DNA from: Paractinoplanes toevensis
GTDB taxonomy: Bacteria; Actinomycetota; Actinomycetes; Mycobacteriales; Micromonosporaceae
Assembly: GCF_018332695.1 (NCBI RefSeq)
Contig: NZ_BOQN01000064.1
Location: 1-64,000, forward strand
DNA: 64,000 nt
Reading direction: 5' to 3'
A program made the translations under genes and the position numbers. Positions 1 to 64,000 of this stretch are shown here, piece after piece. The notes below the pieces were generated by a model. The model ran no database searches. It was not told the origin of the DNA and was given only the letters and a program-made list of their open reading frames with translations. Positions within the stretch are counted from its first letter, which is position 1. Every line of letters begins with the position of its first letter.

Positions 1-1
1 G

Positions 2-484
2 CCCGACCTGCGCGGCGCCGCCTTCGGCTTTCGCTGGGCCCTGGCCACGCATCCCACCGACGCGACCTCACCTCCGCCCGCCGGCGCGGATGTCTCCGCC
101 TTCGCCGAGGGACTCGATCCGGTGCGGGCGGTTCGCGGGGCGTTCGTCCCTCGGTCCGCCGGGGACTGGCTGGCCGGGCTGTTCGCGCTCGCGCGGGAGG
201 AGGTGCTGCAGCACGGCGAGGTGGTGGGGTTGCTCGACGAGCTGATGTCGGGACTGTCCGCGGAGGATTTCCTAATCGCGCTGCCCGCCCTGCGGCAGGC
301 GTTCGAGTATTTTCCGCCCCGGGAGCGGGAGACCATCGCCGGGCGGGTGCTGGCCCGGCGCGGGCTGGGCGGGAGCGGGCGGCAGCTGCTGCGCGGCGGA
401 CTCGACCCGGCGGTGGTGGCGGCCGGGATGCTGCTGGACGACCTGGTGGACGCCGCGCTGCGGCGGGAAGGGCTGATCGCGTGA
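2..484 (+). CDS. DUF5682 family protein, C-terminal part (YehM-like), cut by window edge
   Basis: The frame is open from the first bases of the window to a TGA at 482-484, so only the last 160 residues are visible and the true start lies upstream. The visible part is helical and Leu/Arg/Glu-rich, with no catalytic motif that I recognise. The assignment rests mainly on context. The gene overlaps a VWA protein by 4 nt (GTGA), and a SWIM zinc-finger protein follows. This order matches E. coli yehM-yehP-yehQ, where a MoxR AAA+ ATPase (yehL) precedes. DUF5682 proteins are usually 700 aa or longer. Function is not known. The family name is an inference from operon order plus the general look of the tail. 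Confidence 0.6.
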   Translation, partial: PDLRGAAFGFRWALATHPTDATSPPPAGADVSAFAEGLDPVRAVRGAFVPRSAGDWLAGLFALAREEVLQHGEVVGLLDELMSGLSAEDFLIALPALRQAFEYFPPRERETIAGRVLARRGLGGSGRQLLRGGLDPAVVAAGMLLDDLVDAALRREGLIA

Positions 485-1605
485 CGGACCCGGAACTGCA
501 GCGGTGGCGGCTCGTGCTCGGGGAACCGGCCTCGGCCGCCGGGGAACTCGACCCGGAGGCGGCGCGGCGGGATGCCGCCCTCGACTGGCTGTACGGCCGC
601 GACGGTGAGCACGACCGGCGGGACGTGCGGCGCGGCGGCGGGCGGTCCGGCGGGGACGGCCCCTCGGCGATGACCACGGTCGACTGGCTCGACGACATCA
701 ACCAGCTCTTCCCGAAGGAGACGGTCGAGCGGTTGCAGCGTGACGCCATCGAACGGTACGAGATCACCGACATCGTCACCGACCCGGAGGTGCTGCGAAC
801 GGTCGAGCCGAACCCGGCCCTGCTGCGCGCCGTCCTGCAGACCAAGCACCTGATGAACCCGGAGGTGCTGCGCCTGGCCCGGCGCATCGTCGAGGCGGTG
901 GTCCGCGACCTGATGGCACGGATGGCCACCGAGGTGCGGGCCGCGTTCACCGGCACCCGGGCGCGTAAGCCGAGCCGCTGGAAACAGGCCCGCGACTTCG
1001 ACGTGAAGCGCACCCTGCGCGGCAACCTGGGCCACTATCGCCCCGACGAGCGGCGCCTCTACATCGAGACGCCGCACTTCTTCTCCCGCAGCCGCAAACA
1101 CGTCGAGCAGTGGCAGCTGATCCTGCTGGTCGACCAGTCCGGCTCGATGGTCGACTCGGTCATCCACTCGGCGGTGACCGCGGCCTGCCTGTGGGGCCTG
1201 CCCGGGGTGCGCACCCATCTGGTCGCCTTCGACACGTCCGTGGTCGACCTGACCCGGGATGTCGACGACCCGGTGGAGTTGCTGATGAAGGTCCAGCTGG
1301 GCGGCGGCACCGACATCGGCCTGGCGGTCCGCTACGGCGCCGGCCTGATCGAACAGCCGCGCCGTGCGATCGTCGCGGTGATCAGCGACTTCTACGAGGG
1401 CGGCTCGGAGTCGGCGCTGGTCCGAGCGGTCCGCGAGCTGGTCGAGCAGGGCACCAAGGTGCTGTGCCTGGCCGCCCTGGACGAACAGGCCAACCCGGTC
1501 TACGACCGAGCGCTGGGCCAGCGCCTGGCCGACGTGGGCGCCGCGGTGGGCGCGATGACCCCGGGCCAGCTGGCCGAGTTCGTGGCCGAGCAGGTGACGC
1601 GATGA
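481..1605 (+). CDS. VWA domain-containing protein (YehP-like)
   Basis: A 374-aa protein with a helical N-terminal half and a C-terminal von Willebrand A domain from about residue 210. The metal-ion-dependent adhesion site looks complete: D218-Q-S-G-S222, the Thr in GGGTDIG (about T277) and the Asp in VISDF (about D303). No signal peptide or membrane span is seen, so it is probably cytoplasmic. The GTG start overlaps the end of the DUF5682 gene by 4 nt, which suggests translational coupling. VWA proteins of this class usually work with a MoxR AAA+ ATPase, which I expect just upstream of the window. The molecular task of the set (complex assembly, stress or conflict role) is not established. 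Confidence 0.85.
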   Translation: MTDPELQRWRLVLGEPASAAGELDPEAARRDAALDWLYGRDGEHDRRDVRRGGGRSGGDGPSAMTTVDWLDDINQLFPKETVERLQRDAIERYEITDIVTDPEVLRTVEPNPALLRAVLQTKHLMNPEVLRLARRIVEAVVRDLMARMATEVRAAFTGTRARKPSRWKQARDFDVKRTLRGNLGHYRPDERRLYIETPHFFSRSRKHVEQWQLILLVDQSGSMVDSVIHSAVTAACLWGLPGVRTHLVAFDTSVVDLTRDVDDPVELLMKVQLGGGTDIGLAVRYGAGLIEQPRRAIVAVISDFYEGGSESALVRAVRELVEQGTKVLCLAALDEQANPVYDRALGQRLADVGAAVGAMTPGQLAEFVAEQVTR

Positions 1606-1652
1606 GCGCGGTCCCGCACGCCGGTGCCGTGGCCGGGCAGGTCAGCCGATGA
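1602..1652 (+). other. 16-codon bridging mini-ORF between VWA and SWIM genes
   Basis: An ATG at 1602 overlaps the VWA stop (ATGA). The frame runs 16 codons and its TGA at 1650-1652 overlaps the ATG of the SWIM gene (ATGA again). It spans the 43-nt gap exactly, with an overlap junction at each end. The likely role is to carry terminating ribosomes across the gap to the SWIM start. The peptide itself has no recognisable features. Chance is a real alternative for so short a frame. Confidence 0.35.
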
Positions 1653-3682
1653 GAGCCGACCTGCTGGCCCTGACGTCCGAGACGCTGGCCGAGCTGACCA
1701 ACCGCGGCCTGGTCAAGCGCGCCATCCGCGAGGTGGACCGGGAGCCACCCGCCCTGTCCGAGGACCCGGACGGCACCGTGCACGCCACCGCCACCGACGG
1801 CACCACGACGTCCCTGCCCACCGGCGGACTGGAGGCCGGGAAGTGCAGCTGCGCGGCCCCCGGCGCCTGCCGGCACGTGATCGCCCTGGTCCTGGCCTAC
1901 CACCAGCGGCACAACACCGCGTCCACAGCCGGCCCGGCTACCGCGGCCACCGGATCGCCGAAGCCGGAAGCCGCGACGGAACCGGAGATCGGGGCGCCCG
2001 CCGCCGCAGGTGACCCGAGCGCGGCCGAAGGTAACCCGGGGGCCGGGTGGTCGCCCGGCGAGTTCAGCGACGCGCAGCTGGCCGAGCGGATCGGGGAACG
2101 CGGGGTCGCCGCGGCCCGGCGGGTCGAGCGGGCGGGCTATGTCGCCCGGGTGCATCGCGGACGGCCCGGCGACCCGGTGCCGACCGTCGAGTTGCCCACC
2201 ACCACGGTGCGGTTCCTGGTGCCGCGCGATCTGGGCTTCGCCCGGACCGACGCGGTGGCGGGCGTCCGGGACGACGTCATCGCACTGGCGGTATGGGCGT
2301 TCCGGGTCGCCGACGAGCGGGCACCCGAGCAGCACGACGTTCAGGTGCAGGTCGGCGGCGGGAGCACGGTTGCCGCCCGGCCGGGCCTGGACCGGGCCGT
2401 CGCCTTCGCCGGGCTGGTGCTCCGCGAGGGTGCCGTCCACCTGGGAGCGGGCATCGGCGCCGAGGTCGCCTCCGTGCGCCGGGAGCTGGAAGCCGGGCGG
2501 ATGCGGTGGCCGCTGCTGGCCGTGGACGACCTCGTCGGTCAGCTCGGCGCCTATCGGGAGCGCAGCGCGCGCTACCGCCCGGACGCCCTGGCCGACCACG
2601 TGGCCGAACTCTTCGCCCGGCAGCGCGCCGTCGGTGGCGGCGGGGCCGGCCTGGTGTCGCGGGTGCTGGGCACCGATGAGGCGTCGGAGACTCCGCTGCG
2701 CAGGGCACGGCTCGACGGGCTCGGCGCCCGGGTGTCGGTGGTCGGCGAGGAACGCGTGGTCGATGTCTTCCTGGCCCATGGCGACAGTGCGACCGTCCTG
2801 GTGCTGCGCCGGGCGTACGAGACGGAGGAAGCCGGACCACGTCTGGGCGAACGCCGCGTCGCCGGGGTGACCGTCCGCGCGCTCGCGTCGGGGGCGGTGG
2901 TCACCGAGTCGGCGTCGCGCAGCGCCAGCCGCACCGTGCGGCTGGGTGCCCGGCGGCTGAGCCGGACCGAGGCGATGGCGTCCCGCGGGTCCTGGCAGCA
3001 CCTGCCGCCCAGCCTGATCTCGACGGACCTGGCCGTCCTCGCCGCCGAGCTGGACGCCCTGCCGCCCCGGCCGATCCGCGCGCGGGTGGAGGCCGAGCTG
3101 GTGCGGGTGGTGCCGGTCGCCGAGGTGCTGTCGGTCAGCTACGCGCCGGGGGCGCAACGGCTGGACGCCGAGGTCACCGACGCTCGGGGCACGACGGCGA
3201 CGATCACCGCGACCCACGCGGCCTGCGCGCCCGGGCGGCTGGACGCGGTGGCCGAGGCGCTGAGCGGGGAGGTCCGGTATGTCGCGGGCAGCGTTCGCCG
3301 GGGCGGCGGGGGCGTGATCATCGACCCGATCGGTTTCGCGGTGGGCGACGGGGTGCTCGTGCCCGACCTGACCCCGGCCGGGCACGGCACGGGTCCGCCA
3401 CGACCGGCCGACGCGGCGACCGACCCGCTCGGCCACGCCCTGGATGAGGCGTTGAACCTGCTGTCCGAGGTGGCCCACCGCGGCCTCCGGCACACCCCGC
3501 CGACGATGCCCGCCCGGCTGCGCACCGCCGCCGACCACCTCGGCCGCACCGGCCTGCACCGCGCCGCCGACGCCGTCCGATCCTTGGCCGTCCGGCTCGG
3601 TCCCGACCCCGGCGACGAGGCGGCGAACGCCTGGGTGGACGCCTACCTGCGCGTGTCGATCACCTCCGAACTGCGCCCGTAG
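1649..3682 (+). CDS. SWIM zinc finger family protein (YehQ-like)
   Basis: A 677-aa protein. Near the N-terminus it carries a SWIM zinc-binding motif CxC-x5-CxH (C66, C68, C74, H76) followed by a hydrophobic helix. The remainder is long, mixed alpha/beta and rich in Arg, Ala and Val, with no other motif I can name. SWIM fingers bind DNA or proteins. Here the protein is the third member of a DUF5682-VWA-SWIM operon and is probably co-translated through the preceding mini-ORF. A Pro/Ala/Glu-rich linker lies at about residues 85-135. No signal peptide is seen. The function of the YehQ-type family is unknown. Confidence 0.85.
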   Translation: MRADLLALTSETLAELTNRGLVKRAIREVDREPPALSEDPDGTVHATATDGTTTSLPTGGLEAGKCSCAAPGACRHVIALVLAYHQRHNTASTAGPATAATGSPKPEAATEPEIGAPAAAGDPSAAEGNPGAGWSPGEFSDAQLAERIGERGVAAARRVERAGYVARVHRGRPGDPVPTVELPTTTVRFLVPRDLGFARTDAVAGVRDDVIALAVWAFRVADERAPEQHDVQVQVGGGSTVAARPGLDRAVAFAGLVLREGAVHLGAGIGAEVASVRRELEAGRMRWPLLAVDDLVGQLGAYRERSARYRPDALADHVAELFARQRAVGGGGAGLVSRVLGTDEASETPLRRARLDGLGARVSVVGEERVVDVFLAHGDSATVLVLRRAYETEEAGPRLGERRVAGVTVRALASGAVVTESASRSASRTVRLGARRLSRTEAMASRGSWQHLPPSLISTDLAVLAAELDALPPRPIRARVEAELVRVVPVAEVLSVSYAPGAQRLDAEVTDARGTTATITATHAACAPGRLDAVAEALSGEVRYVAGSVRRGGGGVIIDPIGFAVGDGVLVPDLTPAGHGTGPPRPADAATDPLGHALDEALNLLSEVAHRGLRHTPPTMPARLRTAADHLGRTGLHRAADAVRSLAVRLGPDPGDEAANAWVDAYLRVSITSELRP

Positions 3683-3708
3683 GCCGAGGGGCGGCTACCC
3701 TGCGCGGC

Positions 3709-4347
3709 ATGCGCGTCCCCGATTGGCTTGACGAAACGCGGACCTCGTACGACACCGTGGCGGTCAGTTACGCCGATCTGCTGCGTGACTCGCTGGCCGG
3801 CGAGCCGTTCCAGCGCGGGATCCTCGGGCTCTTCGCCGAGTGGGTGCGCGGCACGGGGAACGGGCCGGTCGCCGATGTGGGCTGCGGGCCGGGCCGGCTC
3901 ACCGGTTACCTGCACGGCATCGGCCTGGACGTGTTCGGCGTCGACCTCTCGCCCGCGATGATCGAGGTGGCGCGGCGCGACCATCCGGGCTTGCGGTTCG
4001 AGGTCGGGTCGATGACGGCTCTCGACCTGACCGACGGTTGCCTGGCCGGGTTGCTCGCCTGGTTCTCGCTGATCCACGTCCCGGATGACGACGTGCCCAC
4101 GGTTCTCGCCGAGTTCCGCCGGGTCCTGCGGCCGGGCGGGGTGCTCCTGGCCGGCTTCCACGCCGGCGAGGGCAGCAAGCTCAAGACCGAGGGCTACGGC
4201 GGCCACGAGATGAACGTCTACGTCCACCGCCGCTCGCCCGCCCGGGTAGCGGCCTGGCTGGAAGCGGCCGGCTTCACCGTCGAGGCCGAGATGGCCCACC
4301 ACCCGGCTCCGGACGTCGAGGGTGGTTTCGTCTTCGCCCGCCGGTAG
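3709..4347 (+). CDS. class I SAM-dependent methyltransferase
   Basis: A 212-aa protein with a Rossmann-type methyltransferase fold. Motif I is VADVGCGPG at residues 54-62 and the acidic residue at the end of strand 2 is D79 (FGVDLS). The post-motif region LAWFSLIHVPDDDVP and the RPGGVLLAGFH strand-turn follow. This looks like the UbiE/Methyltransf_11 group of small-molecule methyltransferases, and the substrate cannot be told. The gene starts 26 nt after the SWIM gene, so it may be read through from that operon. Its stop codon abuts the stop codon of the convergent LysR gene. Confidence 0.85.
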   Translation: MRVPDWLDETRTSYDTVAVSYADLLRDSLAGEPFQRGILGLFAEWVRGTGNGPVADVGCGPGRLTGYLHGIGLDVFGVDLSPAMIEVARRDHPGLRFEVGSMTALDLTDGCLAGLLAWFSLIHVPDDDVPTVLAEFRRVLRPGGVLLAGFHAGEGSKLKTEGYGGHEMNVYVHRRSPARVAAWLEAAGFTVEAEMAHHPAPDVEGGFVFARR

Positions 4348-5235
4348 TCACCCGCTGTCGCGGAGAAGGGCGGCCAGGCGATGCACCGCCGGGTTGGTGC
4401 TCACCGTGGGGTAGGCCAGGGCTATGTCGACGGTGGGGATCGGGTCGGTGAAGCGGCGCAGGCGGACCCCGGGGAGTTTCAGGGAGCGGGCTCGGCCGGC
4501 CGGGACCGCCGCTATCAGGGTGCCCTCGGCGACCGCGCGCAGCAGTTGCTCGTCGTCGGGTTCGTGGCGGGACAGGGTGAACCCGCCGGCCGGCCACACC
4601 TGGGCGATGGTGCGGTCGAACATGCCGGGGCCGTTCTCCCGTGGCCACATCACGGCCGGCAGGCCGGCCACGGCCGGGCGCGGGATGCGGCGCCGGGCGG
4701 CGAGCGGGTGGTCCGCCGGTACGGCGAGCAGCAGCTCCTCGCTGTCCACGTGCAGGCAGGTCAGGGCCGGCTCGTCCAGGGGCGGGCGGACGAAGGCGGC
4801 GTCGATGGCGCCGGACAGCAGGCCCTCGACGTTGGGGGCGGTCCAGCCGGTCGACGGCAGCACCTCCACCTGGGGGTACGCCGCCCGGAACCGGGCCACC
4901 AGGGCGTCGACCCGGCCGCCGCGGGCCGAGCGGGTGTAGGCGAGGCGCAGCGTGCCCTGCGCGGCGGCGGCGATGCGGGCGGCCGCGGCGTCGGCCTCGG
5001 CGAGCAGGCGGCCGGTCTCGGCGGCCACCCGGGCGCCGACCGGGGTGAGCGTGCAGCCGCGGGCGTGCCGCTCGACCAGTGGGGTGCCGAGTTGTCGTTC
5101 CAGGGCTCGGATCTGCTGGCTGAGGGCGGGCTGGGTGAGGTGCAGCCGGGCGGCGGCCCGGGTGAAGTGCAGTTCGGCCGCGAGCACCTGGAACGACCGC
5201 AGCCGGTCCAGGTCGATGCCGGCGAGCCGCTCCAT
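4348..5235 (-). CDS. LysR family transcriptional regulator
   Basis: A 295-aa regulator with an N-terminal winged HTH (residues about 8-66, recognition helix TQPALSQQIRALE) and a periplasmic-binding-like effector domain. I chose the ATG at 5233-5235 (MERLAGIDLDRL) because a further upstream frame would cross the divergent promoter and has no family-like sequence. It is divergent from the D-amino-acid oxidase gene, with 82 bp between starts and a LysR-type box in the gap. It therefore probably controls the oxidase and itself. The effector is unknown; an amino acid or ketoacid is an inference. Confidence 0.88.
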   Translation of the reverse strand: MERLAGIDLDRLRSFQVLAAELHFTRAAARLHLTQPALSQQIRALERQLGTPLVERHARGCTLTPVGARVAAETGRLLAEADAAAARIAAAAQGTLRLAYTRSARGGRVDALVARFRAAYPQVEVLPSTGWTAPNVEGLLSGAIDAAFVRPPLDEPALTCLHVDSEELLLAVPADHPLAARRRIPRPAVAGLPAVMWPRENGPGMFDRTIAQVWPAGGFTLSRHEPDDEQLLRAVAEGTLIAAVPAGRARSLKLPGVRLRRFTDPIPTVDIALAYPTVSTNPAVHRLAALLRDSG

Positions 5236-5244
5236 CGGCCCATC

Positions 5245-5259
5245 ATAAGCGCCGCTTAT
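5245..5259. promoter_or_regulatory. LysR-type operator (T-N11-A palindrome)
   Basis: The sequence ATAAGCGCCGCTTAT is an inverted repeat with 6-nt arms and a 3-nt centre. It contains the classical T-N11-A spacing of LysR recognition boxes. It lies 10 bp upstream of the LysR start codon, between that gene and the divergent oxidase, and stands out as an A/T-containing palindrome in GC-rich surroundings. It probably mediates autoregulation and control of the oxidase. Confidence 0.6.
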
Positions 5260-5317
5260 CGCTACGCCGGGAACAGCAATTGGCCCGGCCGCCGACGGCA
5301 CCCGCAGGATCGGGGGC

Positions 5318-6226
5318 ATGACGGACGTGATTGTGGTGGGCGGCGGCGTGATCGGCCTGACCGCGGCCATCCGCCTGCTGGAACGCGGGCACACCGTGAC
5401 CGTGTGGTCGGCCGACGATCCGCTGGACACCGTGTCGGCGGTGGCGGCCGCGGCCTGGTACCCGACCCGCATCGACGAGAACCCGCAGGTCGCGACGTGG
5501 GCGGCGGCCACCTACCGGGAGTTCCGGCGCCAGCTCGAGGCCGGCGTGCCGGGGCTGCTGCTGCGGCCGACCCGCAACCTGCTCCGCGAGCCGATCCGGG
5601 AACTGCCCTGGTGGGCGGGGGCGGTCGACGGCGTTCAGCTGCGCGACGGCTCCCACCCGTACGCGCAGGAACTGCACTTCCTGGCTCCGCTCGCCGAGAT
5701 GGACGTCTATCTCGGCTGGCTGGCCGGCCGGGTCGAGGAGGCCGGCGGCCGATTCGAGCGGCGGCGGGTGCGCACCCTGGCCGACGCCGAGGCGGACGTG
5801 GTCGTGAACGCGACCGGGCTGGCCGCCCGCGAGCTGGCCGGCGATCCGGCGGTGCATCCGGCGCGCGGGCACATCGTGCTGGTCGAGAACCCGGGCATCA
5901 GCGGCGCGGTGCGGGATTCGGCGGGTGGCACCTACGTGCATCCGCGGTCGCGCGACGTGGTGCTGGGCGGCACGTTCGAGGTGGGGCGGGGCGATTTCGC
6001 GCCGGATCCGGCGGAGGCGGCGGCCATCGTCGAACGCTGCGTCGCGCTGGTGCCGGAGCTGGCCGGCGCGAAGGTCCTCGGCGAGCGGATCGGCCTGCGG
6101 CCGTCCCGCCACGGTGGGCCGCGGGTCGAGGCGTGCGGAAAGATCATTCACGCGTACGGGCATGGCGGCGCCGGTATGACGCTGTCCTGGGGTTGCGCCG
6201 ACGAGATCGCCGACCTGGCCGGGTAG
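5318..6226 (+). CDS. FAD-dependent D-amino-acid oxidase
   Basis: A 302-aa flavoprotein that should oxidise D-amino acids to 2-oxo acids, ammonia and hydrogen peroxide. The N-terminal dinucleotide-binding loop is GGGVIG (residues 8-13) with LTAA after it. The C-terminal DAO signature YGHGGAGMTLSWG lies at about residues 280-292. The substrate-carboxylate Arg expected in the GLRPxR motif is present (about R261). The length is a little short of the 320-345 aa usual for the family but all key motifs are there. It is divergent from a LysR regulator. A glycine oxidase or other DAO-fold activity is possible; the C-terminal signature favours true D-amino-acid oxidase. Confidence 0.88.
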   Translation: MTDVIVVGGGVIGLTAAIRLLERGHTVTVWSADDPLDTVSAVAAAAWYPTRIDENPQVATWAAATYREFRRQLEAGVPGLLLRPTRNLLREPIRELPWWAGAVDGVQLRDGSHPYAQELHFLAPLAEMDVYLGWLAGRVEEAGGRFERRRVRTLADAEADVVVNATGLAARELAGDPAVHPARGHIVLVENPGISGAVRDSAGGTYVHPRSRDVVLGGTFEVGRGDFAPDPAEAAAIVERCVALVPELAGAKVLGERIGLRPSRHGGPRVEACGKIIHAYGHGGAGMTLSWGCADEIADLAG

Positions 6227-6283
6227 AGCGCGGCGGCCGATTCCCGCCAGACTTCGGGTGGCGCGGGCGCGAGGATCGAGGGC

Positions 6284-6745
6284 ATGAGTTTTGTTGTCTC
6301 GCCAATCCCGCCCGCCTGGCTGGAAACCGCCCGCCGCGACCGTGTCGACGACGCCGGAGACCACTTCGAACCGTTCACCGCCGACGAGGCCGGCGCGCCG
6401 CTGCGGTGCTGCCTGCGCGACGCCGAGGCCGGTGAGCGGCTGGCCCTGGTCGCCTACCGGCCGGCCGGGACGGCCGGTGCCTACCGCGAGATCGGCCCGG
6501 TCTTCGTGCACGCCGGCCCGTGCGACGGCTACCGGGAGCCCGGCGACTACCCGGCCGGGTTCCGCGATCGCCGGCAGGTGCTGCGCGCCTACGACCTGGC
6601 CGGGCGGATCGCCGACGCGATCCTGGTCGAGGGGTCCGGCGCCGAGGCCGGCATCGGGCAACTGCTGGGCCGCCCGGACGTGGCCACCGTGCACAGCCGC
6701 AACGTGCTGTACGGCTGCTACATGTTCGCGGTCGACCGCGCCTAG
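6284..6745 (+). CDS. DUF1203 domain-containing protein
   Basis: A 153-aa protein matching DUF1203 along its length. It has the conserved CLRDAEAGERLALVAYRP segment, a following region containing GPVFVHAGPC and the C-terminal VHSRNVLYGCYMF block. DUF1203 proteins are small, cytoplasmic and of unknown function. The gene stands alone in the same direction as the oxidase, 57 bp after it, with no overlap. Confidence 0.8.
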   Translation: MSFVVSPIPPAWLETARRDRVDDAGDHFEPFTADEAGAPLRCCLRDAEAGERLALVAYRPAGTAGAYREIGPVFVHAGPCDGYREPGDYPAGFRDRRQVLRAYDLAGRIADAILVEGSGAEAGIGQLLGRPDVATVHSRNVLYGCYMFAVDRA

Positions 6746-6814
6746 CCTGGCCCTGGCAGTCCTACGAAAACCGGGCGACTGCCTGACCGGCGACCGGCCC
6801 GCCACGATCGGAAC

Positions 6815-7753
6815 ATGACAAATACCGTTCTGATCACCGGACCGACCCGGGGCCTCGGCCGCGCCGCCACCCTCGCCATGGCGGGCCGCCCGCCCGCCGA
6901 CCGCCCCGACCTGCTGCTGGTGGGCCGGGCCGGGAAAGCGCTGGCGGAGGTGGCCGCCGAGGCCCGCGCACGCGGTGCGACGGTGCACGAGATCGGCGCC
7001 GACCTGTCCCGGCTAGCCGACGTGCGGGCCGCCGCGGTCACCGTGCGGGATCTGCTGGACACCGGGGCGGTGCGGCCGCTGGGTGCGCTGATCGCCAACG
7101 CCGGGGCCATGTCGACCGACACCCGCACCGCGTCGGCCGACGGCTTCGAGCTGACGTTCGCCGTCAACTACCTCGCGCACGCCCAGCTCATCGGGGATCT
7201 GCTCGGCTCGTTCGGCTCGCGCGGCCGGATCGTGCTGCTCGGCTCGAACACCTACCACGCCAACTTCTGGCGGCGGCTGCTGAGCGTGCCCGAGGCGCAG
7301 TGGCGTGACCCGGTGGATATCGCCCGGCCGGCGACCGGCGCGGCGAACCCGGGCTTCAAGTCCGGCGGCGTCGCCTACTCGAACGCGAAGCTGGCGATCC
7401 TCTACTACGCCCACGAACTGCAGCGGCACGCCGGCGCCGGGATCAACGTCGCGGTGTACGAGCCGGGCTGGATGCCCGGCACCGCGCTCAGCCGGGGCGC
7501 CCCGGAGTTCGCCCAGGCGATGGGCCGTGGCCTGGGCCGGCTGCCGGGGGTGGCCACCCCGGAGCGGTCCGGCCCGATCCTGGCCTCGGTGGCGCTCGAC
7601 GACCGGTGGGCTCACCTGCGCGACGGCGCGTTCGTGGTGCGCGACCGGGTGCAGCAGGTCCGGCCGGTGGCCCATGACCGCGAGCGCGAGCGGCGCCTGT
7701 GGGCCGCCACCGCCGAACTGCTGAGCGGGAGCGCCGCTCGGCGCCAGGGGTGA
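6815..7753 (+). CDS. short-chain dehydrogenase/reductase
   Basis: A 312-aa NAD(P)-binding SDR. The cofactor loop is TGPTRGLG (residues 8-15), a variant of TGxxxGxG. The NAG motif appears as ANAGAM, the catalytic Ser lies in LLGSNTY and the YxxxK pair is Y188/K192. The C-terminal part resembles the retinol dehydrogenase/protochlorophyllide reductase-like subgroup, which is longer than classical SDRs. The substrate cannot be predicted. Its stop is 1 nt from the stop of the convergent Gfo/Idh gene. Confidence 0.87.
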   Translation: MTNTVLITGPTRGLGRAATLAMAGRPPADRPDLLLVGRAGKALAEVAAEARARGATVHEIGADLSRLADVRAAAVTVRDLLDTGAVRPLGALIANAGAMSTDTRTASADGFELTFAVNYLAHAQLIGDLLGSFGSRGRIVLLGSNTYHANFWRRLLSVPEAQWRDPVDIARPATGAANPGFKSGGVAYSNAKLAILYYAHELQRHAGAGINVAVYEPGWMPGTALSRGAPEFAQAMGRGLGRLPGVATPERSGPILASVALDDRWAHLRDGAFVVRDRVQQVRPVAHDRERERRLWAATAELLSGSAARRQG

Positions 7754-7754
7754 G

Positions 7755-8855
7755 CTACGCGGTCTCCCGCCACAGCGCCGCCGGGGTCAGCGGCACCGCC
7801 GCCGGCCGCTCGGCGATGGTGGTGGTCAGGTCGAGGCGGCGCCCCTCGGACGCCGAGCGCAGCAGCGACGTCATCGCGTCGAGCACGTGCAGGGCCAACT
7901 CGCCGGAGGCTCGGGGCGTGCCGGTCAGCACCATGTCGAGCAGGCCGATGCCGCGGGCCGCGTCGACGTAGCCGGCCAGCGGGTCGAGGGTGCGCCAGTC
8001 GTCGGCGCCGGCTTCGAAGAGGCGTACGTCGCCGTCGAAGCGGTTGGGGTCGGGGACCGCGAGGCTGCCGGTCTCGCCGTGCACCTCGATCGGGGCGGCC
8101 GTCGTGCGGACGGCGTCGAAGCTGGTGGTGATGGTGGACAGGGCCCCGCCGGCGTGGTGCAGGACGCCGGTCACGTGGCTGTCGACCTCGACCGGGATCG
8201 ACGAGCCGGCCCGCGGCCCGGAACCGATCACCCGAGTGTCGCGCAGGCGGGAGGCGGCGCCGGTCACCGCGACGATCGGCCCGAGCAGGTGGACCAGGGC
8301 GGACACGTAGTAGGGGCCCATGTCCAGCAGCGGGCCGCCGCCGGGCAGGTAGTAGAAGTCGGGGTTCGGGTGCCAGCGCTCGTGACCGGGCGTGGCCATC
8401 ACCGCCACCGCCGACAGCGGACGGCCGATCATCCCGGCGTCGACGGCGGCGCGGGCGGTCTGGACGCCGGTGCCGAGCACCGTGTCGGGTGCGCAGCCGA
8501 TGCTCACCTCGAAGGCCGAGGCCTGGAGGAGCAGGGAACGCGCGGCGGGCAGGTCGGCGGCGAGCGGCTTCTCGCCGTACACCTGCTTGTGGTTGGCGAT
8601 GGCGGCCAGCGCGACCGAAGCGTGGGCCGCGGGCACCGTCAGGTTGAGGATCGTGTCGATCTGCGGGTCCTGCAGCAGTTCGTCGACCGGCAGGGCGCGG
8701 CAGCCGGCGATGCCGGCGGCGACCGACGCGGCCCGGGCCGCGTCGATGTCGGCGACCGCGGCGACGGTCACGCCGGGATGATCGGCCAGCGTCGAAAGGT
8801 ACGCCGCGGAGATGTAACCGGTGCCTACGACGCCGATGCGGTGCGGGCGGCCCAC
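7755..8855 (-). CDS. Gfo/Idh/MocA family oxidoreductase
   Basis: A 366-aa NAD(P)-dependent sugar or cyclitol dehydrogenase-like protein. It has an N-terminal Rossmann fold (GTGYIS loop at residues 11-16), the EKPLA motif that contributes the catalytic Lys, and a C-terminal alpha/beta domain. It starts at GTG 8855, inside the end of the ThuA gene (31-nt overlap), so the two are co-expressed. ThuA plus Gfo/Idh pairs are common in carbohydrate catabolism, for example of 3-keto sugars or trehalose. The exact sugar is unknown. Confidence 0.87.
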   Translation of the reverse strand: MGRPHRIGVVGTGYISAAYLSTLADHPGVTVAAVADIDAARAASVAAGIAGCRALPVDELLQDPQIDTILNLTVPAAHASVALAAIANHKQVYGEKPLAADLPAARSLLLQASAFEVSIGCAPDTVLGTGVQTARAAVDAGMIGRPLSAVAVMATPGHERWHPNPDFYYLPGGGPLLDMGPYYVSALVHLLGPIVAVTGAASRLRDTRVIGSGPRAGSSIPVEVDSHVTGVLHHAGGALSTITTSFDAVRTTAAPIEVHGETGSLAVPDPNRFDGDVRLFEAGADDWRTLDPLAGYVDAARGIGLLDMVLTGTPRASGELALHVLDAMTSLLRSASEGRRLDLTTTIAERPAAVPLTPAALWRETA

Positions 8856-9526
8856 AGCATGCCCCTCTCGACGACGGTCCGCACGTTCGGGTTCTCGAGG
8901 ACGTCGAGGCTGTGCCCGGGGGTGGTGACGACGATCCGGCCGTCACCCCACTGCCTGGTCCAGATGGCCGGGGAGACGATCGGGCGGTGCCACGGATGCC
9001 ACGGTTGGACCGGATGGGTGGTGGTGGCGAGCACGTCGATGAGGTCGTCGTGCAACACCCAGTACTGCTCGGTGGTCAGCTCGAAGTCGTCGATGCCGGC
9101 CGTGATCGGGTGTTCGCGGCCCAGCGAGGTCATGGTAACCGAGTAACGGAGAAAATTGTCCGTTTCGTCCCCTGTTCGGTCGGCGGGCGAAACGCTGGGG
9201 TGGGTCGCGAACTGACCACCGACCAGCTGCAGGTAGTCGGACGAGGCGCGGAACGAGTCGGCGATGCCCCCGTGCCAGCCGGTGAACCCGGTGCCGGCCG
9301 CGACCGCCGCCCGCAGCCCGGCGATCTCGTCTCGCTCGATGGTCGACATGGAGATGCACTGCACGATCAGGTCGGTCGCCGACATGACCGAGGGATCGGC
9401 GTAGACCGCCGTCGACTCCTCGATGCGCACCTCGAAACCGCTCGCTTTCAGGAACGGCAGGAAGAGTGACGTGGCCTCGACCGGCCGGTGCCCTTCCCAT
9501 CCCCCGCGGACCACCAAAGCTCTCAT
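8825..9526 (-). CDS. ThuA domain-containing protein
   Basis: A 233-aa protein of the trehalose-utilisation ThuA family, which has a class I glutamine amidotransferase-like fold. Visible family features are the MRALVVRGGWEGH start, the GFTGWHGG turn and the C-terminal WGDGRIVVTTPGH segment. There is no signal peptide. It is first in a two-gene operon with the Gfo/Idh oxidoreductase. Its start faces the secreted rhamnogalacturonan lyase across a 132-bp divergent region that holds sugar-type operators, which suggests common carbohydrate control. Confidence 0.87.
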   Translation of the reverse strand: MRALVVRGGWEGHRPVEATSLFLPFLKASGFEVRIEESTAVYADPSVMSATDLIVQCISMSTIERDEIAGLRAAVAAGTGFTGWHGGIADSFRASSDYLQLVGGQFATHPSVSPADRTGDETDNFLRYSVTMTSLGREHPITAGIDDFELTTEQYWVLHDDLIDVLATTTHPVQPWHPWHRPIVSPAIWTRQWGDGRIVVTTPGHSLDVLENPNVRTVVERGMLWAARTASAS

Positions 9527-9588
9527 CCCGTAGGCCTATCAGATCGGGACGGTCCGCGCCCACCAAAAGGCGCAGAGACATAGACAAG

Positions 9589-9625
9589 CCTCAATTTGAG
9601 GACTAGCTTCCCGAGGAAAGCGCTT
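9589..9625. promoter_or_regulatory. two palindromes in the ThuA/PL11 divergent region, one LacI/GalR-like
   Basis: The first palindrome is CCTCAATTTGAGG (9589-9601), with perfect 6-nt arms around one base. The second is centred on AAGCGCTT (9618-9625) inside GGAAAGCGCTTGCC, which fits the central CG, palindromic AAnCGnTT type of LacI/GalR-family operators. Both precede the ATG of the secreted lyase at 9659. No LacI-family gene lies in the window, so the regulator would act from elsewhere. The first site may belong to a second regulator or overlap the promoter. Confidence 0.5.
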
Positions 9626-9658
9626 GCCTACCCTCCACCGAGTAGGAGAGACACCCCG

Positions 9659-11470
9659 ATGAAACGTGCCAAGACCCTGACCGCCGTCGCCGCCCTCGTC
9701 CTCGTCGGCTCCACCGCCGCCGTGGCGAGGGCGTCCACCGAGCCGGCCGCCGCGCCCACGGCCGCCGACGCGACCAGCACCACCGAGAACCTCGACCGCG
9801 GCCTGATCAGCCTCCGGGCCGGCAGCGGCAACTTCCTGTCCTGGCGGTTGCTCAAGTCCGATCCGGCCGGAGTCACGTTCGACGTCTTCCGGGACGGCAC
9901 CAGGATCACCACCACGAGCCGGACGAACTTCACCGACGCCGGGGCGAGAACCGGCGCCGCCTACACCGTCCGGCCGACCGGCGCGTCGACTCTCGCCGCG
10001 GAAGCCCCCGTGACCAGCCTGGCGGCCGCCTCCCAGGACGTGCCGATCCAGATCCCGGCCGGCGGCACCACCCCGGACGGCGTCGCCTACACGTACGTCG
10101 CCAACGACGCCTCCGTCGGTGACCTGGACGGCGACGGCTCCTACGAGATCGTCCTCAAGTGGGATCCGACCAACGCCAAGGACAACTCGCAGTCCGGCTA
10201 CACCGGCAACGTGTTCATCGACGCGTACAAGCTCAACGGCACCCGGCTCTGGCGCATCGACCTCGGCCGGAACATCCGGGCCGGCGCGCACTACACCCAG
10301 TTCCAGGTGTACGACTACGACGGCGACGGCAAGGCCGAGGTCGCCATGAAGACCGCCGACGGCACGAAGGACGGCACCGGCGTGGTGATCGGCAGCTCCA
10401 GCGCCGACTACCGCAACTCCTCCGGCTACATCCTGTCCGGCCCCGAGTACCTGACCGTGTTCAACGGCCAGACCGGCAAGGCGGCCGCCACCGTCGACTA
10501 CGTGGTCGCGCGCGGCACGGTGAGCGCGTGGGGTGACTCCTACGGCAACCGGGTCGACCGGTTCCTGGCCGGCACCGCGTACATCAACGGGTCCTACCCG
10601 TCCCTGATCACCGCGCGGGGCTACTACACCCGGAGCACCATCGCGGCCTGGGACTTCCGCAACGGCACCCTCACCCGCAAGTGGAGCTTCGACAGCAACT
10701 CCTCCACCAACGGGTCGAAGTGGACCGGCCAGGGCAACCACCAGCTCTCCATCGCCGACGTCGATTCCGACGGAAAGGACGAGATTCTGTACGGGGCGAT
10801 GGCCATCGACGACAACGGCTCCGGCCTGTGGGTCAACGGCCAGGGTCACGGCGACGCCTACCACGTCGGCAACCTGATCCCGAGCCGAGCCGGCCTGGAG
10901 ATCTTCAAGGTCGACGAGGACACCTCGAAGCTGGCCGCCTGGATGGCCGACGCCCGCACCGGCGCGATCATCTGGTCCAACGCATCCTGCGGCTGCGACA
11001 ACGGCCGCGGCGTCTCGGACGACATCTACGCCGGCAGCCCCGGCGCCGAGTCGTGGTCGTCCGGCGTCTCCGGCCTGTTCAACACCTCCGGCCAGAACAT
11101 CGGCCGCAAACCGTCCAGCGCCAACTTCGTGATCTGGTGGGACGGCGACGCCCAGCGCGAGCTGCTCGACGCCACCCACATCGACAAGTACGGCACCAGC
11201 GCCGACACCCGCCTGCTCACGGCCAGCGGCGTGCACTCCAACAACGGCACCAAGGCGACCCCGTCGCTGCAGGCCGACATCCTCGGCGACTGGCGCGAGG
11301 AAGTCATCTGGCCGACCACCGACAACAAGGCCCTGCGGATCTACTCGACCACGGATGCGACCAGCATCTCGCACGTGTCGCTGATGCAGGACCGGATGTA
11401 CCGGGAGGCGGTGGCCTGGCAGAACACCGCCTACAACCAGCCGCCGCACCCGAGCTTCGCCCTCGGATAG
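9659..11470 (+). CDS. secreted rhamnogalacturonan lyase, PL11 family
   Basis: A 603-aa exported polysaccharide lyase that should cleave the rhamnose-galacturonate backbone of pectic rhamnogalacturonan I by beta-elimination. The start is ATG 9659, preceded by GGAGAG. A signal peptide (MKRAKTLTAVAALVLVG, then Ala-rich) is followed by an N-terminal FN3-like sandwich. The eight-bladed propeller typical of PL11 shows repeated Asp-rich calcium loops such as DLDGDGSYE and DYDGDGKAE. The C-terminus HPSFALG is typical for the family. No carbohydrate-binding module is appended. A strong hairpin follows the stop, and the upstream LacI-type site suggests sugar-responsive expression. Confidence 0.9.
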   Translation: MKRAKTLTAVAALVLVGSTAAVARASTEPAAAPTAADATSTTENLDRGLISLRAGSGNFLSWRLLKSDPAGVTFDVFRDGTRITTTSRTNFTDAGARTGAAYTVRPTGASTLAAEAPVTSLAAASQDVPIQIPAGGTTPDGVAYTYVANDASVGDLDGDGSYEIVLKWDPTNAKDNSQSGYTGNVFIDAYKLNGTRLWRIDLGRNIRAGAHYTQFQVYDYDGDGKAEVAMKTADGTKDGTGVVIGSSSADYRNSSGYILSGPEYLTVFNGQTGKAAATVDYVVARGTVSAWGDSYGNRVDRFLAGTAYINGSYPSLITARGYYTRSTIAAWDFRNGTLTRKWSFDSNSSTNGSKWTGQGNHQLSIADVDSDGKDEILYGAMAIDDNGSGLWVNGQGHGDAYHVGNLIPSRAGLEIFKVDEDTSKLAAWMADARTGAIIWSNASCGCDNGRGVSDDIYAGSPGAESWSSGVSGLFNTSGQNIGRKPSSANFVIWWDGDAQRELLDATHIDKYGTSADTRLLTASGVHSNNGTKATPSLQADILGDWREEVIWPTTDNKALRIYSTTDATSISHVSLMQDRMYREAVAWQNTAYNQPPHPSFALG

Positions 11471-11481
11471 CCGATCGGACG

Positions 11482-11520
11482 GGGGATGCCGCCACTCGTC
11501 CGTGGCGGTATCCCCTGTTT
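11482..11520 (+). terminator. rho-independent-type hairpin after PL11 gene
   Basis: A 14-bp stem with a single mismatch (GGGGATGCCGCCAC paired with GTGGCGGTATCCCC) closes a 6-nt loop and is followed by TGTTT. It lies 12 nt after the PL11 stop codon and should end its transcript before the esterase gene. The U tract is weak, as is usual in actinomycetes. Confidence 0.7.
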
Positions 11521-11562
11521 GCGGCATTCATCGGATTCGCATTCGTAAGCGACCATCAAGAC

Positions 11563-12573
11563 GTGAAACGGCGCCGCATTCTCGGATTGGTACTCACCAT
11601 GGCCGCCGTGATGTTCGCCGCCGAACCCACCGCCGACGCGGTCTCCGGCCCCGGCTACGACCTGCACGCCAACCTCGCCTACGCCCCCGCGTCCCCCGCC
11701 GACAGCCAGGGCCACCTGCTCGACCTCTACATCCCGAGGCAACCCGGTCCCAAGCGGAGGCCGGTCCTGATCGCCATGGGCGGCAGCGGCTGGCAGGGCG
11801 ACAACGGCAAGGCGTACGCCGCCCAGCTCGCCCCCTTCTTCACCCGAGCCGACTACGTCGTCGCCGGCGTCTCCACCCGCTCGAGCTCGCAGGCGAAGTT
11901 CCCGGCCCAGCTCTACGACGTCAAGGCGGCGATCCGCTGGCTGCGGGCGCACGCCACGACGTACGGCATGGACCCGCGCCGGATCGCCGTGATGGGCGAT
12001 TCCTCCGGCGGCTGGACGGCCGTGATGGCCGGCGTGACCGGCCACGACAAGGCCCTGGACGGCAACGTCGGCGTGACCGGCCCGCCCAGCGACGTGCAGG
12101 CGGTGGTCGACCTCTACGGCCCCACCGACTTCCTGCGGATGGACGCCCACATGCGCCCCGGCGCGTGCGACAGTTTCAACCGGGCGTTCGGCCTGACCGA
12201 GTGCCACGCCGACCCGCGCTCCCCCGAGTCCGCGCTGCTGGGCACCCCCATCAAGAACAAGCCGGACCTGGTCAAAACCGCCAACCCCATAACGTACGTC
12301 TCCCCGCAGTCCCCGCCCTTTTTGATCGCCCAGGGCGAGCAGGACGGCCTGGTCCCGATCGACCAGAGCGACCGCCTGTTCGCGGCGCTGAGCGCGGCGG
12401 GCGTGCCGGCCACGTATTACCTGGTCCCCGGCGCCGGCCACGACAAACGCATCGTCTCCCCGTCCCAGCCCGCCGCGATCGTTCGGCACACGGCCGGCGC
12501 TTCCCGCCCGGGCACCCGCCCCACCCTCAAGACGATCAGAGCCTTCCTCCACCACGCCCTGGCCCACGGGTAA
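11563..12573 (+). CDS. secreted alpha/beta-hydrolase (esterase-like)
   Basis: A 336-aa alpha/beta-hydrolase. I chose GTG 11563 because it yields a good signal peptide (MKRRRILGLVLTMAAVMFAA); a frame continuing further upstream only shadows the lyase gene. The nucleophile motif is GDSSGG (S147), the oxyanion region is AMGGSGWQGD, the acid lies in DGLVPIDQSD and the His in GAGHDK. This is the arrangement of acetyl-esterase/BD-FAE-like enzymes. Its position after a pectin lyase suggests de-esterification of plant polysaccharide, but a terminator separates the two. The substrate is an inference. Confidence 0.82.
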   Translation: MKRRRILGLVLTMAAVMFAAEPTADAVSGPGYDLHANLAYAPASPADSQGHLLDLYIPRQPGPKRRPVLIAMGGSGWQGDNGKAYAAQLAPFFTRADYVVAGVSTRSSSQAKFPAQLYDVKAAIRWLRAHATTYGMDPRRIAVMGDSSGGWTAVMAGVTGHDKALDGNVGVTGPPSDVQAVVDLYGPTDFLRMDAHMRPGACDSFNRAFGLTECHADPRSPESALLGTPIKNKPDLVKTANPITYVSPQSPPFLIAQGEQDGLVPIDQSDRLFAALSAAGVPATYYLVPGAGHDKRIVSPSQPAAIVRHTAGASRPGTRPTLKTIRAFLHHALAHG

Positions 12574-12601
12574 CCAGCGCGCCCGTCGCTGCCGCCGCCC
12601 G

Positions 12602-12703
12602 CATTGCCCGCGCCGCCGGCATTGCCCGCCGCCGGCATTGCCCGCCGCCCGCGTTGCCCGCCGCCCGCGTTGCCCGCCGCCCGCGTTGCCCGCCGCCCGG
12701 TTG
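12602..12703. repeat. GC-only short tandem repeat, 16-bp unit
   Basis: A unit TTGCCCGCCGCCCGCG is repeated about three times perfectly. It is flanked by shorter variants (GCATTGCCCGCCGCCG and the like) over about 100 bp, directly downstream of the esterase gene. No gene is seen in this stretch and no hairpin is evident. It could be a slippage-prone spacer or the remains of a repeat family. Confidence 0.7.
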
Positions 12704-12763
12704 CACGTCGCCGCCGTCGCGCCTCGCCCGCCGTCCTAGGAGGCTAGTCCAATACTTCTAAAG

Positions 12764-12826
12764 CGAACGTTCGTTCTTGACAGCGTCCCGCCGCCGCGCC
12801 TATCGTTCTAAAACGAACGATCGTTC
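12764..12826 (+). promoter_or_regulatory. promoter bracketed by two TetR-type operators
   Basis: A -35 box TTGACA (12777-12782) and a -10 box TATCGT (12801-12806) are separated by 18 bp. Palindrome CGAACGTTCG (12764-12773) lies just upstream of the -35. Palindrome GAACGATCGTTC (12815-12826) overlaps the transcription start region. Both share GAACG half-sites, as in many TetR-family operators. The promoter serves the membrane protein starting at 12843. No TetR gene lies next to it, so the repressor acts in trans. Confidence 0.65.
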
Positions 12827-12842
12827 TCTTTGAGGAGCCGTC

Positions 12843-13889
12843 ATGTCATCGGCCACCGCCGCCAAGGCGTCGCCCTCGCCGTGGACCCACGTCGCGGGAG
12901 TCGTCGCCCTCCTGTCCATCGTCATCAGCGTCCTGGTCACGGCGTTCGCCTGGCCCGCCGCGCGCTCCGCGGTGCACGACGTCCCGATCGCCGTGGCCGG
13001 CCCCGCCGCCGCCACCGCCCAGGTCACCGCCGCCCTCGAGCAGCGCCTCCCCGGCGGCTTCGACATCACCCCGGTCGCCGACACCGCCGCCGCCGAAGCG
13101 GCGATCAACAACCGCGAGGTATACGGCGCGATCGACCTCTCCACCGGCAAACCCCAGGTGCTGATCGCCTCCGCCGGAAGCCCGGTGGTCGCGCAGACCC
13201 TGCAGGGCATCGCCACCGCGCTGTCCCAGGCGTCGCCCGGCACCGAGGCCGCCGTGGTGGTCCGCGACCTGGCCCCGCTCCCCGCCGACGACCCGCGCGG
13301 CGCCGGCCTGGCCGCCGGAGCCCTCCCCCTGGTCATCGGCGGCATGATCGCGGCGGTGTTCCTGACCCTGCGCATCCGCGGCACCCTCCGCCGGGTGACC
13401 GGCGCGGTGGCCTACGCCGTCATCGGCGGTTCGGCGATGGCCGCGATCCTGCAGTTCGGGCTGGGCTCGATCGACGGCACCTACGCGTTGAACGCCGGCG
13501 TGATGGCCCTGTCCCTGGCCGCCACCTCACTGACCCTGCTGGGCCTGGAGTCCCTGCTGGGCTTCGCCGGCTTCGGCCTGGGCGCCGCCGTGATCTTCCT
13601 GCTCGGCAACCCGCTGAGCGGCGCCACGAGCGCCCCCGAGATGCTGCCGGGCTGGTCCGGCGAGCTGGGCCAGCTGCTGCCACCGGGCGCGGCGTTCAAC
13701 CTGCTCCGCTCGGCGGCGTTCTTCGACGGCGCCGGCGCCACCCGCCCGCTGACCGTCCTGCTGAGCTGGCTGGCCCTCGGCCTGCTGCTGTGCGCGGCGA
13801 GCGCGATGCGCCCGTCCCGCCGCCGCGCCGCCCAGGCCGTCGAGCAGCCCGAGGCCACGACCCAGCCCGCCTCCCCCGCGCTCGCCTGA
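12843..13889 (+). CDS. YhgE/Pip or ABC-2-type membrane protein
   Basis: A 348-aa integral membrane protein. One N-terminal span (about residues 17-39) is followed by an extracytoplasmic domain of about 120 residues. Five or six C-terminal spans begin near residue 155 (AAGALPLVIGGMIAAVFLTL). This one-plus-five layout with an exported loop is typical of YhgE/Pip and ABC-2 permease relatives. No ATPase partner lies beside it. GAGGAG at 12832-12837 is its ribosome site. Control by a TetR-type promoter suggests an efflux or stress-response role, which is an inference. Confidence 0.7.
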   Translation: MSSATAAKASPSPWTHVAGVVALLSIVISVLVTAFAWPAARSAVHDVPIAVAGPAAATAQVTAALEQRLPGGFDITPVADTAAAEAAINNREVYGAIDLSTGKPQVLIASAGSPVVAQTLQGIATALSQASPGTEAAVVVRDLAPLPADDPRGAGLAAGALPLVIGGMIAAVFLTLRIRGTLRRVTGAVAYAVIGGSAMAAILQFGLGSIDGTYALNAGVMALSLAATSLTLLGLESLLGFAGFGLGAAVIFLLGNPLSGATSAPEMLPGWSGELGQLLPPGAAFNLLRSAAFFDGAGATRPLTVLLSWLALGLLLCAASAMRPSRRRAAQAVEQPEATTQPASPALA

Positions 13890-14036
13890 CCCTGGCAAGA
13901 CCCGGCAGGACAGCGGTCCAGCACCACAGCGGCCCGGCAAGGCGACGGCCCATGTTCGTCGCGCCAGGAGGGCCGCTGCGGGGCCGGCCGTGATCGAATC
14001 GAGGGGCCGGCGCCGTCCACGACCGAAAGGCCAGCC

Positions 14037-15731
14037 ATGGCGACCTTCTCCCTCCAGGACATCCCGTTCAGCTACCACGGGTCCTGGTTCGGCGTCTCTC
14101 CGGTCATCGCGGAGAAGACCTACGCCGACGACCTGCACCTGGTCTCCCACCAGACCGGGATGCACCCGGTCCTGCGCTTCGCGGCCGCGCCCGGGACGAC
14201 GATCGCCGCCACCCCCGCCCGGCTGCGCTGGCGGCACGACTCCGGCGAGATCGAGGCCGTCTACCAGGACGCCGGCACGCTCCGGGTCCGCGGCGCCGGA
14301 CCGGGCCTGCGGATCGCGGCGGCCGCGGCGACGCTCACCCCGTTCAGCGGCACCTACCTCTACCGCGACCCGGTCGACGGTGCCCACGTGTTCAGCTCCT
14401 ACGAGACCGGGCGCCGCTACCGGGTCACCGTGCTGGGCGGCGACCTCGCCGGGGCGGCGGGCCTCGAACTGCTCGGCACCGGCGACCGGCATCTGGACCT
14501 GCCGGCCGGCGCCGGCTGGGAGATCGCCATCGAGGAGTACGAGACGGCCCGTCCGCCGTACACCGCAAGCGCCTCGTTCGATGAGGTCGCCGGCGCCGCC
14601 GCGGCGGCCTTCCGGGATTTCACCGAAGCGGTGGCACCGTGGCGTACGCCGGACACCCCGGCCACCGAGCTCGCCTGCTACGTGCTGTGGTCGGCGACCG
14701 TGGCGCCCGGCGGCTTCGTCACCCGGCCGGCGGTGCTGATGTCGAAGCACTGGATGGACAAGGTGTGGAGCTGGGACCACTGCTTCAACGCGATCGCCCT
14801 GGCCGGAGGCGATCCCGGCCTGGCCTGGCACCAGTTCCTGCTGCCGTTCGACCACCAGGACCCGGCCGGTGCCCTGCCCGACTCGGTCACCCACTCCGAG
14901 GTGCTCTACAACTTCGTCAAGCCGCCGATCCACGGCTGGGCCTTCGCCCGCCTGCGCGAGCGGCTCGCCCGGCCGCTGGACCGCGACCAGCTCGCCGAGG
15001 CCTACCGGCGGTTGTCCGGCTGGACGGAGTTCTGGCTCGACCGGCGCCGGGTGCCCGGCCACGCCCTGCCGCACTACCAGCACGGCAACGACAGTGGCTG
15101 GGACAACTCCACCACCTTCGACGGCGACCGGACCCTGGAGACCGCCGACCTCGCCGTCTTCCTGGTCATGCAGCTGCGGGAACTCGCCGGCCTGGCCGAG
15201 GAGCTCGGCGATCCGGCCGCGGCCACCCGGTGGACCGGCACCGCCGGCACGGTCCTGGACGCCCTGGTCGACCAACTGTGGGACGGCAACCGCTTCGTCG
15301 CCCGCACCGCCGCCACCGGCGTCGGCCGGGCCGGCACCAGCCTGCTCGACCTGATGCCGATCGCCCTCGGCGCCGGCCTGCCCGCCGAGATCAGCGACCG
15401 GCTCGCCGCCGCCCTGAAGGCCCACCTGACCGCGCACGGGCTGGCCACCGAGCCGGTCGGCTCGCCGCACTACCTCGCCGACGGCTACTGGCGGGGGCCG
15501 ATCTGGGCGCCCAGCACCGTGCTGATCGAGGACGGCCTGCGCCGGGCCGGCCACGCCGCGATGGCCGACGACGTCAGCGCCCGGTTCCGGGCCCTGTGCG
15601 AACGGTCCGGCTTCGCGGAGAACTTCGACGCCGAGTCCGGCGCCGGCCTCCGCGACCGCGCCTACACCTGGACGGCCGCGGCGTACCTCATCCTGGCCGC
15701 CGCCCACGAACAGCGCCGGGCCGGCGGGTAG
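14037..15731 (+). CDS. MGH1-like glycoside hydrolase, (alpha/alpha)6 barrel
   Basis: A 564-aa protein without a signal peptide. The N-terminal beta-rich domain (about residues 1-200) precedes a six-hairpin helical barrel. Conserved blocks are WSWDHCFNAIALAGGDP, the VLYNFVKPPIHGW helix and DGYWRGPIWAPS, which recur in GH63/mannosylglycerate-hydrolase-like and amylo-1,6-glucosidase-related enzymes. The substrate is probably an alpha-glucoside or alpha-mannoside in the cytoplasm. It cannot be set more precisely. The 147 bp before it hold no clear promoter. The stop faces the convergent MBL remnant 3 bp away. Confidence 0.8.
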   Translation: MATFSLQDIPFSYHGSWFGVSPVIAEKTYADDLHLVSHQTGMHPVLRFAAAPGTTIAATPARLRWRHDSGEIEAVYQDAGTLRVRGAGPGLRIAAAAATLTPFSGTYLYRDPVDGAHVFSSYETGRRYRVTVLGGDLAGAAGLELLGTGDRHLDLPAGAGWEIAIEEYETARPPYTASASFDEVAGAAAAAFRDFTEAVAPWRTPDTPATELACYVLWSATVAPGGFVTRPAVLMSKHWMDKVWSWDHCFNAIALAGGDPGLAWHQFLLPFDHQDPAGALPDSVTHSEVLYNFVKPPIHGWAFARLRERLARPLDRDQLAEAYRRLSGWTEFWLDRRRVPGHALPHYQHGNDSGWDNSTTFDGDRTLETADLAVFLVMQLRELAGLAEELGDPAAATRWTGTAGTVLDALVDQLWDGNRFVARTAATGVGRAGTSLLDLMPIALGAGLPAEISDRLAAALKAHLTAHGLATEPVGSPHYLADGYWRGPIWAPSTVLIEDGLRRAGHAAMADDVSARFRALCERSGFAENFDAESGAGLRDRAYTWTAAAYLILAAAHEQRRAGG

Positions 15732-15734
15732 GAC

Positions 15735-16330
15735 TCATACCGAGGTGGACATCGGGCCACCCAGCCAGGTGGTGGCGTCGGTGAAGGCGGCGATCAGGTC
15801 GATGTCGGTGCCCGCCCGGTCGGCGTACGCCCGGTGCAGGTTGAGCACCAGGCGTTCGGCGTCCGCCCAGCCGGCGAACTCTCCCAGCTCCGCCTGCCGG
15901 GCCGCGTCCAGCGGCGAAAGGCCGCGGCCCTCGTCCGCGATCCGCTGGACCAGCCGGTAGTAGCGACGGTGCTCGTCGAACACGCGGCCGATGTCGTCGC
16001 CGGTCAGCACCGGGCCGTGGCCGGGAACGACCACGGCCGGTTCCAGGCCGGCCAGCCAGTCGATCGCCCGCAGCGCGCCGGTCACCGAACCCATGAACAC
16101 CAGCGGGGTGAGGCCCGCGAAGACCAGGTCGCCGGAGAAGAGGACCCGTTCCGCGGGCAGCCAGGCGATCAGGTCGCCGGTGGTGTGCGCGGGGCCCGGG
16201 TGCATGAGCTCGACCTCCCGCTCCCCCACGTGCAGGGTCAGGGTCGACGCGACCGTCACGTCCGGCAGCCGGCGGACCACCGGCCCCCAGTCGGGCACCG
16301 GCTGCCAGAAGGGCGGGCACCGTCCATGAC
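15735..16330 (-). pseudogene. 5'-truncated metallo-beta-lactamase-fold hydrolase
   Basis: About 198 codons encode the C-terminal part of an MBL-fold hydrolase: GPAHTTGDLIAWLP with its metal-binding His, the FSGDLVF Asp, VVPGHGPV with the last His, and the HRRYYRLVQ helix. The N-terminal HxHxDH motif and its first 80 to 100 residues are absent. Upstream, all three frames lead into unrelated sequence before the diguanylate cyclase gene starts at 16446 on the other strand. No good start codon or ribosome site is seen; a GTG near 16305 could start a fragment. It is most likely a deletion remnant without activity. Confidence 0.7.
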
Positions 16331-16445
16331 CCGACCCTACTGACGTTCCGGCCCGCGGGGCGGACAGCGCCTGAGCGTCCCCGCCGCTCCGAGACGGGAC
16401 TGGGTTTGCACCCGTCCTGCAACCCGGGTCGCCTGTACTGGTCGG

Positions 16446-18275
16446 ATGCGGGTGGATCGGGGCGTGCGGACGCGACTCGACCCTGTTCTGTGCGCATTGA
16501 TCGCCCTCGGTGTCCTGCTCGTGCCGTGGTTCCTGTTCGCGCCCGGCATCGACCAGGCGTTGTGGGTGCTGCAGGCCGCCTTCGACCTGCTGAACGTCTA
16601 CCTCGCCGGGCGGCTGGTCCGGCTGCCCGGGGTCGACCGCTACGCCCGCCGGTTCTGGACGGCGGTGGCCGCCGCGATGGGCAGCAGCGCGATCGCCGAC
16701 TCCTACCAGACCGCCCTGGTGCTGCACGGCCATCCGGCCGGCGAGGTCAGCACCGTGCAGACCGCGTTCGTGGTGGGCGGCATGGTGATCGTGGTGATCA
16801 CCATGCTGGCGCACCCGATCGGCGGGGTCGGCCGGCTGCGCCTGCGCCTGTGGCTGGACGCGGCGACCGTGCTCACCGCGGTCGCGGTCTTCCTCTGGTA
16901 CTTCCTGCTGGCCGGCCAGCTCACCGACGGCCGCACCGATGACCGGCTGGCCGCCGCCGCGACCTCGGCGGTGATGCTGCTCGTCACGTTCGCCCTGATC
17001 AAGCTGCTGTTCAGCCGCAACGCCCCGTTCCAGCAGCTGCCCGGGGCGATCGGCGCGCTCGGCGTGACCGGCACCGCGGTCGCGGCCCCGCTCGCGGCGC
17101 TGCTGATGGACCGCTCCGACCCGCGGATCATGTACCTGGCCCAGCTGCTGCCGTGCCTGCTCATCCCGATCAGCCTGCGCCTGCAGGAGATCTTCAACCG
17201 GCGCAACATCGAGGTGCCGGTCGCGGCCCGGCAGAAACGGTTCAGCCGCCTGCCGTACGCGGCGGTGGCCGGCACCCAGCTGCTGCTCGTCCTCGCCCTG
17301 CCCGCCGTGCACGCCGATCTGAAGATCTGGGGCGTCGCCGTCGGCGTGCTGCTCAGCACCGGCCTGGTGCTGGTCCGGCAGCAGGCCGCCTTCCACGACA
17401 ACGAACGCCTGCTCGCCGAGATCAGCCGCCGCGACGAGTGGTCGAACGCGCTGGCCCAGCACGCCTCCGATACCACCATCGTCACCGACGGCAACCAGCG
17501 GGTGCTGTACGCGAGCCCGTCCGCGGTGCGGCTGCTCGGCCTGAAGGAGGGCGACGAGACCGGGCTCGACCTGGGCGGGCGCCTGCACCCGGAGGACGTG
17601 GCCGTGGCGGCGCGGCTGCTGGCCGAGATGACCACGGCGTCGGGCACCGCCAGCGCCGAGTTGCGGATGCTGCACACCGACGGCACCTACCACTGGACCC
17701 ACCTGATCGGCACCGACCTGCTGGCCAACCCGAACATCCGGGGCCTGGTCTGGAACGGCCGGGACGTCACCGACGCCCGCCGGCTGCAGGACGAACTGCG
17801 CCACCAGGCCACCCACGACGTGCTCACCGGCCTCGCCAACCGCTTCCTGCTCCAGCAGCGGGTGCTGACCGCCGACGCCGACCTGCCGATCAGCTTCCTG
17901 GTCATCGACCTGGACGGGTTCAAGCAGGTCAACGACGTGCACGGCCACCACGCCGGCGACCAGGTGCTGATCACCGTCGCCGACCGGCTCACCGCGCTGG
18001 TCGGCGACTCCGGGACCGTCGCCCGGCTGGGCGGCGACGAGTTCGCCGTGGTGCTGCCGGACGCCGCACCCGCGCGGGCGGCGGCGCTCGCCGAGATGAT
18101 CAGCCGAGTCGTGGCGGACCCGATCGCGGTGACCGGCGCCGAGGTCACGGTCGGTGCGAGCGTGGGCACCTCGACCGGCACCCCGGCCGAGACCGAACGG
18201 ATGCTACGCGAGGCCGACGACGCGATGTACCGCTCGAAGCAGGCCCGTCGCGGACTGGTCGGGCACCACCGTTAG
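16446..18275 (+). CDS. membrane-bound diguanylate cyclase (PAS-GGDEF)
   Basis: A 609-aa protein that should make cyclic di-GMP from two GTP. The N-terminal 300 residues hold about eight to ten membrane spans without a known sensor name. A PAS domain follows at about residues 330-440 (ASDTTIVTDGNQRVLYASPSA) and the GGDEF domain at about 445-605. The active loop is LGGDEF near residues 526-531 with intact signature residues, and the metal Asp lies in FLVIDLDGFK. No EAL domain is attached, so it should be a synthase only. The stop is followed by a bidirectional hairpin shared with the convergent gene. Confidence 0.9.
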   Translation: MRVDRGVRTRLDPVLCALIALGVLLVPWFLFAPGIDQALWVLQAAFDLLNVYLAGRLVRLPGVDRYARRFWTAVAAAMGSSAIADSYQTALVLHGHPAGEVSTVQTAFVVGGMVIVVITMLAHPIGGVGRLRLRLWLDAATVLTAVAVFLWYFLLAGQLTDGRTDDRLAAAATSAVMLLVTFALIKLLFSRNAPFQQLPGAIGALGVTGTAVAAPLAALLMDRSDPRIMYLAQLLPCLLIPISLRLQEIFNRRNIEVPVAARQKRFSRLPYAAVAGTQLLLVLALPAVHADLKIWGVAVGVLLSTGLVLVRQQAAFHDNERLLAEISRRDEWSNALAQHASDTTIVTDGNQRVLYASPSAVRLLGLKEGDETGLDLGGRLHPEDVAVAARLLAEMTTASGTASAELRMLHTDGTYHWTHLIGTDLLANPNIRGLVWNGRDVTDARRLQDELRHQATHDVLTGLANRFLLQQRVLTADADLPISFLVIDLDGFKQVNDVHGHHAGDQVLITVADRLTALVGDSGTVARLGGDEFAVVLPDAAPARAAALAEMISRVVADPIAVTGAEVTVGASVGTSTGTPAETERMLREADDAMYRSKQARRGLVGHHR

Positions 18276-18300
18276 ACCTCTCATCGCGGCCACCGTACAG

Positions 18301-18325
18301 CTCCGAGGGCGGGTCGCCCCCGGAG
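18301..18325. terminator. bidirectional hairpin between convergent genes
   Basis: CTCCG and GGGCG arms pair with CGCCC and CGGAG around a GGT loop, with one unpaired A/C position within the stem. The hairpin sits in the 65-bp gap between the cyclase stop and the stop of the NPP1-like gene and could end both transcripts. Confidence 0.6.
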
Positions 18326-18340
18326 CGGTGCGGCCGCTGA

Positions 18341-19114
18341 CTACGCGTACGGGTCGAAGGGGATTCCGGCCGGCTTGCCGGCGTTGAGCAACGACTCGAA
18401 ACGGCCGTCGCTGATCTTCTGGGTGGCCGAGCCGAAGTCGGCCGTCATGAGCCTGTCGCGCAGCGCGATCGTCGGGTAACCGTCCCAGCCGACCAGCGGC
18501 GGGTAGCGCCAGTCGTGGTAGTGGTTCTCCGGCGGCTCGTCGTTGCTGTTGGCGAGCCGGAAGAAGTGCGTCGACGCGCCGTCCTTGTGGAAGACGACCT
18601 TCGGGTGGGTGCCCTCGAATCGCACCGCGGAACGGGCGTAGGTGACCTGGCTGGAGTGTTGCGTGGTGGTCACATATTGCACCTGGTTGGCAGACTGTTC
18701 GACCCACGAGATGACGTGTTCCCAGTCGTGCCGGTGGCCGCCGAGACCGCTGCCGGCCACCGCTTGATCCTTTTCGAAATAACTGGCGTAGACGATGGCG
18801 CACCAGCCGTTGTTGCACTTCGAGCGGGAGTACGTCTGGGAATTGTCCAGATCGGACTGGTCGCGGCAGCTGCCGTTGACGGCACCGGTGGTCTTGAGGC
18901 CGCCGTTGAGCGTGCCGTCCGGCCCGATCGCCGGCACCGCGTAGCAGCCGTCGGTGTCGTAGTCGTAGGCCGGCGAGAAGGACTGTTCGTAGCCGTTGGC
19001 GTTCTGCGGCAGGCCGTGCGGCGGGTCGGCGAAGGCGGGGGTGGCGGGGATCACAATCAGGAGTGCGGCGATGCCGGCGGCGATGCCGATCCGGCGGGGA
19101 TGGTCACGGCGCAT
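18341..19114 (-). CDS. NPP1/NLP family secreted protein
   Basis: A 257-aa exported protein with a clear signal peptide (hydrophobic residues 10-28, ending ATPAFA). It carries the necrosis-inducing protein heptapeptide GHRHDWE at residues 126-132, which contributes the metal-binding acidic and His residues in NLPs. Cysteines at 57, 83, 100 and 105 could form disulfides. In known NLPs the fold is lectin-like and binds plant sphingolipids. In soil actinomycetes the role is not known, and toxicity to plants cannot be assumed. Single-gene unit, divergent from the LCP gene across 246 bp. Confidence 0.87.
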   Translation of the reverse strand: MRRDHPRRIGIAAGIAALLIVIPATPAFADPPHGLPQNANGYEQSFSPAYDYDTDGCYAVPAIGPDGTLNGGLKTTGAVNGSCRDQSDLDNSQTYSRSKCNNGWCAIVYASYFEKDQAVAGSGLGGHRHDWEHVISWVEQSANQVQYVTTTQHSSQVTYARSAVRFEGTHPKVVFHKDGASTHFFRLANSNDEPPENHYHDWRYPPLVGWDGYPTIALRDRLMTADFGSATQKISDGRFESLLNAGKPAGIPFDPYA

Positions 19115-19251
19115 GGGGGATGGGGGCCCTTCGTCGCGTTTTCCGCATTGCGGTAATGGCTCGGAAATCTTGGCCCGCCCAATAGAACGGAGTCAATGAT
19201 GGACATGAAGTCGCCGTTAAATTACTGCCAGTTATAAACCCTTGCGGCCGA

Positions 19252-19280
19252 TTGACTAGCGGAACGCGAAGATATATCTA
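19252..19280 (+). promoter_or_regulatory. sigma70-type promoter for LCP gene
   Basis: TTGACT (19252-19257) and TATCTA (19275-19280) are spaced by 17 bp in a locally AT-rich segment upstream of the LCP start at 19361. The rest of the 246-bp divergent region (19115-19360) shows no further gene. Confidence 0.6.
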
Positions 19281-19360
19281 ATTCGTGCGGTGTTGGGCCC
19301 GGCGCGGGCGGTCTCGCGATTCGAGGCTTGGAACACGCGCGTGTCAGGAGGAGTCGACGG

Positions 19361-20512
19361 ATGCCGGGACAGACCGCCGCGAAGCCGAAGAAGGCCACGA
19401 AGTCCAAGGCACCGGCGTGGGCCAAGGCCCTGCTGACCTTCGGTGTCGTCCTGGCCGTGCTCAGCGTCAGCGGCCTGGTCGCCTCGCGGTACTTCCTGGG
19501 CCAGCTGACCAATAACATCCAGACCACCTCCAGCGTTCTGGACGACTCCACCGGCAGCGTGGAGTCCGGCAAGCTGCCCGACGGCGCGATGAACCTGCTG
19601 ATGCTCGGCCTCGACACCCGGCAGGGCTGGGAGGAGAAGGGCGAGCAGTCCCGCTCCGACACGATGCTGATCCTGCACATCAACGCCACGCACGACCAGG
19701 CGTACATGATCTCGATCCCCCGGGACACGATGGCGCACATCCCGGCCGACAAGTCGATGAACTTCGGCGGGGCGACCGAGAAGATCAACTCCGCCTACGC
19801 GTACGGGTCGATGAACGGCCGCGGCTGGACCGGTGGCGCGAAGCTGGCGACCAAGGCCGTCAAGGAGCTGACCGGCATCAGCTTCGACGGCGTCGTGGTC
19901 ATCGACTTCGACGGCTTCAAGGGCATCCTCGAGGCCCTGGGCGGCGTCTACATGTGCGTCGACAAGGACGCCTGGTCGAGCCACTACATCGTGGTCGACG
20001 GCAAGGTGAAGTACGCGGTGGGCGCCAACCCGGAGAACGCGCCGAAGAACGCCCTGTGGTTCAAGAAGGGCTGCCGCACCATGGCCCCGTGGGAGGCGCT
20101 CGAGTTCTCCCGCATCCGCCACTCGACCAACGGCGACTACGACCGTCAGCGGCACCAGCAGCAGCTCCTGCGGGCGATGGCGAAGAAGGCGACCAGCGGC
20201 GGCATCCTCACCAACCCGGCCAAGGTGGCCGACGTGCTGGCCGCGGCCGGTTCGTCGCTGAAGATGGACACCCACGGCGTGAAGGTCACCGACTTCCTCT
20301 TCGGCCTCAAGAGCCTGGCCGCCGCCGACCTGATCCCGATCAAGACGAACGGCGGCACCTTCGCGTCGGTCAACGGCGGCCAGGCCGAGGGCATCAACGA
20401 CGCGACGAAGGAGCTGTTCGCGGCGACCGCCGCCGACAAGCTCCCCGCCTACCTGGGCCGGCACCCGGAGTTGCTGATCAACGACGGCGGCGGCGCCAAA
20501 GCCGCGCCCTGA
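19361..20512 (+). CDS. LytR-CpsA-Psr (LCP) family cell wall ligase
   Basis: A 383-aa membrane-anchored protein. LCP enzymes transfer lipid-linked glycopolymers to peptidoglycan outside the membrane. A basic N-terminus (KPKKATKSKA) and one span (about residues 26-48) precede the LCP domain. Key residues are the Asp in RSDTM, Arg-Asp in SIPRDTM and the Arg-rich RIRHSTNGDYDRQRHQ block that binds pyrophosphate and magnesium. I chose ATG 19361 because AGGAGGAG stands 5 to 12 nt upstream; an earlier in-frame start would overlap this site. Single gene with its own promoter. Confidence 0.9.
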   Translation: MPGQTAAKPKKATKSKAPAWAKALLTFGVVLAVLSVSGLVASRYFLGQLTNNIQTTSSVLDDSTGSVESGKLPDGAMNLLMLGLDTRQGWEEKGEQSRSDTMLILHINATHDQAYMISIPRDTMAHIPADKSMNFGGATEKINSAYAYGSMNGRGWTGGAKLATKAVKELTGISFDGVVVIDFDGFKGILEALGGVYMCVDKDAWSSHYIVVDGKVKYAVGANPENAPKNALWFKKGCRTMAPWEALEFSRIRHSTNGDYDRQRHQQQLLRAMAKKATSGGILTNPAKVADVLAAAGSSLKMDTHGVKVTDFLFGLKSLAAADLIPIKTNGGTFASVNGGQAEGINDATKELFAATAADKLPAYLGRHPELLINDGGGAKAAP

Positions 20513-20548
20513 CCCACCGGCACCGGGCCGGCCTGGTTGGATGCAGGC

Positions 20549-21427
20549 ATGCGGGTTGCGGTGACCGAGGTGGCGTCGCTGGTCTTCGACGACGGTTCGC
20601 CGGTGCGGGCCGCCTCGGCGATCGCCGCATTCGGCGACGGCTGGCTGATCGCGCAGGACGACGCGACGCAGGCGGCGTGGTGGCGCGGCGCCGGAGTGAC
20701 GGCCGTGCGGGTCGCCGACCCGGTGGACGGGCTCGAGGTGTTCAGCGAGGCCGCCGGGACCAAGCATCTGAAGCCCGACTTCGAGGCGGCCTGCGCCGTG
20801 CCGGAGGGTGTGCTGCTGCTCGGCTCCGGCTCCACCGCGGCCCGCATGCGCGCGTCGCTGGTGTCCGCGACCGGTTTCACCGTGGCCGATCTGACGCCGG
20901 TCTATCACGACGTCGCCGCCGCGCTCGGGATCGCCGTCGAGGCGCTGAACCTGGAGGGCGCCTTCCTGCTCGGTGACCGGTTGCGCTGGTTCCAGCGCGG
21001 CAACCCGGCGGCCGGCGCGCCCACGGCCGGCGTGGACGTCGACGCGGCGGCGCTGATCGCCGCGGTGCGGACCGGCCGGGCCGGCGTCGTCGAGGTCGGT
21101 GAGGTGCGCCGGTACGACCTGGGCCGGATCGGCGGCGTCGCCCTCGGCGTCACCGACGCCGTGCCGCTGCCCGACGGCCGGGTGCTGGTCAGCGCCGCCG
21201 CCGAGGACACGCCGAACGCGGTCGACGACGGGCCGGTGGCCGGTGCGGCGCTGGCGCTGCTGGACGACGACGGCGTCGTGGCGATGTGTGCGCTGCCCGG
21301 CCCGTACAAGGTGGAAGGGCTCGCGATCAGCGAGACGGCGACGGACGGGCTGGGTCTGATCGCGGTGGTCGACGCCGACGACCCCGCCGTGCCGTCGCAA
21401 CGGCTGGCCCTGCGCCTGTGGTGGTGA
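20549..21427 (+). CDS. DUF6929 family protein
   Basis: A 292-aa protein that looks like a compact beta-propeller of unknown function. It has repeated strands such as IAAFGDGWLIAQDD, LNLEGAFLLGDRLRWFQRG and VEGLAISET. The last two are typical of propellers that read out a ligand-dependent state. No signal peptide. The start ATG 20549 is preferred over a TTG 12 nt upstream. It follows the LCP gene by 36 bp but shows no functional link. Its stop is 1 nt from the convergent DUF1501 stop. Confidence 0.65.
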   Translation: MRVAVTEVASLVFDDGSPVRAASAIAAFGDGWLIAQDDATQAAWWRGAGVTAVRVADPVDGLEVFSEAAGTKHLKPDFEAACAVPEGVLLLGSGSTAARMRASLVSATGFTVADLTPVYHDVAAALGIAVEALNLEGAFLLGDRLRWFQRGNPAAGAPTAGVDVDAAALIAAVRTGRAGVVEVGEVRRYDLGRIGGVALGVTDAVPLPDGRVLVSAAAEDTPNAVDDGPVAGAALALLDDDGVVAMCALPGPYKVEGLAISETATDGLGLIAVVDADDPAVPSQRLALRLWW

Positions 21428-21428
21428 C

Positions 21429-22625
21429 CTAGGCCCACACCTCCTCGGACCGGCCGGTCCAGCCGTCCAGCGTCCGGGCGGGGTCGCTGCCGAGAACGTC
21501 GGCGAGCAGCGTCGCGTACACGTCCCGGAAGTCGGTCGTGTATTTGAGGTCGCCCTGGTCGAGGTCGGTGAGGCTGGGCGGCTCGCCGTACAGTCCGCCC
21601 TTGATGCCCGCGCCGAGCAGCAGCACGTTCGACGCGGTGCCGTGGTCGGTGCCGTCCGAGGCGTTGGCCCGCACCCGGCGCCCGAACTCGGAATAGACGG
21701 CGACGACCACCTCATGGGCGGCCATCCGGCCGGCGAACGCGGCGAGCGGCTTGTCCAGCTTGGCCAGCTGCGACTCCTGCGCCTGCTTCTCATCGGCGTG
21801 CAGGTCGAACCCGCCCAGCGACACCGAGTAGACCCGGGTGGCGGCACCCGCCTCGACGCACTTGGCGACCAGCGCGAGCTGACTGTCGAGGGATTGGCTG
21901 GCGCCGCCGGTTCCGGTGGCGGTGTCCTGGTCGTCGTCCTGTTCCGTCACGTCGTACATGAGGTCCTGGATGCGGGTCAGGTCACCGAAGCAGGCGGCGG
22001 CCCGGGCCCGGGTGGCGGTTTCCCCGGGCGCCGCCGCCCCGAGCGCGGTGAGCTGCGCGGTCGTGACGTTCTTCGGCAGCCGCACCGACCCGCCCGGCAC
22101 GGTGGCACCGGCCGATCTCGCCCCGGCCAGCAGCGGCGGCAGCACCGGCTCGAACGAGACCGCGAGGCGCGGGTCACCGCCGGCCGCGTCCAGCCAGCGG
22201 CCGAGCCAGCCGGTGTTCTCGGGGCGGTCGGGCCGCCCGGTCTGCCAGATGTCCATCGACCGGAAGTGGCTGCGGTCCGGCTTCGGGTAGCCGACGCCGC
22301 GCACCACGGCCAGCTTTCCGTCCTGGTAGAGCTGGTGCAGGCCGGTCATGGCCGGGTTGAGGCCGAAGGCGTCGTCGAGGCGGAGGACCTGACCGGCGTC
22401 GTAGGCGAGGGCGGGGCGGGCGGCGGCGTAGGCCGGATCGGCGTACGGGATGACGGTGTTGATTCCGTCGTTGCCGCCGTAGAGGGTGACCAGGACCAGG
22501 GTGCGCGCGGCCGGATCGCGATCGCCGGCGGTGGCGAGGATGTCGCGCAGCGAGTAGGCCGCGACCCCGCCGGCGACGGCGACCCCGCTGGCGGCCAGGA
22601 ACCGGCGCCGGGTGATGACGTCCAT
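21429..22625 (-). CDS. DUF1501 domain-containing protein, Tat-exported
   Basis: A 398-aa protein with a twin-arginine signal (TRRRFLAASGVAVAGG, residues 5-20). It has the DUF1501 hallmarks LVTLYGGNDGINTVIPY, DRSHFRSMDIWQTG and GGFDLHADEKQAQ. The C-terminal motif VVAVYSEFGRRVRANASDGTDHGT resembles the metal site of sulfatase/alkaline-phosphatase superfamily proteins. Export by Tat implies folding and cofactor loading in the cytoplasm. It starts 14 nt after the DUF1800 stop, and the two form a conserved operon in many bacteria. The substrate is unknown. Confidence 0.88.
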   Translation of the reverse strand: MDVITRRRFLAASGVAVAGGVAAYSLRDILATAGDRDPAARTLVLVTLYGGNDGINTVIPYADPAYAAARPALAYDAGQVLRLDDAFGLNPAMTGLHQLYQDGKLAVVRGVGYPKPDRSHFRSMDIWQTGRPDRPENTGWLGRWLDAAGGDPRLAVSFEPVLPPLLAGARSAGATVPGGSVRLPKNVTTAQLTALGAAAPGETATRARAAACFGDLTRIQDLMYDVTEQDDDQDTATGTGGASQSLDSQLALVAKCVEAGAATRVYSVSLGGFDLHADEKQAQESQLAKLDKPLAAFAGRMAAHEVVVAVYSEFGRRVRANASDGTDHGTASNVLLLGAGIKGGLYGEPPSLTDLDQGDLKYTTDFRDVYATLLADVLGSDPARTLDGWTGRSEEVWA

Positions 22626-22639
22626 GACGATGCCTCCGT

Positions 22640-23884
22640 TCAGTGGACGGTGTATTCGGGGGTGGCGAGGGCGAGGGCGAGCAGCTGCTGCGGTTTCGCG
22701 GCGACCGGTTTCAGCACCGCGGCGGTGCGGTCGGTCCACGCGTCGACGGCGAGGAGCCGGGCCAGGGCGTCGAGCCGCTCCCCTTTCGTCTCGGAAAGCG
22801 ACTGCACGGCGGCCGGCGCGAGCGCGGCCAGCGCCTGCCCGGACCGCAGCCGGGCCTGGGCGGCCGCGGTCGTGAGCCAGGCCTCGCCGGCGGGCCAGCC
22901 GCCGACGGACGGCGGCCGGAACGGCACCTGCCCGAGCGCCCGCAGCGCGGCCAGCGCCGGCTTGCGCGCCTTGTCGAGCGGAACGTCGAGCTGCCGCACG
23001 GCCCCGACGACCCATTCGATCGGCTGTTTCCCCAGATTCCCGGCGTCGGCGGGAAAACTGGCGTCCAGGGCCAGCGCCCGCAGCATGGCGGTGACGTTGT
23101 TACCGGCGGTCTCCAGGTCCGGCGCCGAGCCGTAACGCGCCCGGACGCGCGACGCCAGGAACGGCACGTGGGCCGGATGCCGCACCAGCATGTCGGCGAA
23201 CTCGTCCACCCCGAACACCCCGGTTGTCCCGAGCAGCGTGACGGCGGCGGGGTCGTGCCGGGCGGCGACCAGCCGGGCGGTTCCGGCGGCCCGGTCGACC
23301 TGCCACCCGGTCAGCACCTTGGCGGCCGCCTTGACGTCGTCCTCGGTGTAGTGCCCGACCCCGAGCGTGAACAGCTCCATGACCTCGCGGGCCAGGTTCT
23401 CGTTCGGCGCCTTGCGGGTGTTGCGCTGCCCGTCCAGCCAGATGATCAGCGCCGGGTCGCGCAGCATGGCCCGCACCAGCGGCCCGGTGGCCCCGGTCCC
23501 GTAGCGGCGGAAGATCTGCTGCTGGGAGAGCATCAGCCCGGCCGACCGGACCTTCTGCACGCTGGTCGCCCAGTGCCCGTGCCAGAAGAACGTCAGCTTC
23601 TCGGCCGCCGAGGAGCCGGTGCCGGCCAACCGGCCGATCCACCACCAGGTGGCGTCCGCGACCTGCTCGGCCACCTGACGGCGGGCCTCCTGCCTCTCCT
23701 CCTTGGTGCGGGCCGAGGTCAGCGGGTCCGCGCCTAGGGCGGGCAGCGCGGGCGGCGGCACCGGGGCGAGCACGCGGTCGACGGTGGCTTCCAGCCCCGC
23801 CGACACCCCGGCGTCGATCTCGGTCGCGGTGGGCCCGGGAGTCAGCCGGCGCAGCACATGGGAGATCACGCGGCGGTCGGTCAT
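22640..23884 (-). CDS. DUF1800 domain-containing protein
   Basis: A 414-aa, largely helical protein of the DUF1800 family. Conserved segments are HVLRRLTPGP at the N-terminus, KLTFFWHGHWATS, NENLAREVMELFTLGVGHYTEDDV and VLTGW. No signal peptide is seen. It probably works with, or is exported together with, the Tat-dependent DUF1501 protein encoded just downstream. The biochemical role of this pair is not established. The ATG start at 23882-23884 is divergent from the frameshifted small gene. Confidence 0.87.
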   Translation of the reverse strand: MTDRRVISHVLRRLTPGPTATEIDAGVSAGLEATVDRVLAPVPPPALPALGADPLTSARTKEERQEARRQVAEQVADATWWWIGRLAGTGSSAAEKLTFFWHGHWATSVQKVRSAGLMLSQQQIFRRYGTGATGPLVRAMLRDPALIIWLDGQRNTRKAPNENLAREVMELFTLGVGHYTEDDVKAAAKVLTGWQVDRAAGTARLVAARHDPAAVTLLGTTGVFGVDEFADMLVRHPAHVPFLASRVRARYGSAPDLETAGNNVTAMLRALALDASFPADAGNLGKQPIEWVVGAVRQLDVPLDKARKPALAALRALGQVPFRPPSVGGWPAGEAWLTTAAAQARLRSGQALAALAPAAVQSLSETKGERLDALARLLAVDAWTDRTAAVLKPVAAKPQQLLALALATPEYTVH

Positions 23885-23935
23885 GCTTGCGAAGCTAGGC
23901 CCGGCAGGTAAGCGGAAGGTAAGGGCGAGGATCAG

Positions 23936-24420
23936 ATGACGTACGAGGAGGCGACCGCCGTGGCCGCCGCCGACGTCGATGCCTTCGTCGCTCCCCTGGT
24001 CGACGCGGACGACCCCGAGGCGATCCTCTGCGCGGCCGGGCGGACGGTGACCGATGCGGCCGCAGCACCACCGAGTGGACCGCGCTGAACTCGTTCGCCG
24101 CCCGGTTGACCGCCGCGAGAACGCATGACGCCCGGCTCCTGGGCCGGTGGACGATCAGCGCCGGGCTGGAGACCTTCGACGGCCCGGCCGAGAACCTGGA
24201 CGCCGCGATCGAGTGGTTCCGGCACGCCGGCGAGCAGCTGGCCGGCGCCACGATCCACGGCCGCACCTACGCGGCCCGCCTCGGCGAACTGGCCATGCAG
24301 GCCGGCGTCGGGTTCGGCGTCCCGCGCTGGGCGTTCTGGCGCAGCCGCCTGGAGACGCTCTCCGGCGAGGGATTCAAGCAGGTCAAGCGGTACGACAAGC
24401 GCATCGCGGCCGGACTTTAG
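23936..24420 (+). pseudogene. small hypothetical gene broken by a 1-nt frameshift
   Basis: From ATG 23936 a 50-codon frame (MTYEEATAVAAADVDAFVAP) ends at a TGA at 24086-24088. Protein-like sequence continues without a gap in another frame from about 24061 (RSTTEWTALNSFAARLTAA) to TAG at 24418-24420. Restoring one missing base near 24059 would join them into a helical protein of about 161 residues. The tail (IEWFRHAGEQLAGATIHGRTYAARLGELAMQAG) has normal high-GC codon use. I do not recognise the family. It is either a recent pseudogene or a sequencing error. An internal ATG at 24106 could give a 104-aa fragment. Confidence 0.6.
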
Positions 24421-24453
24421 CGACGAACATCGACGGCACATTGGTGTTTCCTG

Positions 24454-24490
24454 TTGCCATAGTGTGTGACACACACTATGGTGTTGAGCA
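24454..24490 (+). promoter_or_regulatory. PadR promoter with operator filling the spacer; likely leaderless start
   Basis: TTGCCA (24454-24459) and TATGGT (24477-24482) form a promoter with 17-bp spacing. A perfect inverted repeat with 10-nt arms (ATAGTGTGTG and CACACACTAT) around one A covers 24459-24479, so a bound dimer would block polymerase. The -10 box ends 7 nt before ATG 24490, which suggests that transcription starts at or next to the start codon. TGTG/CACA arms agree with PadR-type sites. Confidence 0.65.
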
Positions 24491-24837
24491 TGACAATGGA
24501 CGCGACGCTATCGGGGCACCTGCAGGAGCTGCGGCGCGGCACCGTCGTCGTCGCCAGCCTCATCACTCTGCGCACCCCGGGCTACGGCTATTCGCTGCTC
24601 GAGACGCTGAGCCAGGCCGGCTTCGAGGTCGAGGCCAACACGCTCTATCCGCTGCTGCGCCGGCTCGAGGCGCAGGGGCTGCTGACCAGCGAGTGGAACA
24701 CCGACGAGGCCCGCCCGCGCAAGTTCTACCGGACCACCGAACAGGGCGACGCACTCGCCGGCACCCTGCGCGACGAGTGGTCCCGCATCGACACCGCCAT
24801 CGGCGACCTTTCAGTCAAATCGGGGAGCGAAGAATGA
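24490..24837 (+). CDS. PadR family transcriptional regulator
   Basis: A 115-aa PadR-type winged-helix regulator. The family block SLITLRTPGYGYSLLETLSQAGFEVEANTLYPLLRRLEAQGLL is followed by the wing (RPRKFYRTTEQG) and a short dimerisation helix. I chose ATG 24490 rather than an upstream GTG at 24466, because the latter lies inside the operator and before the -10 box. Its stop overlaps the start of the HAAS membrane protein by 4 nt (ATGA). PadR plus HAAS-domain permease-like pairs are common sensor and response units, here probably autorepressed. Confidence 0.87.
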   Translation: MTMDATLSGHLQELRRGTVVVASLITLRTPGYGYSLLETLSQAGFEVEANTLYPLLRRLEAQGLLTSEWNTDEARPRKFYRTTEQGDALAGTLRDEWSRIDTAIGDLSVKSGSEE

Positions 24838-25817
24838 CCAGCCTGATCGACCGCTACGTCTACACCGCCCTGCGCCACATCCCGGAGCAGCAGCGCGGCG
24901 ACATCGACCGGGAGCTGCGCGCCAGCATCGAGGACGCGGTCGACGCCCGGGTCGAGGCCGGCGAGGAGCGGGAGACCGCGGTCGAGGGCACGCTGACCGA
25001 GCTGGGCGACCCGGAGAGGCTCGCCGACCAGTACTCGGGGCGAACCAACGTCCTGATCGGACCGGAGTTCTACCCGGCGTGGCGGCGCCTGCTGACCCTG
25101 ATGCTGGCCGCCGTGCTGCCGATCGTGGTGATCATCGGCGTGGTCGTCCAGCTGATCGAAGACCCGGATATCGGCAAGGTGATCGGCGGTGCGGTGACCG
25201 CCATCCTGAACGTGGGCATCCAGATGGCGTTCTGGACGACCGCCGTGTTCGTGGTGCTCGAACGCACCGGCGCCGGCCCCGGCCGCACCGGCCTGAAACT
25301 CAACTGGACCCTGAAGGACCTGCCGAGGTACGAACCGAGCAGCGTCCCGAAGACCGAGGTGGCGGCCGGCGTCGTCTGGCCGATCCTGCTGACCGCGGCC
25401 CTGATCTGGCAGCACTTCGGCCTCAACGAGGTGCCCGTGCTCAACCCGGCGAACTGGTCGTTCTGGTGGCCGTACATGATCGTCGCCCTGGTCATCGGGG
25501 CCGGCTACCAGATCTGGCTCTTCCGCCGCCGTTCCTACGACCGCACGGTCACCGTGGTCAACGCCGTGCAGCAGCTGCTCTTCGCGGTGCCGCTGATCTG
25601 GCTGCTGGCCACCGATCGCTTCTTCAACCCCGAGTTCCACAACTTCGCCGACCTGGGCGGCGGCGACGTGAAGCACTGGTTCACGGTCTCGGTGATCGTG
25701 GTGGTCGCGCTGGGCACGATCTACGACATGATCAAGGTGGCCGTCCGCGGCGAGCAGTCCCGCCGAAGCCTCCCGTCGAAGGTCCCCGGCACCGGAAACT
25801 ACAACTTCGGGTCCTGA
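24834..25817 (+). CDS. HAAS signalling-domain membrane protein
   Basis: A 327-aa protein. The first 80 residues form a helical HAAS/permease-prefix domain (LIDRYVYTALRHIPEQQRGDIDREL, then LTELGDPERLADQY), which in related proteins contacts PadR regulators. About five or six membrane spans follow, at roughly residues 84-105, 118-142, 182-200, 210-230 and beyond. The gene is translationally coupled to padR by a 4-nt overlap. It probably senses an envelope or small-molecule signal and relays it to the PadR protein. No enzymatic motif is seen. Confidence 0.82.
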   Translation: MTSLIDRYVYTALRHIPEQQRGDIDRELRASIEDAVDARVEAGEERETAVEGTLTELGDPERLADQYSGRTNVLIGPEFYPAWRRLLTLMLAAVLPIVVIIGVVVQLIEDPDIGKVIGGAVTAILNVGIQMAFWTTAVFVVLERTGAGPGRTGLKLNWTLKDLPRYEPSSVPKTEVAAGVVWPILLTAALIWQHFGLNEVPVLNPANWSFWWPYMIVALVIGAGYQIWLFRRRSYDRTVTVVNAVQQLLFAVPLIWLLATDRFFNPEFHNFADLGGGDVKHWFTVSVIVVVALGTIYDMIKVAVRGEQSRRSLPSKVPGTGNYNFGS

Positions 25818-25828
25818 CATCGCCGTTC

Positions 25829-25870
25829 GCCGAGGTGCACCGGGATTGCCCCGGTGCACCTCGGCCTATT
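25829..25870 (+). terminator. strong hairpin terminator after PadR operon
   Basis: A perfect 16-bp stem (arms GCCGAGGTGCACCGGG and its complement) closes a 5-nt loop at 25829-25865 and is followed by CTATTT. It lies 11 nt after the stop of the HAAS gene. It should separate that operon from the DUF1232 gene. Confidence 0.8.
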
Positions 25871-25884
25871 TGGGAGGCTGAGAC

Positions 25885-26292
25885 ATGGCGTGGTGGTGGC
25901 AGACCCTGATCGGCGCCGGCGTCGCGATCCTGCTGATCTGGACGGCGCTGCTGATCGCATTGCTGGCCGCCCGGCCCGGCCCCGCCCAGCTGAAAGAAGC
26001 GCTGCGGCTGCTGCCCGACCTGATCCGGCTGCTGCATCGCCTCGCCCGCGACCCGGAACTGCCGCGCGGTGTCCGGATCCGGCTCGGCCTGCTGCTTGCC
26101 TATCTGGCCTTTCCCATCGACCTGATCCCCGACTTCATCCCGGTTCTCGGGTACGCCGACGACGCGATCATCGTCACCGCCGTACTCCGATCGACCGTCC
26201 GCCGCGCCGGCCTCGAAGCCGTCCGCAAGCATTGGCCCGGCACCGACGACGGCTTCGCCGCACTCAGCCGGCTCACCGGGCTCGGCCGCTGA
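25885..26292 (+). CDS. DUF1232 (YkvA-type) membrane protein
   Basis: A 135-aa protein. One N-terminal span (residues 5-28) precedes the DUF1232 hairpin with the signature AYLAFPIDLIPDFIPVLGYADD, a helical membrane-associated segment. YkvA-like proteins are of unknown function. GGGAGG stands 9 nt before the ATG. It is a single gene between two terminating regions, and converges on the TauE gene 7 bp away. Confidence 0.85.
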   Translation: MAWWWQTLIGAGVAILLIWTALLIALLAARPGPAQLKEALRLLPDLIRLLHRLARDPELPRGVRIRLGLLLAYLAFPIDLIPDFIPVLGYADDAIIVTAVLRSTVRRAGLEAVRKHWPGTDDGFAALSRLTGLGR

Positions 26293-26299
26293 GGCTCGT

Positions 26300-27007
26300 T
26301 CAGCCGGCGAGCAACAGCACTCCTGCGGCGATCAGGCCGATCTCCACCAGGATCACGAACACCCGGTCACTGATCCGCCCGACGATCTTCTTACCGACCC
26401 AGACCCCGGCCAGCGTGGCCGGGGTCAGCGTCGCGCCGTAGAGCAGGACCGGCCGGGTGATCAGGTCACCGGCACCGTAGGCGGCGATCTTCGACAGGTG
26501 CATGGTGAGGGCGCCGGCCGCCTCCGTGCCGATGTAGGCCGCGCGGGTCAGCCCGTACGCGAGAAAGAAGGGCGCGGTCAGCGGCCCGGCCGAGCCCAGC
26601 AACGCGGACGCCAGGCCGGAGGCGGCTCCCACCACCGCGAAACTTCGGTCGGCCGGCTTGCGGGGTTGCGGATTGCGCCGCCGCCAGATGACCACACCGA
26701 TCAGGAACACCCCCAGCAGGCGCTGGAGCTCGCCGAGCGGAGCGTGCGCCAGCAACAGTCCACCGGCGACGGCGAACGGCACGGCGCCGGCCGCGAACCA
26801 GCCGACCAGGCGCCAGCGCAGATCACGCCGGTTGAGCCACACCCGGAACGCGTTGCTCGACACCTGGGTCAGCGCGAGCACCGGCACCGCCACCCGCAGC
26901 CCGAACAGCGCGATGAACACCGGCAGCAGCAGCACGCCACCACCGAAGCCGGCCACCGCCGACAGCACCGCCAGGACGAACGCGGCCGCCGCCGCCCCGG
27001 CCAGCAC
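26300..27007 (-). CDS. TauE/SafE family sulfite exporter-like permease
   Basis: A 235-aa membrane protein with about seven spans. It shows the two family repeats: AGFGGGVLLLPVFIALFG at the N-terminus and GSAGPLTAPFFLAYG in the second half. TauE/SafE proteins export organosulfur anions or other small acids. It starts at GTG 27007, since a stop codon lies just before it in frame. It is slightly short of the usual 250-270 aa. A GH43 remnant ends 7 bp upstream, so this gene may be read from the promoter of that lost gene. Confidence 0.85.
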   Translation of the reverse strand: MLAGAAAAAFVLAVLSAVAGFGGGVLLLPVFIALFGLRVAVPVLALTQVSSNAFRVWLNRRDLRWRLVGWFAAGAVPFAVAGGLLLAHAPLGELQRLLGVFLIGVVIWRRRNPQPRKPADRSFAVVGAASGLASALLGSAGPLTAPFFLAYGLTRAAYIGTEAAGALTMHLSKIAAYGAGDLITRPVLLYGATLTPATLAGVWVGKKIVGRISDRVFVILVEIGLIAAGVLLLAG

Positions 27008-27013
27008 CCGGCC

Positions 27014-27187
27014 TCAGAGCCTCGGCCGGACCGGAACGATCAGGCCGGCCGCGGTGAACCGCAGGCCGTCGATCGCGGTCTCCCGGTGGGTGCCGCCGCC
27101 CGGGACGGCGAAGCGGTGGTACGCGATGAACCAGTCGTCGATGGTCTGGCCCGCGTAGGCGCTGGTGGCGATCAGCGGCCTCGGGGG
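27014..27187 (-). pseudogene. C-terminal remnant of a GH43 glycoside hydrolase
   Basis: About 55 codons end at the TGA at 27014-27016. They read as the tail of a GH43 arabinanase/xylosidase-type enzyme: DDWFIAYHRFAVPGGGTHRE, then IDGLRFTAAGLIVPV. In intact GH43 proteins a catalytic propeller of about 250 residues precedes this block. Here the frame upstream turns into unrelated sequence at about 27187, before the roadblock gene. It is a deletion remnant with no function expected. No start codon with a ribosome site is seen. Confidence 0.6.
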
Positions 27188-27331
27188 AATCGGGGCGCGT
27201 CCCCATTGCCGGACGGGCGGTTTGGGGCTGCGTGTTAGGGCGTTAGGGGAATCCCCCTCAAAGGAGAATTGGGGGATGATTCGGGCGCAATCCTCGGGTG
27301 GAATGGGGACGTCCCGCTGGAGGAGGAGCCC

Positions 27332-27754
27332 ATGACCACCCCGATGCCCCCGACCAACCTGCCCTGGATGCTGGACGATCTCGTTGAGGTGCCTCATGTG
27401 GTGTCGACCGTCCTGTTCTCCACCGACGGGCTGATCATCCAGAAGTCGTCGTTCATGTCGCAGGACCTGGCGGAGATCCTTTCGGCCGGTGCCTCCTCGA
27501 TGTACAGCCTTGCCGCCGGGGCCGGCCGCCGCTTCGGGTCCGGGGCCGTGCAGCAGGTCGTCATCGAATACGACGGGAACACCCTGTTCCTGGTGTCCGC
27601 CGGGCAGAACGCGCGGCTGGCTGTGCTCTGCCAGCGCGACATCGACATGGGCATGGTGGCCTACGAGGTGAGCCGCCTGGTGATCCGGATAGGCGAGTTC
27701 CTGGGTACCGAGGCTCGATCGCGCGCCCTGGCTGCCGACGGTCCGACGGGCTGA
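27332..27754 (+). CDS. roadblock/LC7 domain-containing protein
   Basis: A 140-aa protein with a single roadblock/LC7 domain (VSTVLFSTDGLIIQKSS at the first strand-turn, AVLCQRDIDMGMVAYE near the end). ATG 27332 is preceded by GGAGGAGGAG. In actinomycetes, roadblock proteins usually sit in conservons beside a nitrate-sensing-type histidine kinase, DUF742 and a small GTPase. None of these is adjacent, so this is an orphan. It may regulate a Ras-like GTPase elsewhere. The 145 bp upstream contain short G/C inverted runs (27245-27258) but no clear promoter. Confidence 0.82.
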   Translation: MTTPMPPTNLPWMLDDLVEVPHVVSTVLFSTDGLIIQKSSFMSQDLAEILSAGASSMYSLAAGAGRRFGSGAVQQVVIEYDGNTLFLVSAGQNARLAVLCQRDIDMGMVAYEVSRLVIRIGEFLGTEARSRALAADGPTG

Positions 27755-27786
27755 TCCGGGCATGCTGTTCGATGCCGGCCGGTGGG

Positions 27787-28431
27787 TCACGAGTTCAGGA
27801 ACGTCAGGACGGCGCGTACCCGGCGGTGTGCGCTGTCGTCCGGGGGCAGGTCGAACTTGGTGAAGATGTTGCCGATGTGCTTGCTCACCGACCGCTCGGT
27901 CAGGGTCAGCAGTCCGGCGATCGTGGTGTTCGAGTGCCCCTGCGCCATCAGCGACAACACCTCCCGCTCCCGGGCGGTCAGCCGCTCCAGCGGACTGTTC
28001 TGCCGCTGACGGCGGAACAGCTCGGCGATCACCTCCGGGTCGATCGCGGTGCCGCCGGACGCCACCCGGCGCAGGGCGTCGAGGAATTCGTCCACTCGGG
28101 ACACCCGGTCCTTGAGCAGGTAGCCGACCCCGCCGGCACCCTGGGACAGCAGTTCGGCGGAGTAGACGTGCTCGACGTACTGGGACAGCACCAGCACCGG
28201 CAGGCCGGGCCAGCGTCGACGGGCCTCGGCGGCGGCCCGGACGCCCTCGTCGCTGAAGGCGGGCGGCAGCCGTACGTCGGTGATGGTGACGTCCGGAGCG
28301 TGCTCGCCGATGGTGGTCAGAAATTCCTCGGCGGTGTGCAGCACCGCCACGACCGTCGCCCCCTCCAGCTCGAGCATCAGCCGTAGTCCCTCGGCGAGAA
28401 GCACGTTGTCCTCTACGATCACGACCCGCAC
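27787..28431 (-). CDS. NarL/LuxR-family response regulator
   Basis: A 214-aa response regulator. The receiver domain has the acidic pocket E7-D8, phosphoacceptor D52 (TITDVRLPP) and the conserved Lys in YLLKDR. The LuxR-type HTH occupies about residues 147-205 (LTAREREVLSLMAQGHSNTTIAGLL). The GTG start is 14 bp after the histidine kinase stop, which forms an operon. Its probable target is the 18-bp palindrome between the kinase and the divergent ABC transporter. Confidence 0.9.
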   Translation of the reverse strand: MRVVIVEDNVLLAEGLRLMLELEGATVVAVLHTAEEFLTTIGEHAPDVTITDVRLPPAFSDEGVRAAAEARRRWPGLPVLVLSQYVEHVYSAELLSQGAGGVGYLLKDRVSRVDEFLDALRRVASGGTAIDPEVIAELFRRQRQNSPLERLTAREREVLSLMAQGHSNTTIAGLLTLTERSVSKHIGNIFTKFDLPPDDSAHRRVRAVLTFLNS

Positions 28432-28444
28432 GGCCGCCTCCGGT

Positions 28445-29710
28445 TCACAGTGGATCGGCCTCGGCGGTGCAGGGCAGCCGGATGGTGAGCACCGTCGGGC
28501 CGCCCGCCGGGCTGGACAGGGCCAGGCTTCCGTCGAAGGCGGCGACCCGGTGGCGGATGCCGCTCAGACCGGTGCCGCGGGACTCGTCGGCGCCGCCGGT
28601 GCCGTCGTCGGTCACCACGATCACCAACCGGTCGTCGTCCAGGACGAGGCCGAGGGTCGCCTGCCCGGCGCCGGAATGCTTGGCGACGTTGGCCAATGCC
28701 TCGGACACCCCGAAGTACGCGGCGGCCTCCACCGCCGCCGGTGGTCGCTCGGCGGTCCGCGCGTCCACGGTGACGGTTACCGGCACGGGACTGCGCGCGG
28801 CGAGGGCCTCGACCGCGGTGACCAGACCTCGGTCGGCCAGGATCGGCGGGTACAGCCCGCGGATCAGGTCGCGCAGCTCGCCCATGGCCGCCTCGGCCCC
28901 CTCCCGGGCCTGGCCGACCAGGTCGGCGGCGAGCACCGGGTCCGAGGTCATCCGCCGCTCGGCCAGGGCCAGCCGCAGGGCGATCGAGACCAGCCGCGCC
29001 TGCGCGCCGTCGTGCAGGTCACGTTCGATGCGGCGCAGCTCCGCGCTGTGCGCGGCGAGTGCGCCGGCCCTGGTCTCGGCCAGCTCCACCAGCCGGGCCG
29101 ACATGCGCGCCTGGGCCGGCTCGGCCAGCATTCGCGCCGACAGGCGGGCCTGCGCATGGGCGAACGTCGGCAGCGACCGCAGGACGAGCAGGGTTACCGG
29201 GGCCAGCGCCGTCGGCAGTAGCCAGGCTGCGCTGGTGCCCGGCACGAACAGCCAGAACGGCACGGCCGCGACCGCGGCGATCGCCGCGGCCCAGAGCGCC
29301 GGGACCAGCGCGATGAGGGCCGTGCCGAGCAGACCGTGTACGGCGGTCCAGGCGGCGTCCTGGTAGGTCGAACGGGCGGCAAGGGTACGGACGATGATCG
29401 TCAACCAGCGCCGGGCGTACCCGTGACCCGCCGGCGTCGCCGCGTCGAGCAGGGGCGCGTACCGGTACTCCACCGGCGTACCGAGCAGGCGGCCGACCCG
29501 GCGCCGTTCCCGCGTCGCGACCTTGCGGTTCGCGGTGGCCGCGACCGGGAGCAACAGCGCCCCGAGCGGCGGGCTGGAGGCCAGCGCGGCGGCGGTCAGC
29601 ACGAACGCCACGAGTGCGAGCAGCGCGGTCGGGCCGCCGGACAGCAACTGCCGGCTGCCGAGGCATGCTCGGTGCAGGCTCGTCAGCACCTCGTCGACCC
29701 CCGTTCCCAC
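28445..29710 (-). CDS. HisKA_3-type sensor histidine kinase
   Basis: A 421-aa kinase with about four to five membrane spans in the first 190 residues. The HisKA_3 dimerisation motif RIERDLHDGAQARL has the phosphoacceptor His at about residue 233. A HATPase_c domain carries its N box at EALANVAKHSGAG and its G box at DDGTGG and GTGLSGIRHR. I set the start at GTG 29710. A longer reading frame would run over the operator palindrome and towards the divergent promoter and has no family-like sequence. It pairs with the downstream LuxR-type regulator and probably senses the compound moved by the divergent ABC exporter. Confidence 0.87.
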   Translation of the reverse strand: MGTGVDEVLTSLHRACLGSRQLLSGGPTALLALVAFVLTAAALASSPPLGALLLPVAATANRKVATRERRRVGRLLGTPVEYRYAPLLDAATPAGHGYARRWLTIIVRTLAARSTYQDAAWTAVHGLLGTALIALVPALWAAAIAAVAAVPFWLFVPGTSAAWLLPTALAPVTLLVLRSLPTFAHAQARLSARMLAEPAQARMSARLVELAETRAGALAAHSAELRRIERDLHDGAQARLVSIALRLALAERRMTSDPVLAADLVGQAREGAEAAMGELRDLIRGLYPPILADRGLVTAVEALAARSPVPVTVTVDARTAERPPAAVEAAAYFGVSEALANVAKHSGAGQATLGLVLDDDRLVIVVTDDGTGGADESRGTGLSGIRHRVAAFDGSLALSSPAGGPTVLTIRLPCTAEADPL

Positions 29711-29752
29711 CCGTTGCGGTCGAGTGTTCGCCAGCAGGCCTCGATCGATCAA

Positions 29753-29770
29753 GGTGTAGCCAGCTACACC
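29753..29770. promoter_or_regulatory. 18-bp operator between kinase/regulator and ABC operons
   Basis: GGTGTAGC and GCTACACC are perfect 8-nt arms around CA. The site lies 43 bp upstream of the kinase start and 58 bp upstream of the ABC ATPase start. Its position and symmetry fit binding by the LuxR-type response regulator encoded next door. Confidence 0.6.
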
Positions 29771-29828
29771 ATCGACCGGGGAGTGGAGCCGGTCGTGGGT
29801 GGCACGCTTGCTCCGTACGGTCGAGATC

Positions 29829-30824
29829 ATGCTGGAAAACGACCTGTCTCCCAAGTTGGCGGCCGTGATCGCGCCGGCCCTGCTGCTCGTCGCGGCCTGC
29901 ATCGTGGCCGGCCTGGTGGATATCTGGCGGGGACCGGCGCCACGATATCTGCCCCGGGCCGTGTGGACCGCCGTCGCGCTGGCCTCGTTCCCTTGGGGGC
30001 TGCTGGCCTACCTCTTTCTGGGCCGGGGGACCCGCACCCTCGACGAGGGGCCGTCGGCGCCCGGCACCGCCGGAGACACCAGCTTCGACGTCGTCGATCC
30101 GGTCCTGCGTACCACCGATCTGGTCCGCCGGTACCCGGACGGCACCGGGGTGCTCGGCGTCGGCCTGGTGGTACCTCGCCGGGGCATCTACGGTCTCGTC
30201 GGCCCGAACGGGTCGGGCAAGACCACCCTGCTCGCTCTGATCGCCGGGGTGCGCCGACCCGACGCCGGCCGGGTCGAGCGGGCGTTCCCGGCGGCGCGGC
30301 TCGCGATCTGCCCGGACGTTCCGGAGTTCGAGCCGTGGCTGACCGCCCGGGAGGTCGTCGACCTGGCCCGCCGGCTGACCGCGCCGGACCGGCCGGCCGA
30401 GGCGACCGCCGCGATCCTCGCCGAGGTCGGATTGGCCGGCGCGGCCGATCGCCGGGTCGGCGGCTTCTCCCGGGGGATGACCCAGCGGCTCGGGCTGGCC
30501 GTCGCCCTGATCGGCTATCCCGAGCTGATCATCATGGACGAGCCGACGGCGGCACTTGACCCGGCCGGCCGGGCGCAGCTCGTCGCACTGCTCAAACGGG
30601 TGGCCGAACGGACCGCGGTACTGATCTCCAGTCATGACCTGACCCAGATCCAGCAGGCCGCGTGGACCGTCGGCGTCATGCACCACGGCCGGCTGGTGTA
30701 CCAGGGGCCGACCAGCGGCCTCACCGCCTTCGACCCGCAGGCCGGCCCCGGCCGGACCGGCGACCTCGAACGAGCGTTCCTCGCGCTGACCGGCGCCCTC
30801 ACCGGAGAGTTGGTAGCCGCATGA
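29829..30824 (+). CDS. ABC transporter ATP-binding protein with N-terminal PLDc_N-like membrane domain
   Basis: A 331-aa protein. The first 67 residues contain two membrane helices joined by a loop and end PWGLLAYLFLGRG, like the PLD nuclease N-terminal (cardiolipin-synthase-type) domain. The ABC ATPase begins near residue 95. Walker A is GPNGSGKTT (125-133), the signature is the relaxed FSRGM, and Walker B is LIIMDEPT (233-240), followed by the SSHD switch His. The ATPase is of the ABC-2 exporter class. It overlaps the permease gene by 4 nt. The membrane-anchored ATPase layout is unusual and could tether the ATPase or sense the membrane. Confidence 0.88.
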   Translation: MLENDLSPKLAAVIAPALLLVAACIVAGLVDIWRGPAPRYLPRAVWTAVALASFPWGLLAYLFLGRGTRTLDEGPSAPGTAGDTSFDVVDPVLRTTDLVRRYPDGTGVLGVGLVVPRRGIYGLVGPNGSGKTTLLALIAGVRRPDAGRVERAFPAARLAICPDVPEFEPWLTAREVVDLARRLTAPDRPAEATAAILAEVGLAGAADRRVGGFSRGMTQRLGLAVALIGYPELIIMDEPTAALDPAGRAQLVALLKRVAERTAVLISSHDLTQIQQAAWTVGVMHHGRLVYQGPTSGLTAFDPQAGPGRTGDLERAFLALTGALTGELVAA

Positions 30825-31591
30825 ACCCGACCAGTCTGCTGCGGCTCGAACTGGTCCGCTGGATTCGTACCCATCGGTTGATCGGTTTGGTCGGTTTGTT
30901 TGTCCTGCTGGGGTTGTGCCTGCCGATCATGGCGGCCAATCTCGCCTGGCTGCTCGAACACTCCCCGGAGACTCGGGCCCTGGCGGCCGGCCTGCCGAGC
31001 CCCACCGCGGCCGACGGCATCGCCGCCTACGTCGCCCAGGTGAGCCAACTCGGCATGGTCGTGCTGATCGTGGCCATCGCCGGCCCGCTCAGCCCGTACA
31101 GCAGTCGCGCCGCCGGCCTCTACCACTGGTCGCTGGCCCGGGGCACCCGGTACGGCCGGCTGCCCGCCTCGGCGACGCTGCTGCTTCCCCGGTTCGCGGT
31201 CGCCGCCGCCGCAACCGTGCTGGTGTACCTGCTCGGCATGGCCGGGGCCTGGTACGAGACCACCGTCCTGATCGGTGCCCCGGACCCCGGCGACCTGCTC
31301 GCGGGTACGGCCTTGGGCTGCCTGTACCTGGTCTGGGTCGGTGCGGTCGTGACGCTGATCGGAGCGCGCGCCGCCGGACAGATCGTCACCGCGAGCCTGT
31401 CCGTCCTGGTGGTTCTGGTCGCCGGGGTCGCGCGGCAGGCACCGTTCATCGGTACGGCGATGCCGGCTCGGTTGCTGACCGGGGCCGCGGTCGATGTCAC
31501 CGACTACCTTCCCGCGGTGGGAGTGACGCTGGCCTCCACGGTCGCGCTGCTGGCCGGCGCCGTCGTCATCCTCGACCGGCGGGAGTTGTGA
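30821..31591 (+). CDS. ABC-2-type permease
   Basis: A 256-aa membrane protein with six predicted spans: about residues 20-42, 70-92, 122-145, 160-185, 190-210 and 228-250. There is an amphipathic basic N-terminal helix (LLRLELVRWIRTHR), as in ABC-2 permeases. It is coupled to the ATPase gene by an ATGA overlap, so the two should form an exporter. Divergent control by the neighbouring two-component system is likely. The transported substrate is unknown; peptide antibiotic or lipid export is typical of this set. Confidence 0.85.
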   Translation: MNPTSLLRLELVRWIRTHRLIGLVGLFVLLGLCLPIMAANLAWLLEHSPETRALAAGLPSPTAADGIAAYVAQVSQLGMVVLIVAIAGPLSPYSSRAAGLYHWSLARGTRYGRLPASATLLLPRFAVAAAATVLVYLLGMAGAWYETTVLIGAPDPGDLLAGTALGCLYLVWVGAVVTLIGARAAGQIVTASLSVLVVLVAGVARQAPFIGTAMPARLLTGAAVDVTDYLPAVGVTLASTVALLAGAVVILDRREL

Positions 31592-31616
31592 GCAACGACG
31601 CGCCCGGCCCCCGCGC

Positions 31617-32762
31617 TCAGGCCGGGAGGCCGTCCAGGCGGGCCAGGACCTGGAGCATCACCTCGTCGGCGCCGGCCCCGATCGATGTCAGGCGGACGTC
31701 GCGGAGCATGCGGGCCGTCCAGGTCTCCTCGAGGTAGCCCATGCCGCCGTGGAACTGCAGGCACCAGTCGGCGACCTCGCGGATCAGGCGGCCCGCCTTC
31801 AGCTTGGCGACCGTGGCCATCCGGGTCACGTCATCGCCGGCCATCAGGGCCTCGGCGGTCTGCAGGTTGTGGCTGCGCAGCAGGTCCACTTCGGCCTGGA
31901 GCTCGGTCAGGCGGAACGCCACGTACTGCCGGTCGGCCAGGGGGCGGCCGAACACCGAGCGGTCGTGCACGAACGCCCGGGTGCGGTCCAGGGCGTACTG
32001 GCACTGGCCGGCCGTCGTGTAGGCCGCGAAGACGCGCTCGGTGACGAACTGGCGCATCTGCTGCTGGAAGCCCCGGCCGATCTCGCCGATCGTGTTGGCG
32101 ACCGGCACCCGCACCTCGTCGAGGGCCAGCTCGGCCGTGTCGGAGCAGCGGTTGCCCAGCTTGTCGAAGGTGCGCACGACGCTGAAGCCAGGGCGGTCGG
32201 TGGGCACGACGATCTGCGACATGCCGCGGTAGCCGCCCTCGTCGGACGTGCGGGCGAGCAGGCACAGCCAGTCGGCCTGGGCGCCGTTGGTGATGTAGAC
32301 CTTGCGGCCGCTGATCACCCAGTCGTCGCCGTCGCGGACCGCTCGGGTGCGCAGCCGGGAAACGTCGGAGCCGGTGTCCGGCTCGGTGACCGCGATCGCG
32401 GTGACCGCGGTGCCGGCGATGGCCGGGCGCAGGTATTGCTCCTTCAGCTCGGGCGTGCCGAAGTCGTGCAGCGAAGGGGTGGCCATCATGGCCTGCACGC
32501 CCATCGCCATGCCGACGCCGCCGGCGTGCATCCGCCCGTACTCCTCGGCGGCGACCAGCTGGAAGCTGTGGTCGGCGCCCTCGCCGCCGTAGGCCTCGTC
32601 GTATTCCAGCCCGAGCAGGCCCAGCGCCGCGGCCTTGGGGAACAGGTCGTGCAGCGGCGCCCGGCCGGCCTCCTCCCACCCGTCGACGTGCGGGTTGACC
32701 TCGGTGTCGACGAACCGGCGGACGCTGTCCCGGAACGCTGCATGGTCCTCGTTGAGCCGCAT
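31617..32762 (-). CDS. acyl-CoA dehydrogenase (AtuD/isovaleryl-CoA-type)
   Basis: A 381-aa flavoprotein that introduces a 2,3-double bond into an acyl-CoA. Family features are AIAVTEPDTGSDVS (FAD and substrate contact), GRKVYITNGAQAD and the C-terminal FHGGMGYLEE. The ATG at 32760-32762 is chosen because MRLNEDHAAFRDSVRRF aligns with the usual start. It is divergent from an AtuA-carboxylase operon across a shared TetR-type operator, so it probably supplies the unsaturated acyl-CoA for the biotin-dependent carboxylase. Citronellyl-CoA, isovaleryl-CoA or another branched acyl-CoA are all possible. Confidence 0.87.
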   Translation of the reverse strand: MRLNEDHAAFRDSVRRFVDTEVNPHVDGWEEAGRAPLHDLFPKAAALGLLGLEYDEAYGGEGADHSFQLVAAEEYGRMHAGGVGMAMGVQAMMATPSLHDFGTPELKEQYLRPAIAGTAVTAIAVTEPDTGSDVSRLRTRAVRDGDDWVISGRKVYITNGAQADWLCLLARTSDEGGYRGMSQIVVPTDRPGFSVVRTFDKLGNRCSDTAELALDEVRVPVANTIGEIGRGFQQQMRQFVTERVFAAYTTAGQCQYALDRTRAFVHDRSVFGRPLADRQYVAFRLTELQAEVDLLRSHNLQTAEALMAGDDVTRMATVAKLKAGRLIREVADWCLQFHGGMGYLEETWTARMLRDVRLTSIGAGADEVMLQVLARLDGLPA

Positions 32763-32793
32763 CACCGAACGGTAACCAGCCGAACCGCGAGAA

Positions 32794-32813
32794 AACAAGC
32801 ACGCTTGCTTGTT
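32794..32813. promoter_or_regulatory. TetR-type operator in the acyl-CoA dehydrogenase/AtuA divergent region
   Basis: Arms AACAAGC and GCTTGTT are separated by 6 bp. The site is centred in the 77 bp between the two divergent start codons and is unusually A/T-rich for this genome. The TetR regulator at the end of the AtuA operon is the natural candidate to bind it and control both directions. Confidence 0.62.
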
Positions 32814-32839
32814 TTTCTGAGCTGTGCGAGCCTCGGCGG

Positions 32840-34564
32840 GTGATCCGCATCGGCAACTGCTCCGGCTTCTACGGGGATCGCCTCTCGGCGATGCGCGAGA
32901 TGCTGGAGGGCGGCGACCTGGACGTGCTGACCGGCGACTACCTGGCCGAGCTGACCATGCTCATCCTCGCCCGCGACCGGGCCGCCGACCCGGCCGCCGG
33001 TTACGCCCGCACCTTCCTCACCCAGCTCCGCGACTGCCTGGCCCTGGCCCTGGACCGCCGGGTCCGGATCGTCACCAACGCCGGCGGCGTCAACCCGGAG
33101 GGCCTGGTCGCCGCGATCCGCGCCCTGGGCCTACCGGCCAGGATCGCCCTGGTCCGCGGCGACGACCTCACCGCCCGCGCGGCCGAACTCGGCCTCGGCG
33201 CGCCGGGCGCGGCCGACCCGAGCGCGGCCGGGGCGGGGAGCGGGCGGCCGCTGGGGGCACACGCCTACCTCGGTGCCTTCGGGATCGCGCGGGCCCTGGA
33301 AGCCGGGGCCGACATCGTGGTCACCGGACGGGTCACCGACGCGTCGCTGGTGATCGGTCCGGCCATCGCCCACTTCGGATGGCAGCGCACCGACTTCGAC
33401 CGGCTGGCCGGGGCCACCGTGGCCGGGCACGTGCTGGAGTGCGGCACCCAGGCGACCGGCGGGAACTACCCGTTCTTCACGGAGATCGACGATCTCCTGC
33501 ACCCCGGTTTCCCGCTCGCCGAGATCTTCGCGGACGGCTCGTCGATCATCACCAAACACCCGGACACCGGGGGCACGGTCTCGGTCGGCACGGTGACGGC
33601 TCAATTGGTGTACGAGGTACAGGACGCCCGCTACGCCGGACCGGACGTCACCACCCGCCTCGACACGGTGTCCCTGCGCCAGGACGGCCCGGACCGGGTG
33701 TCGATCTCCGGTGTGCGCGGTGAGGCTCCCCCACCCGACCTGAAGGTGTGCCTGACCTCGATCGGCGGTTTCCGCAACGAGATGACCGTGGTGCTGACCG
33801 GCCCGGACATCGAGGCGAAGGCCGATCTGTTCCGCCGCCAGTTCGAGGCCGGGCTGCCGGTCCACCCGGCTGAGCTGACCTGGACCCTGGCCCGGGTCGA
33901 CGCGCCGGACGCCCCGACCCAGCAGCAGGCATCCGCGCTGCTCACGGTCGTCGCCCGGGACGCGGACGAGAAGAAGGCCGGTCGCGCCTTCGCCAACGCC
34001 GCCGTCGAGGTGGCACTGGCGTCCTACCCCGGTTTCTTCGCCACCACTCCCCCGGGCCGGGCCCACCCCTACGGTGTCTTCACCGCCGGGTACGTCCTGC
34101 AGGGCGTCGCCCCGCACGAGGTGGTGCACGACGACGGCACGGTGGAACGGATCGAGCCGCCGCGCGTGCGGCAGCCGCTCGAACCGCTGCCCGGCCCGCC
34201 CGCCGCCGGCGAAACCGCGGGGAACACGAGGCGGCTGCCGCTCGGCACCATCGCCGGGGCGCGGTCCGGGGACAAGGGCGGGGACGCCAATGTCGGGGTC
34301 TGGGTGCGCCGTCCGGAGGCGTACACATGGCTCGTCGGTCTTTTGAATGAAGACGTTGTTCGCACGTTGCTGCCGGAGACCGCGGGGCGGGCGATCCACA
34401 TCACCCGGCTGCCCAACCTTCTGGCGGTCAACATCGTCGTCGAGGGGCTCCTCGGTGCCGGGGTGGCCGACAACGCCCGGTTCGATCCGCAGGCCAAGGG
34501 GCTCGGCGAGTGGCTGCGGTCGCGGCTGGTGGACATTCCAGTATCGCTCTTGGAGGAACGATGA
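32840..34564 (+). CDS. AtuA family protein (acyclic terpene utilisation)
   Basis: A 574-aa protein of the AtuA family, which always clusters with a biotin-dependent acyl-CoA carboxylase. The N-terminal part carries IRIGNCSGFYGDR, the DVLTGDYLAELTM segment and RIVTNAGGVNPEG. The C-terminal domain (about residues 465-574: LPLGTIAGARSGDKGGDANVG) corresponds to the separate small AtuA-tail family fused in many members. It starts at GTG 32840 and overlaps the carboxylase beta gene by 4 nt. The biochemical role is unproven. In Pseudomonas AtuA is required for growth on citronellol and geraniol. Confidence 0.87.
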   Translation: MIRIGNCSGFYGDRLSAMREMLEGGDLDVLTGDYLAELTMLILARDRAADPAAGYARTFLTQLRDCLALALDRRVRIVTNAGGVNPEGLVAAIRALGLPARIALVRGDDLTARAAELGLGAPGAADPSAAGAGSGRPLGAHAYLGAFGIARALEAGADIVVTGRVTDASLVIGPAIAHFGWQRTDFDRLAGATVAGHVLECGTQATGGNYPFFTEIDDLLHPGFPLAEIFADGSSIITKHPDTGGTVSVGTVTAQLVYEVQDARYAGPDVTTRLDTVSLRQDGPDRVSISGVRGEAPPPDLKVCLTSIGGFRNEMTVVLTGPDIEAKADLFRRQFEAGLPVHPAELTWTLARVDAPDAPTQQQASALLTVVARDADEKKAGRAFANAAVEVALASYPGFFATTPPGRAHPYGVFTAGYVLQGVAPHEVVHDDGTVERIEPPRVRQPLEPLPGPPAAGETAGNTRRLPLGTIAGARSGDKGGDANVGVWVRRPEAYTWLVGLLNEDVVRTLLPETAGRAIHITRLPNLLAVNIVVEGLLGAGVADNARFDPQAKGLGEWLRSRLVDIPVSLLEER

Positions 34565-36156
34565 GTGTCCTGCGATCCACGCTCGACCCGGCCGGACCGG
34601 ACGTGGCGGCCGCGCGTGAGTCCATGCTCGCGGCGCTCGAGGAGATCGCCGCGGAGACCGCCAAAGCCGTCGCGGGCGGTGGCGAGCAGGCCGTCGCCCG
34701 GCATCAGGCGCGCGGCAAGATGACCGCCCGGGAACGCATCGAGCTGCTGCTCGACCTCGACTCCCCGTTCCTCGAGTTGGCCGCGCTCGCCGGGTACGGG
34801 TCGCAGTTCGCCGTCGGCGGCAGTGTGGTGGCCGGGATCGGGGTGGTCAGCGGGGTCGAGTGCCTGCTGGTGGCGAACGATCCGACGGTGAAGGGCGGGT
34901 CCAGCAATCCGTGGTCGCTGCGCAAGACGCTGCGGATGCACGAGATCGCGCTGGCCAACCGGCTTCCGCTGATCGCGCTGGTCGAGTCGGGCGGGGCCGA
35001 TCTGCCCACCCAGAAGGACGTGTTCATCCCGGGCGGGGCGGTCTTCCGGGACCTCACCCGGCTGTCCGCGAAGGGCATTCCGACGATCGCGCTGGTCTTC
35101 GGGAACTCGACGGCCGGCGGGGCCTACCTGCCCGGGATGAGCGACCACGTCGTGATGATCGAGAAGCGGTCCAAGGTGTTCCTGGCGGGGCCGCCGCTGG
35201 TCAAGGCGGCCACCGGCGAGGAGTCCGACGACGAGTCGCTCGGCGGGGCCGAGATGCACGCGCGGGTGTCGGGGCTGGCCGACCATTACGCGGCCGACGA
35301 GCAGGACGCCATCCGGATCGGGCGGCGGATCGTGGCCCGGCTCAACTGGCGCAAGAAAGGTCCTTCGCCGGCGCCGGTTCTAAAACCGCGTTTCCCGGCC
35401 GAGGACCTGCTGTCGATCGTGCCGCCCGGGCTGAGGTCGCCGTTCGACCCGCGGGAGGTGATCGCCCGGATCGTCGACGACAGTGACTTCGACGAGGTCA
35501 AACCCCTTTACGGTACGTCGTTGGTGACCGGCTGGGCGCGGCTGCACGGCTATCCGGTGGGGATCCTCGCCAACGCGCAGGGCGTGCTGTTCAGTGCGGA
35601 GGCGCAGAAGGCCGCCCAGTTCATCCAGCTCGCCAACCGGTCGCACACGCCGCTGCTGTTCCTGCACAACACGACCGGCTACATGGTGGGCCGGGAATAC
35701 GAACAGGGCGGCATCATCAAGCACGGCGCCATGATGATCAACGCGGTGTCGAACTCGACGGTGCCGCACATCTCGGTGCTGATCGGCAACTCGTACGGTG
35801 CCGGCCACTACGGCATGTGCGGGCGGGCCTACGAACCCCGGTTCGTGTTCTCCTGGCCCAGCGCCCGCTCCGCCGTGATGGGCGCCCAGCAGCTCGCCGA
35901 CGTCACCTACCTGGTCTCGAAAGCCTCGGCCCTGGCCCGCGGCAAACCCTTCGACGAGGACGGTGCCCAGGTGGTGCGCACGATGATCGAACAGCAGATC
36001 ACCGCCGAGTCGATGCCGCTGGTGCTGTCGGGGATGGTCTACGACGACGGCATCATCGACCCCCGCGATACCCGCGACGTGCTCGGTGTCGCCCTGTCCG
36101 CCATCCATTCCGCGCCGGTCGAGGGCACCGACGCCTTCGGCGTCTTCCGGATGTGA
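34561..36156 (+). CDS. acyl-CoA carboxylase beta (carboxyltransferase) subunit
   Basis: A 531-aa carboxyltransferase subunit of the methylcrotonyl/geranyl-CoA carboxylase type. The N half has GGSVVAGIGVVSGVECLLVAND and KGGSSNPWSLRKTLRM. The C half has the EYEQGGIIKHGAMM block and GNSYGAGHYGMCGRAY. It transfers carboxylate from biotin to an alpha,beta-unsaturated acyl-CoA. The start is ATG 34561 within the AtuA stop (ATGA). Together with the alpha subunit downstream it forms the carboxylase. Methylcrotonyl-CoA versus geranyl-CoA cannot be settled by eye; the AtuA neighbour favours the latter or a related branched substrate. Confidence 0.88.
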   Translation: MSVLRSTLDPAGPDVAAARESMLAALEEIAAETAKAVAGGGEQAVARHQARGKMTARERIELLLDLDSPFLELAALAGYGSQFAVGGSVVAGIGVVSGVECLLVANDPTVKGGSSNPWSLRKTLRMHEIALANRLPLIALVESGGADLPTQKDVFIPGGAVFRDLTRLSAKGIPTIALVFGNSTAGGAYLPGMSDHVVMIEKRSKVFLAGPPLVKAATGEESDDESLGGAEMHARVSGLADHYAADEQDAIRIGRRIVARLNWRKKGPSPAPVLKPRFPAEDLLSIVPPGLRSPFDPREVIARIVDDSDFDEVKPLYGTSLVTGWARLHGYPVGILANAQGVLFSAEAQKAAQFIQLANRSHTPLLFLHNTTGYMVGREYEQGGIIKHGAMMINAVSNSTVPHISVLIGNSYGAGHYGMCGRAYEPRFVFSWPSARSAVMGAQQLADVTYLVSKASALARGKPFDEDGAQVVRTMIEQQITAESMPLVLSGMVYDDGIIDPRDTRDVLGVALSAIHSAPVEGTDAFGVFRM

Positions 36157-36161
36157 GCCGC

Positions 36162-38117
36162 ATGATCACGAGTGTGCTGGTCGCCAACCGCGGCGAGATC
36201 GCCCGCCGGGTCTTCGCCACCTGCCGCCGCCGAGGCCTGGCCACGGTGGCGGTCTTCTCCGACGCCGACGCCGGTTCGCCGCATGTCCGCGAGGCGGACA
36301 GCGCCGTCCGCCTGCCCGGCTCGGCGCCCGGCGATACCTATCTGCGCGGCGATCTGATCATCGCCGCGGCCCGCCGGGCCGGCGCGGACGCCATTCACCC
36401 CGGGTACGGGTTCCTCTCCGAGAATGCCGGCTTCGCTCAGGCCGTACGCGATGCGAGTCTGATCTGGATCGGCCCCTCCCCCGAGGCGATCGAGGTGATG
36501 GGCTCCAAAATCGAGTCGAAGCGCCGGATGGCCGTGGCCGGCGTCCCCGTGCTCGACCGGCTCGACGTCGCCACCCTCGGCGAGAAAGACCTGCCGGTGC
36601 TGGTCAAGGCGTCGGCCGGCGGCGGCGGGCGGGGGATGCGAATCGTACGGTCGCTCGCCGACCTTCCGGAGGCGATCGCGTCGGCGGCCCGGGAGGCGGC
36701 CGCCGCGTTCGGCGATCCGACCGTGTTCTGCGAGCGCTACCTCGAAGCCGGGCATCACGTCGAGGTGCAGGTGATGGCCGACCAGCACGGCCGGATCTGG
36801 GCGCTCGGCGAACGGGAGTGCTCGCTGCAGCGCCGCCACCAGAAGGTCATCGAGGAGGCGCCGTCACCGCTGGTCGAACGGCTCGGCGGAGACCTGCGGA
36901 AACGACTGCTGGCAGCGGGGCGGGCCGCGGCGGCCGCGGTCGGGTACCGGGGTGCCGGGACGGTCGAGTTCCTGGCCGACTCCTCCGGCGAGTTCTGGTT
37001 CCTGGAGATGAACACCCGCCTGCAGGTCGAGCACCCGGTCACCGAGTGCGTGACCGGGGTCGACGTGGTCGGCCTGCAGATCGACGTGGCGAACGGCCGG
37101 CCGCTGACCGGACCGGAACCGGGCATGACCGGATATGCGATCGAGGCCCGGCTGTACGCCGAGGACCCGGCCGCGGACTGGCGGCCGCAGACCGGCACGG
37201 TGGTGCGCTTCGACGTGCCGGACGCCGAGCGGCGGTTCGACATTCCGGTGGGCGGCGGCATCCGGGTCGACTCGGGCGTCACCGACGGCAGTGCGGTCGG
37301 CATCCACTACGACGCGATGCTCGCCAAGGTCATCGCGTACGCGAAGGATCGTGAGTCGGCGGCGCGGCAGCTGGCCGGCGCCCTGCGGCGCGCCCGCGTG
37401 CACGGGGTGACCACCAACCGCGACCTGCTGGTCGCCAGCCTGCTGCACCCCACGTTCCTGGCCGGCACCGCCGACACCAGCTTCTACTCCGACATCTCCG
37501 AGTTGCTGGAAAGCGGCAGCGCCGGCGCGACCGGTGCGGCGGTCGGCGCGCTGGTCGCGGCCGTCGCTGACGCGGTTGCCGAGCGCGGGGCGCTGCTGCC
37601 CGGTTTGACGAGTGGCTTCCGGAACATTCCGGTCGGCTTCCGGAGCCGTACCTATGCCGTCGGTGATCGAGAAATAACGGTTAAATACCGATTCGGTCGC
37701 GACGGCCTGACCGTCGACGGCATGCCGGCCGTGGCCCTGGTCGAGGCGACCGCCGACGAGGTCATCCTGGACCTGGACGGGGTCTGGCGCACCTTCTCGG
37801 TCGGGCGCTTCGGCGACCGGGTCGTGGTCGACGGCGCGGCCGGGTCGATCGAGCTGCGGAAACTGCCGCGCTTCGCCGACCCGGCCGACCGGATGCCGGC
37901 CGGCGCCCTGGTCGCGCCGATGCCCGGCACGGTGGTCCGGGTCGCGGTCGAGGTCGGCGACACCGTGACCGCCGGCCAGCCCCTGGTCTGGTTGGAGGCG
38001 ATGAAGATGGAGCACGCCGTGCGGGCACCCGCCGCCGGCACGGTCACCGACCTGCCGGTCGCGGTGGGCCGGCAGGTCACCCAGGGCACCCCGCTGGCCG
38101 TGGTGGCCGATGACTGA
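36162..38117 (+). CDS. acyl-CoA carboxylase alpha subunit (biotin carboxylase-BCCP)
   Basis: A 651-aa fused subunit. The biotin carboxylase N-terminus is VLVANRGEIARRV, with the ATP loop KASAGGGGRGMR and the catalytic EMNTRLQVEH. After a linking BT-like region the biotinyl domain ends the protein. The biotin Lys is K615 in EAMKMEH. I chose ATG 36162; a GTG at 36153 would give a 4-nt overlap with the beta gene and is a real alternative. The last 8 nt overlap the TetR gene. With the beta subunit it carboxylates an unsaturated branched acyl-CoA. Confidence 0.9.
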   Translation: MITSVLVANRGEIARRVFATCRRRGLATVAVFSDADAGSPHVREADSAVRLPGSAPGDTYLRGDLIIAAARRAGADAIHPGYGFLSENAGFAQAVRDASLIWIGPSPEAIEVMGSKIESKRRMAVAGVPVLDRLDVATLGEKDLPVLVKASAGGGGRGMRIVRSLADLPEAIASAAREAAAAFGDPTVFCERYLEAGHHVEVQVMADQHGRIWALGERECSLQRRHQKVIEEAPSPLVERLGGDLRKRLLAAGRAAAAAVGYRGAGTVEFLADSSGEFWFLEMNTRLQVEHPVTECVTGVDVVGLQIDVANGRPLTGPEPGMTGYAIEARLYAEDPAADWRPQTGTVVRFDVPDAERRFDIPVGGGIRVDSGVTDGSAVGIHYDAMLAKVIAYAKDRESAARQLAGALRRARVHGVTTNRDLLVASLLHPTFLAGTADTSFYSDISELLESGSAGATGAAVGALVAAVADAVAERGALLPGLTSGFRNIPVGFRSRTYAVGDREITVKYRFGRDGLTVDGMPAVALVEATADEVILDLDGVWRTFSVGRFGDRVVVDGAAGSIELRKLPRFADPADRMPAGALVAPMPGTVVRVAVEVGDTVTAGQPLVWLEAMKMEHAVRAPAAGTVTDLPVAVGRQVTQGTPLAVVADD

Positions 38118-38832
38118 CACACCCGCCGCTCCCCGCACCGCGCAGCCGGGCAACGCGGAGCCGGGCAACGCGGAGCCGGACAACGCGGAAGCGCAGGCCG
38201 GGTCGCCGGCCAGGAGTGACTCCTCGCCCAAGCAGGGGCGTAGCCGGGCGACCCGGCGGCGCCTGCTGGAAACCACCATCCGCTGCCTCGCCACGCACGG
38301 CTGGGAGGTGTCCACGGTCGGTTTCATCGCGGCCGAGGCCGGGATCAGCCGCGGCGCCGTGCAGCATCATTACCGCACCCGGGAAGCGTTGATCCTGGGC
38401 GCGCTCGAGTTCATGTTCGACGAGCGGGCCGCCCTGCTCGACGCGCTGCCCGAGCCGACCGGGACCGGGCCCGAGCGGGTGCACACGGTCGTGGCCGGGC
38501 TGGTCGAGACGATCGGCGGCGAGCTGTTCCGGGCCGCCCTGCAGGTCTGGACGGCCGCGGCCGCCGACCCGGAGCTGCGGGCCGCCGTGCTGCCGCTGGA
38601 ACGTCACTTCGCGCGCGGGGTGCACGAGCGGGCCGTCCGCCTGCTCGGGGTCGACGACGCCGACCCGGAGATCCGCGCCCTGATCCAGGCCACCCTCGAC
38701 CTCGCCCGCGGCCTGGCCCTGGCCGACGTGCTCACCGACGACTCCCGCCGGCGTGCCCGGGTGGTTCACGCGTGGTCGGCCCAACTGACTGACGCTTTCG
38801 AGCGTATTTCTGCGTATTCGCGAGACACGTGA
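38110..38832 (+). CDS. TetR family regulator (AtuR-like role)
   Basis: A 240-aa TetR-type regulator. The HTH lies at about residues 45-92 (LLETTIRCLATHGWEVSTVGFIAAEAGISRGAVQHHY in pieces). A C-terminal ligand domain of the TetR_C type follows. An odd N-terminal tail of 40 residues contains three near-copies of GNAEP. The gene is the last of the AtuA-carboxylase operon, overlapping the alpha subunit by 8 nt. It probably represses both divergent units through the palindrome at 32794-32813, with an acyl-CoA or acid as inducer. The name atuR is an analogy, not a homology claim. Confidence 0.85.
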   Translation: MTDTPAAPRTAQPGNAEPGNAEPDNAEAQAGSPARSDSSPKQGRSRATRRRLLETTIRCLATHGWEVSTVGFIAAEAGISRGAVQHHYRTREALILGALEFMFDERAALLDALPEPTGTGPERVHTVVAGLVETIGGELFRAALQVWTAAAADPELRAAVLPLERHFARGVHERAVRLLGVDDADPEIRALIQATLDLARGLALADVLTDDSRRRARVVHAWSAQLTDAFERISAYSRDT

Positions 38833-38913
38833 TCACGCCCACGTGGACCTCTCAGCGGGGTCGCGTAGGATTTCTGGCCGCACCCCTCCGCCACCGCCGA
38901 ACCGAGGACCATG

Positions 38914-39603
38914 ATGCCGCTCACGCCAGCAGACATCCACAACATGGCGTTCAAGAAGCCGCCCATGGGCAAGCGTGGGTATGACGAGGAGGAGGTCGAC
39001 GCCTTCCTCGACGAGGTGGAGCAGGAGCTCATCCGGCTTCTCGAGGAGAACAACGTCCTGCAGGACCAGCTCCAGCGGGACGGCGGCGGCGCCGGCCCTT
39101 CCTCGACGTCGTCCAACATGCAGCTCAACGCCGAGCTGAACCAGCTGGTCAGGCAGCTGGACCAGCTGCAGGAGGCACGCGCCCGGGCCGAGCAGAACGC
39201 CCGCAACGTGCAGGCCGAACTGGAGCGCAGCCGCAACTCGGCGATCGTCCCGGCCGCGCCGGCCGACGACGACCGCAACGCGCGCGTGCTCATGATGGCC
39301 CAGCGCACGGCCGACGACCACATGCGCGACGCCCAGGCCGAGTCGGAGCAGCTGATCACCGGCGCCCGCACCAAGGCCGAGCAGGTCACCAGCGAGGCCC
39401 AGCTCAACGCGGCCACGATCGAGAGCGACGCGCGGCGCAACCACTCCGAGGCGCTCAGCAGCATCGGGGTCAAGCGGGACGCCATGCTCGACGAGATCGA
39501 CCGGCTCGGTCAGCTCGCACTGAGCTACCAGACGGCGCTCAACAACCACGTCAACCAGCAGCTGCAGGAGCTCAACGGCGCACCGGACAGCTCGATCGGC
39601 TGA
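38914..39603 (+). CDS. DivIVA domain-containing protein
   Basis: A 229-aa coiled-coil protein. The N-terminal DivIVA membrane-binding motif reads [20 protein letters not shown], followed by [18 protein letters not shown] second long coiled coil (about residues 75-215) is rich in Ala, Glu and Gln. I chose the second of two adjacent ATGs because GAGGA lies 5 nt upstream of it. The N-terminus is close to Wag31/DivIVA, but the gene is not in a division (dcw) cluster, so it may be a polar-growth paralogue that scaffolds apical cell wall synthesis. Confidence 0.85.
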
Positions 39604-39660
39604 TCGGCCGCGTTGACAGCATCGATCCCCGCCGCATAAGTTCGGCCGTCGACGGGGGTG

Positions 39661-40251
39661 ATGGTGATCAATACGTTCGTTCGCCTGAGCGCGGGTGCGG
39701 CTGTTCTGATGGTGGCGCTGGCGGGTTGCACGGAGGACCCGCCCACCGCCACGCCCGCGACCTCGTCGGCCTCGTCCGTCCCGTCCGCTCCGGCGGTGAC
39801 GTCGGCGCCGTCCACCACCACCCCGTCGGCACCCGGCCGGCCGGGCGCGAGTGACCGGCCGAGCACCACGACCGGACCGTCCGCGACCGGCAGCGGCTCC
39901 GCTGATTTCTCGGGCATCCAGCTGGTCAAGTCGGGCGGCATCGCGGGCATCACCGAGACCACCACGATCAAGCCGGACGGCACCTGGTCGCGCGGCTCGA
40001 CCAAGGGTGCGGACCGCACCGGCAAGCTCAGCCCCGCCGACCTGGCCAAGCTCACCAAGCTGGCCGACAACCCGCAGCTCAAGACCGAGGGCGCCCGCCC
40101 GTGGCCGACCCGGATCACCTGCAACGACACGTTCACGTACCTGCTGATCGTGGACTACCAGATGATCAAGTACGCGGCCTGCCCCAGCGCCGGCAACCCG
40201 CCCGCGGTAACCAAGGAGATCATCAGCCTGGTGCAGAAGGTCACCGGCTAG
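39661..40251 (+). CDS. putative lipoprotein with Ser/Thr/Pro-rich linker
   Basis: A 196-aa exported lipoprotein. The signal peptide ends in a lipobox VALAGC, with the lipid-modified Cys at about residue 22. A Ser/Thr/Pro-rich stretch (residues about 28-75) tethers a globular C-terminal domain (SGIQLVKSGGIAGITETTTIKPDGTW) that resembles protealysin-inhibitor-like or I78-type small beta proteins only in general shape. Two Cys residues near the end may form a disulfide. Function unknown. ATG 39661 is preferred, but a GTG one codon upstream (39658) is possible. Confidence 0.75.
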   Translation: MVINTFVRLSAGAAVLMVALAGCTEDPPTATPATSSASSVPSAPAVTSAPSTTTPSAPGRPGASDRPSTTTGPSATGSGSADFSGIQLVKSGGIAGITETTTIKPDGTWSRGSTKGADRTGKLSPADLAKLTKLADNPQLKTEGARPWPTRITCNDTFTYLLIVDYQMIKYAACPSAGNPPAVTKEIISLVQKVTG

Positions 40252-40404
40252 CCGCGCGATGCGCATCCGGGCCCGGGTCTGACGTTCGACGTCCGTGCGG
40301 GCGGCACGGCTTTCCGCAGAACAGCCGGAGCCGGGTGACCGCGCAACCGATCGGCCTGGCCGAAGCCACCCTCGACCGGATCCCCGTCCACGCCTGAGCG
40401 CGGC

Positions 40405-40432
40405 GCTGCCGTGCGCCGGAGCGCACGGCAGC
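40405..40432. terminator. perfect hairpin between convergent genes
   Basis: A 12-bp perfect stem (GCTGCCGTGCGC and its complement) closes a CGGA loop. It lies 10 bp before the stop of the DUF3455 gene and 154 bp after the lipoprotein stop, so it can end both transcripts. The 190-bp gap 40252-40441 holds nothing else that I can support. Confidence 0.75.
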
Positions 40433-40441
40433 GAGCCGGGA

Positions 40442-41053
40442 TCAGGCGGCCGGCGCGTCCCAGAAGACGTAGACGGCGCCGTAGGGAACCTTCTTGACCT
40501 CGTCCTTGACGCACGGCGTGGTCGGGGCGACGCCGCCGGAGGTGAGGAGGCGGTTGATGTAGTCGGCCTTGTCGAGGATGCCCTTGCCGGAGTGGGTGAG
40601 CACGGTCAGCCGCAGCTCCGGGATCGTGCCTTCGCGCGCCGAGGTGATCGGCGACCCGGCGGTGACCAGCGACTGGTCCCGCGTCGACTGCCAGCTCGGG
40701 CCGGCGAAGTGGTGGAGGCGGCCGCCGGTGCCGAGCAGTTGGGCCTCCGGCACCGACTTGCCGGTGAACGCGCCGGTGGTGGCGCCGTCGGCGACGACGC
40801 AGGTGTAGTTCTGGGTGCCGTTGACGACCAGGTAGGCACCGATCGGCCGGGAGCCGGGCGGCGGCTTGATCGCCTCCGCGATGAGCGGGATCTTGACGGC
40901 CCGGGCTTCCGGCCCGAACGGTGCCGGTGCCGCCGGCGCGGCGGTGGTGGTGGCGGCCGACGCGTTGAAGCTGACGGCACCGATACCGGCGACGACGGCG
41001 GCCATGGCGACCCCGCCGAGAGCGCGGACACGGGAGCGGCGTGTGCTGAGCAT
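40442..41053 (-). CDS. DUF3455 secreted protein
   Basis: A 203-aa exported protein with a signal peptide (MLSTRRSRVRALGGVAMAAV, cleavage after about residue 33). The DUF3455 pattern is clear: RPIGAYLVVNGTQNYTCV, a WQSTRDQSLV core and the final VPYGAVYVFWDA. Two cysteines (about 85 and 181) could pair. The family is widespread in fungi and soil bacteria and of unknown function. The 129-bp upstream region (41054-41182) shows no gene. Confidence 0.8.
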   Translation of the reverse strand: MLSTRRSRVRALGGVAMAAVVAGIGAVSFNASAATTTAAPAAPAPFGPEARAVKIPLIAEAIKPPPGSRPIGAYLVVNGTQNYTCVVADGATTGAFTGKSVPEAQLLGTGGRLHHFAGPSWQSTRDQSLVTAGSPITSAREGTIPELRLTVLTHSGKGILDKADYINRLLTSGGVAPTTPCVKDEVKKVPYGAVYVFWDAPAA

Positions 41054-41182
41054 GTAGTTGTTCCCCCTGATGAAGGTGTATGTGGGCCCCTACCCACCCT
41101 CCCCTTTACGGAGCACCGCCATCGACGGATGAAGATCCGCTCGCCTGTTAACCATTTGTTCACAGTGGACTGCCCGTTCGGG

Positions 41183-41482
41183 CTAACCCGTCTGTCTCTC
41201 GATGAGGCTGAGCAGGGCACCGAAGGCCGCCGACATGGTCGTGTCGGAGCCGGTGATGGTGGCCGACCGCCCATCGTCGTCGACCGTGATGGTGTAGGTC
41301 ATCGCGTCCCCGCCCCGCCCGGACCGGCGCGTGCCGCCGCCCTCCGCGAGCACGGCCGCCACCAGGCGCCGCAGCTGCCCGGCCGCGGCCGGCGGCATCC
41401 GCTCGGTGTCCAGGATGCGGGGTGGCCGCCGCGACGTGATCGGGGCGGCCAGCCCGCCGTGGGTGGCCAGGGACACCCGCAT
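41183..41482 (-). CDS. protealysin inhibitor emfourin-like protein
   Basis: A 99-aa protein starting MRVSLATHGGLAAPI, with the short two-part layout of emfourin. Emfourin is a specific proteinaceous inhibitor of the M4 peptidase protealysin. The ATG overlaps the stop of the M4 peptidase gene by one nucleotide (TGATG), so translation should be coupled and the two proteins made together. In Serratia the protease-inhibitor pair has this same gene order. It should inhibit the neighbouring peptidase in the cytoplasm. Confidence 0.75.
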   Translation of the reverse strand: MRVSLATHGGLAAPITSRRPPRILDTERMPPAAAGQLRRLVAAVLAEGGGTRRSGRGGDAMTYTITVDDDGRSATITGSDTTMSAAFGALLSLIERQTG

Positions 41483-42543
41483 CAGCGGCGCCCGAGGGTC
41501 GGCGAGACGCCCACCCGGATGCCGACCTCGTCCCACGCCGTCTGCACCGCCTGCTGCTGGGAGCTGCCCGCCCCGTACAGCTCGCCGGCCTTGCTGAAGG
41601 TCGTGTCGGCGAAGGCCTGGAAGTCGGTGGTCTCGGCGGACGCCCGCATCGACTCGTACCAGATCACCCCCGGAGCCTCCCACGAATTGCCGCCGATGAT
41701 GGTAGCCACCAGGTAGAACGCCTTGTTCGGGATGCCCGAGTTGACGTGCACGCCGCCGTTGTCACCCTCGTCGGTGTCCGGCAGCTCGACGTACCGCTCC
41801 ATGTGGTCGGGCTGCGGGTCCTGGCCGAACAGCTTGTTGTTGAACGCCTTGCCCGGCGCCTTCATCGACCGCAGCGCGTCGGCGTCGATGCTCGGCGTGA
41901 AGATGTCCGCCCCGATCAGCCAGTCGGCCTGATCGGCGGTCTGGCCGAGATGCCACTGCTTCACCATCGAACCGGCCACGTCGGACAGCGACTCGTTGAG
42001 CGCGCCCGGCTGGAACCGGTACTCCAGCTTCGCGGTGTGCTCGGTGACGCCATGCCCGAGCTCGTGGGCGATCACGTCGAGCGAGCCGGTGAAGTCGGCG
42101 AAGACCTCGCCGTCACCGTCGCCGAAGACCATCTGCTGGCCATCCCAGAACGCGTTGTTGTAGCGCCGGCCGCGGTGCACGAACCCCTGCAGGCGCATGC
42201 CGCGACCGTCGATGGAGTTGCGGCCGAAGACGTCGCGGTAGAAGGAGCGGGTCACGCCGAGACCGTCGAAGGCCTGGTTGGCCGACCGGTCGGCGACCGG
42301 CTCGTCGTCCTCGGCCCGCACGAACGTGGCGAACGGCAGGAACGTGCCGTTCTCGCAGTCGAAGATGCTGCGGCGGCCGTCGGCCGCCGTGGCCAGGGCA
42401 CCGGAGATCAGCCCGCGCACCTCCCGCTGGCCGCGCAGCCGGGCGGTGGTGAGCAGGGTGGCCAGGGCCGCCTGCCGGATGGCCTCGTTGTCGCTGTCCA
42501 GAAGCCGGTCCAGGATGAAGGGCGGAGTGATGCAACTGATCAT
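41482..42543 (-). CDS. M4 family metallopeptidase (protealysin-like)
   Basis: A 353-aa zinc peptidase. HELGH (residues 160-164) supplies two zinc ligands and the catalytic Glu161. E184 in NESLSD is the third ligand. The active-site His lies in GGVHVNSGIPNKAF. There is no signal peptide. The N-terminus CITPPFILDRL is the conserved start of the short protealysin propeptide, with Cys4 as the likely zinc-blocking residue before autocleavage. It is flanked by a histidine phosphatase (4-nt overlap) and an emfourin-like inhibitor, which makes a three-gene operon. Confidence 0.9.
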   Translation of the reverse strand: MISCITPPFILDRLLDSDNEAIRQAALATLLTTARLRGQREVRGLISGALATAADGRRSIFDCENGTFLPFATFVRAEDDEPVADRSANQAFDGLGVTRSFYRDVFGRNSIDGRGMRLQGFVHRGRRYNNAFWDGQQMVFGDGDGEVFADFTGSLDVIAHELGHGVTEHTAKLEYRFQPGALNESLSDVAGSMVKQWHLGQTADQADWLIGADIFTPSIDADALRSMKAPGKAFNNKLFGQDPQPDHMERYVELPDTDEGDNGGVHVNSGIPNKAFYLVATIIGGNSWEAPGVIWYESMRASAETTDFQAFADTTFSKAGELYGAGSSQQQAVQTAWDEVGIRVGVSPTLGRR

Positions 42544-42965
42544 GGGTTTCTCCCGTATTTGAGCGCCAGCAGACTCGCGCCGGCCGGCTCGGTGAGGGTG
42601 ACGACGAAGAGGTTGTCGAACTCGGTCTCGGGGATGACCGGTGGTTGCGGCACGCCCAGCGCGGCGATCACCGCGGGGACAGTGTTGCTGTGGCCGGCGA
42701 TCAGCACGACCGGGCCGTACTCCCCGGCGCGGGCCTGGCCGGCCACGACGGCCAGGCCCGGCATCTCCCCCGCGGTGAGCCCGAGCGGTTGCACGGTCTG
42801 CTTGGTGCGCGCCAGCGGCGAGGTGAACACGGTGGTCACCCCGGCCGGGCCGACGACGTGCGCGAGCGCCTCGGCGCGGCGGCGCCCGGCGTCGTTCAGC
42901 GGCGGATCGGTCGTCGCCGGCGGAAGGTCGATGTCCGCGTGCCGGACCAGCAGAATCGTGACCAC
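42540..42965 (-). CDS. histidine phosphatase family protein
   Basis: A 141-aa protein of the phosphoglycerate mutase-like superfamily. The phosphorylated His is H9 in LLVRHAD; the usual RHGE motif is changed to RHAD. The second His lies in LIAGHSNTVP and an Arg is in SPLARTKQT. It is short, with a minimal cap. It is first in an operon with the M4 peptidase (ATGA overlap) and the emfourin gene. A link between phosphatase and protease is not known to me. The substrate may be a small phosphoester. Confidence 0.82.
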   Translation of the reverse strand: MVTILLVRHADIDLPPATTDPPLNDAGRRRAEALAHVVGPAGVTTVFTSPLARTKQTVQPLGLTAGEMPGLAVVAGQARAGEYGPVVLIAGHSNTVPAVIAALGVPQPPVIPETEFDNLFVVTLTEPAGASLLALKYGRNP

Positions 42966-43041
42966 GCGCGCCCCCGAGTGAGAGCTTCGATACTCTCAGT
43001 GATCAAACGGCGGGTCGAGGGCCGAGTCCCTATTCAGACAG

Positions 43042-43692
43042 TCACGAACGGGTGAGATCCGCGGCGGTGCGGCTCACGTGCCGGCACAGCAGATCGGCGG
43101 CCCGGTCGGCGTCACGGGCGAGGGCGGCCTCCTCGATGGCGCGGTGCTCGGCCACCGCATCCCGGCCCGGGTTGCTGAGCGCGGACCAGCGGCGGGCCAG
43201 CTCGCTGCCGGTCCACAACCGGTCGAACGTGGCCAGCAGAACATCGTTGCCGCAGCCCTCGAGCAGGGCGCGATGGAAGCGGCGGTGCGCCTCCGCCCAG
43301 TCGTCGCCGTAATGGCGGTCGCCCTCCCGCTCGAACGGCGGGGTGCCGGCCAGGCGATGGTGGGCGGCCCGCACCCGCGCCTCCCACTCCAGGTCGCCGC
43401 GCTCGATTGCCAGGCGCAGCATGACCGGCTCGATCGCCGCCCGGGCCTCGGCGGTCTGCTGCCACCGGTCGTCGCCGGTCGCGGGCACGGCGAAGCCGCG
43501 GTTGGGCAGCCGCTCGGCCAGCCCGTCCCCGACCAGGCGCAGCAGCGCTTCCCGGGCCACGGCCAGGCTCACGCCGTGCCGATTGGCCAGCTCCTGCGGC
43601 TTCAGCGGCTGCCGCGGCGCGAACTCGCCGTGCAGCACGGCCGCCCGCAGCGAGGAGTAGACGTGCTCCGACCTTGATGTCACCTCCGCCAC
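43042..43692 (-). CDS. GntR family regulator (FadR/FCD type)
   Basis: A 216-aa regulator with an N-terminal winged HTH (residues about 8-70: VYSSLRAAVLHGEFAPRQPLK, then GVSLAVAREALLRL) and a helical FCD effector domain, whose metal-binding residues (for example RAAIEPVMLRLA and the HRRFH and EHRAIEEA blocks) look present. It is divergent from the PEBP gene with 66 bp between starts and an A/T palindrome in the gap. It should control that gene and itself. Confidence 0.87.
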   Translation of the reverse strand: MAEVTSRSEHVYSSLRAAVLHGEFAPRQPLKPQELANRHGVSLAVAREALLRLVGDGLAERLPNRGFAVPATGDDRWQQTAEARAAIEPVMLRLAIERGDLEWEARVRAAHHRLAGTPPFEREGDRHYGDDWAEAHRRFHRALLEGCGNDVLLATFDRLWTGSELARRWSALSNPGRDAVAEHRAIEEAALARDADRAADLLCRHVSRTAADLTRS

Positions 43693-43701
43693 AGTACGCC
43701 A

Positions 43702-43715
43702 AATAATCGATTATT
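43702..43715. promoter_or_regulatory. GntR-type operator, perfect 14-bp palindrome
   Basis: AATAATCGATTATT is a perfect palindrome, very A/T-rich against its surroundings. It lies 9 bp upstream of the GntR start codon and 43 bp upstream of the PEBP start. It is the obvious candidate for the GntR-family binding site. Confidence 0.65.
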
Positions 43716-43758
43716 GCTGGCATAGTCGATCAGGCAATCGCTGACGAAGGAAGTGACC

Positions 43759-44301
43759 ATGAACGGCAACAACCCGTACGCGCGTCTCCCCGAGGTGCCG
43801 AGCTTCACGCTGACCAGCACCACCGTGGTCGACGGCAAGCCACTGCCGGCCCCCCAGATGTCCGGCCTGTTCGGCGTGCCCGGCGGCCAGGACGCCTCAC
43901 CGCAGCTCACCTGGAGCGGCGCACCGGCCGGAACGAAGAGCTACGCGGTGACCGTGTACGACCCCGACGCCCCGACCGGCTCCGGCTTCTGGCACTGGGC
44001 GGTCGCCAACATTCCGGCCGACATCGCCACCCTGCCGGAGGGTGCCGGCGACGACACCGGCACCGGACTGCCGGCCGGCGCCGTCCAGCTGCCCGGCGAC
44101 GCCCGCGCGGCCCGCTACATCGGCGGCGCCCCGCCCGCCGGCCACGGCCCGCACCGGTACTTCATCACCGTGCACGCCCTCGACGTCGAGGACCTCGGCG
44201 TCGCCGCGGACGCCACGCCGGCGCTGCTCGGCTTCACCATGGCAAGCCACATCCTGGGCCGCGCCACGCTCGTCGCCACCGCCGAGACACCGGCCGGCTG
44301 A
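43759..44301 (+). CDS. YbhB/YbcL family phosphatidylethanolamine-binding-like protein
   Basis: A 180-aa PEBP-fold protein. The ligand-site motifs are [21 protein letters not shown] and [15 protein letters not shown] 43759 is preceded by GAAGGAAG; a GTG 6 nt earlier is less likely. It is cytoplasmic. Bacterial members bind small anions or lipids, with unclear role. It is under divergent GntR control. The 111 bp after the stop hold only a short 19-bp tandem repeat before the convergent transglutaminase gene. Confidence 0.87.
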
Positions 44302-44333
44302 CGCCCGGCACCGCCCGCCGCCCCGCGTCGAGG

Positions 44334-44390
44334 CCGGCGCAGGACCGGCGGACCGGCGCAGGACCGGCGGGCCGGCGCAGGACCGGCGGG
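44334..44390. repeat. 19-bp tandem repeat, three copies
   Basis: CCGGCGCAGGACCGGCGGG (first copy with final A) occurs three times head to tail between two convergent stop codons. It is intergenic and has partial dyad symmetry (CCGGCG and CGCCGG-like ends), so it could act as a weak terminator, or be plain slippage product. Confidence 0.7.
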
Positions 44391-44412
44391 CCAACGGCGG
44401 CCGGCCGCTTCG

Positions 44413-46914
44413 TCAGGTTTGCCGATGCCAGCGCAACGGGCCCGGGTGGACGCTCCACCACGCCCGGCGCCACCAGGAACGGCGTGCCCGCAGGGCGTCG
44501 GCGTAGGCGACCACCTGCCGGCCGGCCCGGTCGGCCTGACCGGCGTCGGCGGCGCCGGGCGCGAAGCCGACGGTGTTGATCCCGGCGACGAGCTCGTCGA
44601 GCGGCGGCAGCGTTCGGTCCTGCGGCGACGGCCCGGCAGACATGGCGCCGCCGGCGGGGCCCGGCGCCAGGATGCCGACTCCGGCGGAACGCGGCGTGCC
44701 CGCCCCGGCCACGGCGGTGCGCGACGGCGGTGCGGCTCCGGTCGCGGCAGCGTGTGGCGGCGCGACGTCGGCGGGCGTCTGCGCTTCGGTGGCACGGTTC
44801 CGGCGGTCGTCCGGAGTGAGCACGGCCATTCCCACGTCCGGGGTGCCCGGGGCGGCGCGGCGGAGACGGGGTGGTTTCGGCGGGTCGGGTGTGGCCGCGT
44901 ACGCCCCGGCCTCGGAAGCGGAAAGGTGCGGTGGGAGTGGGCGGCCGGCCAGGCGCAAGGCGTCGCTCAGCTCCTGCCAGGCGCCGGTGATCCGGGCGGC
45001 GGGCGGGCCGGCCGTGAGCCGGCGGCGGCGCAGGCCGCGCCGCATCGTGATGATTGACGCGGCGGCCGCGAGGAGCACCAGCAGCAGCGACCCCGACGTT
45101 CCGCCGGCCACCACCAGCGCGCCCGGACCGCCGCCCGGCCCGGCCGCGAGCGCCGCGGGCGGCGCGGACACCTCGGCCGACGGGCTGACGGTCGGCGCCT
45201 CGGACGGCGGGCTCGGCGGCTTGCTGGGCTTCGGGGTGAAGTCCTCCTCGACCGGGCGCGGGTTCCTGCTTTTGGGCATCGGGTCGAACGGCACCCAGCC
45301 CAGCCCGTCGAACAGCACCTCCGGCCAGGCGATCGCGTCGGCCCCGGTGACCGGGCCACCCGCGGCCGGCGCGTTGAAGCCCACCACCACCCGCGCGGGC
45401 AGCCCGGTGAGCCGCGCGAGCAGCGCGAACGACGCCGCGAACTGCTCCGACGTCCCGACCTGGCCGCCCTGGTCACGGGGGCCGAAAAGGAAAAAGGCCA
45501 GATTCGGGTACGCGTGACCGCTCGGCGCGTCGGCCACCTTGCGATAGTGCTCGGCGATGAACGCCTCGATGCTCGCGGCCCGGTCGTAGGCGGCGCCGTT
45601 GCCGTCGGACAGTTCCTCGGCGAGCCGGGTGATCTGCTCGGGCACGCCGTCCCCGACCGCCAGGTAGCGGGCGACCGCGTCGCCGGAGGGCACGTCTGCG
45701 GCCGGCAGCAGGTTGTAGTCCGGGGTCTGCACCTGCGAGTCCACGCTGTACCTGGTTCCCGCGGTGAGCGGCTCGGACCGGATCAGCGTGCCGGTGCCGG
45801 CGTCGTACGCGACCCGGGCCCCGGTGATCCGGGTGGGCGCCGGCACCGCCGGCAGCAACCGCCCGGTCAGCTCGTCGATCGTGATCTCCTGGTGCACCGC
45901 GGTAACGGTGGCGTCCGGGATGGCCGGTTGCGTCGGCAGCACCCGCCCCGCGTTGCGGTAGGTGGCCCCGACCCGCCAGGTGATCCCGTCGTAGTCGGGC
46001 AGCACCGCCAGCCGCAGCCGAACCGTCCTGGCCCGGGGCGGGGCGCTACCCGTCACCCCGCTGCCCGGCGTCGCGCCCACGCCGCCGCTGGTCGCGCCTA
46101 CCTCAAGGAGTCGCTGCTTCGGGCTGAGCGCCCAGCCCGAGATCCGGTTGAGCGGGCTTTCGTCGAGGGTGTCCACCTGCGGCGGTTCGACGTACTGCCG
46201 GGGGTCGACCGGCGTGGCCGCCACCCGGCTGCCGACCCAGGGCCCGACCGCCACGGCCAGCACCAGCACCGCCGCGAGCCCCGCCACGGCTCCGGCCACG
46301 GCCCGCCCGCGAACCTTGACCCGGGTCGCCGCCGGCACCCCTGCCAGCTCGTCACCCTTCGGCCGCGCGGTGACGGCGAGCGCCACCACCGCGAGCCCCG
46401 CGAACGCGAGCGTCGTCCACCCCGCCACCGAGGCGTTGGGCCCGACCACGTAGAGCGCCCCCGCATAGAACCCCGCCACCGGCAGAATCCCCAGCAGCAC
46501 CCGCCCGGCCCGCACGGCGATCTCGCTGCCGGCCAGCCCCGCGAGCCAGGCGGCGATGACCGGCACCACGATGGTGTCCGGCGCCGGCTCCACCGGAATC
46601 ATCGCGGTGAGCAGCCGCGGAATCCCGTTGACCAGCGAATCCCGCGCGATCTGAGCGAGCGGCGCGCTGAGCTCCGCGCGCCCCGCACTGATCCACAAGG
46701 CCAAGAGGGTGTACGCCGCCAGCAGCCCTGCCGACAGGGGCGCCACCACCCAGTTCGGCAGTCGCCGGGCCGCCAGCCCGAGCCCGACCGACCCGGCCGC
46801 CGCCCCACCTACCAGCACCACCAGCAGCGAGTCGGCGAAGATCCCACCCAGCACGACGCCGGCCAGCGCAATCATCCCGGCCAGCGCACACGCCACCACG
46901 GCCCGCTTCACCAT
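44413..46914 (-). CDS. transglutaminase-fold membrane protein with lost catalytic Cys and His
   Basis: An 833-aa DUF3488/transglutaminase-type protein. About six spans lie in the first 220 residues, then an exported domain with a transglutaminase core (about 430-545), a Pro/Ser linker, one span near 615 and a long cytoplasmic tail. The active-site Cys is replaced: the motif reads GTSEQFAASFALLARLTGLP, with Ser489. The His motif DAHAWPE reads DAIAWPE, with Ile528. Only the Asp in WVPFDP remains. It is probably a binding pseudoenzyme. It ends the MoxR-DUF58 operon (7-nt overlap). Confidence 0.88.
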   Translation of the reverse strand: MVKRAVVACALAGMIALAGVVLGGIFADSLLVVLVGGAAAGSVGLGLAARRLPNWVVAPLSAGLLAAYTLLALWISAGRAELSAPLAQIARDSLVNGIPRLLTAMIPVEPAPDTIVVPVIAAWLAGLAGSEIAVRAGRVLLGILPVAGFYAGALYVVGPNASVAGWTTLAFAGLAVVALAVTARPKGDELAGVPAATRVKVRGRAVAGAVAGLAAVLVLAVAVGPWVGSRVAATPVDPRQYVEPPQVDTLDESPLNRISGWALSPKQRLLEVGATSGGVGATPGSGVTGSAPPRARTVRLRLAVLPDYDGITWRVGATYRNAGRVLPTQPAIPDATVTAVHQEITIDELTGRLLPAVPAPTRITGARVAYDAGTGTLIRSEPLTAGTRYSVDSQVQTPDYNLLPAADVPSGDAVARYLAVGDGVPEQITRLAEELSDGNGAAYDRAASIEAFIAEHYRKVADAPSGHAYPNLAFFLFGPRDQGGQVGTSEQFAASFALLARLTGLPARVVVGFNAPAAGGPVTGADAIAWPEVLFDGLGWVPFDPMPKSRNPRPVEEDFTPKPSKPPSPPSEAPTVSPSAEVSAPPAALAAGPGGGPGALVVAGGTSGSLLLVLLAAAASIITMRRGLRRRRLTAGPPAARITGAWQELSDALRLAGRPLPPHLSASEAGAYAATPDPPKPPRLRRAAPGTPDVGMAVLTPDDRRNRATEAQTPADVAPPHAAATGAAPPSRTAVAGAGTPRSAGVGILAPGPAGGAMSAGPSPQDRTLPPLDELVAGINTVGFAPGAADAGQADRAGRQVVAYADALRARRSWWRRAWWSVHPGPLRWHRQT

Positions 46915-48404
46915 CCGCGCACGCTGTCCCAGGCGGCGGCGAACTCCTCGCCGTTGTCGGCCTCGATGACGATCAGGCCGTCGCCGGCCGAGACCGGGGC
47001 CGCGTCGCGGTCGCCGAACAGGCCCGCCATCACCACCGGGTAGGGGCCGCGCAGGGCACTCACCGCACCCAGATCGCCGCGGCCGCCCGGTCCGGTGAGG
47101 AAGACCAGGGTGTCGCCGAGACGGCCGGCCCGCATCCGGCGCAGGGTGGCGTCCAGGTCGCCCGGGCGCAGCACGGCCTCGGTGAGCACGTCCAGGTAGG
47201 GGCCGGTCGGCACGGCGGTGACCAGGTGCAGGCTGACCGGCAGGTCCTCGCGGACGGCCGCGGCCACGATCGACGCCGCCGCCTCGCAGGCCGCCTCGAA
47301 CGACTCGGCGATCCCGTCGCGGCCCAGCGGGTGGGCGGCGGCCCGGTCGTCGAGCAGCACCACGATGGTCGGTTCGGAGGTATCGAGCTGTTCCCGCACC
47401 ATCAGCTCGCCCACCTTGGCCGAGCTGCGCCAGTGCACCCGCCGCAGTTCGTCCCCCACCACGTATTCGCGCAGCGAGTCGAACGTGATCGTCCCGTGCG
47501 GCACCTTGTCGATCCGCCCGTCGAGGCTGCGCGCCATCCCGGCCGGCACGGCCCGCAGCAGGTGGATGCGCGGATGCACCCACACCGACGCCACCCCGCC
47601 GTAGGTGCGGGCGAGCGTGATCAGCCCGAGCGGATCTCCGCGGGTGACCCGCAACGGCCCGATCGGCACGATGCCGCGCCGGCTGGTCGGCACCGGATAG
47701 TCGGCGGTGGTGTCCTTGCCCGGCCGCAGGCGCAGCAGCGGAACGGGCACGGCCTGGCCACCGCACCGGTCGCTCGCGACGAGGTTGGCCGCCCGCAGCC
47801 GGCTGGTGTTGCGCACGGTGAGCGTCATCCGCGCCGGTTCGCCCCGCGCGACCCGGTCCGGGTCGGCGGTCCGCTCGACCCCGAGCCGCGGCCGCCAGAA
47901 CGCGAAAACCACCCCACACCCGACCGCGACCAGCGCGACCGCCCCGAGCAGCGCGAGGTCGGGATAGCCGAGCCGGAACCCCGCGACCAGCAGCACGACC
48001 CCACCGAGAGCCAGCCCGATCCCGCGAGCGGTAACGCCACCGTTTCCGCGCCCCCACCCGCCAAGCCGGCGAACGCCACGCGGCCCGGCGCCACGCAGCC
48101 CGGCGCCACGCAGCCCGGCGCCACGCAGCCCGGCGCCGCTCGGATCGGCGCCGCGAGAGCCGATGCCGCTCGGATCGGTGCCGCGAGAGCCGATGCCGCT
48201 CGGGTTGGCGCCGTGAGGGCCATGTGGGGCGGGCCCGGTGGGACCGTCGCCGGCCGGCGGAGCGCTGCCGGCCGGCGACGGCGTCTGGGCGACCGCCCCC
48301 GCGTCTTCCCCCGCGCGATACGTCTGTGCAGTTCCCGCCGTGCGCGGCGACGTAACGTCGCCGTCCTCGCGCGACGCCCCGGCCACGCCCTCTCCCCCGG
48401 TCAC
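46908..48404 (-). CDS. DUF58 domain-containing protein with repeat-rich N-terminal tail
   Basis: A 498-aa protein. The first 130 residues are low-complexity with short repeats (DPSGIGSRG twice, then AGLRG three times), followed by two spans at about residues 134-175. The DUF58 domain carries REYVVGDELRRVHWRSSAKVGELMVRE and a degenerate VWA-like fold (PTIVVLLDDRAAAHPLG). It starts at GTG 48404, which overlaps the MoxR stop by 4 nt. In related operons DUF58 proteins are partners of MoxR ATPases in envelope functions. It overlaps the transglutaminase gene by 7 nt. Confidence 0.87.
   Translation of the reverse strand: MTGGEGVAGASREDGDVTSPRTAGTAQTYRAGEDAGAVAQTPSPAGSAPPAGDGPTGPAPHGPHGANPSGIGSRGTDPSGIGSRGADPSGAGLRGAGLRGAGLRGAGPRGVRRLGGWGRGNGGVTARGIGLALGGVVLLVAGFRLGYPDLALLGAVALVAVGCGVVFAFWRPRLGVERTADPDRVARGEPARMTLTVRNTSRLRAANLVASDRCGGQAVPVPLLRLRPGKDTTADYPVPTSRRGIVPIGPLRVTRGDPLGLITLARTYGGVASVWVHPRIHLLRAVPAGMARSLDGRIDKVPHGTITFDSLREYVVGDELRRVHWRSSAKVGELMVREQLDTSEPTIVVLLDDRAAAHPLGRDGIAESFEAACEAAASIVAAAVREDLPVSLHLVTAVPTGPYLDVLTEAVLRPGDLDATLRRMRAGRLGDTLVFLTGPGGRGDLGAVSALRGPYPVVMAGLFGDRDAAPVSAGDGLIVIEADNGEEFAAAWDSVRGW
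48076..48205. repeat. in-frame tandem repeats inside DUF58 gene
   Basis: On the plus strand, a 15-bp unit CGGCGCCACGCAGCC is repeated four times and is followed by two copies of a 30-bp unit. Both lengths are multiples of three, so the frame is kept. They encode the AGLRG and (G/A)xDPSGIGSR repeats of the DUF58 tail. Copy number may vary by slippage without breaking the gene. Confidence 0.7.
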
Positions 48405-49390
48405 GCCCCGGCCGTGACGCGGTTGTCCGGCAGCGGGACCGGGACCGAGCGGATCGCGTCGTCGAGCACCTCGGCCGCGGTCACGCCGCGCAGTTGCGCG
48501 TCGGCGGACAGCAGCACGCGGTGCGCGAAGACCGGGCCGATCAGCTCTTTCATGTCTTCGGGCAGCACGTAGCCCCGCGCGTTGATCAGCGCGAAGGCAC
48601 AGGCGGCCCGGGTCAGCGCGATCACGCCGCGGGGGCTGACCCCGACCCGTACCTGTGGGTGGTTGCGGGTCGCGGCGGCGAGCCGGACGGCGTACGCGTA
48701 AAGGGGGTCGGCGATGTGCACGCGCATGGCCATTTTCACCATCTCGCCGATGGTGGCCGTGTCGGTGATCGGTTCGAGGGCGTCGGGTGAGCGCAGTGCC
48801 GCGCCACGCAGCACCTCGATCTCGACCTCCTCGCTGGGGTAGCCGACGGAGAGTTTCACCAGGAAACGGTCGAGCTGGGCTTCCGGCAACCGGTAGGTGC
48901 CGTCCATCTCGACCGGGTTCTGGGTGGCGACGACCAGGAACGGCTGGGGCACCGGGTGCGGCACGCCGTCCACGGTGACCCGTCGCTCCTCCATGACCTC
49001 GAGCAGCGCCGACTGGGTCTTCGGCGAGGCGCGGTTGATCTCGTCGGCGATGACGATGTTGGCGAAGACCGGGCCGGGGTGGAACTCGAAGCCGCGGCTG
49101 GCCTGGTTGAAGATGGTCACCCCGGACACGTCGGAGGGCAGCAGGTCGGGGGTGAACTGGATGCGCCGCCACACCCCCTGGACGGAGGCGGCGAGGGCGC
49201 GGGCCAGCGTCGTCTTGCCCACGCCGGGCACGTCCTCGAGGAGGACGTGCCCCTGCGCGAACAGGGCGGTGAGCGCCAGCCGCACTACTTCGGGCTTGCC
49301 CAGCACCGCCGTCCCGATCCGGTCGGCGAGTTGTTCGGCCACCTGGGCGAAGCCCTGGATGTGCTGCGGTGGCAGCGGTTCGTTGTACAC
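48401..49390 (-). CDS. MoxR family AAA+ ATPase
   Basis: A 329-aa MoxR-type chaperone ATPase. Walker A is EDVPGVGKTTLARA (about residues 52-65), Walker B is IVIADEINRASPKTQ, sensor 1 is VVATQNPVEMDGTY and sensor 2 lies in GVSPRGV. It starts at GTG 49390. It is the first gene of a MoxR-DUF58-transglutaminase operon with overlapping genes. MoxR ATPases act on VWA-like partners, here DUF58. A separate MoxR is expected for the VWA-SWIM cluster at the left end of the window. Confidence 0.9.
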   Translation of the reverse strand: MYNEPLPPQHIQGFAQVAEQLADRIGTAVLGKPEVVRLALTALFAQGHVLLEDVPGVGKTTLARALAASVQGVWRRIQFTPDLLPSDVSGVTIFNQASRGFEFHPGPVFANIVIADEINRASPKTQSALLEVMEERRVTVDGVPHPVPQPFLVVATQNPVEMDGTYRLPEAQLDRFLVKLSVGYPSEEVEIEVLRGAALRSPDALEPITDTATIGEMVKMAMRVHIADPLYAYAVRLAAATRNHPQVRVGVSPRGVIALTRAACAFALINARGYVLPEDMKELIGPVFAHRVLLSADAQLRGVTAAEVLDDAIRSVPVPLPDNRVTAGA

Positions 49391-49403
49391 GAGTCTCGTT
49401 ACC

Positions 49404-52058
49404 TCAGCAGGCCGGAAGGTCGGCCAGTTCGTCCCCGCCCTCGAGGTTGAGCCACGCCCACGGGATGTAGTTCTTGCCGCTGTAGTTGACCTGCACCCAC
49501 CAGGTGCTCTTCTTCTCGCTGTTGTAGATGTACGCGTACACCTCTTCGCCGGACTTCTTGCAGTACGCCTGCAGGCGGGTGCCCGGTTTCGCCCAGCCGG
49601 TCTGCTTGTCGTTGTCCTGCTGGGTGACGCTGAAGATCTCGTTGCCGTTGCGACCCGTCACGTCCTTGTCGCAATACGTAGCGGTGTCCCCGTTCTCGCC
49701 GTTGTTGCAGGTGGCGATGCCGTACCGGTAGTCGGTCGTGGATTTGTTGGTCGCGGTGGCCGAGCCGGCGGCGTTCTTCGCGGTGATCGTGAACGTGTAG
49801 GCCGTGCCGCCGGTCAGCTTCGAGACCGACAGGCTGCTGCAACTGCCGGACGCCGAGCCGCCACCACCGGTGGAGGCCACCGAGCAGCTGGCCTTGCCGC
49901 CACCCTGGTCGACCGTGAACGAGATCTTCGCGGTGTTGACCCCCGGGTCCACCCCGGTGATCGTCACCTTCGGCGCGGAGACGGTCTTGGCGGTGGCGGT
50001 GCCCGGCTGACTCTCGCCGGCCTCGTTGACCGCCCGCACCTCGACGGAGACGGTCTCGCCGGCCCCGAACCCGGTCAGCGTCACGGCCGTGCCGCCGGTG
50101 ACGTCGGTCGTCTTCCCGCCGGCCGTCACCACGTACTTGCTGATGGGGCGCCCGTTGTCGGCCGGCGCCTGCCAGGCGACCGTGACCGCGCCGGCCGTCT
50201 CGGCCACCGTGGCCGCCTCGACGCCGTCCGGCTCGGCCGGGGTGGTGAAGGGCGTGACGCTGCCGCTGACCGGCGACGCCTTCGACCCGGCACCCCGCTC
50301 GTTGATCGACACGACGGTGAAGGCGTACTGCTTGCCGTACTCCAGCTGGCCCGCCGGAATCGTCAGGGACGTCCCGGTGGCGTCGCCGATCGGCGCGCTG
50401 CCGCCCTCGGAGATCGCGGTCACCGTGTACCGCTTGATCTCCAGGCCCTGCCCGTTGGCCGCCGGCCAGCTGACCACCACGGTGCCGTCCGGCTTCGCCT
50501 CGGCGGTGGCCGCGGTCGGCGCGTCCGGAACTTCGGCGGTCGGCTTGACGGCGTTACTCGTACGCGTCGGGCCGTCGCCCTTCTTGTTCACGGCATGCAC
50601 CGCGAACTGGTATGTCTCCCCGTTGGTCAGCTCGGTGACGGTCAGCGAACGCTGGTCGGCACCGACCTGGAAGACCTTGCCCGCACCCTCCACCACGTAG
50701 CGCGTGATGGGTGCGTTGTTGTCGGCGGCCGCCTGCCAGGTGACCCTGGCCTCGGCGTTGCCGGCCGCGGCCCGCACGTTGCGCGGCGCCCCCGGCTTGG
50801 ACTGCACCGGCTTCTTCGGTTTCGGCGGCGGGGGCGGCGGATCGTCCGCCTTGACCGGCGGCGGGTCACCACCGAGCACGTCGTCGGCGTACTTGTCGAC
50901 GGTGCGCACCGCGTGGTTGTCGTCGACGACCCGGGCCGTGGACGAACCCGGTGCGTTGATGAACAGGTAGCCCTCGCGCACGTCCAGCTCGAGCGAGCCG
51001 CCCGGTTTCCGGAACGTGATGTCCTTCTGCGCCTTACCCGTGGAGTCGAAGACGTGCACCCGGCCGGTCTCGGAGTCGGCCACGTAGAAGTAGCCCTCCC
51101 AAGCCACCGCCGGCTGCAGCTCATCGCCACTGCCCGGAACCGTGAAGTCGGCGCGGACGCCCTGCTCACCGACCACATAGACGTGCCGCGAGTCGGTCAC
51201 GGTGACCGGCACGGACTGCCCGTCGGTGCGCGGCGCCAGCGAACCGGGGCCGGGCAGCGGGAGCGTGTGCTTCACCGGCTCGGCCTGGTCGCGCACGGTG
51301 AACAGCGCGTTGGTGGTGCGGTCGAGCACGGCGACCCCGTCGTCCAGCGTGGACAACGTGAGGTCATGGCTCGCGGCGGCAACGGCTTCCGACCGTACGA
51401 TGGAAGGACCTGCCGCCGAATCACTCCCGGGCGAGTCGGACGGGAGCGCCGCAGGCGCGATCGCGGTGATCGTGCCTTCGCTGGGCGCCGCGATCCACAG
51501 CTTGCCCTTGCCGTCGAAGACGCCGCCGGTGATGCCCGGCGGGAAGCGCAGCGGCGACCCGATCGGCCCGAGCGAGCGCGGATCGAGCTGCTGCACCTGG
51601 CCCTGCACGGTGTCCACGACGAAGGCGGAGTCCTCGTCGAGCGCGACCCGCACGCCCAGGCCAGGGCTGGACGAAGAGTTCCAGAACTCCTGCAGAGTGG
51701 TCAGATCCATCGAGCCGATCGCGCCCGTGTTCACATCCCGCAGAATCACGAACCGATCGGTCTGCGACACCTCGAGCGCGTGCCCGCGGGCGTTGGGCAC
51801 ATCGACGCGAGTGTCCACCTTGGCAGTCACCCCGTTGATGCGCGCGACCTCGCCCTTGGACCGAGACCACACCCAGGACGCCGCATCGAAGCTGGCCACG
51901 GCCTGATCGGCCGAGCCCAGCCCGAGCACGGTCAACCCGAGCCCACCGGCGAGACTGAGGACGGTCCCCATCGTGACGAGATAGCCGCGACTGCGCCACC
52001 GACGTCGCTGCGCGGTCACCCGCACACCCTCCGTGCTGGCGCTATCTGCGCTGGTCAC
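49404..52058 (-). CDS. secreted/anchored FN3-repeat protein with propeller-like N-terminus
   Basis: An 884-aa envelope protein. After a basic start (TAQRRRWRSRG) one membrane helix (about residues 28-48) anchors it. Residues about 55-395 form NHL/propeller-like beta repeats (DRFVILRDVNTGAIGSMDL, GVFDGKGKLWIA). A Pro-rich linker PPPPPPKPKKP precedes three clear FN3 domains (from about 420, 512 and 608) and a fourth FN3-like domain. The Cys-containing C-terminal domain resembles an SH3-like fold. The start GTG 52058 has GGGGGAGGA upstream. It lies head to tail before the MoxR operon (13 bp) and may be its substrate. Confidence 0.85.
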   Translation of the reverse strand: MTSADSASTEGVRVTAQRRRWRSRGYLVTMGTVLSLAGGLGLTVLGLGSADQAVASFDAASWVWSRSKGEVARINGVTAKVDTRVDVPNARGHALEVSQTDRFVILRDVNTGAIGSMDLTTLQEFWNSSSSPGLGVRVALDEDSAFVVDTVQGQVQQLDPRSLGPIGSPLRFPPGITGGVFDGKGKLWIAAPSEGTITAIAPAALPSDSPGSDSAAGPSIVRSEAVAAASHDLTLSTLDDGVAVLDRTTNALFTVRDQAEPVKHTLPLPGPGSLAPRTDGQSVPVTVTDSRHVYVVGEQGVRADFTVPGSGDELQPAVAWEGYFYVADSETGRVHVFDSTGKAQKDITFRKPGGSLELDVREGYLFINAPGSSTARVVDDNHAVRTVDKYADDVLGGDPPPVKADDPPPPPPKPKKPVQSKPGAPRNVRAAAGNAEARVTWQAAADNNAPITRYVVEGAGKVFQVGADQRSLTVTELTNGETYQFAVHAVNKKGDGPTRTSNAVKPTAEVPDAPTAATAEAKPDGTVVVSWPAANGQGLEIKRYTVTAISEGGSAPIGDATGTSLTIPAGQLEYGKQYAFTVVSINERGAGSKASPVSGSVTPFTTPAEPDGVEAATVAETAGAVTVAWQAPADNGRPISKYVVTAGGKTTDVTGGTAVTLTGFGAGETVSVEVRAVNEAGESQPGTATAKTVSAPKVTITGVDPGVNTAKISFTVDQGGGKASCSVASTGGGGSASGSCSSLSVSKLTGGTAYTFTITAKNAAGSATATNKSTTDYRYGIATCNNGENGDTATYCDKDVTGRNGNEIFSVTQQDNDKQTGWAKPGTRLQAYCKKSGEEVYAYIYNSEKKSTWWVQVNYSGKNYIPWAWLNLEGGDELADLPAC

Positions 52059-52183
52059 TAACCCAATCCTCCCCCTTTGAAGGACCCCCTCCGCAAGGAC
52101 GAAGGCCACTATAGGGGGAGGTGGATACGCGCCGATACCCGGAAGTCACGGTTGTGGATAACTCTGATCGCCGAGCGTGATCA

Positions 52184-53875
52184 TCATCGGTTGGTACAAG
52201 CCTGCTGCGACGTGGCGAACTTGTTGTTCCGGTAGACCGCGACCACCGCGAAGCAGTAGTTCAGCGTAGGGTTGAGCGCACTGATCTCATAGGACGTCTG
52301 CCCAGGTCCGAGCGTGGTGACCGGCTTGAGCTGCTCCCCCGGATGCCCCATCGCGACGAGGAACGAGACGGTGCCCTGAGTCGGGTCCTGCCAGCTGACC
52401 ACGATGCGCGCGCCGCTGTCCTTCAAGACCACTCCGGTGGGTGGCGAGCCGCCGAGAGTTGGCACATCCTCGTTGTCACCGCCGTCACCCGACCGGTTGG
52501 CAAGAACAAAAACCAGCGCGGCCACGGCGATCACGGCAGCCAGAACCGCGGCGATCGCCGCAAAGATCCCCAAACCCCGTTTTTGGTACGAGAGTGAAGC
52601 GCCGACCGGCTCCGTTGTGTACGGGGGTGGTGGTCCGTTGTGTCCCCACCCCGGCCCCGGCGCGTCAGGGTAGATGATCGCCGGCTGAACCTCGTAGCGT
52701 TGCTGCGGCACCGGGTAGGGGGCTGATTCATTCCACGGCGCCAACGCTGTGGTTTCCTCGACCGGGCGGATCGCACGAGTGTCGTGCGGCGCCTGGTCAT
52801 GCGGACCGACCCAGATCTGCGCGTTCTCGGCGTCGGGCGGCTGAATCGTGCCGTTGTTCAAGCCTGCCCGGCCGCCGGTGCCGCTGCTTTCCCAGTTGGT
52901 CGCTCTCGTTTCGCTGTAGTCGGCGCTTTCACCGGGGCCTGCGCTGGTGTCGCTTTCCCAGGCACCCGAGTTTGTGTTGCCGCTCTGCCCGAGGCCCGCG
53001 TCGCCGCCTCTCCAGTCACCCTCGCCCGCTTCACCGACCTCCCGGCCAATAGCGCCGCCTTCGCCGGGGCCTGTGCCGGTGCCGCGTTCGGCGGTGCCCG
53101 CGCCGGTGCCGCGTTCGGCGGGGCTCGCGGCGGCACCGCGTTCGCCGGGGCCGAGGTCGCGTGGGTCGCGTTCGCCGGGGCCGAGCTCGCGTGGGTCGCG
53201 GGGTGCCGGAACGGTCGGGTTGATCACCGGGAAGGTGGTGGTCGGGTCGTTCGTGCCGTGGGCGGCCTGACTCGGGTTCGGGTCGGGGTTGAGGCGGAAT
53301 GCGGTGGTCGGCTCCTCGCTGGGCGCCGACTGTGGGACGTTTTCCGGGCCGCTCGAGGTGAACCGGGGCTGCCACGGGGCGACGCTGGGATCGGACGACA
53401 GCGGAGGCTCGGTTTGCGACCCTCGTACACCAGCTTGTGGATCTTGCCCGAGATAAGCCCGCGCCCGCGCGACCGCCCAGTGCCCACCGCCCAGCGCGGC
53501 GGGCCCGAGCTCAGCCACCCGGACGAAAGCCTTGCGCGCCTCATGGCGGTTGCCGAGCTCCTCGGCAACCACCCCGATGTCGTGCGAGATCTCCAACATC
53601 AGCGCGTCAGAATCCCCGAGCCGCCAGAGCCCCGCCGCATAGGCTTCTTCCAGCACCCGCCGAGCAGCGACCGGATCGTCCGCCCTCTGCAAAACTGTGC
53701 CGAGCAGATAGGCAGTGCGAAGAACGTCCGGATCATCCTCAGAGAGGTTGACTTTCCCCAGCTCCACCGCACGCTCGAGCACGGCCCGCGCGCCCGCAAG
53801 ATCCCCCGAGTCGGCGAGGGCCTGCGCACGCTGCCAAGCGGGAGTGAGCGGTGAGGGCTGAGACACGCCAGCCAT
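52184..53875 (-). CDS. TPR-FN3 single-span membrane protein
   Basis: A 563-aa protein. Residues about 10-150 contain TPR-like helices (AWQRAQALADSGDLAGARAVL, HEARKAFVRVAELG). A long disordered region with PGERDPRDLGPGERG and ERGTG repeats runs to about residue 430. One span (437-459) is followed by an exported C-terminal FN3 domain (about 475-560) with a Cys pair. It is thus cytoplasmic TPR outside-linked to FN3. It lies upstream of the FN3 and MoxR genes in the same direction (125 bp away). Role unknown, perhaps envelope assembly. Confidence 0.82.
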   Translation of the reverse strand: MAGVSQPSPLTPAWQRAQALADSGDLAGARAVLERAVELGKVNLSEDDPDVLRTAYLLGTVLQRADDPVAARRVLEEAYAAGLWRLGDSDALMLEISHDIGVVAEELGNRHEARKAFVRVAELGPAALGGGHWAVARARAYLGQDPQAGVRGSQTEPPLSSDPSVAPWQPRFTSSGPENVPQSAPSEEPTTAFRLNPDPNPSQAAHGTNDPTTTFPVINPTVPAPRDPRELGPGERDPRDLGPGERGAAASPAERGTGAGTAERGTGTGPGEGGAIGREVGEAGEGDWRGGDAGLGQSGNTNSGAWESDTSAGPGESADYSETRATNWESSGTGGRAGLNNGTIQPPDAENAQIWVGPHDQAPHDTRAIRPVEETTALAPWNESAPYPVPQQRYEVQPAIIYPDAPGPGWGHNGPPPPYTTEPVGASLSYQKRGLGIFAAIAAVLAAVIAVAALVFVLANRSGDGGDNEDVPTLGGSPPTGVVLKDSGARIVVSWQDPTQGTVSFLVAMGHPGEQLKPVTTLGPGQTSYEISALNPTLNYCFAVVAVYRNNKFATSQQACTNR

Positions 53876-54063
53876 GCTGCCCGGTACGACCCACAGACGC
53901 CAGGTCGAGGCCCAATGGGCGGCTGTATGCCCCGGAATGTCCCCACCCCCACCCTCCCTGCGACCCCCGGCACGGGCCGTGTACAGTTCTCTCCTGTGCG
54001 GCCCGCCGGGCCGGCGATACTCGGTGGAAAACCGGGTGTTTCCGCCGGTAGGGTTGTAGTGCA

Positions 54064-54149
54064 GGTCCGGGTGGCGGAATGGCAGACGCGCTAGCTTGAG
54101 GTGCTAGTGCCCTTTATCGGGCGTGGGGGTTCAAGTCCCCCTCCGGACA
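54064..54149 (+). tRNA. tRNA-Leu, anticodon GAG
   Basis: An 86-nt class II tRNA. Acceptor arms GTCCGGG and TCCGGAC pair (with one G-U), followed by discriminator A. The anticodon stem CTAGC/GCTAG closes the loop TTGAGGT, giving anticodon GAG (reads CTC and CTT). A long variable arm (GTGCCCTTTATCGGGCGT) and T arm GGGGG-TTCAAGT-CCCCC are present. CCA is not encoded. An integrated element begins just downstream, so this tRNA is the likely attachment site. Confidence 0.95.
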
Positions 54150-54183
54150 CACATTTGTCGCACTTGTGCATCAAACGACGTAC

Positions 54184-54247
54184 GTGTGGTCAAGCGCGCT
54201 TGACCACACAAATCGGTCATCCTCGGTATGGTCAAAATCGGTCATCC
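54184..54247. repeat. 26-bp perfect palindrome followed by 13-bp direct repeats
   Basis: A perfect palindrome (13-nt arms, GTGTGGTCAAGCG and its complement) covers 54184-54209. Directly next to it AAATCGGTCATCC occurs at 54210-54222 and again exactly at 54235-54247, with a 25-bp period. The set lies between the tRNA and the first element gene, where attL arm-type recombinase sites would be expected. It may equally be the operator of the AbrB-like gene. No gene is seen in 54150-54257. Confidence 0.75.
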
Positions 54248-54257
54248 GAGGTCGGCG

Positions 54258-54752
54258 GTGGTTGCCGTGACCGACCTCTCTCTACCCACTGTTGTGCCGC
54301 CGGTGATACTCACCGATCGGTCAGAGCGGCTGCGGTGGACACCGGCAGCGCCTATGTCCGGGCGGCCTCCCCTGCCGTTGATGGCCCTGGCCGAAAAACG
54401 TTCCGGTTCCGCCGTGTACGGCATATGCACACTCGACCCAGGCGGCAGGATCGCCGACCGGTCGGTCATGGCGGCGCTGGACTGGGATCCTGGTAAGCGG
54501 CTCGACATCCGTGTGAGTCGGGGCCTGATTGCGGTGTTCGCGGATGGCCGGGGCATTTTCCGGATCACGACGCATCGTTTGCTGCATCTTCCGGTTGCTG
54601 CTCGGCGGTGGTGTGCGCTGGCCGCAGGTGATCGGGTCCTGCTGGCGGCCTATCCTCAAGGTGGCCTGCTGGTGGTACATCCGCCTGGGGTCCTGGACGC
54701 GGTGGTGGACCAAGTCCACGCCGACGCGCTCGGGGGTGGCCGCGATGGCTGA
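54258..54752 (+). CDS. AbrB/SpoVT-like double-hairpin protein, recombinase partner (copy 1)
   Basis: A 164-aa protein. Its second half contains two AbrB-type swapped-hairpin units. The first is at about GRIADRSVMAALDWDPGKRL. The second is at HRLLHLPVAARRWCALAAGD, followed by RVLLAAYPQGGLLVVHPPG, where the LPVAARRW...AGDRVLL pattern is typical. The N-terminal 60 residues are Pro-rich. I chose GTG 54258, with GAGG 6 nt upstream; ATG 54228 is an alternative. The last 8 nt overlap the recombinase start (ATGGCTGA). A paralogue with the same overlap lies inverted at 56917-57381. It may regulate or assist recombination. Confidence 0.7.
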   Translation: MVAVTDLSLPTVVPPVILTDRSERLRWTPAAPMSGRPPLPLMALAEKRSGSAVYGICTLDPGGRIADRSVMAALDWDPGKRLDIRVSRGLIAVFADGRGIFRITTHRLLHLPVAARRWCALAAGDRVLLAAYPQGGLLVVHPPGVLDAVVDQVHADALGGGRDG

Positions 54753-55779
54753 GCCGACCGTCGATCAGGCCGGAGTGCAGGCGGCCCGGCTGCTGCTGGA
54801 GCGGATGGGTATCTCCCCCAACGATCTGGTGGCAGGCGCGCCGGTGCGCCCCGAGGCTCCGACCTTCGCCGACTACGTGCCGGTGGTGGCCGCATCTATC
54901 TCACCAGGACTGTTGCGCGCGTACGGGACGTACTGGGATCGGGCCGTCAAGCGTTGGGGTGAGCGCCGGATTGATCAGGTCAGTGCGTCAGACATCCGAA
55001 CCCTGATCGCCGACATCAAGGCGAACCGGGTGCAACGACGTAACGGCCGGGGCGGGCGTAGCGCGGAGGAGCACACGATTGCCGCGTTGCGGTGCCTGTA
55101 TCGGCGGGCGACAGCGGACGGGTTCATGAGCGAGTTGGAGAACCCGGCTTTAAAGGTCGCGAAGCCTAAACGGCTGCCCACGACACGGCGCGCGTTGCCG
55201 GACAGCCGGCTGGCGGAGATCAACGAGGTGGCGACGAGCAGTGGTGACGATCCGGCGCTGGACGGTCTGTTGATCCGATTGCACGTGGAGACGGCATGCC
55301 GGCGGGGTGGCGCGTTGGCGTTGCGGCCGATGGATCTCGACGCTGAGCAGTGTCTGATCTTGTTGCGGGAGAAGGGCGGTACGTTTCGATGGCAGCCGGT
55401 CTCGCCGACGCTGATGCGGCATCTGCAGGCGCACGCCGTCGAGCGGGGTGCCGCACAGAGCGGGCAGTTGTTGCGGTACCGCAATCGGCAGCCGATCACC
55501 TATCGGCGCTACGACCATCTGTGGGTGCGGATCGGGGCCAGGCTGCCGTGGGTGGCCGCGCAGCAGATCAGCGTCCACTGGCTGCGGCACACGACGCTCA
55601 CCTGGGTGGAGCGCAACTTCGGCTATGCGGTGGCGCGGGGCTACGCGGGGCATGCGGAGACGACCAGCGGTGACGTCGGCGCGACCGCAGGGTACGTGCG
55701 GGCGAGCATGAACGAGCTGGCGGACGCGTTGTCGGCGTTGACGGGCGAGCCGCATCCGCTCGCATCAGTCCGGGCATAG
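54745..55779 (+). CDS. tyrosine recombinase/integrase (copy 1)
   Basis: A 344-aa tyrosine recombinase. A SAM-like N-terminal DNA-binding domain lies at about residues 38-135 (TFADYVPVVAASISPGLLRA). In the catalytic domain, the first Arg lies in ETACRRGGALAL, the HxxR box in SVHWLRHTTLTW, the second His in GYAGH and the nucleophile Tyr in AGYVRAS. All R-H-R-H-Y positions are present, so it should be active. It starts at ATG 54745 inside the AbrB-like gene. It is about half identical by eye to the opposing copy. It points away from the tRNA. Confidence 0.87.
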   Translation: MAEPTVDQAGVQAARLLLERMGISPNDLVAGAPVRPEAPTFADYVPVVAASISPGLLRAYGTYWDRAVKRWGERRIDQVSASDIRTLIADIKANRVQRRNGRGGRSAEEHTIAALRCLYRRATADGFMSELENPALKVAKPKRLPTTRRALPDSRLAEINEVATSSGDDPALDGLLIRLHVETACRRGGALALRPMDLDAEQCLILLREKGGTFRWQPVSPTLMRHLQAHAVERGAAQSGQLLRYRNRQPITYRRYDHLWVRIGARLPWVAAQQISVHWLRHTTLTWVERNFGYAVARGYAGHAETTSGDVGATAGYVRASMNELADALSALTGEPHPLASVRA

Positions 55780-55859
55780 TCAACGCGAGGCGGTGCCTGT
55801 CCGCTCGTGTGGGCGGTGGCGGCTGGGCGCGGGTGGGATGACCCGGGTCCAGCCGGTCC

Positions 55860-56924
55860 TCATGCCGGTGGCTGTGGCGGGGCCACGGTGGAAGCGGCGA
55901 GTGGGTGTGGTTCACCGGTGAGTTCGGCGAGGGCTTGCGCGATCTCCTGGAGATCCGCTCTGACGTAGGTGGCTGTGACGCCGATCGTGCGGCCGCTGTT
56001 GTGGCCGGCGAATCCTCGGGCGACAGCATAGCCGCAATGGCGTTCAACCCAGGTCAGTGTGGTGTGCCTGATCCAGTGGATGCTGATCTGCTGCGCGGCC
56101 ACCCAGGACAGGTGCTTGCCGAGACGTTGCCAGAGGTAGTCGTAGCGCCGGTAGGTGATCGGTTTGCCGTTGCGGTAACGCAAGATCTGGTCGGTGGGCT
56201 CTTCGCCGCCTCGTTCGTCGAAGTGGTCGAGCAGCGCCTGCATCAAGGTCGGTGTGACCGGCTGCCAGCGCACCGTTTCGCCTTTCTCATGCAACTGGAT
56301 CAGGCACTGCTCGACGTCGAGGTCGGCTCGGGTGAGGGCCAGTGCCCCGCCGCGCCGGCAGGCCGTTTCGATGTGCAGGCGCAGGATGAGCGTGTCGAGG
56401 TCGGGATCGTCGCCGGTTGTGCCGGCGACGTAGATGATCTCGGCGAGTCGATTGTCGGGAAGGGCGCGGCGGGTGCTGTCGAGTCGGCGCGGTTTAGCGA
56501 CCCGGGCCGCGGGGTTGTCGGCCTGGGCGATGAGCTGGTCGGCGACGGCGTACTGGTAGAGGCAGCGGATCGCCGAGATGAGATGTTCGGCGGCGCTGCG
56601 CCCACCGCGGGCATTGCGCCGGCGGACGACGTTGCGCTTGACGTGCTCGGCGAGTTGCCTAATCTCTGACGGGGTGGGTTCGTCGAGACGGCGGTGACCC
56701 CATTGCTCGCTGATCTTGCGCCAGTAGGTGCTGTAGAGCCGCCGGGACCCCTCCGGGACGGCTGCCGACACCTTCTTGATGTACTCGTCGAAGGTGGGCA
56801 TCGTGACCGGCTGCGTCGTTTGGGCCAGCAGCTGTTCAGGGGTCACGCGAAGGCGACGAAGGAGAAGGCGCAGGGCATCAAGTTCCACGCCTTGCTGGCT
56901 TGTTTCGATCGGCAGCTCACTCAT
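55860..56924 (-). CDS. tyrosine recombinase/integrase (copy 2)
   Basis: A 354-aa tyrosine recombinase, closely related to copy 1 along its whole length. Shared blocks include TRRALPD-RLAEI, HIETACRRGGALAL, WVAAQQISIHW and TYVRADLQEIAQAL. Catalytic residues are complete: Arg in ACRRGG, HxxR in IHWIRHTT, His in GFAGH and Tyr in TYVRA. The start ATG 56922-56924 overlaps the second AbrB-like gene by 8 nt. It converges tail to tail on copy 1 with only 80 bp between the stops (55780-55859, no gene or clear hairpin). Two active paralogues facing each other is unusual. Confidence 0.87.
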   Translation of the reverse strand: MSELPIETSQQGVELDALRLLLRRLRVTPEQLLAQTTQPVTMPTFDEYIKKVSAAVPEGSRRLYSTYWRKISEQWGHRRLDEPTPSEIRQLAEHVKRNVVRRRNARGGRSAAEHLISAIRCLYQYAVADQLIAQADNPAARVAKPRRLDSTRRALPDNRLAEIIYVAGTTGDDPDLDTLILRLHIETACRRGGALALTRADLDVEQCLIQLHEKGETVRWQPVTPTLMQALLDHFDERGGEEPTDQILRYRNGKPITYRRYDYLWQRLGKHLSWVAAQQISIHWIRHTTLTWVERHCGYAVARGFAGHNSGRTIGVTATYVRADLQEIAQALAELTGEPHPLAASTVAPPQPPA

Positions 56925-57381
56925 TGAGGAAACCAAAACGCTCGAGGGTCATCTCGTCGATGACGGCCGGAGTGCAGATAATGATCAGGTTGCGATCAGG
57001 GTAGGAAGCGACCAGCAGCGGCTCGCCGTGGTTGATGCCGCACCGACGCCGGACAGCAGCAGGCAGGAGCAGGAAGCCCTCAGCAGTGATGGCTTCCTTA
57101 CCGTTAGGCGCGGCGCGTATCAGTGGCGATCCGTTGTCGGTAAGGATGGTGAGGGCTTGGCCGGCACACCACCCGAGCACGCGAAGGGGGTGGCGGCTGG
57201 CGAGCCGCCCGTGCCGATTGCACCGGGTCAGGGTGTAACGGGCTGAGGTGAGCCGCTTCGGTCGCTGCTGCAATGAGGGTATGGGCAGCGCGGCAGTTGC
57301 GAGTGGGCCGCCCGCCGGAGAGGCGGCGGCCGTCGGGCGGGCTACGGGCGCTGCGGGCGCGGATGATTCGATCGCATCCAC
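56917..57381 (-). CDS. AbrB/SpoVT-like double-hairpin protein, recombinase partner (copy 2)
   Basis: A 154-aa paralogue of the protein at 54258-54752. Two hairpin units are seen: CNRHGRLASRHPLRVLGWCAG, then GFLLLPAAVRRRCGINHGEP, followed by LLVASYPDRNLIIICTPAV. A Pro/Ala-rich N-terminus precedes them. I chose GTG 57381, because AAGGGGAG lies 6 nt upstream and the length then matches copy 1. An open frame continues further upstream to 57657 into AT-rich DNA with no family-like sequence. It overlaps the recombinase gene by 8 nt (ATGAGTGA), as in copy 1. Confidence 0.7.
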   Translation of the reverse strand: MDAIESSAPAAPVARPTAAASPAGGPLATAALPIPSLQQRPKRLTSARYTLTRCNRHGRLASRHPLRVLGWCAGQALTILTDNGSPLIRAAPNGKEAITAEGFLLLPAAVRRRCGINHGEPLLVASYPDRNLIIICTPAVIDEMTLERFGFLNE

Positions 57382-58114
57382 GATCGACTCCCCTTTGCGT
57401 CGGGAGGCCGGCGGTGGCGGCGTTGGCTCGACGGATTGATGGCCCACATCCGTATGAGACCCGTTGCGGATGTCCCGGGGAAGTTGGCTGCGATGGTCCC
57501 TGACAGTCCCGCGTGGTCCCGGCGAAAGTCGGGGACGGTCGACCTCAAAGGCTATTCCTTCGTCCAGAAATCGGAGAATCCGAGTTCGCCAGAGTTGCTC
57601 GATTCCCATTTTCGGTATCGGAGTACTCACGCTGTTTAGCGTATTCATTTTAGCCAATTAATGGCGCATGACTCAACTGATGTCGGGGGTTGCACTTACC
57701 GCAGGCGTGAAAAGTTGCCATTGATGACACTGCGGTTCACTTGGCGAATTGCGCGACAATTTTGAATTCCTCACGTCATTCGTGGTCTTCGCGTTGTCCG
57801 GTCCTGACGAGTCACTCTCTATGCAGCTGCTTTTTGACAGTTCACCAGGGTCCGTCGTTTGAGACAGAGGCACACGAGTCAGTGTCGTCGGATAGTGCGG
57901 GACCACGAAGGACCACGGGAGACCACTGGCGCGCTTCGCCGTGGACGTGAAAGCTCGTCCCTGTTGGAGGAAAGCGAGTTGTTGCCGCCCTGGCCGAGGA
58001 GCAGCAGGGCGTGCGACCGGGAAGCAGATTGCGCGCCCTTACTGCACTAAACGACAGCGGGGTTCTGCCTCCCAATGAAGAATTCCTCAACTCGGTGACG
58101 GTTGTGGGGACCGC
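57382..58114. other. AT-richer divergent intergenic region with phased GACCAC repeats
   Basis: This 733-bp gap separates the second AbrB-recombinase pair from the primase gene. The part 57580-57840 is markedly AT-richer than anything else in the window and includes a TTGACA at 57834-57839 without a convincing -10. GACCAC occurs three times with exact 10-bp spacing (57901, 57911 and 57921), that is on one face of the helix; its complement GTGGTC is at 57513-57518. No coding sequence is supported here. Confidence 0.6.
57901..57930 (+). repeat. three 10-bp phased iterons GACCACnnnn
   Basis: GACCACGAAG, GACCACGGGA and GACCACTGGC follow one another without gaps. The GACCAC core also forms the outer part of the 26-bp palindrome upstream of the first cassette (GACCACAC and GTGTGGTC). 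A shared DNA-binding protein of the element, such as an AbrB-like protein, is a natural candidate. Confidence 0.7.
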
Positions 58115-60619
58115 TTGGAATCACAAATTGATATGCGGGCAGCCGCTCTCGCGTGGTATGACGCCGGTTGTAGCGTCGTGCCCATACGTGCTGATGGGAG
58201 CAAGGCGCCGCTAGTGCCGTGGCGCCGTTACCAGACCACGCGGCCCAATCGTGAGCAGGTACGGAATTGGTTCACCGGCAGCCCGCCGGGCCTGGCGGTG
58301 CTGTGCGGTGCCGTCTCCGGTGGGCTGGAGATGCTGGAGTTAGAGGGACGTGCGGTAAAGGAAGGCCTTGCCAGCCGACTGGTAGATCTTGCCACTGCGG
58401 CTGGGTTGCATGAGCTGTGGCAGCGGGTCGCCGTTGATGGGTACGCCGAACGCACGCCGTCGGGGGGTGTTCATTTGCTCTACCGAGTGGTGGACGCCCC
58501 AGTGGGGCGGAACCAGAAGCTGGCGCGCCGCCCTGCCAACGAGGCGGAACTCGTGGCTGATCCACAGGACAAGATCAAGGTTCTGGCAGAGACGCGGGGC
58601 GAGGGTGGTTACACGATCGTGGCGCCGTCGCATGGCACGGTGCATGAGTCCGGCCGGCCGTGGGAGGCCCTTGGCAGCTCGGCGCCCGAGAGTATTCCGG
58701 CGATCACGGCGTCGGAACGGGCGGCGTTGTTCTCCCTGGTTCAGTCGTTGGACGCGATGCCTCCGTTGCCGCAGCAGCCGGGACCGTCACTGCGGCCGGC
58801 TGGCTTGAGCTTGTCGCCTGGTGATGACTTCGAGCGCCGTACCGACTGGGCGGATCTCCTGGAACCGGCCGGCTGGGTGCTGGTGCACCAGATCGGACGG
58901 ACCCGCTATTGGCGACGCCCAGGAAAGGCCGTTGGTGTGTCGGCGACGACGGGACGGGCGGCGGAGCGTGACCGTTTGTTCGTGTTCAGCTCGAGCACCG
59001 TGTTCGCACCGGAGTCGCCGATTACGAAGTTCCACGCCTTCGCGGTCTTGCATCATGGCGGTGATCACGTCGCGGCCGCGCGGGCGCTGGGGCAAGCGGG
59101 GTCTAGCCGGCGGGCCGGGGAAGCCTCTGTCTCTGCAGGAAGGCAGGACGGCAATCCGCAGGCTTACGAGGCCGAGGAAGCGGGGGGTACGGACTCGGGC
59201 ATTGCGGTCCAGGTCGTGCAGGAGGCGTTGCCTCCCGTGGCGGCCTGGGGGCCGACCGAGGATGGCTTGGCCCGGGCGCTGGTCGCGTACCACGGTCACG
59301 AGTTGCGGTTTTGCCCGCAGCGCAGCAAGTGGCTGGTTTGGGACGGTTGCCGGTGGGCGTGGGACGACGCCGAGCGGCATCGTGAGTTCGTCCGGGCGAT
59401 GGCCCGGGATCTGCCGCAGACCGGCCGGTGGCGCCGGTTCCGCGGGATGGCCTTGTCTGCGGGCGGGGTATCCGGCGTGGTGCGGCTGGCGCGATCGGAT
59501 CCAGCGGTCACGGTGGCGGTGACCGCGCTGGACGCTCAGCCTTATCAGCTGAACACTCGCGGCGGTGTCGTCGATTTGCGCACGGGTGCGGTTCATGCTT
59601 CGGATCCGGCGCTGTTGCATACCCGCTGTGCGGGGGCGGCGCCGGATTTCGAGCGCCGGTCGGAGGTGTTCGATCGGTTCCTGGCGGATACATTCGGCGA
59701 TGACCTCGCCCTGGTGACCTATGTGCAGCAGCTGTTGGGGGTCTCGGCGATCGGCGCGGTGCTGGAGCAAGTGTTGCCGTTCGCGGTGGGGCCGGGCGCG
59801 AACGGTAAGAGCACGCTGCTGGAGGCCGCCATGCATGCGTTGGGCCGCGACGACGGCGGCTACGCGATCGCGGCGTCGTCGGAGATGCTGATGGTCCGCC
59901 AGCACGCGGAACACCCGGCGGAACTGGCCCAGCTCGCCGGTGCGCGGCTGGTGGTGTGTGCGGAGCTCGACGAGGGTCAGAAGTTCGCCGAAGCCAGGGT
60001 GAAGCAGCTGACCGGTCGGGATTCGATTAATGCCCGGTTCATGCGTGGCAATCCGTTCACCTATCTGCCCAGTCACACGTTGTGGCTGTTGGGGAATCAT
60101 CTGCCGGCGGCGCGGGCGGGCGGGCCGGCGTTCTGGCGGCGGATCAGGGTGCTGCCGTTCACGCGGGTGGTGCCGGACAGCCGGCAGGACCGTCGTTTGG
60201 GTGAGCATCTCGCGGCCGACGCGCCGGCGATCCTGGCATGGATGATCGCCGGCGCCGCCGCCTACCACGTGGCGGGCCTGCTGCAGCCGGATGCTGTCAC
60301 GTCGGCGACCGAGGCGTATGCGTGGGAGTCGGACACCGTGGGGCGCTTCGTCGAGGAAATGTGCCGCCGAGTTCCCGAGGATGCCGGGCGGGTCGCCACG
60401 ACGGTGCTGCGTGACGCGTACGAGCAGTGGTGTGAGGGGGCGGGTGAGAGACCGGTGTCGGCGAAACGGCTGACGCAGGATCTTCGGCGGCTCGGGGTAG
60501 GCGAGGCCCGGGGTGGTAAGGGCCGCCGCTTCTATACCGCGCTGGTGCTCGGCGACAGTGATGGCGGGATTGTGCAGCCGGCGTTGGTCGACCGCAGCGC
60601 TGCCCGGGGTGACGGGTGA
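58115..60619 (+). CDS. phage/plasmid P4-type primase-helicase with Prim-Pol domain
   Basis: An 834-aa replication protein. The N-terminal Prim-Pol (AEP) domain (about residues 8-200) has AWYDAGCSVVPIRADGSKAP, the acidic pair as LELEGR (Glu-x-Glu where Asp-x-Asp is usual) and the SGGVHLLYR His motif. A D5_N region precedes the SF3 helicase core. Walker A is GPGANGKS (559-566), Walker B ARLVVCAELDEG, and motif C THTLWLLGNH. A winged-helix tail ends it. TTG 58115 has GGGGA upstream; ATG 58133 is an alternative. It could replicate the excised element. Confidence 0.88.
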   Translation: MESQIDMRAAALAWYDAGCSVVPIRADGSKAPLVPWRRYQTTRPNREQVRNWFTGSPPGLAVLCGAVSGGLEMLELEGRAVKEGLASRLVDLATAAGLHELWQRVAVDGYAERTPSGGVHLLYRVVDAPVGRNQKLARRPANEAELVADPQDKIKVLAETRGEGGYTIVAPSHGTVHESGRPWEALGSSAPESIPAITASERAALFSLVQSLDAMPPLPQQPGPSLRPAGLSLSPGDDFERRTDWADLLEPAGWVLVHQIGRTRYWRRPGKAVGVSATTGRAAERDRLFVFSSSTVFAPESPITKFHAFAVLHHGGDHVAAARALGQAGSSRRAGEASVSAGRQDGNPQAYEAEEAGGTDSGIAVQVVQEALPPVAAWGPTEDGLARALVAYHGHELRFCPQRSKWLVWDGCRWAWDDAERHREFVRAMARDLPQTGRWRRFRGMALSAGGVSGVVRLARSDPAVTVAVTALDAQPYQLNTRGGVVDLRTGAVHASDPALLHTRCAGAAPDFERRSEVFDRFLADTFGDDLALVTYVQQLLGVSAIGAVLEQVLPFAVGPGANGKSTLLEAAMHALGRDDGGYAIAASSEMLMVRQHAEHPAELAQLAGARLVVCAELDEGQKFAEARVKQLTGRDSINARFMRGNPFTYLPSHTLWLLGNHLPAARAGGPAFWRRIRVLPFTRVVPDSRQDRRLGEHLAADAPAILAWMIAGAAAYHVAGLLQPDAVTSATEAYAWESDTVGRFVEEMCRRVPEDAGRVATTVLRDAYEQWCEGAGERPVSAKRLTQDLRRLGVGEARGGKGRRFYTALVLGDSDGGIVQPALVDRSAARGDG

Positions 60620-60734
60620 CGGATGTGACGGGACTTCCCGCTTGACGGCTTTACGCGCACGTGCGCGCGTGCACGTGGTGCGCGCACGGGGCCGATAACA
60701 CCGTCAAACGGGCAGGCATCTGTCACCTGTCACC
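60608..60734. other. candidate replication origin: symmetric iterons around an alternating purine-pyrimidine core
   Basis: GGTGACG occurs twice head to tail (60608-60621), overlapping the primase stop, with TGTGACG at 60624-60630. On the right TGTCACC occurs twice head to tail (60721-60734), the opposite orientation. Inside lie CCCGCTTGACGG (60637-60648) and its near-perfect inverse CCGTCAAACGGG (60701-60712). The centre 60652-60688 is almost entirely alternating purine-pyrimidine. P4 alpha protein is known to bind TGTTCACC iterons, which these resemble. The remaining gap up to 60993 holds no gene that I can see. Confidence 0.5.
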
Positions 60735-60993
60735 CTCCTACTCGATCTGGATCGCTCGACTCCTCGGCTGGCAGTGCCACACTCGGAGTCCTCAAATCCG
60801 GGATCGCGCGGCGACCGTGCTGTCACCGGTAAGGTGCCTGCCGAGTCGCTGCCTGCACCAGCCGACTGTGTAGAGCGCGCCGATTGAGTGCGCGCGGTGG
60901 GAGCGGACTAGCCGGACCGCAGCCACCGGCGTGCCCGGGAGAGCGGCACGAGGTTCTGTGGTGCCTGATCTACTGCTTCCGGGTATGGGTTGG

Positions 60994-63396
60994 TCACGAG
61001 ACGCCTCTGTCTAGCCGGGCAACGATGGCGGCGCGAGTGTGCACGCCGAGTTTTCCCATGATGTTGCGGATGTGGGCGTCTACGGTGCGTGTCGAGATAT
61101 TGAGTTGCTCGCTGATTTTCGGGCTGGTGAATCCCTCGGCGATGAGTTTGGCCACCTGGCTTTCGCGTTCCGTGAGGGTGTCGGTGGCGGTTGTGTTGAG
61201 GCGGCGGGGGATCCGTCCGCCGAGCGCGACGTCGACAGCGTCATGGTGGGCCTGCTCGCCGCCTTGCGCGATCTGTTCTACCGCTGAGTTACTCAAGAAC
61301 GGGCTGAGGAGCGTGTGGGCGTGGGCGTGCCCTTTGGCGAGAGGGCGTAGGCCGGTCAGGTCAACGCCGAGCTTCTGTTGGCGGGCGCGGGCGGCGCCGA
61401 GCAGCCACGCTGCGCGGTGGGCTTCGGCAGTGGGGTCAGGTGCGTCGCCGAGTCGGGCGGCGATGATCCAGGCGCAGAGTTCAATGGACCATGTTTGGCC
61501 CCATTGGTCGTCCATCGAGCGCTGTAGTTCCAGGCAGCGGCCGATGTCCTTGGTGGCGTGTTTGAGGCGGCCACCTTGAAGGGCGGCCAGCGCCGAGGCC
61601 CACAGTGCCCATGAGATCGCCCAGGGGGCTCCGGCCTGTTCCGCTTCGTTGAGGTAGTCACGGCTCGATTGTTCGGCGTCGTCGATATCGCCTGCGAAGG
61701 CGTGCGCGATGGACCACATCATCGTGGTCATGTGCTTGTCGCCGACGGTGGCGGGCTCCGCGAAGCGGGCGCGCGCCTCGGCGAGTAAGCCGATCGCATT
61801 GCGGTCGCCTGTAAGCAGGGTGTCTCCGCCGCCGCGGGCGAACAGCACGGGAGCGAGTGCCGGAAGTTGGTGGCTGGATAGGAGGGAGTCGGCGGAGTCC
61901 AGCAGTGTCCTGGCGTCATCTCGATGGCCTTGGGTGGCGGCGATCCAGGCGGCTGCGGCGATGGTGGCTGCGAGGTCGGCGGCGTCCTGTGGATCAGCTG
62001 GCGTGGGGTTGGAGGCGGTGATCACCCGGCGTAGGTAGGCGCCTGCCAAACTCAGGAAGCCCATGAAGAACGGCGCCCGCGAGCGGACCAGGTCGCGGCT
62101 GAGTGCGCGGGCGGCAGCGAGGTCGTCGTCGGTGATGCTGTGGTCGATCGCGGCGAGGACGTCGGGGAGTTCCCTGCGGACGTCGGCCAGAATGGTCAGT
62201 TCCTCGCGGCTGAGCCAGGTGCGTACAGCGTGTTCGAGGAAGCGTCTGTAGTGATCGCGGTGCCGGGCTTGCACCGCCGATGCCTCGCCGACTGCGTCAA
62301 GCTGCCGACGGCCGTACTCGCGTAGCGTGCCGAGCATGGTGTAGCGAGCTGGGCTGGTTGTGGTGTCGACCGTGATTACCGACTTGTCGACCAGGCCGGT
62401 GATGAGGTCAACGAGGGTGCCGGGGTCGATGTCGGGGCCGGCCACTACCGCTTCAGCGGCGAGGAGGTCGAAGGGTGCCACGAACACGCTGGCGCGGGCC
62501 CAGACGCGTTGCTCGTTGTCGGTGCACATGTCGTAACTGAGATCGACGACCTTGCTTAGCGTTGAGTGTCGGTCATCGATGGCGCGGGTCGAGTCAGTGA
62601 GCAGACGGAACCGGTCGTTGAGACGGTCGATGAGTTCTGGCAGGGAGAGGCTGCGTGTCTTCACGGCGGCCAGGCGGATCGCCAGGGGTAGCCCATCGAG
62701 CTGGTGGCAGAGCCGGGACAGAGCAGTGGTGTCGGCCAGGGCCGTCGGCGGCGCGCCGGCCGCGATGGCCACCTGAGTGAACAGGCTTACGGAATCGGCC
62801 TTCGACAGAGGGGGAACTGTCAAAGCGCGCTCGCCGTAGATCCCCAGCACCTGGCGGGAGGTTGCGAGAATCTGCAGATTGGGCGTGGCTTGCAACAGCT
62901 GTGTGGCGAGGTCTCTTAGCTGCGGCAGCAGATACTCACAGCTGTCCAGAATCAGCAGCGCCCGACGCGAACGGAGATACCCCACCAGCACACCGAGGTC
63001 GGTCGGACCGTGCTGACGAATACCGAGCGCCAGGGCGACATGCGCATAAAGCCGTTCGGGAGAGCGGTCGTCTCGCCCATCGAATCCCGCGAAGTCGATG
63101 ATCCAAGCGCCGTCAACGGCAGCACCGCCCATTGCGGAGGCGGCACGCAGGGCCAACCGGGTTTTGCCGATCCCTCCAGGTCCCGTGAGACAAACCAGCC
63201 GGGCATCATCAAGCAGGGAACACGCAGCGGTCAGCACGTCGTCCCGTCCGACGAACGGCTCGATATCCCATGGGGGCAGGTTGCCGTCGGCGATCGATTT
63301 ACCGGATCGTGTATCGCTGCCCACGACGCCTTCCGTGAAGTATGAGTGACATCCGTGCGGCGAGCGGAGCTCGGGGTCGAGCCTGGTCTGCTCCAT
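60994..63396 (-). CDS. STAND NTPase-LuxR transcriptional regulator
   Basis: An 800-aa regulator. The NB-ARC-like ATPase has Walker A GPGGIGKT (72-79), Walker B ALLILDSCEYLL and the ILATSRQVLG sensor block. A winged-helix region is followed by TPR-like helices (about residues 420-700). A LuxR HTH ends it (about 735-800: LTERESQVAKLIAEGFTSPKISEQL). GTG 63324 has GGAAGG 4 nt upstream and is an alternative start that gives 776 aa. It is convergent to the primase across 374 bp. It could control element genes or be cargo that controls host pathways. Confidence 0.85.
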   Translation of the reverse strand: MEQTRLDPELRSPHGCHSYFTEGVVGSDTRSGKSIADGNLPPWDIEPFVGRDDVLTAACSLLDDARLVCLTGPGGIGKTRLALRAASAMGGAAVDGAWIIDFAGFDGRDDRSPERLYAHVALALGIRQHGPTDLGVLVGYLRSRRALLILDSCEYLLPQLRDLATQLLQATPNLQILATSRQVLGIYGERALTVPPLSKADSVSLFTQVAIAAGAPPTALADTTALSRLCHQLDGLPLAIRLAAVKTRSLSLPELIDRLNDRFRLLTDSTRAIDDRHSTLSKVVDLSYDMCTDNEQRVWARASVFVAPFDLLAAEAVVAGPDIDPGTLVDLITGLVDKSVITVDTTTSPARYTMLGTLREYGRRQLDAVGEASAVQARHRDHYRRFLEHAVRTWLSREELTILADVRRELPDVLAAIDHSITDDDLAAARALSRDLVRSRAPFFMGFLSLAGAYLRRVITASNPTPADPQDAADLAATIAAAAWIAATQGHRDDARTLLDSADSLLSSHQLPALAPVLFARGGGDTLLTGDRNAIGLLAEARARFAEPATVGDKHMTTMMWSIAHAFAGDIDDAEQSSRDYLNEAEQAGAPWAISWALWASALAALQGGRLKHATKDIGRCLELQRSMDDQWGQTWSIELCAWIIAARLGDAPDPTAEAHRAAWLLGAARARQQKLGVDLTGLRPLAKGHAHAHTLLSPFLSNSAVEQIAQGGEQAHHDAVDVALGGRIPRRLNTTATDTLTERESQVAKLIAEGFTSPKISEQLNISTRTVDAHIRNIMGKLGVHTRAAIVARLDRGVS

Positions 63397-64000
63397 ACGG
63401 ATCTCGATTTCCGTCTGCTGCGGGGTCGGCGGTGGTGGCAGTGACCGAGGAGTCGTTCGGGCTCACGTACGCAACTGGAGCAACTGGAGCAGCGGGCTCG
63501 GGGATTCCGCGCGTTCGCGAAACATATTTCGGTTTTACCGCATCGGAGAAAATCTTTCTACGGCGTGCATAGAGCGTCTCTTCAGGAACGTCATTGCCGA
63601 AGCGTCATTTCTAGAGTGTGATCCACGCCACCAACGCTCGCTGTGGCGTGCCTGGCCGAGCGACTCGGGCAGATCTCTTGCGCCCGCTACTGCGGACGGC
63701 CCGATCACCCGAACACCGGTAGCACGAGCGGCTCTGCTGCACCTGGTGACGGTGGGGTCGCCAGCATCCGGGAATTACGGCCGGCGCCTGGGACATCCGC
63801 CCGGTTGTCGGATCGCGGAGGTGGATCCTGCGTCGCAGATGAGCACCAAACCTGCCAAGGAGGTAGGACTGCAGCCTTTCAGCGGCGAACGACGGCCACG
63901 ATTCCGTTGGACACGACATCTTCCACCGGTGGCCGGGGTTTGGGTGCCTCGTCGCCCCACCAGTGGGCTACCGACTGCACGCCAGGTTCCATGAGTTCAA
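63397..64000. other. 604-bp terminal region without a clear complete gene
   Basis: I find no complete coding sequence with family-like protein here. The part 63520-63570 is AT-richer and may hold the promoter of the STAND-LuxR gene. CAACTGGAG occurs twice in tandem near 63473-63490. A possible gene end on the minus strand (63879-63998) is listed separately. Confidence 0.5.
63879..63998 (-). CDS. possible C-terminal end of a gene entering from beyond the window
   Basis: The minus-strand frame from the window edge to a TGA at 63879-63881 gives 39 codons reading LMEPGVQSVAHWWGDEAPKP and then PPVEDVVSNGIVAVVRR. Its composition is protein-like, with a helix and a hydrophobic end, but it is too short to assign. 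It could be the last part of another element gene. Confidence 0.3.
   Translation of the reverse strand, partial: ELMEPGVQSVAHWWGDEAPKPRPPVEDVVSNGIVAVVRR

Follow-up and report, generated by a model that had tools for sequence, protein, structure and literature searches.

The DNA analysed here (the window) is a stretch of 64,000 nucleotides, positions 1 to 64,000 of contig NZ_BOQN01000064.1, from Paractinoplanes toevensis, an Actinoplanes-like soil bacterium. It contains two convergent units, A and B, separated by 80 bp. Each unit consists of a tandem-AbrB gene that overlaps a tyrosine recombinase gene by 8 nt (Table 1). An initial annotation, made from the sequence alone, had described this tail-to-tail layout and its overlaps correctly. 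The four-gene module starts ~115 bp past a tRNA-Leu(GAG) gene, a neighbour that the annotation did not mention. Comparison with the ATG in two related genomes, G003 and G042, suggests that the unit A small gene probably starts at GTG 54267, rather than at 54258.

Table 1. Features of the module and of the adjoining DNA (window coordinates).
Feature	Position	Strand	Basis or remark
tRNA-Leu(GAG)	54065..54150	+	ARAGORN; 3' end is the attachment core, repeated at the far end of related elements
att core TCCGGACAC (attL)	54142..54150	+	comparison with elements of relatives
GCACTTGTGC, GCA-N4-TGC site, 10-11 nt past core; candidate arm/accessory site	54160..54169	+	att flank comparison
26-nt palindrome; probable terminator/attenuator or operator, element-borne	54184..54209		0 of 200 shuffles as good
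Two direct repeats AAATCGGTCATCC.. ahead of small gene; candidate partner-protein sites	54210..54252	+	repeat scan
Unit A small tandem-AbrB (MraZ-like) protein	54267..54752 (open frame from 54228)	+	start by comparison
Tyrosine recombinase A	54745..55779	+	Pfam PF00589, PHROG 38262
Tyrosine recombinase B	55860..56924	-	ATG at 56924; TTG 56936 alternative start
Unit B small tandem-AbrB protein	56917..57381 (open frame to 57657; start uncertain)	-	paralogy to unit A protein
Prim-Pol / D5 P4-type primase, probable replication gene of element	58115..60619	+	PF09250, D5_N, TIGR01613

The recombinases and their small partner proteins

Recombinases A and B both match PF00589 above the Pfam cut-off. 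They are 59% identical over 320 aa (E 2e-132), and the small proteins of the two units are 33% identical over 113 aa (E 9e-17). These values place the paralogy of the units far beyond chance, and bear out the claim that the copies have clearly diverged. The annotation had also stated that all catalytic residues are kept. The R, K, H-x-x-R, H and Y positions, which we take to be the catalytic residues of the tyrosine recombinase motif, are unchanged in 11 of 11 aligned recombinases, A and B of the window included. The best fold matches for a model of recombinase B are the lambda and Tn1549 integrases; XerA, XerD and XerH are among the other folds matched. For recombinase A, dN was 0.11-0.22 and dS 0.83-1.07; for recombinase B, the values were 0.16-0.17 and 0.85-1.43. 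With dN well below dS in three comparisons each, both recombinases are, as judged from substitution rates, under purifying selection.

Recombinase B had no match at E 1e-5 in phage (INPHARED) or plasmid (PLSDB) records. A search of IMG/VR with a single protein gave no match, and a search with an alignment gave 2 loci. Both recombinases and both small proteins matched PHROG 38262 and 31174, listed as of unknown function. Hence, these proteins are already part of a phage protein set. The region upstream of B showed two short, weak similarity matches to DNA at position 68.9 kb of the contig.

An AlphaFold model of the unit A small protein (mean pLDDT 88) has two AbrB folds in one chain. Its best PDB matches are to the tandem-AbrB protein MraZ, with TM-scores of 0.57-0.60 by query length and an identity of about 10%. 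The unit A protein had no Pfam or NCBIfam match; support from sequence for an AbrB fold comes only from a match of TIGR01439 to the unit B small protein alone (E 0.001, below the model's cut-off). Together these results support a predicted AbrB/MraZ-like DNA-binding type, in line with the double AbrB reading of the initial annotation.

Among 56 full-length recombinases (those covering at least 300 model positions), 48 have a small-protein gene directly upstream. The recombinase start codon overlaps that gene in 47 of these 48; the overlap is 4 nt in 37 and 8 nt in 5. Viewed from the other side, at least 58 of 68 genus-wide small-protein matches precede a recombinase, a lower bound since they were checked against part of the recombinase match list. 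On this count we rejected a free-standing regulator. For the best 56 small-protein matches the figure is 53, the exceptions being G064 C40, G028 C60 (which ends 90 nt from the contig start) and G009 980755; the remaining 7 of the 10 exceptions are weaker matches. For the B2-type recombinases of G012, G029 and G034, no AbrB gene could be detected. The proposal that the small AbrB protein is a dedicated partner of its recombinase is thus supported by gene order. A role as directionality factor, also proposed, is weakened by an HTH_17-like gene, separate from the AbrB genes, near cassettes at 4 loci of 3 relatives. No such gene was found on the window's contig.

The pair and its attachment site in relatives

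At ten loci an inward-pointing cassette next to att is accompanied by a second cassette, or a fragment of one, within 10 kb. Eight are convergent: the window, G042, G045, G006, G059, G058 (with B truncated), Planosporangium and G097. The convergent layout is therefore not confined to the window's genus, but extends to Planosporangium and to a further family of the order. The other two loci are co-directional (G003, and G049, which belongs to a divergent clade and has a fragment). When all neighbouring pairs within 10 kb were counted, fragments included (n=16; G017, two overlapping pieces of one gene, was excluded and G097 added), 8 were convergent, 5 co-directional (G003, G029, G034, G049, G060) and 3 divergent (G062 twice, G042 C66). 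Thus, the convergent layout does recur elsewhere, as the annotation had envisaged, but it is not the sole arrangement. Recurrence of the pair rejects chance pairing in one strain, and its presence in related species makes it probable that the pair functions as a unit and did not arise by accident.

Of the 8 convergent pairs, 3 have a broken member: A is affected in G042 and G045, and B in G058. Such decay, which the annotation had named as a point against its own reading, occurs in relatives, although both A and B are under purifying selection. Three genomes of 1-2 contigs each (G010, G009, G037) have a single recombinase match. Both the broken and the single copies speak against paired action and against a heteromer. 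B2-type recombinases adjoin the tRNA without A.

In a tree of 54 of the 60 recombinase rows (open frame of at least 290 aa), the five genomes of clade A1 are those of clade B1. Support was 80/83 for the fork holding A and 95/79 for the fork holding B. The G059 and G006 pairs and A of Planosporangium fall outside these forks; hence A and B of these three are named by position. Distances among A and among B sequences were correlated for assignable pairs (n=7, r=0.63, p=0.017; n=9, r=0.58, p=0.009), also in larger sets (n=11, r=0.44, p=0.007; n=15, r=0.43, p=0.001); in G058, G004, G023 and G005 the two genes lie on separate contigs, and the A sequences of G042, G045, G029 and G034 are partial. 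The correlation may reflect host descent, because a flanking chromosomal gene ranks G042 (83%), G003 (80%) and G058 (72%) in the same order.

The tRNA 3'-end core was found both ahead of A-type cassettes, where either the tRNA or a non-tRNA left arm accompanies it, and at the far ends of elements. A far-end repeat of the tRNA 3' end is present in G060 and G034; in G060, where both lie on one contig, the tRNA end (C1:234530) and far end (C1:77730) are the same 28 nt. The recombinase family, fragments included, occurs within up to 16 kb past the tRNA at 25 of 81 tRNA-Leu(GAG) sites (81 of 83 strong tRNA matches; G044 C29 and G038 lie outside the tabulation). Among the att flanks tested, 9 of 20 of the A/F type and all 10 of the B2 type carry the GCA-N4-TGC site, a candidate arm or accessory site. 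By eye, GGTCA pairs resembling the AAATCGGTCATCC repeats were seen in G003 and G042. At attP-like sites the core arms are near-inverted repeats. The core 9-mer is absent between the genes in 7 of 7 convergent pairs scanned; for the eighth, G097, no core is listed there.

On the window contig, which ends at 85371, the core with tRNA context occurs once. The window has a tRNA beside a recombinase, one of the two marks of a tRNA-integrating element; the second, a far-end repeat (attR), was not found for it. The attR search gave 15 sites with 2-3 mismatches, compared with 2 for the reversed control. One of the 15, at C24:57675, retains the right arm, but no T-arm is seen in its flanks. Genes 68-71% identical to the window primase adjoin recombinase B in G058 C43 and G026. 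PF01580 (FtsK) has 14 matches in the genome and none on the window contig; the assembly does not reach the element's right end. A defence system was rejected (best PADLOC match E 0.017).

A putative integration and excision module

We propose, with a probability of roughly 0.6, that the four genes serve a single integrative element of tRNA-Leu(GAG) as its integration/excision module, with paralogous recombinases A and B for one att site, each with a coupled accessory protein. The element would recombine at the 3' end of the tRNA gene. A and B would be anciently diverged paralogues, retained as a pair and most likely serving the same attachment site. Each would be translationally coupled to its MraZ-like tandem-AbrB protein. 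We infer that this protein most likely binds the repeats beside the att core or ahead of its own gene, and that it helps or regulates its recombinase. A and B may act in one reaction, and the element of the window may still be mobile, though its attR was not found. Rather doubtful is a heteromeric integrase, in which a mixed tetramer would assemble with A on one arm of the tRNA-Leu core and B on the other, and each co-translated MraZ-like protein would bind core-side repeats, replacing an arm-binding domain and host bending factors.

The AbrB-like protein might instead be mainly a transcriptional autoregulator with no part in recombination. MraZ, the closest fold, is termed a promoter-bound transcription factor in the titles of the matched PDB entries, and the palindrome and GGTCA repeats lie directly ahead of the unit A small gene. 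The near-universal overlap with the recombinase start codon in partnered cases, and the fact that the candidate sites also adjoin the att core, make this somewhat unlikely. A division of labour, without a mixed tetramer, is a little harder to credit: one recombinase with its partner would integrate, and the other would excise or act on attL/attR. The positions do differ, with A adjoining att and pointing inwards and B2 facing att, and convergent genes cannot share one transcript. Conversely, catalytic residues are kept in both recombinases, and genomes with a single cassette exist.

Two independent elements, each with its own recombinase, could also have stacked at one tRNA hotspot, leaving the pair as a remnant of accretion. 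Tandem arrays exist, with A cassettes that have the att core without the tRNA (G003, G042 C82, G000 C130). Furthermore, the G062 core lies between two divergent cassettes, and B-type cassettes directly face the tRNA in G034, G042 C81, G005, G026 and G022. Nevertheless, the eight convergent pairs lack a core between their genes, a second genus and a second family show the convergent order as well, clades A1 and B1 share their genomes, and purifying selection acts on A and B alike. We consider stacking improbable. The annotation had further suggested that the segment at 54.1-58.1 kb could be inverted or excised by way of outer sites. An inversion switch of this kind could account for the B cassette of G003, which is oriented oppositely relative to A. 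However, the long inverted repeats coincide with the two recombinase genes (72-80% complementary), a 14-nt pair within B is the sole further one, and the contig carries a single core in tRNA context. An inversion switch is hence scarcely credible, and excision between such sites lacks support.

If the proposed module is correct, an actinomycete element family often keeps two paralogous recombinases, each tied to an MraZ-like protein by overlapping frames. The locus would be a clean test of why an element needs two integrases, and its MraZ-like partners may represent a new class of accessory proteins for recombination. For rare actinomycetes, the specific tRNA-Leu(GAG) target might be of use as an integration tool. 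A heteromeric integrase, if true, would be a new site-specific integration architecture that has spread among Actinomycetes, both in elements and in one or more virus-like contigs.

Relation to known systems

Elements directed to tRNA genes mostly move by one integrase and one directionality factor (cf. the available part of PMC10214605). AICEs (pSAM2, SLP1, pMR2, and pACPL of Actinoplanes SE50/110) are alike in attachment at a tRNA 3' end and in a tyrosine recombinase near att. Some AICEs carry a Prim-Pol replication gene (available parts of PMC3218068 and PMC3364876), and the window has PF09250 with D5_N and TIGR01613. In pACPL, as far as described in the text available, int, xis and repSA lie downstream of attP, unlike here. 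A convergent paralogous recombinase pair with AbrB partners was not met in the available parts of PMC3218068 and PMC3364876, and 'AbrB' occurs 0 times in that of the former. The AICE Fcci3390 has two integrases, but of two different sub-families with two att pairs (PMC3218068, available part).

GInts are integrative islands that depend on several tyrosine recombinases and a small protein to move. They differ in having one ginABCD operon, with three integrases and a putative helix-loop-helix protein, and those of Pseudomonas sit in an ABC transporter gene (all from the available part of PMC5385486, where 'AbrB', 'convergent' and 'tRNA' each occur 0 times). The window has two convergent recombinases with AbrB-like partners. 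SEs (intA-tfp-intB-srap) and Tn554 (TnpA, TnpB, TnpC) likewise combine two catalytic tyrosine recombinases with further proteins. SEs are operons of Gammaproteobacteria, whereas Tn554 belongs to Staphylococcus/Enterococcus; 'AbrB' occurs 0 times in the available part of PMC10214605, the source for both. Judged by layout, the window differs from SEs, its recombinases being convergent with no third gene between them. The claim that no described system has this layout thus holds for the literature searched, although elements with several recombinases and a small protein are known.

MraZ, which belongs to the mra operon, also has two AbrB folds in one chain; the small proteins here are coupled to recombinases instead. 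XerC and XerD are two paralogous tyrosine recombinases of similar size that act at chromosomal dif. A and B are likewise a paralogous pair, but reside in a mobile element and would form a heteromer only putatively.

Two AbrB-recombinase units beside a tRNA gene

The initial annotation described two two-gene units in the window, each a small tandem-AbrB gene followed by a tyrosine recombinase. Both are present as described. In unit A (forward strand) and in unit B (reverse strand) the small gene overlaps the recombinase gene by 8 nt. The two recombinases are 59% identical and Pfam assigns both to PF00589. The small proteins share 33% identity and neither has a Pfam match. PHROGs places both recombinases in family 38262 and both small proteins in family 31174; each family is of unknown function.

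The surroundings of the module are listed in the table. Primases 68–71% identical to that of the window adjoin B-type cassettes in two relatives (G058, contig C43, and G026), with the relative order unchanged. Of 7 relatives tested, 5 also carry the TPR gene on the left side of the tRNA. Separately, the region upstream of unit B (57482–57522 and 57898–57932) has two short matches to positions 68884–68924 of the contig (80–83%, one inverted).

Features in and around the paired module
Feature	Position	Strand	Source	Remark
Long protein, fn3-like by eye	49404–52109	-		left of tRNA-Leu(GAG)
TPR + fn3 protein	52184–53875	-	Pfam	left of tRNA-Leu(GAG)
tRNA-Leu(GAG), 3' boundary	54150			~115 bp to probable start of unit A
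Gap between recombinase A and B gene ends	55780–55859			80 bp
Prim-Pol/D5 primase	58115–60619			beyond unit B

Recurrence, orientation and descent of the pair

The paired-recombinase integration module is real and recurrent. At ten loci an inward cassette lies beside the att site and is followed, within 10 kb, by a second recombinase or a fragment. Eight are convergent (the window, G042, G045, G006, G059, G058 with B truncated, Planosporangium and G097) and two are co-directional (G003, and G049, which belongs to the divergent clade and has a fragment). Taking every neighbouring pair within 10 kb (n = 16, G097 included), 8 are convergent, 5 co-directional and 3 divergent. The convergent layout does recur at other att-adjacent loci, but half of all pairs are otherwise oriented. 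Elsewhere, for example in G034 and G044, the cassettes occupy opposite ends of an element. Both recombinases are intact in 5 of the 8 convergent pairs, counting as intact the B recombinases of G006 and G059, each with one stop in the first search and a single open frame by model match.

The core 9-mer was absent between the genes in all 7 convergent pairs scanned, and none was listed in the G097 gap between cassettes. One such core, with a T-arm, does lie between the two divergent pairs of G062. In that genome (loci L162 and L163) two cassettes are directed outward from one common att core, the window layout reversed.

In a tree of 54 recombinases, clade predicts geometry. The genomes of clade A1 (the window, G042, G003, G058 and G004; support 99/90) are the same five as those of clade B1 (96/85); in G058 and G004 the A and B recombinases are on separate contigs. 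Support is not firm for the fork uniting all A (80/83) or for the one uniting all B (95/79), and the G059 and G006 pairs and Planosporangium A lie beyond these forks. Distances for A and B are correlated across paired elements. A gene in the host flank puts the closest relatives in an identical order, so shared ancestry with the host could account for some of this correlation. In both recombinase genes dN stays far under dS. Evolution is faster in the AbrB genes (dN/dS ~0.26–0.44).

Among 394 genomes from the class, 5 match at a threshold of E 1e-30, the window's own included, so at this threshold the family is uncommon outside the genus. G097, from another family of the same order, carries tRNA-Leu(GAG), an AbrB-recombinase, ~1 kb, then an opposed recombinase-AbrB. 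The other matches include G354, at tRNA-Leu(GAG), and G407 (locus L201), where a distant relative adjoins tRNA-Ser(GGA). The latter suggests a target switch within the family. Two IMG/VR contigs also carry it. In one, phage-like contig (L198, 7486–14771), an AbrB-recombinase is opposed to a lone AbrB gene. Because genes for a terminase large subunit and an SPP1-type portal lie downstream, a phage or prophage probably also uses the module.

The attachment site at tRNA-Leu(GAG)

All 67 genomes of the genus have matches to tRNA-Leu(GAG). This recombinase family, fragments counted, lies within 16 kb after the tRNA at 25 of 81 tabulated sites, several contigs in the table stopping short of that distance. 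The first cassette is directed away from the tRNA at 13 sites (3 of them divergent clade). At 8 sites a cassette, sometimes a fragment, faces the tRNA from 241–444 bp. The core, TCCGGACAC/CTCGGACAC, is also found ahead of A-type cassettes lacking a tRNA. Because the left arm is there of the type GTGTCGATC, the attP core is probably a near-inverted repeat. Far ends that carry a copy of the tRNA T-arm include those of G060, 156.8 kb from the tRNA (28 nt identical as printed), and of G034, 8.7 kb from it. Between the two cassettes of the 8.7 kb element is a 1799-codon frame (L067, 4039–9438), its start resembling a protein kinase by eye. A second, lone A-type cassette in G000 (contig C130, 5434–7036; locus L056) has an att core without a tRNA, and could be read either as the junction of a tandem array or as one end of a different element.

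Of 20 A/F-type flanks, 9 have the motif GCA-N4-TGC 10–11 nt beyond the core, as do all 10 B2-type flanks. A palindrome comes next. For A-type flanks it beats most shuffles in 9 of 10 rows (0–8 of 200 as good), the exception being Planosporangium (190 of 200). Every shuffle is beaten in the 5 F-type rows, and the B2 palindromes are weaker (4 rows, 4–46 of 200 as good). The arms vary among species yet remain complementary, which would make a terminator or hairpin as likely as a protein site.

In G016 and G028 (loci L115 and L120), frames of 556–560 codons lie directly after tRNA-Leu(GAG), on the other strand, and end at the tRNA. By eye they resemble serine recombinases, with a YGR(V/M)ST motif. 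Judging from these frames, the tRNA seems to be a hotspot common to two unrelated recombinase types. One paper reports serine recombinases of mycobacteria in a tRNA-Leu gene (PMC3218068).

The small AbrB protein and the paired recombinases

An AbrB gene is directly upstream of 48 of 56 full-length recombinases. An AbrB-overlapping start codon is available in 47 of these 48, and the overlap is 4 nt in 37. The small-protein model has two AbrB folds per chain, the nearest fold being MraZ (~10% identity). The best Foldseek matches of the recombinase model are lambda integrase chains. This model has a short helical stretch ahead of the core-binding domain and, on our reading of its secondary structure, would be without a lambda-type arm-binding domain. 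The AbrB protein may substitute for that domain.

HTH_17-like genes are close to cassettes at 4 loci in 3 genomes (G058, on two contigs, G003 and G026). Hence, the role of directionality factor does not necessarily fall to the AbrB protein. Three such genes were scanned; two exceed the Pfam cut-off and one just misses it. On the window contig, none was found among the 150 of 322 first-look candidates scored.

One shared complex of recombinases A and B is possible, and testable. Our search, with most subscription literature outside it, found no published description of an AbrB-coupled integrase pair, an absence that is weak evidence. We regard the module as probably a novel version of tRNA-integrating elements.
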